Shown piece after piece: positions 1 through 24,975 of a DNA stretch of 24,975 bases (position 1 is its first letter; every line of letters begins with the position of its first letter). Under the pieces are notes generated by a model. The model did not search any database. It saw only the letters and a list, made by a program, of their open reading frames with translations, and was not told the origin of the DNA. This DNA is from a virus. Position numbers and translations under genes: made by a program. The DNA lies in IMG/VR virus record IMGVR_UViG_3300030331_005281, positions 1 to 24,975 of that record; one strand, given 5' to 3'.

Positions 1-2
1 AA

Positions 3-83
3 GCGGCTCCGCAAAAGAGCGTCGAGCCTGATTCGGAAGAGGATGCTCTTTCCTACTTCCAAAGGTTGTCCGAAGAGGACTAA
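3..83 (+). CDS. 3' end of an unidentified gene (partial)
   Basis: Reading frame 3 is open from the left edge and encodes 26 residues before a TAA at 81-83. The visible C-terminus is strongly acidic (it includes PDSEEDAL and ends RLSEED). The frame is followed at once by a hairpin and a rho-independent terminator on the same strand, which fits the last gene of a plus-strand operon. Too little is visible to name the product. The other two plus frames either hit a stop early or run through the terminator, so this frame is the best supported. It converges with the minus-strand gene that ends at 138. Confidence 0.6.
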   Translation, partial: AAPQKSVEPDSEEDALSYFQRLSEED

Positions 84-103
84 ACATCACGGGTGTGTGA
101 TGT
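84..103 (+). other. Small hairpin between stop codon and terminator
   Basis: ACATCAC (84-90) pairs perfectly with GTGATGT (97-103) around the 6-nt loop GGGTGT, starting directly after the stop codon at 81-83. It lies 8 nt before the terminator stem. It has no T-tract of its own, so it is more likely an mRNA 3'-end structure or a helper of the terminator than a terminator by itself. Confidence 0.5.
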
Positions 104-111
104 GTGCAAAG

Positions 112-136
112 ACCCCCGCTTCGGCGGGGGTTTTTT
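112..136 (+). terminator. Rho-independent terminator
   Basis: ACCCCCGC (112-119), a TTCG tetraloop (120-123) and GCGGGGGT (124-131) form a perfect 8-bp GC-rich stem, followed by the T-tract 131-136. It ends the plus-strand transcript of the gene that stops at 83. In the opposite direction the stem is followed by TCTTTGC, a poor U-tract, so it probably terminates the converging minus-strand transcript (last stop codon at 138-140) only weakly. Confidence 0.93.
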
Positions 137-137
137 G

Positions 138-1754
138 TTATTGAGGTTGAAGCACGCCAAATCCCGCCGGAAGCGGTTCAAATATCATCCGCTCAATTGG
201 TGATAACTCTGGAGACAGTCCAGATGAAAAGAAGTTTTCGGTTGGGTTCGTGATTGATGTGGGATTACTTTGAACAATAACTGGTGATTCTGGAACTCGT
301 GTGCCAGACAAATTAGCGGCGGCTAATTCATTTTCAACTTGTTGGGCGATTTCTCGTTTTGCAATAACATCGGCAACAAGGGGAACAGACTCAATTCCCA
401 TGTTTCTTCTATCCACCGCTGAAATTTTTGACGCTTGAACGCCGACGATTTTTCCGGTGGTGCTTAATCCTGAACTTGTCATTTCCATAACTTGGGCATT
501 CGTAACTGATTTGTAGAAAGGTGAATTTTTTAATGCCTCAACCACCGCATCTAACCTCTCCTTGCCAACGCTCTGAATGATAGCATCATCTTTTGCAAGT
601 TTAGAAATTTTATCTTTGTAATCGAGGACTAATTTTAAAAGTGCGTCCCTACTTGTTTTTGTCGATCCACCCGGTTGTGCTATTTTAAAGGCTTGATCAT
701 AAATTAAACCCTCCAACTCATTAATCGGAGTGATATATCTTGAAAATAAAGGACCAAGACCTTCGGCTTCGGCGAACTTCGCTAGGGGTGCTACTACCCT
801 CGCACCCGCAACATCACCTAAACTTGTAGCAAAGGGTGATGTTCCACTTCTTCTGTCAAAAACTTGTTGAACCATTTCATCAGGATTTGCCGTGACCCTA
901 CCTTTTTCGTCAAGACCCAATGCTTCACCCTGCTCGTTTGTCCTTGGCGTATTTACATTCGTGAACGCCTCATTCATAGCATCGATATTTCTTTGAAATA
1001 CCCTATCCATCATTGGTGAAAGGACATTATCAAAAAATTTCTTTCCTAATGCAAAAGAGGTAACTGCGGTTGTTAAAGCAGCAGCAGCCGTGCCTAGTGC
1101 GGAGAGAGCGGAGCCAAGACCAGTTATTCCTAGTGTGCTAAGTAAGTTTTTAATCATTGAGAATAGACCACCACCATCTTCTCTAACACTAATCCCCGCG
1201 ATTTTCTTGAGCAAAGGTTCAATTCTTTTTTTCATGTATTTGATGATAGCCCTCGCAGGATTATTTCTCTCGGCTTCCTCCCTTTCCTCTTTTGATTTAA
1301 AACCAAATAATTTACGAACACCACCGAAAGCCTTCTTAAATGTTTCTTTGACATTAAATATTGGCTTGTTTAAGAAGGTACGAATATCACTAAAGACACC
1401 TTTAAAAGTATCCTTCACGTTAAAGATTGGCTTATTTAGAAAGTTGCGGACATCTTTAAATGGCTGAGTAATTTTATCAGTGAGATTAGAGATACTATTT
1501 GATAGTGTTTTTCTAATATCGAAAATAGGTGTTGTGAGAATATTTACCAATGGCTGAAAAACAGCGGCAAAGGACGATGCTTTAAATGCGATACCCTCTT
1601 TGAGAGTTGACTCAATGCCCTTGATGTTCGGGGTGATACCCTTGACAATTTTTTGCAGTTCCGTGTCTTTTACAACAAGTGTCTCTTCCGCAAATTGCGG
1701 AGCGAGGTCTGACAATGCGTTTGCTAATTCTTCTGGTGAAATGTCTTCATCCAT
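138..1754 (-). CDS. Tape-measure or baseplate-hub-like structural protein, 538 aa
   Basis: I do not recognise a named family with certainty. Residues 71-148 carry degenerate copies of the pattern FLNKPIFNVK (cores at 71-84, 104-117 and 126-139). Copies are spaced by 33 and 22 residues, both multiples of 11, which fits a hendecad helical coiled coil. A charged stretch (152-185) follows, then an Ala/Leu/Gly-rich hydrophobic segment (about 203-237), and then a long mixed C-terminal region. Length and design resemble T4 gp29 (tape measure, about 590 aa). It lies directly downstream of the gp26-family gene and its small -1-frame partner, where tailed phages place the tape-measure gene. Its ATG (1752-1754) overlaps the upstream 56-aa gene by 8 nt and has no strong Shine-Dalgarno, so coupled translation is likely. 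The tape-measure role is inferred from repeats and position; another hub or internal virion protein remains possible. Confidence 0.6.
   Translation of the reverse strand: MDEDISPEELANALSDLAPQFAEETLVVKDTELQKIVKGITPNIKGIESTLKEGIAFKASSFAAVFQPLVNILTTPIFDIRKTLSNSISNLTDKITQPFKDVRNFLNKPIFNVKDTFKGVFSDIRTFLNKPIFNVKETFKKAFGGVRKLFGFKSKEEREEAERNNPARAIIKYMKKRIEPLLKKIAGISVREDGGGLFSMIKNLLSTLGITGLGSALSALGTAAAALTTAVTSFALGKKFFDNVLSPMMDRVFQRNIDAMNEAFTNVNTPRTNEQGEALGLDEKGRVTANPDEMVQQVFDRRSGTSPFATSLGDVAGARVVAPLAKFAEAEGLGPLFSRYITPINELEGLIYDQAFKIAQPGGSTKTSRDALLKLVLDYKDKISKLAKDDAIIQSVGKERLDAVVEALKNSPFYKSVTNAQVMEMTSSGLSTTGKIVGVQASKISAVDRRNMGIESVPLVADVIAKREIAQQVENELAAANLSGTRVPESPVIVQSNPTSITNPTENFFSSGLSPELSPIERMIFEPLPAGFGVLQPQ
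1338..1544 (-). repeat. Degenerate 22/33-residue (hendecad) repeats in the 538-aa protein
   Basis: Residues 71-84, 104-117 and 126-139 align as N-(I/F)-L-x-x-P-I-F-(D/N)-(I/V)-(R/K)-x-T-(L/F). The last two copies share FLNKPIFNVK exactly (coding DNA 1413-1442 and 1347-1376). Their codons differ at several positions, so the duplication is not recent or the amino-acid sequence is under selection. The offsets of 33 and 22 residues imply an 11-residue helical periodicity. Confidence 0.75.
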
Positions 1755-1917
1755 GATTATTTTGCTCGTTTCTTTCCTTTAACTCTTTGAGGAACATTGC
1801 CATATAAATTTCTTTTTCCCACGGAATCATATTGTCTACATCACTTTTACTTAGTTTTGCGTGTTTCACAAGATAGTAGCATGTTTGATAGAAAGTTTGT
1901 AACTTTTCATATGACAT
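1747..1917 (-). CDS. Small 56-aa protein downstream of gp26; likely -1 frame extension
   Basis: The ATG at 1915-1917 opens 56 codons ending with TGA at 1747-1749. The gene lies between the gp26-family stop (1920-1922, 2 nt away) and the 538-aa gene, which it overlaps by 8 nt. The product is small, helical and charged, with KSDVDNMIPWEKEIYMAMF at residues 24-42 and a Lys/Glu-rich end. This resembles the second frame of tail-assembly chaperones, where a polar helix follows a 'W/F-E-x-x-I' motif. The only purine-rich Shine-Dalgarno (rc of 1942-1947) is 24 nt from the ATG, too far for normal initiation. It sits instead 9 nt before a T7 slippery run in the end of gp26, in whose -1 frame this gene lies. 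It may therefore be made mainly as a gp26 fusion. In T4 the gene after 26 is 51, but 56 aa is far shorter than T4 gp51, so that name is not applied. Confidence 0.72.
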   Translation of the reverse strand: MSYEKLQTFYQTCYYLVKHAKLSKSDVDNMIPWEKEIYMAMFLKELKERNEQNNHG

Positions 1918-1919
1918 GC

Positions 1920-2615
1920 TTAAGTAAAAAAATTCTCAAGACCCTCCAGTAAAATCTCCTGCTCATGTCCACACACCGGACAATTGATCGTTTGACGAAT
2001 ACAGCACTTGGGGAAGGACTCGACCATTTCAAGAATGGCTTTCACATGTGTCATGGACAATGATTCAATGAATTCACTTCTCTCTTTTACATTATAATCA
2101 CTAAATTTATGTATGCCCTCGTCGGTAAAGATGCTTTCAATCACATAGTGAAGGATCTCGACTGGATTTGTCTCACCGACTTTGGCTACTTGTCCAATGT
2201 GCTTTGCTGGTACGGGTTTCACCGTAACACCAATATTTTGACCAAGCATCACATTTGTGTCTTTTGGATAATCTCCATTCGCAACAATATTGCTCACGTT
2301 TACGGAAACTGGGAATTTTTCGCCGCACTCATTACACTTCCAATTAATATCAATTGTCTCGCCAACCGATCTGGCTCGCATGGAGACAAAAAGATGCTCA
2401 AGGTCACCGTATGAAATGTTGGCAACATCTAGATCACTTTCAACACAATTTGTCACAACCTTAATCATTGAGTCTACAAGGTTTCCAAACTCTGCATTCT
2501 CTGTCATCATCAGCAAGATTTTTTCTTCTTTGACAAGAAAAGGTCTAAACTTTACTCTCTTACCAGAGGGTAGTGTTGTTTCATGTTCGGGAGTCACAAT
2601 TTTTGGTATTGCCAT
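1920..2615 (-). CDS. 26: gp26-family baseplate protein (T4 base plate protein family), 231 aa
   Basis: The N-terminus has the family signature LPSGKRVKFRPFLVKEEKIL (residues 15-34), followed by DLEHLFVSMRARSVGE (71-86), as in T4 gp26-type baseplate assembly proteins of marine T4-like phages. Two CxxC pairs, C94-C97 and C212-C215, look like two halves of a zinc ribbon. In T4, gp26 is needed to assemble the central baseplate hub; a tail-assembly chaperone role is my inference for this family. The ATG at 2613-2615 is preceded by a good Shine-Dalgarno (GAAAGGAT, rc of 2621-2628). The gene lies between the tube-like gene and the 56-aa gene. Its last codons hold the T7 slippery run described separately. 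Family assignment is fairly firm; the biochemical role is not. Confidence 0.82.
   Translation of the reverse strand: MAIPKIVTPEHETTLPSGKRVKFRPFLVKEEKILLMMTENAEFGNLVDSMIKVVTNCVESDLDVANISYGDLEHLFVSMRARSVGETIDINWKCNECGEKFPVSVNVSNIVANGDYPKDTNVMLGQNIGVTVKPVPAKHIGQVAKVGETNPVEILHYVIESIFTDEGIHKFSDYNVKERSEFIESLSMTHVKAILEMVESFPKCCIRQTINCPVCGHEQEILLEGLENFFT
1926..1947 (-). promoter_or_regulatory. Candidate programmed -1 ribosomal frameshift site
   Basis: Read on the minus strand, the end of the gp26-family gene holds an internal Shine-Dalgarno GGAGGG (1942-1947), 9 nt of spacer (1933-1941), then TTTTTTT (1926-1932). The zero-frame codons are AAT TTT TTT ACT TAA, so the heptamer has the canonical X_XXY_YYZ register, with the stop one codon later. 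A -1 slip gives TAC TTA AGC ATG and continues into the 56-aa gene. The fusion would be about 289 residues (230 + YLS + 56). E. coli dnaX uses the same combination of upstream Shine-Dalgarno and slippery run. I see no strong downstream stem-loop. The elements are seen directly; their use is inferred. Confidence 0.6.
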
Positions 2616-2639
2616 AATTTATCCTTTCATATTATTTTT

Positions 2640-3332
2640 TTAAAAATCAGGAGGTAGCGGAACGAGATCCGGTGGCACTGGGTTATACGGTGTTTCCGGT
2701 TCTGACGGAGGTTGATTAATAGATTCTGGTTGTGGTGGCAGAGCCACGGGGTCTAAGGTGAGAGCAGGACCAACGATGAATTCTTTGAATGTAAATTCTA
2801 CTGTGAATTGTGTGAGTTCATTTGAGGTTGCATTGTAATCAATACCAGCAACATTTCGAGGATACACCTCTAGAACTAAGTAACTATTGGTTATATTATC
2901 AGAGTGATCGACTTGATTAATAGTCAAACTGGCAGAATAATTGTCCCTATATTCAAATGCTCCAGTGAAGGGGTTGTTTATTCCTTCGATCCAGTTTACA
3001 AATGTGTTCCTAAGTTTTTGCTCTTTGTCTGAAATAAAGGTTAGTGTTAAAGATCCCTCATAATTTCTCTGATATGGGGCTTGAAAAGTAAGAGCCGTGG
3101 ATCTAATGTCAGAGGTTGACAAAGATATTGTTGGAGCAACCACTCTCTGCACTCTTTTTGCAACTGTAGATGCAAATTGTCGATTATCAGCAAAATTGTT
3201 TGCAATCGCTCTCTGAAAAACTGGTGGTATTGTAGGAAATTCACATGTGAAACGAGAATTTAAATGATAACCATCGCTTTTAAAAGACGAAACAAATTCA
3301 TCGATGTTGGATGGTTTGATTGGTTCTGTCAT
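2640..3332 (-). CDS. Tail-tube-fold protein, gp54/gp19-like tube initiator, 230 aa
   Basis: Residues about 25-190 match the T4 tail-tube pattern. RFTCEFPTIP starts the first strand. APYQRNYEGSLTLTFISD (85-102) corresponds to the 'Py-x-x-x-y-x-d-l-x-l-tF' block, LRNTFVNWIEGINN (107-120) to the 'R-x-x-f-x-x-W' helix, then EYRDNYSASLTINQVD (127-142), VYPRNVAGI (156-164) and a final FTVEFTFKEF. T4 has three such proteins: tube gp19 and baseplate tube initiators gp48 and gp54. A gp48 homologue is encoded just across the junction, so gp54 is the likeliest role, although 230 aa lies between gp19 (163) and gp54 (320). Residues 191-230 form a proline-rich tail with 14 prolines in 40 residues, atypical of tube proteins. 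The ATG at 3330-3332 has GGTGGAG upstream and lies 2 nt after the previous stop. Confidence 0.7.
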   Translation of the reverse strand: MTEPIKPSNIDEFVSSFKSDGYHLNSRFTCEFPTIPPVFQRAIANNFADNRQFASTVAKRVQRVVAPTISLSTSDIRSTALTFQAPYQRNYEGSLTLTFISDKEQKLRNTFVNWIEGINNPFTGAFEYRDNYSASLTINQVDHSDNITNSYLVLEVYPRNVAGIDYNATSNELTQFTVEFTFKEFIVGPALTLDPVALPPQPESINQPPSEPETPYNPVPPDLVPLPPDF

Positions 3333-3334
3333 AA

Positions 3335-3937
3335 TTATTCTCCACCAGTATCTAGGAGATTTTTAATAATTTTAGCCCTGCTAAGTAATTGAATGTTTAC
3401 ATAATTTTTCTTCATAAATGCTTTTTCTAGAACCGTTGATAAATCATCAAGGTAAAACTCATCCCACAATTCATGTGATAATTCAAGTCCGTGAATGCTT
3501 GTTCTCCTAAGATCATACTTTCTAATTGCTGGTTCGATAGATGCGTTTAAGACTCTCAACTTTTTCATCATGTCGTAATCTAAGAGTGATCTAGAAAAAG
3601 ATTGTGGGCTGCTAATTTTTGCCTTAAGTCTTTTTAGGACAAGGCTCCTAGTTTTTTCAGGGAGATAGAAGAGATTAAGTCCTGTAAGATAGTGACTTTC
3701 TATGTTCAACGCATAGACACAAGGAAAGAGATGGTAGTATGGCAATTCATCTCTTGTTTTTGGAAAGGTGTATCTAAAAAAGTAAACTCTTCCTCGTGAG
3801 GTTATGTTTTTGGGAATTGATCTTGGAACAACCACCTTCGCCGTTGAGTCATTGATATCCTTAGTTGATTCCTCTGATATACGAGTTCTCAACTGTTTGG
3901 TAATTTCATCAAAAACATCTAATTCTTTATTTACCAA
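3335..3937 (-). CDS. Conserved-looking virion-associated protein of unknown function, 200 aa, TTG start
   Basis: Not recognised as a named T4 gene. The core is residues 48-100, with GRVYFFRYTFPKT (49-61), LPYYHLFPCVY (65-75) and TGLNLFYLPEKTRSLVL (85-101). This looks like a compact folded domain, and I recall similar motifs from unannotated proteins of marine T4-like phages. The C-terminal half is helical and basic. The start is TTG (3935-3937): no ATG exists near the N-terminus, and a purine-rich GGAGAAAG lies about 10 nt upstream. The start is nested inside the end of gp4 (11-nt overlap), implying coupled translation. In T4, gene 2 (DNA end protector) and gene 3 (tail terminator) are close to gene 4, so a head- or tail-completion role is possible, but this is inference from position only. 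Confidence 0.75.
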   Translation of the reverse strand: MVNKELDVFDEITKQLRTRISEESTKDINDSTAKVVVPRSIPKNITSRGRVYFFRYTFPKTRDELPYYHLFPCVYALNIESHYLTGLNLFYLPEKTRSLVLKRLKAKISSPQSFSRSLLDYDMMKKLRVLNASIEPAIRKYDLRRTSIHGLELSHELWDEFYLDDLSTVLEKAFMKKNYVNIQLLSRAKIIKNLLDTGGE

Positions 3938-4364
3938 AGATTTCTTTCTCCGTCAGGATTTTAAATGTCCAACCTTTTCTATCACAAAGTGCCGAAGCCG
4001 CTTCCCATTTTGCCTGATTTGTAAGATACGTCTTAGCCTCGTTTAGAAACTTTTTTGTTTGACGCTTAGGCTTCTTTGGGGGCTGAGTTTGCTTTTTAGG
4101 CTTGACCTCAATCATAACAGTTTCAATTTCACCTTGTTTGTTTTTCATCTCAATAATAAAGTCGGGATAATACTTATGACGTTTTCTATCAACAGGCGAG
4201 AGATACGGTATTGCTATCTCCTCAGATGCCCATTTTGTGACATTGGGATTTTCATCAAAAATCAACATACATTTCCTTTCCCAAAGCGACCTATAAATAA
4301 TTTTGGTAGGGTCGCCCATATATTTTGATTTATTCTTTGGATTGTATCTTCCGCGATATGCCAT
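3927..4364 (-). CDS. 4: Head completion nuclease-like protein gp4, 145 aa
   Basis: Length (145 vs about 150 in T4) and sequence match T4 gp4 (also called gp50/gp65), which acts in the final maturation of DNA-filled heads before tail joining. The N-terminus has the family pattern Y-R-G-x-x-x-P-x-N-x-x-K-Y, then IIYRSLWERKCM (22-33) and W45-x-S-E-E. A PD-(D/E)xK nuclease signature is complete: E48/E49, P67-D68 and E86-V-K88, as in the TnsA-like nuclease fold. A Lys/Pro-rich linker (88-105) and a helical C-terminus follow. It is first in the minus-strand cluster and divergent from gp48, with 20 nt between start codons. In T4 gene 4 is followed directly by gene 53, so the neighbourhood is kept but this gene is inverted. 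The ATG at 4362-4364 has no visible Shine-Dalgarno. The plus-strand late promoter lies inside this gene. Confidence 0.9.
   Translation of the reverse strand: MAYRGRYNPKNKSKYMGDPTKIIYRSLWERKCMLIFDENPNVTKWASEEIAIPYLSPVDRKRHKYYPDFIIEMKNKQGEIETVMIEVKPKKQTQPPKKPKRQTKKFLNEAKTYLTNQAKWEAASALCDRKGWTFKILTEKEIFGK
4292..4299 (+). promoter_or_regulatory. T4-type late promoter (TATAAATA)
   Basis: An exact match to the T4 late-promoter consensus TATAAATA lies on the plus strand inside gp4. Transcription would start near 4305-4310, giving an untranslated leader of about 75-80 nt before the gp48 ATG at 4385. I found no other exact match on either strand of the window. The right-hand genes follow one another with gaps of at most 15 nt, so this promoter could drive the whole plus-strand run beyond the right edge. 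Late promoters of this kind are read by host RNA polymerase with phage gp55/gp33/gp45, which are not encoded here. Confidence 0.75.
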
Positions 4365-4384
4365 ACATATATTTAGGAGTTATC

Positions 4385-5515
4385 ATGCCGATTGAAGAAA
4401 ACGATAATTTTTTAGGACTAGACGTATCTGGGAGTATCGAGGGGTCGTTTGGTGACGCACAGGTAATTAACAGAACAAGGGATTTTCACCGTGTCAATCC
4501 TAACAGCCTAAGACCCGATGGAATTCCGGTTTTAAAAGATTTAACTTTTCCCTCTGAAGTAAATTCGACAAATTTTAATAAATCACCAGATTCAATTTTT
4601 CAATACGTTAGATTTCAAGCGTTTCAAAGAACATCAAATAATTTTAGACTCAGTATTGATGCCAATACAGCGTTGCAAACTTTAAATCCTTCGGATGTTG
4701 ATATTGATTTAACTGACACAAATGATCAGAACTTGGCAATTGAAGACCAACAAGGCAATGGAAATATCCAAGCAACATTTCTGAGCGGCTTTAGCCCCGC
4801 TGCGGGTCAACTTATTAATCAAGGCGGTGATCGTAGATTTGGTAGGATAACAAATGAGAAACCTAGTGATACAGTCAAACTCTACATTCCTAATGAACTA
4901 TCTCTCACGGACAATGTTGAGTATGTTACAGAAAGCACTGGGGATGTTGGTAGAATTTTGGAGGGAATTCTTGGCGGTAATAGTAAAGATCGAATCAAAG
5001 ATGCAGTTCAACTTGGACTCTTAAAAAAGTTGGATGGTTTAGCGTCTAATTTTGTGGATGGTCTAGACCAAAGTATCAGAGCAAGATTTGGATTTGCTAA
5101 AAACCCAAGAGAAGAGGGACTTTTCAAAAATACGACCTTAAAGAACTTCGATATGAAATTTACATTTTCACCTAGAAACAAGACCGAAGTTGAAATCGTA
5201 TACAATATCATCGAGGTTTTTCGTTTTCACATGATGCCTGAGTTGTCAAAGTCTTCTTTTGTATTGTTCTCCCCCGCAGAATTTGAAATTGATTTTTTGT
5301 ACGCCGATTATAGCGATCCAGTTAAACCAGAGTTTGTAGAAAATACCTCCTTGCCAAAATTGGGTCGGTGTTTCCTTAAAAGTGTAACAGTTGATTATTC
5401 ACCTAATGTTAAATCAGCGTTTTTAAAAGATGGAACCGCAGCAGAAATTTCGATAAATCTTAACTTCATGCAAGCGGCTCACCTCAACAGACAAATGATT
5501 GCGAAGGGGTTCTAA
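4385..5515 (+). CDS. 48: Baseplate tail-tube cap gp48, 376 aa
   Basis: The C-terminal half carries the gp48 signature: NPREEGLFKN (240-249), FDMKFTFSPRNKTEVEIVYN (255-274), FRFHMMPEL (279-287), SPAEFEIDFLY (297-307), then a conserved strand pattern ending in a hydrophobic NLNFMQAAHLNRQMIAKGF. T4 gp48 is 364 aa. It sits on top of the gp27 hub and, with gp54, initiates polymerisation of the gp19 tail tube. The N-terminal 100 residues are polar and less conserved. The start at 4385 is chosen because TAGGAG (4374-4379) lies 5 nt upstream; in-frame starts further upstream have no such site and would overlap gp4. The last base of its TAA is the first base of the gp53 ATG. It is the first gene behind the late promoter at 4292. 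Confidence 0.88.
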   Translation: MPIEENDNFLGLDVSGSIEGSFGDAQVINRTRDFHRVNPNSLRPDGIPVLKDLTFPSEVNSTNFNKSPDSIFQYVRFQAFQRTSNNFRLSIDANTALQTLNPSDVDIDLTDTNDQNLAIEDQQGNGNIQATFLSGFSPAAGQLINQGGDRRFGRITNEKPSDTVKLYIPNELSLTDNVEYVTESTGDVGRILEGILGGNSKDRIKDAVQLGLLKKLDGLASNFVDGLDQSIRARFGFAKNPREEGLFKNTTLKNFDMKFTFSPRNKTEVEIVYNIIEVFRFHMMPELSKSSFVLFSPAEFEIDFLYADYSDPVKPEFVENTSLPKLGRCFLKSVTVDYSPNVKSAFLKDGTAAEISINLNFMQAAHLNRQMIAKGF

Positions 5516-6387
5516 TGTTATTTGGAAGTATGCCACTCATTCCGTTTCCTAATAAAGACGGTTCTACATCGAATGTCAAAGACATTATTCGTCGTGTAAT
5601 TTTTAGCGATGAATCATATTTAAAAGTATCAAACTACAATTACTACACAGTTAAAGACACGGACACACCTGATTCTTTATCACAAAAGTTCTATGACACT
5701 CCAAATTATCACTGGATAATTATTCTATACAACAATGCATTTGATCCTTTCTACACCTTCCCTCTGTCTCAACAAAACTTAGACGAGTTTATTAACAAAA
5801 AGTATGAGGGTCAGTCTCTTTTCATTTCACCAACTGATTCTACTGAGCCATTTTTTAACACAACACTAAATTGGGAACCCGCTGATGTAATCACTGGTGC
5901 TTTTTTCGATGATCAGGGTGCAGAGCAATTCAAGAATGAGGAACTTTTTGCCAGAGTCAAAGTTGTTGATAATTTAAACTCTCGACTTCAACTTGATAAG
6001 GCTTATGGAAATTTTAAAGTTGGTGATCGCATCGCACGAAGAAAAGATATCGTTGACACCCTTCGTGCCACAGTTCGTAGGGCGGTTAATGGGAGAAACG
6101 CAATGCACCACTTTGAAAACGAAGGTCAAGTTTTGAACGCCCTTGCTACTCCACCAGACTCAAATGATGTTCAGTATCCGTTGAATTCAAGCAACGCTAA
6201 CGGGAGTACGGTTCAGTGGTCAGATACTTTGCTTTACAATTACATCTACAATGAGTCATCCACTTTTGTTGTCTCAAATGAACAATATGAAGAAAAAGTG
6301 AACAATAACAAAAGACAAATTAGGATTCCAGATTCAAGGGTTGTTGATGAGATTTTTAAAGAATATAAAGATATTGTGAGATCATAA
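5515..6387 (+). CDS. 53: Baseplate wedge protein gp53, 290 aa
   Basis: The N-terminal region contains the gp53/LysM-like block: YTVKDTDTPDSLSQKFYDT (44-62), NYHWIIILYNNAFDPFYTFP (64-83) and LDEFINKKY (89-97). In T4, gp53 (196 aa) joins wedges around the hub and holds the six wedges together in the inner baseplate. The C-terminal two thirds are longer than in T4, with a strand-rich segment around 130-170 and a polar C-terminus (KRQIRIPDSRVVDEIFKEYK, residues 266-285) like other gp53 ends. The start ATG (5515) overlaps the gp48 stop as TAATG, with AAGGGG 5 nt upstream; the later ATG at 5530 has worse spacing. The gene overlaps the next by 1 nt in the same way. Confidence 0.88.
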   Translation: MLFGSMPLIPFPNKDGSTSNVKDIIRRVIFSDESYLKVSNYNYYTVKDTDTPDSLSQKFYDTPNYHWIIILYNNAFDPFYTFPLSQQNLDEFINKKYEGQSLFISPTDSTEPFFNTTLNWEPADVITGAFFDDQGAEQFKNEELFARVKVVDNLNSRLQLDKAYGNFKVGDRIARRKDIVDTLRATVRRAVNGRNAMHHFENEGQVLNALATPPDSNDVQYPLNSSNANGSTVQWSDTLLYNYIYNESSTFVVSNEQYEEKVNNNKRQIRIPDSRVVDEIFKEYKDIVRS

Positions 6388-7829
6388 TGACGGATGCTAG
6401 TCGTACAGTTATTGATAAAGAGAATGATGTGGTTATTGAAACCATTCTCTTATCAGGTGACAACTCACCTGTTGACCCGGCAACGAATACTCCAGAGTCA
6501 GTTGATATTTTAGAGTTGGTAAACAGTTTTAGTATTTTTGAGGATATCAATTCACCATTTGTTGTTGGTGAAGTAACCATATCTGATAGGCTTAATATGA
6601 TTGATCGTGTCCCAATCGTCGGAAATGAAACAATCTCTATTTTGTTTAGAACACCCACAAATGACAGACAAAGATTTATGAAATTTAGAGTCATTGGTCA
6701 AAAAAGAAGAGTGAGAAGTCGTGGTAGCAAGACAGATGTTATTATACTAAGATTAGTTTCAGAATCTTCCGCCGCAGATGAACTTATTGTGTCATCAAGG
6801 GCATTAAAAGGAAACTGCTCTGGCATTGTTAAGGACTTACTTACAGAATTTAGTCTTGGCTTAAAACGTGATGACCCACTGATTGAAGAAACTGAATCGA
6901 ATAATTTTAAATTTGTTACACCCTTTCTCACACCATCACAGATGATTAAAAAACTTTGTAAATTATCCTATCCAAAAAATTCAAAGTCACCAACTGAGAA
7001 TGCTGGATATGTTTTTTTTGAAACGATTGATCGTTTTGTTTTCTCCTCAGTTAACTCATTAATGAATCGTGATCCAAAATTCGTTTTTGGTGATTTGGAA
7101 AATATTAGAGAACTGACCGACGACATCCAAAATCCCCTGCGTGGAGATTTTGGTTCAAGGGTGGAGTTTGCAACCAATAACCTCATTGGAAACGAGGCAT
7201 TCGATAAAAAAACCCCACAAAAGTTTGGTGCTTTTTGCAATTTAAATTACACACACGATCTTTTTAAGAAAAGTTGGGTTCCTGAATTATACATTTATAC
7301 AGAGAATGCAAACCCATTCGCTGATTTTACCCAGAGAAGCGTTCCAACAAATCAAGGGTTTGCAACACTAGAGGATCGTAAAAAAGTTATCAACAATTTT
7401 AATGCACTTTATAGAAAGCCCACCAAGGTCAACTTTTACCCACAACATGCCACCGCTGCTGATGAAGCCGATGGAAGTCCAAACACAGATCCCGGTGAAA
7501 TTCTATTCGATATCGATAGACACTCAAACTCAAATATCATGCTGTTGGGAGAGACTCAGTATCAATTTGAAACATCAGGGTCATCTGAATTAAGTGCTGG
7601 TGACACTGTGTTTTTAAGACTTACTAAAAACGTGAGCGATGCAGAATTAAAAGTTAGTGATGAAGATCCTGAAAAATCAGGCACTTATTTAATAAAATCT
7701 ATACAACACTTTTTTGTTGTAAACGATAAGGTGCAAAGTTATAAAACAAGTCTTAGGGTAGTCAGAAATTATAGGCATACTGAAGTGCCTTTTGTTTCAA
7801 ATCTTAATTTTGATGGAGTGATTAGATAA
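6387..7829 (+). CDS. 27: Baseplate hub protein, gp27-like, 480 aa
   Basis: Residues 36-90 show the hub signature: ESVDILELVNSFSIFEDI (37-54), then NSPFVVGEVTISDRLNMID (55-73) and VPIVGNETISILFRTP (75-90). This is the first tube-like domain of gp27-family hub proteins, which form the trimeric ring gripping the gp5 spike and passing symmetry from threefold spike to sixfold tube. The central region (about 125-300) would hold the inserted domains. Near the C-terminus, SSELSAGDTVFLRLTKN and KSGTYLIKSIQHFFVVNDKV match a closing barrel. At 480 aa it is longer than T4 gp27 (391). Directly followed by gp5, its physical partner, with a TAATG overlap at both ends. The gp27 assignment rests on motifs and position. 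Confidence 0.8.
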   Translation: MTDASRTVIDKENDVVIETILLSGDNSPVDPATNTPESVDILELVNSFSIFEDINSPFVVGEVTISDRLNMIDRVPIVGNETISILFRTPTNDRQRFMKFRVIGQKRRVRSRGSKTDVIILRLVSESSAADELIVSSRALKGNCSGIVKDLLTEFSLGLKRDDPLIEETESNNFKFVTPFLTPSQMIKKLCKLSYPKNSKSPTENAGYVFFETIDRFVFSSVNSLMNRDPKFVFGDLENIRELTDDIQNPLRGDFGSRVEFATNNLIGNEAFDKKTPQKFGAFCNLNYTHDLFKKSWVPELYIYTENANPFADFTQRSVPTNQGFATLEDRKKVINNFNALYRKPTKVNFYPQHATAADEADGSPNTDPGEILFDIDRHSNSNIMLLGETQYQFETSGSSELSAGDTVFLRLTKNVSDAELKVSDEDPEKSGTYLIKSIQHFFVVNDKVQSYKTSLRVVRNYRHTEVPFVSNLNFDGVIR

Positions 7830-8770
7830 TGACAAATATGTATCAAGGTGTTGTTGAAGATAGAAATGATCCCGAAAAACTGGGACGATGTAAAATTCGT
7901 TGGATGGGTATACACACGCATGATAAGGGAGATTACGGTATTAAAACAGAGGATTTACCGTGGGCTTTTCCAATTCAGCCAATTACATCGGCTGCCATGA
8001 GTGGCATCGGTGATACACCGTTGGGACCAGTTGAGGGAACTTGGGTTGTTGGTTTTTTCCGAGATGGAAATATGTTTCAACAACCAGTGTATTTTGGAAC
8101 ACTTGGTGGTAAACCGAATACCTCATCAGAAGGTAACGGTAATAGATTCGGATTCTTTGACCCTAATGAAAAATATCCTTTAACAAGTGACGATTCTAGC
8201 CCGACAAGTGATCAAAATCCGATTGGGGCTAGTGTTTTAAACGAGCCAGACACAAATAGACTCGCAAGAGGCGAAGAGGATAATACGGTAATATCACAGA
8301 GAAAAAATTCTCTCGATGAAATGCAAGCACCTGCCGGAGCAGGATCTTTAAAAGATATTAAAGAACCCGAAACAAAATTTGCCGCACAGTATCCATTCAA
8401 TCATGTTAAATTTACGGAGTCTGGTCACGTTCAAGAATTTGATGACACGGAGGGTGCAGAAAGAATTCACATTTACCACAGGGCAGGAACCTTTGAAGAA
8501 ATTTACCCCGATGGTTCTCGCGTCGTCAAAGTTGTGAGCGATAACTACACAGCGATTCTTGGTGAAAACAATATTCATATTACAAAAGACACCAACGCAC
8601 AAGTGGCGGGTGACGTAAACATTCTTGTTAATGGTAGCGTAAACTTAGAGGTCGATGGCGATATGGACACTCACGTTGACGGAGACTATAAATTAAGAGT
8701 CGATGGAAAGATTGATCTGATTGCAGAGTCGCAGGTAAACGTACAGGGTTCACAAATTAATTTAAACTGA
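7829..8770 (+). CDS. 5: Central spike protein gp5 without lysozyme domain, 313 aa
   Basis: Residues 1-95 form the OB-fold of gp5/VgrG-type spikes (MYQGVVEDRNDPEKLGRCKI at the start, then W25, LPWAFPIQPI and VYFGTLGG). A polar linker (96-185) follows. Residues about 193-313 form the spike β-helix, with the entry block GHVQEFDDTEGAERIHIYH (199-217) and then regular octapeptides of the type V-x-G-x-x-x-x-x (258-297: QVAGDVNI, LVNGSVNL, EVDGDMDT, HVDGDYKL, RVDGKIDL). T4 gp5 (575 aa) carries a lysozyme between OB-fold and helix; here only a linker is present, so this spike has no visible cell-wall enzyme. It would bind gp27 above and the PAAR tip (9395-9661) below. Coupled to gp27 by TAATG; the next gene starts 8 nt downstream. 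Confidence 0.92.
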   Translation: MTNMYQGVVEDRNDPEKLGRCKIRWMGIHTHDKGDYGIKTEDLPWAFPIQPITSAAMSGIGDTPLGPVEGTWVVGFFRDGNMFQQPVYFGTLGGKPNTSSEGNGNRFGFFDPNEKYPLTSDDSSPTSDQNPIGASVLNEPDTNRLARGEEDNTVISQRKNSLDEMQAPAGAGSLKDIKEPETKFAAQYPFNHVKFTESGHVQEFDDTEGAERIHIYHRAGTFEEIYPDGSRVVKVVSDNYTAILGENNIHITKDTNAQVAGDVNILVNGSVNLEVDGDMDTHVDGDYKLRVDGKIDLIAESQVNVQGSQINLN

Positions 8771-8777
8771 GGTAGTC

Positions 8778-9395
8778 ATGTCGCAATACACACAAACCAT
8801 ACCAATTACAGATAAGACTGATGACGAATATTATAATTTTTTAAAATCATCTGGATTTAGAATTTTTGAATTTCAAGAGGAGCCAGAGTACGCAGAAACT
8901 TACGACTCATGGAGAGGTAAAGGTCCTTCAGCAAGATATCATTTTGTTGAGATGATTACAGAAAATGGTCACAACATCCCTAGACCACTGAAAGATTTTG
9001 AAATCACCCAATTCCATCCCGATCTTACTTTAGAAAAAATAAGTTTTCTTAGATCACTCTACAACTTAAACTCTAGGACAAGACCTTTTAAACGACCGAT
9101 GCAGATTAGCAAATCTGGGTTGCCGGAAAGCGATAAAAATAAAATTAAAGCGGACATTGAAACTTTTTACAATACAGTTAAAAGAATAGCACCTTTGATA
9201 ATTCGTGACATCCCGACTTATGTTGCAGCGAGTTTAGACAATAGACCGGCAGCACTTATCGGTACATCAATAAAAACAGTTTCAATTAACCCACCAACTC
9301 GCCCGGAAGTTGGTGATTTATGGTTTAACTCTGGCAAAGGAAAATACTTTGCCTTTCTTGCAGATGGCAAGGCTAAATATTGGGTGGAGGTCTGA
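8778..9395 (+). CDS. Baseplate-associated protein of unknown function, 205 aa
   Basis: Not recognised as a named family. It is soluble, with no signal or membrane segment. The N-terminal half is aromatic and charged (YYNFLKSSGFRIFEFQEEPE, residues 18-37). Residues 110-150 are helical. The last 35 residues (PTRPEVGDLWFNSGKGKYFAFLADGKAKYWVEV) contain 'P-x-x-P-x-x-G-D-L-W-F-(N/D)-S', a small β-element common in phage tail fibres and adhesins, where it ends in W-V. It lies between spike gp5 and PAAR, and its TGA overlaps the PAAR start (TGATG). It could decorate the spike, act as spike chaperone or link to peripheral fibres; the sequence does not decide. The start at 8778 has a modest AGGT 4 nt upstream. 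Confidence 0.8.
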   Translation: MSQYTQTIPITDKTDDEYYNFLKSSGFRIFEFQEEPEYAETYDSWRGKGPSARYHFVEMITENGHNIPRPLKDFEITQFHPDLTLEKISFLRSLYNLNSRTRPFKRPMQISKSGLPESDKNKIKADIETFYNTVKRIAPLIIRDIPTYVAASLDNRPAALIGTSIKTVSINPPTRPEVGDLWFNSGKGKYFAFLADGKAKYWVEV

Positions 9396-9661
9396 TGTCG
9401 TTATGCGTAGCAAGATATGGTGATGTTTGTGGTGGTGCGATTTTCGCTGGAGCAAGCACCGTTTTAACAAACGGGCGACCAACAGCACAAATCTATAATG
9501 CTGTTGCTGGTCATGGCGATTGTCCACACTGTGCGCCGGTGACAGTGGGTGCTTCTGGTACGGTATTCGCTGAGGGTCAGCCAGTCCATAGATTTTCCGA
9601 TGCTTGTTCATGTGGTCACTCCACATCAACAGGCTCACCAAACGTATTCGCAGGAGGATAA
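9395..9661 (+). CDS. PAAR-domain spike tip protein (gp5.4-like), 88 aa
   Basis: The whole protein is one PAAR domain: MSLCVARYGDVCGGAIFAGA, then NGRPTAQIYNAVAGHG (26-41), a central GTVFAEGQPVHRFSDACSCG (55-74) and the terminal TGSPNVFAGG. PAAR proteins form the sharp, metal-bound cone on contractile-tail spikes, as T4 gp5.4 does on gp5. Potential ligands are unusually many: C4, C12, H40, C43, H45, C46, H65, C71, C73 and H75, whereas typical PAAR tips use three His and one Cys. The start at 9395 is chosen because GGTGGAGG (9383-9390) precedes it and the ATG overlaps the previous TGA; an in-frame TTG at 9380 would add five residues to the family N-terminus. It lies one gene downstream of gp5, its predicted partner. 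Confidence 0.92.
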   Translation: MSLCVARYGDVCGGAIFAGASTVLTNGRPTAQIYNAVAGHGDCPHCAPVTVGASGTVFAEGQPVHRFSDACSCGHSTSTGSPNVFAGG

Positions 9662-9662
9662 T

Positions 9663-10433
9663 ATGTCATTGTTTGATCCACAATTGGTGAACACAAGTGG
9701 TTGCGAGTTGCCAACATTGCCGCTCACACCACAACAAAATGAAATTTTACAAAAAGTAATTAGCGGTGAATTTTTACAAAGTCCACTTGAGGGTATCAAT
9801 AATCTCGCCACAGAGACTATTGGAGATTTGATTGACGGGGTGGGTGATCTGGTGGTTGCGGATGGTGACCGTGATAAGTTAGATCGTATTCAAGATATTT
9901 TATCGGGTGCTAGTGAAGAATTAACAAATATGGCTTTCCATGCCGATAGGTTAGCGGGTGTTGACGCAAACCCGCAAAACATTCAAGGTCTTCAAGGCAT
10001 TCAATCTATTGCGAGAACCTTCAATAATTTTAAAAACTCAATTGAGGGTGGGACGATTGGAGAGGATCTCGTTGATTATTACACACCTTTCTTTAGTAGT
10101 GTATTAGGACCGGGGACTACAAATTTTGAAATCATCAAGGGACTCTTAACTGGTGATTTTACAAATGCCTTAGTAAATGCACAAGCCGCCGGTATCGCAG
10201 ATTCCGAAACGATTGATAACCTGTTGAGCATTTCAGAGAGCATAGATCAAATCACTGGACAATTGAATGCTATTCGCTTAAGTGATGAAGAAGCCTTGGC
10301 TGGTGCTTTGGACTATCTCGCAAAAACGGGTCTTGGGTTCTCGGTGCTAGGGATGGCAGAAGACCCCTGTTTTAGCCAAAAAGTTTTACAAAATATTGTA
10401 AATCCAGACTTAAAAGGATTACTTAATCTATAA
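9663..10433 (+). CDS. Uncharacterised tail/baseplate protein, 256 aa
   Basis: No named family is recognised. The protein is acidic, almost entirely helical and rich in Leu/Ile/Asn/Gly. A Pro-containing N-terminus (SLFDPQLVNTSGCELPTLPL) is followed by amphipathic helices. Residues about 95-150 have a motif, TNMAFHADRLAGV...QGLQGIQSIARTFN, that I recall from unnamed structural proteins lying near gp25 in other marine T4-like phages. Two cysteines are present, one near each end. No signal peptide or membrane span is visible. The start at 9663 is chosen because AGGAGG (9652-9657) lies 5 nt upstream, whereas in-frame codons back to 9549 overlap the PAAR gene. It lies between the spike tip and wedge gene 25, so a role in baseplate or spike assembly is the likeliest inference. 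Confidence 0.8.
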   Translation: MSLFDPQLVNTSGCELPTLPLTPQQNEILQKVISGEFLQSPLEGINNLATETIGDLIDGVGDLVVADGDRDKLDRIQDILSGASEELTNMAFHADRLAGVDANPQNIQGLQGIQSIARTFNNFKNSIEGGTIGEDLVDYYTPFFSSVLGPGTTNFEIIKGLLTGDFTNALVNAQAAGIADSETIDNLLSISESIDQITGQLNAIRLSDEEALAGALDYLAKTGLGFSVLGMAEDPCFSQKVLQNIVNPDLKGLLNL

Positions 10434-10448
10434 CAGATAGATAATAAG

Positions 10449-10874
10449 ATGGCGTACTATACCACCCGAGATGTCGAAACTTCACAAAAAGAATCTGTTA
10501 GATTCAGCGATATCGATTTAAATTTTGACTTAAATCCTATCACCAAAGACATCAACACTCTCAAAAATGAAGAGGCTGTGAAACGGTCTGTTCGTAATAT
10601 CGTTTTGACCAATTTTGGGGAGAAAAAGTTTCAGCCATTTTTTGGTGGTGATGTCATCTCACAACTGTTTGAGAACATCACACCGTTTACGGCATTCGAG
10701 ATGGAAAAGGCAATTTCAAGAACAATTTTAAATAACGAACCTCGTGTGGAGACACTTTCTGTCAAGGCAAATACCAATAATGATCAAAATTCTGTGAATG
10801 TAACGGTTCGTTTTACTCTTAAAAATTCACAGCAACCTGTGATTCTTTCGTTTACATTAGAGAGGATTAGGTAA
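10449..10874 (+). CDS. 25: Baseplate wedge protein gp25, 141 aa
   Basis: A single gp25-family domain (T4 gp25 is 132 aa). Diagnostic parts are DIDLNFDLNPITKDI (21-35), the helix NEEAVKRSVRNIVLTNFGEK (40-59), FGGDVISQLFENITP (65-79) and the conserved N-E-P-R motif (96-99), followed by strands ending FTLERIR. The gp25 family (also TssE of type VI secretion) binds the gp6/gp7 core bundle and provides the handshake domain that anchors the first sheath ring, so it couples wedge rearrangement to sheath contraction. It is followed by gp6, its direct partner, with TAATG coupling at 10872-10876. A 15-nt gap with only a weak purine run precedes it. Confidence 0.95.
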   Translation: MAYYTTRDVETSQKESVRFSDIDLNFDLNPITKDINTLKNEEAVKRSVRNIVLTNFGEKKFQPFFGGDVISQLFENITPFTAFEMEKAISRTILNNEPRVETLSVKANTNNDQNSVNVTVRFTLKNSQQPVILSFTLERIR

Positions 10875-12829
10875 TGACCACGGAAAGAAAAGAATTATCA
10901 GTTAACCAACTTGACTATTTTGAGATTCGTCAGAACATTAAAAACTTTTTGAAATCTCAAGAACAATTTTTAGACTACGATTTTGAGGGGTCAGGTCTGT
11001 CAGTCCTTCTGGATGTTCTTTCTTATGTGACACACTATCAAGGCATCTACAACAATCTTACCGCTAATGAGTTGTTTCTTGATACAGCGGTAAAACGATC
11101 ATCACTTGTTTCACACGCCAAATCTTTAGGTTACGTTCCACGATCAAGAAGTGCGCCTGTGGCAACTGTTGACATTACTTACGCGAATGCCGTGCCTAAC
11201 ATTCTCCCCGTGGGTCAAGTGTTCACCACAAAAATTGGAAACAAATCATACAATTTTGTAAACACTGATGCCTACACACCTGTCGATGGACAAACACCAA
11301 ATATTCAAGATGTTGAGATTCGAGAGGGAGTATTAAAAACTATCACCTTTGTTACTCCAGATTCAAAACCATATCAAAGATTTAGAATTCAAGATGATTC
11401 TATTGATACAAAAACAATTAAGATTACTGTAACTGAATCTCCATCGAGCAACTCAGGTATCACCGACGTATGGACACTTGGAACAAACGCAGTTACGATT
11501 GCTGGTGATTCCTTGGCTTACTTTATTGAAGAGGACTTTGATGGAGCCTACTCGATTGGTTTTGGTGACGGGGTTATAGGTAAAAAACTCGAAGCAGGGA
11601 ACGTGGTCACAGTTACATATCTTCAAACAAAAGGTGCAGAAGCAAACGACGCGGGTTCAACAGACACCACCGAAAATCCATCCTTTTTGTACGAGAACAA
11701 TACGGTTGTGGTCAAAAGTCAGGCGGCAGGTGGATCAGAAAGAGAAAGCATTGCAAGTATTCGATTCAACGCACCAAAGGCGTATGCTGCACAAAACAGA
11801 GCAATTACCACCAGTGACTACGAAGCCTTAATTAATAATAACTTTTCAGGATTTCAATCCGCTCTTGTTTATGGTGGTGAGTTCGCAACTCCACCCGAGT
11901 TCGGAAAGGTGATCGTTGTTCTTAAACCAAACACGGCTACTTTGGTTCCATCAAGTTTGAAAAATTCAATCGAAAGTTTCTTACGCAATCGATGTAGTGT
12001 AAGTATTACTCCAGAGGTTAAAGATCCAACTCCATTGTATGTAAGATATATTCTTTCTGCTGTTTACAATCCATCTAAAACAGTGCTTAGAGAGCCATTT
12101 CTTATATCGACAATAAAATCTATCACATCACAATTTATTCAAAACAATACAATTGGGTTTAATTCGTCTGTGTCATTTAGTAAACTAGAGAAAAGACTTC
12201 TTGATGGAGTGGGTGGCTTGGAAACTATTGAGATTGAACCATCCTTGGAATACAGATTCTTTCCTATTGAAGATACTTCCACCAACTATGAGTTTAAATT
12301 TAAAAATCCAATTCTTCACGAATTCGATGGATACACACCAGTCATCTCTTCAAGTGAGTTTAGATTCGTAGATGCCGATGGTATTGAAAAAAATGTTTTT
12401 CTTGATGATGATGGCTTCGGCAAACTAAGAATCTATAGAATGGTTGGCGGATCAAAGGAGTATTTCACAGAAGTTGATTTTGGTAAAGTAAATTATAAAA
12501 CAGGTGACCTTTCATTCAACTCGTTTGCTCTTTCGACTGTGAACACGACAATTCCAATCAGTATCTTTGCAAAGATTGATGGTGGTAGACTTATCTCATC
12601 AGAAACATTCATTTTGCTAGAGGATACCAGAGATCCTACGAATGCTGTTGTTAACTTAACACCTGACAATAGACCAGACTCAAGAACAAACGCTGCCGGT
12701 GAAATTTATCTTGGCACATCTAGTTTATCGTCGGCAGACACGACCACACAAAGCGTGTCAACTTCAAGAAGCACAAGCACAACAAGCACCACTAGCGCAC
12801 CCTCTACTAGCACCGGAGGTGGTTACTAA
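10874..12829 (+). CDS. 6: Baseplate wedge protein gp6, 651 aa
   Basis: Length is close to T4 gp6 (660 aa). The N-terminal block is typical of the gp6/J-like family: LDYFEIRQNIKNFLKSQEQF (13-32), DYDFEGSGLSVLLDVLSY (34-51), then NLTANELFLDTAVKRSSLVS (61-80) and AKSLGYVPRSRSAP (82-95). In the baseplate, gp6 dimers form the iris ring that links wedges and opens during the sheath-triggering transition. The mid-region holds DGVIGKKLEAGNVVTVTYL and SASIRFNAP-like segments of the same family. Residues 620-647 are an almost pure Ser/Thr run with a few Ala/Arg/Pro/Gln, followed by GGGY; I know of no such tail in T4 gp6. TAATG overlaps link it to gp25 and the next gene. Confidence 0.93.
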   Translation: MTTERKELSVNQLDYFEIRQNIKNFLKSQEQFLDYDFEGSGLSVLLDVLSYVTHYQGIYNNLTANELFLDTAVKRSSLVSHAKSLGYVPRSRSAPVATVDITYANAVPNILPVGQVFTTKIGNKSYNFVNTDAYTPVDGQTPNIQDVEIREGVLKTITFVTPDSKPYQRFRIQDDSIDTKTIKITVTESPSSNSGITDVWTLGTNAVTIAGDSLAYFIEEDFDGAYSIGFGDGVIGKKLEAGNVVTVTYLQTKGAEANDAGSTDTTENPSFLYENNTVVVKSQAAGGSERESIASIRFNAPKAYAAQNRAITTSDYEALINNNFSGFQSALVYGGEFATPPEFGKVIVVLKPNTATLVPSSLKNSIESFLRNRCSVSITPEVKDPTPLYVRYILSAVYNPSKTVLREPFLISTIKSITSQFIQNNTIGFNSSVSFSKLEKRLLDGVGGLETIEIEPSLEYRFFPIEDTSTNYEFKFKNPILHEFDGYTPVISSSEFRFVDADGIEKNVFLDDDGFGKLRIYRMVGGSKEYFTEVDFGKVNYKTGDLSFNSFALSTVNTTIPISIFAKIDGGRLISSETFILLEDTRDPTNAVVNLTPDNRPDSRTNAAGEIYLGTSSLSSADTTTQSVSTSRSTSTTSTTSAPSTSTGGGY

Positions 12830-15288
12830 TGCCTGTCGGTGGATCAATGCTTCTACCGTTCCAGATTTTCGTTCCAGACACACTGGGCGATCTTGGTGCT
12901 ATTTCCGTTGATGAGAGATTTTCAACTCTTGTGTCAACTTTGATGCCACAGTATGTTCAAAACGACCATCAAAAATTTGTAATATTCATCAAAGCATATT
13001 TTGAGTTTTTAGAGATCCACGGCAACCCAAGAGCCGAGGCAGTTAGACTTGGTTCATACACAGACATTGATAGGACACTAGAAGATTTCCTTCAATATTT
13101 TAAGTCAACGTATCTTCTGCATTTCCCAGATTCCTTGGCAGACGGTGTGAGTGATAAACTAGCAGTTAAGAACTCATCAGATTTTTACTCCGAAAAAGGT
13201 AATAGTCAATCAATTAACTACTTGTTCAAAGTATTATTCAACATATCTGCTGAGGTCGAGTCACCAAAAGATAAATTATTCAAAATCTCTGATGCTGATT
13301 ATGAACCAACCACGATCATTTTTACATCACATTATAATGGAAAGGGCGAGTTGAGTGCCTTTAAAGGTAGTCTAGTTGAGCAAAGATTATTGGATGATTT
13401 TACAAGTGACGTTGTTGCTAGTGCTTTAATTGACGACATCACTTTTCACTTAGATGATGGTGTTGAGTATGCTAAAATTTTTCTTAAAGAGGTAAGAGGA
13501 ACCTTTAAACCAAATCACTACCTTGAATTTTATAGGGCAAATAGAAACAGAAAAGTTATTGAGAGAACCTTTCCCATTGTTAGTAATCTTCGCATTACAG
13601 CGAAAGGACGTAACTACGCAGTTGGTGATGACATTACCGTTGATGACTCAGCAAAGAAACTTGTTCTGTCTTCCGAGGTAACAAGTGTGAACAGTCTCGG
13701 TGAAATTCAAACTATTTCATCCATCCCATATCAAAATAAAATTTATTTCCCCGGCGAGTCTTACAAAATTTCAGTTTTTTCAGCGTCTGGTGTTGGTGCA
13801 GGATTTACTCTTGATGGACTATCCACAACATCAACAAATAAAAATAATTTTACATCCTCTAGGTCACGTTTGTCATCCGATTCATTCATCCAAGACAACT
13901 TCAGATTTCAATCATACTCATACATTGTAAAGGCAGAGAAACAACTTAAAGAATACGCTGACTTACTTAAAAGAATTTTTCACCCTGCTGGATCAGTCAT
14001 GTTTTCTGAGTTTACAAATGCCAGTTCATTTATTGGTGTCAAATTTGAGGACAAAATTTTTCAAGATACTAATTTTGTAAATCCTGTCATTGGGAATTTC
14101 ATGCCATATACATTTGCAGCCACCGCTGATTTTAGAGGTGACACATATGGAGTTCTAAATGGTGATTTTTACCCAGAGGGATTTAATGGAATCACTGCTG
14201 CGACCATCGGTAACTTTGATGGATTAGGTAATCCTGTGAAACATGATCCGTACAATAGTGACACTTTTGTGGCAGGACCAATTGGTGGATTTACATTTGG
14301 TGAATTTGATCCTGATTTCTTCATTGATGGTAGCACAAAAGAGGGTTATACCCGTGCGGAAAGTCCACAATCCACATATGTCAGCACGGATGATAGAAAT
14401 TCAAAATTCTACATCATATCAAGACACCCGAAAACCTTTCTCACACAAAATCTCGCAGCGTCAACGGAATCATCACTCGGTATAGAGAATGTAGATCCTG
14501 TCAACAATCGTTTAATTAAAAGTAGAAATGGAGTTGCTAGAATTATTACAAAAACAATCAAATTATATTTTGATAACGCTGCTGGTATCAGCACAGGGTT
14601 TGCAGTAGACGATATTGTTAGGCAAAAAATTCCAAATAGACCAGAGGCTATTGGAATAATTACTTCTGTTGATGAACTTAGGGATGAAAATACTAACTTC
14701 TATAATAACAAAAGTGTGAATGAAATTATTGCTGAATTTAACGCAAACAGAACAAGATTAGACCTTGGCGTTGAGGCTGCAACTGACGCAGCGGTTTCTG
14801 AAACAGTTGAAAGTGAAGTTGGTTCTAAATTTACGTCAAGCAATAATACGTTCGCAACCTCAAGCGAAGCCTCATTTGCCACATCATCCGAACTCATCGA
14901 AGTTGATCTGAAGACTTTTGCGAGCGGTAAACAAAGTCTGGTGACAAAGACCACTGATGAAACACCCAAAGCAATCGTTAAAGATAACCCAGATGGCAAA
15001 TTCCAACAAAGCATTAGAACAAGTGAAGTCATTTCTGGTCAAACACTCAAAGCATCAGCGATCACAATTAGGGTTTTGAGTGGAGAATTTTCAAATGAGA
15101 CGGACAGAAACGGAAACAGATTTATTGTCAAAAGTGATAACACTGGCGAAGCCTTTCTTGCAACTGGACTAAATAGTGATAAGACAATTAAAGGCACTGC
15201 CTCACAAGAAACAATATCAGCCACAGTGCCGGAGTTTCTTGATATTAACATCGGTGATTTTTTAAACTATCTTGAACTGGGGAACTGA
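12829..15288 (+). CDS. 7: Baseplate wedge protein gp7-like, 819 aa
   Basis: The N-terminal 160 residues contain LMPQYVQNDHQKFVIFIKAY (38-57), YTDIDRTLEDFLQYF (77-91), KNSSDFYSEKGNSQSINYLF (114-133) and LFNISAEVESPKD (136-148). These match wedge proteins that occupy the gene 7 slot in marine T4-like phages, where gp7 links gp6/gp25 to peripheral gp8 and gp10. At 819 aa it is shorter than T4 gp7 (1032). A Phe/Gly/Asp-rich stretch (about 425-500) has repeated short elements such as NGDFYPEGFNG, IGNFDGLG and FGEFDPDFFIDG. The C-terminal 250 residues are polar and Ser/Thr-rich. The start overlaps the gp6 stop (TAATG) and has a strong GGAGGTGG upstream. Order 25-6-7-8 is as in T4 apart from the position of gene 25. 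Identity with T4 gp7 is by position and motif, not by full-length alignment. Confidence 0.75.
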   Translation: MPVGGSMLLPFQIFVPDTLGDLGAISVDERFSTLVSTLMPQYVQNDHQKFVIFIKAYFEFLEIHGNPRAEAVRLGSYTDIDRTLEDFLQYFKSTYLLHFPDSLADGVSDKLAVKNSSDFYSEKGNSQSINYLFKVLFNISAEVESPKDKLFKISDADYEPTTIIFTSHYNGKGELSAFKGSLVEQRLLDDFTSDVVASALIDDITFHLDDGVEYAKIFLKEVRGTFKPNHYLEFYRANRNRKVIERTFPIVSNLRITAKGRNYAVGDDITVDDSAKKLVLSSEVTSVNSLGEIQTISSIPYQNKIYFPGESYKISVFSASGVGAGFTLDGLSTTSTNKNNFTSSRSRLSSDSFIQDNFRFQSYSYIVKAEKQLKEYADLLKRIFHPAGSVMFSEFTNASSFIGVKFEDKIFQDTNFVNPVIGNFMPYTFAATADFRGDTYGVLNGDFYPEGFNGITAATIGNFDGLGNPVKHDPYNSDTFVAGPIGGFTFGEFDPDFFIDGSTKEGYTRAESPQSTYVSTDDRNSKFYIISRHPKTFLTQNLAASTESSLGIENVDPVNNRLIKSRNGVARIITKTIKLYFDNAAGISTGFAVDDIVRQKIPNRPEAIGIITSVDELRDENTNFYNNKSVNEIIAEFNANRTRLDLGVEAATDAAVSETVESEVGSKFTSSNNTFATSSEASFATSSELIEVDLKTFASGKQSLVTKTTDETPKAIVKDNPDGKFQQSIRTSEVISGQTLKASAITIRVLSGEFSNETDRNGNRFIVKSDNTGEAFLATGLNSDKTIKGTASQETISATVPEFLDINIGDFLNYLELGN

Positions 15289-15299
15289 CGGAGAAAACA

Positions 15300-17354
15300 A
15301 TGGCACAATACACGTTTGATGCACAACTAAAGACTCAAATCGCAAAGAACTTTATTTCCGACTTTGAACCCTTCGGTAAAAATAGAGTTTATGTTGGTGT
15401 TGGTCAAGTGTACGATCCGGGTTCACTAGCACCTTTAGAAAATAGAAGTGTTGAGCGGGATCTCGTTACAAGACGTAATATCTCTTTTGCCAGAAGGATT
15501 GCACCTTCTGATGTGACTATGATGATCCCCAGAGTAAATTGGACAAACGGTATTACTATGTCTCCTTTGGATACATCGGATGATATGTCTGAAACATTTA
15601 ATGAAGCAACTGGGGTTACAGCACCATTTTATGTGGTGACTAATTCTGACAATGTGTACGTCTGTCTTGAAAATGGTCTTGGAGATGGCGGTGTAACTGG
15701 ATCGGATTATGAACCAATCGGAACAGATACCAGTCCTATCACATTACCAGATGGATTCAAATGGAAATACATGTATACTATACCCGGAACACATGTGAAA
15801 TTTAAAGATGCCGATTACATCCCTGTAATTTCACTTCCTTACTACGCTGGTATATTCAACGTCTATAATGACGAAAGACAAAGACAATACGCGGTTCAGT
15901 ATGAAGCCAATCTCGATGCTTCATCTGGAATCGTAGACGGTGTTGCAATCACATCAAATCCAGCCACCGCAATTTTTGAACGTGGTGTTCCAGATAATAT
16001 TAACAATGAAGTTGAGTTTTCCAGAAACAACACGGTTATGATCACACAACCAAACTTAGTGACTGAGGGTGAAGATTACTACAAAGATTATTTCATCAGA
16101 TTTATTAGTGGTCAAGCAGCGGGTGTTGTTAAAAAAATTACAGGATCGGCAACTAACGGAGATGCACAGGATATTTTAACACTTGAATCTGCATTTGAGA
16201 CAAATCGAGATCCTAAAAATAAAGATAGATTTGAAATTGGTATTGGAATCACAATCACAGGAAATGGCAGAAACGCCGAAGCATTTGGTTCATTAGGAAC
16301 TGATAAACGTCTCAAAGAAATCATTGTTTATAATAAAGGCAGCGGCTATAGTGAGGCTAGAGGAGAGGTATTCACCGGAGGGGGAGGTGATGGTTTCCCA
16401 TCATCATTACCATTAGTCGATCCACTGATTTCACAAAGCATCGGTAAAGATCCAGTTTTTGAATTGTTTGCTAATATTGCAAGAATTCAAGTTTCAATTC
16501 CCGGTGATGCTAATAATAATGTTGAGCAACTACTAGGCAATGATTACAGAGATGTCGCTCTTTGGGTTAATCCTGAAATTGGCAAGGGACAAACTGGTGG
16601 TGGAAACGTTGCAGGTTTTCGTGATAGGATCACAACCCGAGTTGATGTAAGCGGAAGCACTGGTTCAATATCTGAATTAGTGAATAAACCACGCTTTATC
16701 GGAGAGACAAAGTTTTTGTACGCAGCGGATACAAAAGAATTTGTCGAGATCACTGGTCAACCATCAAAAACTTCAACTTTATCTGCAACCGTTCAAGTTA
16801 GAGATATGAGCAAGCCATTTGTAAGTGACGAAAAACTCACATTACTTAGAACAACAAAGGATGGTAATTTCACCGCCACAAGCACAACTGGTGACTTTAA
16901 CGTTACTAACACTTTCTACGATGACTCATCTCTTGAGATTGAAAAATTAGACTGGAGATGCACACATAAGTTAAGAGTTGATTTTGGAGAGGATGGCGAC
17001 TACTTCCCAACCCTTGATGGTGGAGCAACAGGTAGTTCAGGTAGTTCTGGCATAATTACGGCTGTGCTTCCATTCGATGAAACTGGTGGAAACATATTTG
17101 ATGCCTCAATTAATAAAAGAGAAGTTTTACTAACTGACGTTTCAAATATTTCTGGTTCGACTCACGGATTTGTCGTGAATGAAACACTTACCTATATGGT
17201 TGGAGATAATCCAGTTTCGGGTGTCATCGAAAATGTCGAAGGTCCAGAACTCGATCTATTTTCTGGAGAACTATTATACATAAAAGGTCTAACACAAGAG
17301 ATCAGCCGCGTAGTTGAGCAAACTGATGTCTTTAAATTTACTTTTGAATTCTAA
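15300..17354 (+). CDS. 8: Baseplate wedge protein gp8-like with long C-terminal extension, 684 aa
   Basis: The N-terminal 170 residues align by eye with T4 gp8: NRVYVGVGQVYDP (28-40) corresponds to 'IFITFGRSEPW', IAPSDVTMMIPRVNWTNG to 'MLDAVIPRRDWG', and YVVTNSDNVYVCLEN then DGFKWKYMYTIP to 'VYRCLDV' and 'DGYVWEYLFEIP'. T4 gp8 is 334 aa; this protein is twice that, with extra β-rich sequence after about residue 200 (including GSGYSEARGEVFTGGGGDGF) and a C-terminus ending TDVFKFTFEF that again resembles gp8 ends (ILFTF). The extra part is therefore mostly an insertion before the last strands. gp8 dimers bind gp7 and connect gp6 to the periphery. The ATG at 15300 has GGAGA 5 nt upstream, after an 11-nt gap. 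Confidence 0.85.
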   Translation: MAQYTFDAQLKTQIAKNFISDFEPFGKNRVYVGVGQVYDPGSLAPLENRSVERDLVTRRNISFARRIAPSDVTMMIPRVNWTNGITMSPLDTSDDMSETFNEATGVTAPFYVVTNSDNVYVCLENGLGDGGVTGSDYEPIGTDTSPITLPDGFKWKYMYTIPGTHVKFKDADYIPVISLPYYAGIFNVYNDERQRQYAVQYEANLDASSGIVDGVAITSNPATAIFERGVPDNINNEVEFSRNNTVMITQPNLVTEGEDYYKDYFIRFISGQAAGVVKKITGSATNGDAQDILTLESAFETNRDPKNKDRFEIGIGITITGNGRNAEAFGSLGTDKRLKEIIVYNKGSGYSEARGEVFTGGGGDGFPSSLPLVDPLISQSIGKDPVFELFANIARIQVSIPGDANNNVEQLLGNDYRDVALWVNPEIGKGQTGGGNVAGFRDRITTRVDVSGSTGSISELVNKPRFIGETKFLYAADTKEFVEITGQPSKTSTLSATVQVRDMSKPFVSDEKLTLLRTTKDGNFTATSTTGDFNVTNTFYDDSSLEIEKLDWRCTHKLRVDFGEDGDYFPTLDGGATGSSGSSGIITAVLPFDETGGNIFDASINKREVLLTDVSNISGSTHGFVVNETLTYMVGDNPVSGVIENVEGPELDLFSGELLYIKGLTQEISRVVEQTDVFKFTFEF

Positions 17355-17364
17355 GGGGAAATAA

Positions 17365-20300
17365 ATGCCTATTGAGCAAAAAGCATACGACTCCACCATT
17401 ATGGGTGGCGTTCCATACTACGATGATTTCGATCAACAAAAGAAATTTCTGAAAATGCTTTTCAAGCCGGGACTCCCCGTACAGGCTAGAGAACTTTCCC
17501 AAGCACAAACAATCCTTCAAAATCAGATTGAGCGACTTGGTTCACATATCTTTAGAAATGGCTCTGTTGTTCTTGGTGGCGGTGTCTCAACTGCATCGGC
17601 AAACTTTGTGCGTCTGGCTACCGAACTTCCCCTAGCAACTCTTGAAAGATTAGTCAATCAAAAAGTTCGTGTTACAAAAGGTGGCGGTGATGTAGATGCA
17701 ATTGTGTGTGGTTTCGCAGACAAATCTACTTTGGCAAATGATGAATACCAAATTATTTTCATCAAATATGTCACTGTCGGTGAATACGAACCCGGAGAAA
17801 AAGTATTTACCATTGGCGAAGGCAACATCGGCGTTGAATTCAATGTCTTAGATGATGCAACAACTCCGGGGTCTGGTTTTGTTCAAACATTTGTGACTGT
17901 TGACCAAGGGGTTTTTTACGTCGATGGCTATTTTTGCATTTCAGACGCGCAATCAGCAGCGGCGACAAAAAATGATGCTGATTTAGGATATAGAACTTTT
18001 ATTAGCACAAATAGTTCTCTTGGATTTAATGCACAAAAGACTGTCGTTACCTCCGAGAGTGACTCATCACTTAGAGATCCATCATTTGGTTTTAACAACT
18101 TTAATGCTCCGGGGGCGGACAGATTTAAAATTGATTTAGTTTTAGAGTCTCGCACTTTAAGTGGGTCTGGATCAGATTCAAACTCATTTCGTATTGAAGA
18201 CCCAAGTAACTTTTTTGAACTTGTTCGTGTGATTGACGGACAAGTTACTAAAAAAATTAAGTATCCAGAATTAGCAGAACTTGAAAAGACTTTGGCAAGA
18301 CGAACCTTTGATGAATCTGGAAATTATACTGTTAGACCTTTTGAAATCGAAGTTGGATCACACGAAGAAATTTTTGGTATCGTTGATGAGTCTAAGTTCG
18401 GTGTTAAACTCTCCCCCGGCAAGGCGTATGTAAGTGGGTTTGAATTTGAAACAATCGCTCCAACTTTGTTGACCATTGATAAATCATCTAGCACGCTAAG
18501 TGGCTCCAAAACTTATAGACTTAATCAGGGTTCATATTTTGAACTTAAGGGAAATATTCAAGCGACAGATTTTGATAGTAATATTTCCACAGCAGAAATT
18601 TCTGGTATTACTCTTGATGGATTTATTGATAACACAACAACCATGTTCGTTGATGGCAATCCCGTCAATCTTCTTGACGCTGATGGTGAGACAATTGGCA
18701 CTTGTGTTCCAACACACTTCTTGTTTGGAAACGAGGGTCTTGATGCAGGGGCAAGATTATACTTTCACTCAAAAACATTTAATGATAAAAAAACTGATCT
18801 TGACGTTAAGAGAATATCAAAATCTGTTGATTCCGTAGAGAGTTTTGGCATCACGGTTGACTTTACCCCAGTTGGTCAAGATTTAGTGATCACACAAAAC
18901 GCTAAACGAATTGTTAATATTGGTAGAAACGGATCTGTTGAACAATTACAAAACCCAGTTAGATGGACAACGATCAAAGCCTTTAAAGGTAAAACAGATG
19001 CGAACGGTGTGGTTGGATTTACGAGTGGAATCGGTAGCAAAGATTTCTTTGCGACTGTTGGCACAGACACAAATTCAGCACAGATTAGACCTGTTGGTAT
19101 TTTAAATGTAAATAATTCGGCATCTGACTCAGATCGTCAGGACAAGTGTGTTTTAATCAAACCTATCTTAGTGCCAACTATCGATAATACTCAATCATCA
19201 ATTAGTTTGAACTTTGGTAGGAACGCAACTAATCGTGATATCACCTGCTTCTTGCCGATGGCATATGAGTCCATTTCTAATATTCGTAAGAAAACTGTTT
19301 CTGGTGAAAGCACAGTCACCGTAAATACCTCCGATGAACTTGATTCAGGAGTGACCACACTTTCTCTCGGTGTCACGGATGTGAAAGAAATTGTTGCCAT
19401 TAGGGAAGTAGACACTCAAACGGACGTTACAGATAAATTTATTTTAAACACCGGGCAAACTGACTTCACTTATGAACTTTCAAACATTGAATTGAAAGAT
19501 CCTGCTGACACAACTTTGTCGAGAGATAGTGATTATGTTGTCACTTTTAAGAGATTCCTTCACACAGGCGACGGTCCTTTTACTAAAAATAGTTTCTCTG
19601 GAGTAAAGGCGAGTGAACTACCCGCAACTGGATCAGAGGGCTTGAATCCATTTGATATTTTAGATTTTAGACCAGTACGATCCAGCACAGGCAACTACAC
19701 CCAAGGCACTGGTGAAGCAACTCAAACTCCTTTTGCCTCCCTTGCATCGCCATCATTTGTTACAGTTTCAACTTTCTTACCAAGAATTGATAGTGTCGTC
19801 CTGACGAAAGAACGTACGCTTATCGTGGTTCAAGGATTCCCAGATGAAGATCCACAACCCCCAAGAATCTCTGATGGTGATCTTGAATTGTATAGGGTGA
19901 GAGTCAACGGTGCGGACTCAGACGCACAATCATTACAAGTCGAAACGCTTGAGAGTCAAAGATTCACCATGTCTGACATCGGAGAACTTGAAAGTAGAAC
20001 AACCGATGACTTTGTTGAAAACTATAAAAAATCAATTCGTGCAAACATGGTTGCTCGTGGTAACGCTGCGTTTGTAAATGCATCTGTAAATGAAGACGAT
20101 GTTTATATTGATGATCTTTTAGGTTATGAAAATGTTGATACCTTTAATGAAAACTGTAATGTTTCTTTTGACCCCATCAAAAATCATTTACGACCGGCTT
20201 TTAAAACAACTGCCTTAACTACATTTTCGTTTAATGATTCAAATAATTCCTTCACTGGTGTAACATTTTCACCAGATGGTGTGGCTCTTTCAAATTTTAG

Positions 20301-22854
20301 TGAACCCGCCGAGGATTATCTTTTACAAAACTCTACAAATAATCCAGCGTCTAGTGTTAACATCAATCCCTTTGGTATCAATGACTATTTGGGAAACATC
20401 AAACTCACCCCACATCGTGCAAAGTATTGGAGTGAAACTAAAAGAGCAAGAGTAGTTGGAAACATTAGAGGTGAATTGAATTCTTATGAATCAGATGCAT
20501 CATCATATGATAATAAAGGTAGAAGACTAGGGTTTGGCACAGTTTATCGTGACTGGGAAATTTTCTGGTGTGGTATTGAAGAGCGAAGTCGAGATATTGA
20601 GCAAAATAATTTCAATAGTAGGATTTACAATTCGCCAAGAAAAACTGCCACAATTAATAGAATCTTGAGTGAGAAAGTTAAAAAGACTGTATCTAACAGA
20701 ATTATTGATCTTTCAATCAGACCATACCTTGACACCTTTACACTCCAAGGTCTTGTTGAAAATGTGCTACCCGGTGCAACCTTCAATCTTTTGTTTGATG
20801 GTGTTCAACAAAATATTGACACTGAACCATATCAAGCGTCAACTGGCGGCAAGGGTGGTGGTGGCACGTTTGACTTCACTGTGGTCATTCCTGCTGATAC
20901 ATTCACAGTTGGTAAAAAACTTGTTCGAGCCATCTCCGGTTCACCAAGCAATTCCGTTGTAGATTGTGACTCATCTGCGGACGCAGTTTTCCACGGAGAA
21001 GGTAGACCAGACACTACACTGTTTGGTGATACTCTCATTAGACCTGTCACTCTTAGAAGAAAATCCGCGAAAGTTGAACAGATCGCTGATGAGTATTTCT
21101 CAGACATCTTTGAAACCTCAAACTCAACACTCATCGACGCTTTGAATCCGGTTTCTCAAACTTTTAATGTTGACGCGGAAAAGTATCCGAATGGCATTTT
21201 TGTTAACAAAATTGATTTGTGGTTCATTCAAGCAGGAAGAGATGTAACTCTTCGTATTCATCCGACCCGAGGCGGCAACCCACTAACGAGTATCGTTATG
21301 CCCTTTGGTGAGGTGACCTCAATAAGTAAGAGAGCAGAATTTACATCAAATGGACTAATTCAAGATGTAATTGATTCGTCTTCAACACCATTTGAATTTA
21401 GCACTCCAGTTTACCTTCCTGCTGGTGGGTATTCACTATCAATAACATCAAATGATACAAATGTGAATGTAATAACATATGATGAAACATCTGGCGACTC
21501 GCCAATTAGACCATCTAGTTTGTTGAATCTTTATCTTCCACAGAATGATGGCTCTGTTGTGGGTTACGATGATCAATATATGGCATGCAAGATTTCAAAA
21601 TGTGCCTTTGATGTTTCTAATGACAATAACTTCAACATGAGTGCAACCCCACCAGAGAACACTAATGCTGATGCAATCTTCGTTTCTGCAAACCCTCCTG
21701 TTGTCAGTGACTTGAATACCTTCTTAACTGTCAGTAACGGTGGAGATTCACTAATTTCAAATACATCAACTAATTTGACTATTGACTCACTAAATTTTGG
21801 TGGAAGCACTCCACTCGTAGGTAATTTTGGGTTAAACTTTACCATCAAATCAAATGGCGACGTTTCAACAGTTGTCGATACTGAGGCAGTTGCAGCCTTT
21901 ATTCCAACACTTGATATTAATGAAATCACATCTGATGAGGAAAACAACGATGATGGTTCAGCCGTTCACTTTAGATACTATTCAAAGGTTGTAGAAACTG
22001 ACGCAATCTTGGATGGTATGGTTGTATCTATGGATGGTAGTTTTAACGGTCTTGAGGATTTAAGAGTTTATATTCGTAAAGCAATCGGTGATGAGGATAT
22101 TTTTAGTAATACATTTGTTCAACTTCATCTGGATGGTGACCCGTCTAACCCCGGTATTAATACAAAAATTGATCCTCTTAGTTTAACTTTTGGTAGAAAA
22201 TTTGAAGAAGCAGCACAAAGGTTCTCTCGATATCAAATTAAGATCGTGGGACAGAGGAACAGAAGTGATACAAATCAATTAAATCCATTTATCAACTTCC
22301 TTGGGGCTGCTCCAACAAGATCGGCTGCCTCATTTACTTTAGAGGGTGGTGGTGGCGCACCCGGAGCCGAAGGGATTCCAACAGGCATGGTGTTGCCCTT
22401 CTTTGGCAGCCCAGATGATGCGATTTTGCAGGAAGGAACTGGAGCAGCACAGTTCTTAGAGTGTAATGGACAGATAGTTTCGGCTTCAACATATCAAAAT
22501 TTGCTAGTTGCCTTACAGGCTGCTAATATTGATGTAGCATTGGAGGGTGGTCAATTTACTATTCCTGATCTTAGTGGTAGAACTCTTGTAGGAAAAGGTT
22601 CATTACTTGGCACTAATAGAGAAGTAGGTGATACGCTTGGTGATGAGGATGTTGATCTGAGTGATGTCTCCTTTACTGCAACAGTTAAACACACTGGTTC
22701 GCCAGAAACAACAGGGTCTGAATTTGTCCTTCAAAGTGCAAACACCGACAGTTTTTCGACAAATACCTCTGCGGTTACAATCACCAATACTGCTTCCGGT
22801 GATTCAAAAAATGTTCAACCTTCGTTTGTGACAAGATACATAATCAAGACCTAA
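17365..22854 (+). CDS. Giant baseplate/fibre protein: DUF4815-like N-terminus and tail-collar C-terminus, 1829 aa
   Basis: Residues 14-75 match the start of the DUF4815-type proteins of marine T4-like phages (GVPYYDDFDQQKKFLKMLFK, then PGLPVQARELSQAQTILQNQ, IERLGSHIFRNGSVVLGGGV). A long β-rich body follows. After a glycine linker (LEGGGGAPGAEG, to about 1669), residues 1670-1829 form a phage tail-collar domain: GMVLPFFG, a C-N-G-Q-x-V-S turn, QFTIPDLSGRTLVGKG (1730-1745) and the terminal QPSFVTRYIIKT. The collar domain is found in T4 gp12 short tail fibres and other receptor-facing fibres. The position after gp8 corresponds to T4 genes 9-12, so this chain may supply peripheral wedge (gp10-like) and short-fibre functions together. 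That is inference. AAGGGGA precedes the ATG; the stop is TAA then a TAG one codon later. Confidence 0.8.
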   Translation: MPIEQKAYDSTIMGGVPYYDDFDQQKKFLKMLFKPGLPVQARELSQAQTILQNQIERLGSHIFRNGSVVLGGGVSTASANFVRLATELPLATLERLVNQKVRVTKGGGDVDAIVCGFADKSTLANDEYQIIFIKYVTVGEYEPGEKVFTIGEGNIGVEFNVLDDATTPGSGFVQTFVTVDQGVFYVDGYFCISDAQSAAATKNDADLGYRTFISTNSSLGFNAQKTVVTSESDSSLRDPSFGFNNFNAPGADRFKIDLVLESRTLSGSGSDSNSFRIEDPSNFFELVRVIDGQVTKKIKYPELAELEKTLARRTFDESGNYTVRPFEIEVGSHEEIFGIVDESKFGVKLSPGKAYVSGFEFETIAPTLLTIDKSSSTLSGSKTYRLNQGSYFELKGNIQATDFDSNISTAEISGITLDGFIDNTTTMFVDGNPVNLLDADGETIGTCVPTHFLFGNEGLDAGARLYFHSKTFNDKKTDLDVKRISKSVDSVESFGITVDFTPVGQDLVITQNAKRIVNIGRNGSVEQLQNPVRWTTIKAFKGKTDANGVVGFTSGIGSKDFFATVGTDTNSAQIRPVGILNVNNSASDSDRQDKCVLIKPILVPTIDNTQSSISLNFGRNATNRDITCFLPMAYESISNIRKKTVSGESTVTVNTSDELDSGVTTLSLGVTDVKEIVAIREVDTQTDVTDKFILNTGQTDFTYELSNIELKDPADTTLSRDSDYVVTFKRFLHTGDGPFTKNSFSGVKASELPATGSEGLNPFDILDFRPVRSSTGNYTQGTGEATQTPFASLASPSFVTVSTFLPRIDSVVLTKERTLIVVQGFPDEDPQPPRISDGDLELYRVRVNGADSDAQSLQVETLESQRFTMSDIGELESRTTDDFVENYKKSIRANMVARGNAAFVNASVNEDDVYIDDLLGYENVDTFNENCNVSFDPIKNHLRPAFKTTALTTFSFNDSNNSFTGVTFSPDGVALSNFSEPAEDYLLQNSTNNPASSVNINPFGINDYLGNIKLTPHRAKYWSETKRARVVGNIRGELNSYESDASSYDNKGRRLGFGTVYRDWEIFWCGIEERSRDIEQNNFNSRIYNSPRKTATINRILSEKVKKTVSNRIIDLSIRPYLDTFTLQGLVENVLPGATFNLLFDGVQQNIDTEPYQASTGGKGGGGTFDFTVVIPADTFTVGKKLVRAISGSPSNSVVDCDSSADAVFHGEGRPDTTLFGDTLIRPVTLRRKSAKVEQIADEYFSDIFETSNSTLIDALNPVSQTFNVDAEKYPNGIFVNKIDLWFIQAGRDVTLRIHPTRGGNPLTSIVMPFGEVTSISKRAEFTSNGLIQDVIDSSSTPFEFSTPVYLPAGGYSLSITSNDTNVNVITYDETSGDSPIRPSSLLNLYLPQNDGSVVGYDDQYMACKISKCAFDVSNDNNFNMSATPPENTNADAIFVSANPPVVSDLNTFLTVSNGGDSLISNTSTNLTIDSLNFGGSTPLVGNFGLNFTIKSNGDVSTVVDTEAVAAFIPTLDINEITSDEENNDDGSAVHFRYYSKVVETDAILDGMVVSMDGSFNGLEDLRVYIRKAIGDEDIFSNTFVQLHLDGDPSNPGINTKIDPLSLTFGRKFEEAAQRFSRYQIKIVGQRNRSDTNQLNPFINFLGAAPTRSAASFTLEGGGGAPGAEGIPTGMVLPFFGSPDDAILQEGTGAAQFLECNGQIVSASTYQNLLVALQAANIDVALEGGQFTIPDLSGRTLVGKGSLLGTNREVGDTLGDEDVDLSDVSFTATVKHTGSPETTGSEFVLQSANTDSFSTNTSAVTITNTASGDSKNVQPSFVTRYIIKT

Positions 22855-22866
22855 TAGGAATAAATA

Positions 22867-24975
22867 ATGGCTCAACCACCAACCCCCGGAAATACTTTAG
22901 CAAGTCTATTAACCAGCGATACATTTCGCACTTGGTTTGATAGGTCAAACCAAATCATTGGTTTAGTAAATCCAATCGAAGTTTATGGCATCACCAACGA
23001 TGTTCTTCTTCCCGGTATTACTTTCTCTATTGATTCTGATGGTATTGCAAATCTTGGCTTGTCTTTGCCCGGATACATTACGGGTGACTTTATTTTCGGT
23101 GGCGGAATTACCTTTGAGGGTGATATCATTACATTCACTGGTAACACGGTGGACTTTGGTGGTGCAACTTTAGCAGGTAGAGTCGTAAGAACAGTGAATG
23201 GTATGACCGGAGATGTTGTCATCTCTGGAGCAGGTCTTAATCTTCCCGCTGGTATCACGACCGGCGATATTCTCGTTTATGACGCAGCAGGAGAGACACT
23301 CGAAAAATTTAGTCTTTTCACTGGCGGAACATTTGAAAATAATTATATTAATTTTGCCAACACGGGTGGCATGATTCTTGGTGCAGCCACTCAGGACGCA
23401 GGTAACTTCCGTCCCGGCTCCATTCAACTCATGGGTGGTGGAACCTCATCAATTCTTTTCCGCGACACAACCTACACTGGTAATGTCGTTAGACGTATTG
23501 GAACATTTATCACTCATAAAGTCGAAGGTGATAATGTTTTCTTTAGAATTCAAGGTGGCGACACAAGCGGTAATTTTGACACTGACACCAACGCTCCATA
23601 CATCACGATTGAAGGAAGCGATAGAGAAATAGGTATTCTTGGTATTACCATACCCGAGGCTCCGATTCACTATCTTAGTCGAAGTGGAGTAAGTGCTGAC
23701 ATTGTTTTACAACTTGATGGTAAAACAGCAGGTATTGGTATCGGAAAAGATAACGACGGTGACTTAGATTTAGATTTATATCCAGATCAAAGACTTCGTG
23801 TTATTTTAAATAAAACAAATAAAGAAGCCTTTCTTGAGGTAGAAGGATCTCATGGAGAGGGTAGAAAAAACGTATTCAAAGTTGGACAAACTGGCGATGT
23901 TATCATCGGTGGTGATCTAAGAACAGATGGTAGTACGCTTGGCGCACTGAATCTTGCGAGTGGTTCGCTCTATGTTGGTGGTAGAACTGGTGCTGCGAAC
24001 ACAGTCTTGATCTCAAACGGAGTTACAGTAGATTGGGGTGACATGGCAGGTGGTTTTGAGCAAGCACTTGTTCAAGATGCCGATGGTAATTATAATAGTA
24101 ATACCGCTACAACCGGAACAATTACAGGTCTTCAACTTAATAGAGGTAAAAATGTTTCAATTACAGGGAGTATTGTTGACGGAAACACCTTGGGTATCAC
24201 CATCGGGTCTTTCGTGCAATCAAAAACTCTCGCAGAAACTATCACAAACGAATCTGAAAGAATTGAATTTGCAGTTGATCCAGCGTTGGCTGATATTCAA
24301 ACTCTCGATGGCACTGATGACGATGGCACTAGATTCCGTCGATACACATTCCCTAAAGGTGGAGCAGGTGGTAGTGGTCTACAAGGATACAAATTCCTTT
24401 TAGGACAACTTTCAGGAACCAATGCAGGTAGGCTTGTCACAACTGGACTTGGTGATGAAAAAACTTTAAGCATTGACGCTAGAACAATTGATGGCAAAAA
24501 TATTGAACATTATCTTCGTCAAATTCAAGCCGCACCGGGAGGTGGTAGTAAAATTTATGTGCTTTGGGATGAGGATCAAGGTTCAAACCCAAGCACTGAT
24601 AATTATGCCTACGTTATTAGACCACATGAAATTACAACAAGCACGCTAACAGATTCCTCTGGTGGAACAAGACCTGCTTTCCAGTTCAAAGGATTCCCCG
24701 ATGTAGATCCAAGTTGGGCTGACGGTTCTGGTGGTTCTGATGAAGATAAGTCTGTTTACATGTTCTTTGATCAAAACCACGGTGCTACTGGGTCTGGATT
24801 TGAATCCGCATCAGTTAAGAAAAACACCGCCACGGATCTTGCTTTAGTTGGTAATGGTATTAATCGTATCTCTTTGATTGGTGGCGTTGGTGTTACCATC
24901 GAAGGGGCATTCACCTCTACTGAGCAGTTTGGCTCAACCGCGTCCTTTACCTTTACCGCTGTTGGTCTTTCAGGT
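22867..24975 (+). CDS. Tail fibre protein, N-terminal 703 aa (partial at window edge)
   Basis: An ATG at 22867, preceded by TAGGAATAA and 12 nt after the previous stop, opens a frame that stays open to the last base (703 codons). The N-terminus has the anchor pattern of long marine phage fibres: LTSDTFRTWFDRSNQIIGLV (15-34) and NPIEVYGI (35-42). VNGMTGDVVISG (110-121) is the common 'V-N-G-x-T-G-x-V' fibre element. The rest is Gly/Thr/Asn-rich β-repeat sequence with GDVIIGGDL- and GGRTGAANTVL-type blocks, low in Cys. It would be a trimeric fibre or adhesin attached to the baseplate periphery, built after the 1829-aa protein. The receptor-binding end lies outside the window, so neither full length nor host range can be judged. 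Confidence 0.85.
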   Translation, partial: MAQPPTPGNTLASLLTSDTFRTWFDRSNQIIGLVNPIEVYGITNDVLLPGITFSIDSDGIANLGLSLPGYITGDFIFGGGITFEGDIITFTGNTVDFGGATLAGRVVRTVNGMTGDVVISGAGLNLPAGITTGDILVYDAAGETLEKFSLFTGGTFENNYINFANTGGMILGAATQDAGNFRPGSIQLMGGGTSSILFRDTTYTGNVVRRIGTFITHKVEGDNVFFRIQGGDTSGNFDTDTNAPYITIEGSDREIGILGITIPEAPIHYLSRSGVSADIVLQLDGKTAGIGIGKDNDGDLDLDLYPDQRLRVILNKTNKEAFLEVEGSHGEGRKNVFKVGQTGDVIIGGDLRTDGSTLGALNLASGSLYVGGRTGAANTVLISNGVTVDWGDMAGGFEQALVQDADGNYNSNTATTGTITGLQLNRGKNVSITGSIVDGNTLGITIGSFVQSKTLAETITNESERIEFAVDPALADIQTLDGTDDDGTRFRRYTFPKGGAGGSGLQGYKFLLGQLSGTNAGRLVTTGLGDEKTLSIDARTIDGKNIEHYLRQIQAAPGGGSKIYVLWDEDQGSNPSTDNYAYVIRPHEITTSTLTDSSGGTRPAFQFKGFPDVDPSWADGSGGSDEDKSVYMFFDQNHGATGSGFESASVKKNTATDLALVGNGINRISLIGGVGVTIEGAFTSTEQFGSTASFTFTAVGLSG

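Follow-up and report, generated by a model that had tools for sequence, protein, structure and literature searches.

The window, by which we mean the whole 24,975-nucleotide stretch of viral DNA analysed here, carries on its minus strand, in this order, genes for a TnsA-like head-closure protein (gp4-type), a DNA end protector (gp2-type), a tail-tube-like protein and a gp26-family protein, followed by a 56-residue gp51-type frame and a 538-residue tape-measure-like protein (Table 1). The gp26 product matches PF12322 (T4_baseplate) with an E value of 1.2e-49 and 169.4 bits, against a Pfam gathering cut-off of 24.5, along positions 2–218 of the 219-position profile, and it matches phrog_150 at E 8.6e-50. 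The small frame matches phrog_634, 'baseplate hub assembly catalyst' (E 1.3e-15), as well as the C-terminal positions 239–282 of phrog_150 (E 4e-5), and the gene downstream of it gives a partial match to phrog_1272, 'tail length tape measure protein' (E 7e-9).

Table 1. Features of the gp26/gp51 locus in the window
Feature	Positions	Strand	Basis
gp26-family gene, short chaperone form (TAC-N), 231 aa	1920–2615	minus	PF12322, phrog_150, predicted fold
GGAGGG, Shine–Dalgarno-like block 9 nt 5′ of the slippery run	1942–1947	minus	sequence
T_TTT_TTT slippery heptamer	1926–1932	minus	sequence; conservation in relatives
Zero-frame stop TAA, one codon past the heptamer	1920–1922	minus	sequence
−1 frame, gp51-type C-terminal extension, 59 residues (56 from ATG 1917)	1747–1926	minus	phrog_634, phrog_150
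Tape-measure-like gene, 538 aa	138–1754	minus	phrog_1272; start overlaps end of −1 frame
Tail-tube-like / tube-initiator gene directly upstream of gp26	2640–3332	minus	phrog_45 tail tube, E 8e-29

The gp26 gene closes with the codons AAT (1934–1932), TTT (1931–1929), TTT (1928–1926), ACT (1925–1923) and TAA (1922–1920); on the minus strand its 3′ end reads GGAGGG TCTTGAGAA T TTT TTT ACT TAA, then GC ATG. The heptamer T_TTT_TTT (1932–1926) sits in the X_XXY_YYZ register of the gp26 zero frame. A slip of one base backwards at the heptamer leads into TAC TTA AGC ATG TCA and onwards, with no stop until TGA at 1749–1747. The predicted −1 fusion has about 289 residues in all, with the junction ENFF-YLSMSYEK, and its product would span ...ENFFYLSMSYEK... 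The ATG at 1917 starts 2 nt beyond the gp26 stop in the window phage and its close relatives (TAAGCATG). A sequence-only reading of the window had described a slippery run in canonical register with the stop one codon later, a −1 frame leading into the 56-residue frame, and a tape-measure-like next gene; the minus-strand coordinates, the open −1 frame and the partial phrog_1272 match bear out these points.

The gp26 protein (1920–2615, minus) contains two CxxC pairs, WKCNECG and INCPVCG, and gives weak matches to zinc-ribbon families; the cysteines of these pairs are lost in some cyanophage-type relatives. Elsewhere in the window, the gene blocks at 4325–5515 (plus) and 3927–4364 (minus) are divergent, and the ORF caller gave the tube-cap gene a TTG start that makes it overlap the opposite-strand head-closure gene; the true start probably lies further in. 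Three ORFs on the plus strand within or adjoining a baseplate gene cluster (8778–9395, 9549–10433 and 22867–24975) gave no PHROG hit at E 1e-4.

IMG/VR and the records of isolate phages supplied the gp26-encoding loci, and the gp26 3′ end was read in each. An in-register T_TTT_TTN ends the gene in 166 of 170 distinct loci, a proportion that describes a sample seeded from gp26 relatives of the window and of marine phages, not all gp26 genes. The seventh base of the heptamer is C in 125 of these loci, T in 39 and A in 2, and the distance from heptamer to stop is 0, 3 or 6 nt in all 166. T_TTT_TTN occurs within the last 12 codons of none of 394 other ORFs (at least 120 codons) from the same gp26 loci. 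An in-register heptamer at the end of gp26 is far above chance. Beyond the stop, the −1 frame is open for at least 120 nt in 162 of the 166 relatives (six frames are cut by contig ends) and codes for a conserved domain. The same split arrangement is present in complete isolate genomes, for example those of S-RIM50, P-HM2, phiM19, ACP17 and Marzo.

The residue preceding the Phe-Phe pair varies (S, D, N, A, G, H or R), and the third base of its codon is T in every one of the 166 loci (AGT, TCT, GAT, AAT, GCT, GGT, CAT or CGT); NNT TTT is thereby observed in 166 of 166, against approximately 72 expected from residue identity and codon usage. Among 77 cyanophage-type relatives, TTT TTC is invariant at the site, and the five-codon window containing Phe-Phe has the lowest synonymous variability of the gp26 gene, with a relative synonymous diversity of 0.49 compared with a mean of 0.89. 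The remainder of the gp26 gene of Acidovorax phage ACP17 uses TTC nine times and TTT not once, yet its site reads GAT TTT TTC. Judged from codon choice, the slippery codons are under selection beyond the constraint imposed by the protein. The idea that the T run is a product of low GC content was rejected, as GC-rich phages keep the site.

Phages that encode gp51 separately provide a natural control. Gene 51 of T4 is a separate gene on the strand opposite to gp26, and a separate gp51 is found likewise in e11/2, Ac42, ECD7, IME13 and phiP4-3 (Straboviridae). At the gp26 end of these phages, T4 included, there is neither a heptamer nor a gp51-like −1 frame, and the Phe-Phe region of T4 gp26 reads GAG TTC TTT. 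In two other Straboviridae, phiAS5 and S13, gp26 is followed by a −1 frame that codes for the gp51 domain, and the site reads GAT TTT TTC. The absence of the site from phages with a separate gp51 and its presence in phiAS5 and S13 indicate that it occurs where the long form has to be made from the gp26 gene. The T4-type gp51 of e11/2 is composed of the PF12322 gp26 domain (residues 1–201, E 6e-55) and the gp51 C-domain, and T4 gp51 aligns with a virtual −1 fusion profile of the same composition, built from mainly marine loci. On this evidence, T4 gp51 is the naturally fused, full-length form.

A structure model of gp26, built from a 53-sequence alignment, was predicted confidently (mean pLDDT 92.5). 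The best structural matches of model residues 1–93 are 3fgx (Z 7.5), the HK97 tail assembly chaperone 2ob9 (Z 7.2) and YqbN, 3klu (Z 6.8); these matches (VIA) cover 83–84 residues, and a Z of about 7 lies in the middling range of the tool's own scale. They are followed by 5ir0 (Z 5.3) and then by unrelated folds with Z of at most 4.5. A Foldseek search of the PDB with the gp26 model gave no significant match (best E 0.19; 2ob9 at E 2.0, probability 0.44), and the matches listed from a viral structure library are mostly other gp26-like proteins and unnamed or uncharacterised ones. The modelled N-domain is suggestive of a fold like that of tail assembly chaperones (TACs), represented by HK97 gp13 and YqbN. 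The gene also occupies the TAC position, between the tube-like phrog_45 gene upstream and the tape-measure-like phrog_1272 gene (partial match) downstream, and at the level of sequence it comes with a short form and a C-terminally extended long form, the latter in the −1 frame here and as a separate long gp51 in the T4 type. Fold, gene order and this short/long architecture together support a role as tail assembly chaperone; T4 gp26 and gp51 have been classed as hub assembly chaperones (PMC3004832). Against the likeness to lambda, whose TACs leave the virion, a Dickeya phage record labels its gp26 relative a 'confirmed structural protein'.

It is highly likely that this single gene yields a short and a long tail chaperone form through −1 ribosomal frameshifting on T_TTT_TTT. 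Most ribosomes would terminate at the zero-frame stop to give the 231-residue gp26, the short form. We infer that a minority of ribosomes, holding tRNA-Phe in both sites at the heptamer, slip back by one base, bypass TAA and append the 59-residue gp51-type domain, giving the 289-residue fusion as the long form. If the parallel with lambda gpG and gpGT holds, the gp26 moiety would wrap the tape-measure protein, whose gene comes next, and the less abundant C-terminal domain would bring in components of the tail tube or baseplate hub. The comparative evidence supports this mechanism well, so that it very probably operates, and the proposal of the sequence-only reading that a lambda G/GT-like architecture makes gp26/gp51 a TAC system gains strong support from the relatives. 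The G/GT arrangement of lambda is found here at a T4-type gp26/gp51 locus, with T_TTT_TTT in place of the G_GGA_AAG slippery sequence of lambda. Unlike lambda gpG, gp26 of the window has an additional part bearing the CxxC pairs, and its extension is 59 residues long; the likeness drawn here is one of architecture.

The GGAGGG block (1947–1942) is separate from the T run, at a distance of 9 nt, a spacing about like that of the Shine–Dalgarno sequence that stimulates −1 frameshifting in dnaX. GAGG, GGAG or AAGG is present at −15 to −13 in most relatives, and 8 relatives are without such a tetramer. The GG of the block belongs to a conserved Gly codon in an E-G-L peptide, and T4 gp26, despite lacking a frameshift site, also has GLxxFF with the Gly conserved. 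Because the Gly codon is conserved in T4 gp26 as well, conservation of the block does not prove function, and it was dropped as independent evidence. The sequence-only reading had named the block as a dnaX-like element and proposed a check on whether related phages conserve the T run, the −1 relation and the Shine–Dalgarno: the block is present in the window and may stimulate slippage, and the heptamer and the −1 frame are widely kept, but the conservation of the tetramer is incomplete and confounded with the peptide. A search of the window for a downstream RNA stimulator found a 7-bp stem whose fold is not significant (z −0.94).

Separate products could also arise if ribosomes terminated at TAA (1922–1920) and restarted at the ATG at 1917, giving gp26 and gp51 with no fusion needed. 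The position of this ATG, the same in L001–L003, would permit a free 56-residue gp51 to be made by stop-coupled reinitiation; an ATG precedes the conserved core in 101 of 160 relatives, and an ATG, GTG or TTG in 124, and those Ackermannviridae and Vibrio relatives that have TAATG overlaps are without the slippery heptamer. In 36 of the 160 relatives, however, the −1 frame offers none of the start codons ATG, GTG and TTG ahead of the conserved core. Given the ATG 2 nt past the stop in the window phage, the earlier statement that the small frame lacks a well-placed start signal holds only in part. Reinitiation moreover leaves unexplained both the invariant NNT TTT TTY and the loss of these codons where gp51 is a separate complete gene, and T4 gp51 is itself the fused form. 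As a substitute for frameshifting it is improbable, although it may add to frameshifting without replacing it as the explanation.

Slippage of the RNA polymerase on the T run, rather than of the ribosome, would place the fusion in the mRNA, and the homopolymeric T7 of the window suits such an origin. The run consists of only six T in 127 of the 166 loci, usually ending in C, and six-T runs are shorter than those known to support efficient transcriptional slippage; nor would slippage in transcription need a fixed codon register, yet the register of the heptamer is fixed. We regard this origin as very improbable. Homopolymers are also error-prone in sequencing, and the split could in principle reflect a sequencing or assembly indel within the T run of one fused gene. 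The recurrence of the same arrangement in 166 distinct loci, complete isolate genomes among them and most with only six T, refutes such an error, the probability of which is negligible. Ribosomal frameshifting on the heptamer is preferred.

In the Ackermannviridae and related Vibrio phages, the −1 frame still codes for a gp51-like domain, but the T run ahead of it is shorter (mostly xTT TTC) and the heptamer is missing, as read at the gp26 ends in L015 (near 2002), L019 (near 1939), L016 (near 1870), L178–L182 and L184. TAATG overlaps are seen in CRW-SP2, AG3, Limestone1 and Vibrio YC, K413 and K475, and ATT or ATA stands where the ATG would be in Kuttervirus and Taipeivirus examples and in Nezavisimistyvirus (Bue1 is among such phages); the Kuttervirus site reads GAA ATT TTC ATT TAA. 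These phages might use a non-canonical slip of one tRNA (ATT_TTC) or a non-AUG coupled start, a tentative reading that we consider possible and somewhat doubtful. If it is true, the family would have three routes to a long or second chaperone form: by frameshifting, from a fused gene of its own, or by expression that is coupled or non-canonical.

The frameshift of the G–T type has been described as conserved in long-tailed phages 'except T4' (Atkins et al. 2016, PMC5009743), and the sequence-only reading knew of no described case at a T4-type gp26 locus. According to two citing papers (PMC10885494, PMC12846349), T4-like TAC genes were identified by Vladimirov, Gautam and Davidson (2022, Virology 566:9–15). 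The PRFect paper (PMC10885494) cites that work for some T4-like phages having a short gene and a fused long gene; in the paper on phage Adele (PMC12846349) it is the source given for poly-T slippery sequences in T4-like TAC-N genes. As represented there, the T4-like TACs have short and long forms and a poly-T site in the short-form gene, as does the locus analysed here, and on the domain evidence presented above we read them to be gp26 and gp51. The T4-like TAC frameshift has thus already been published, going by these citations; the mechanism put forward for the window is very probably correct, and the claim of novelty is not supported. In Vandenendeviridae and Andersonviridae, which are other phage families, the TAC likewise has a −1 continuation and a T-rich conserved motif (GTTTTT; PMC12846349), whereas the slippery site here is T_TTT_TTY.

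The long form of T4 is encoded by a separate gene on the opposite strand, whereas in the window the long-form domain lies in the −1 frame directly after gp26. A frameshift site is present in most of the sampled gp26/gp51 loci, and T4 and its close relatives are without the site but have a separate fused gp51; this comparison bears on the long-standing view of T4 as an exception to the conserved tail-chaperone frameshift (PMC5009743). It also touches on annotation. In cyanophage and other T4-type genomes, many of the short annotated gp51 genes resemble pieces of a frameshift product that were given a wrong start, and re-annotation is advised. In P-HM2, gp51 is annotated at 30 residues, with its annotated start deep within the −1 domain. 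Published gp51 annotations of two cyanophages and of phiAS5 (L007:1989–2081, L006:1962–2099 and L014:1986–2108) take their start from within, or near the end of, the conserved domain; they have the look of truncations produced by the search for a start codon. In the Taipeivirus and Kuttervirus records that were read, the gp51-like domain is wholly unannotated.
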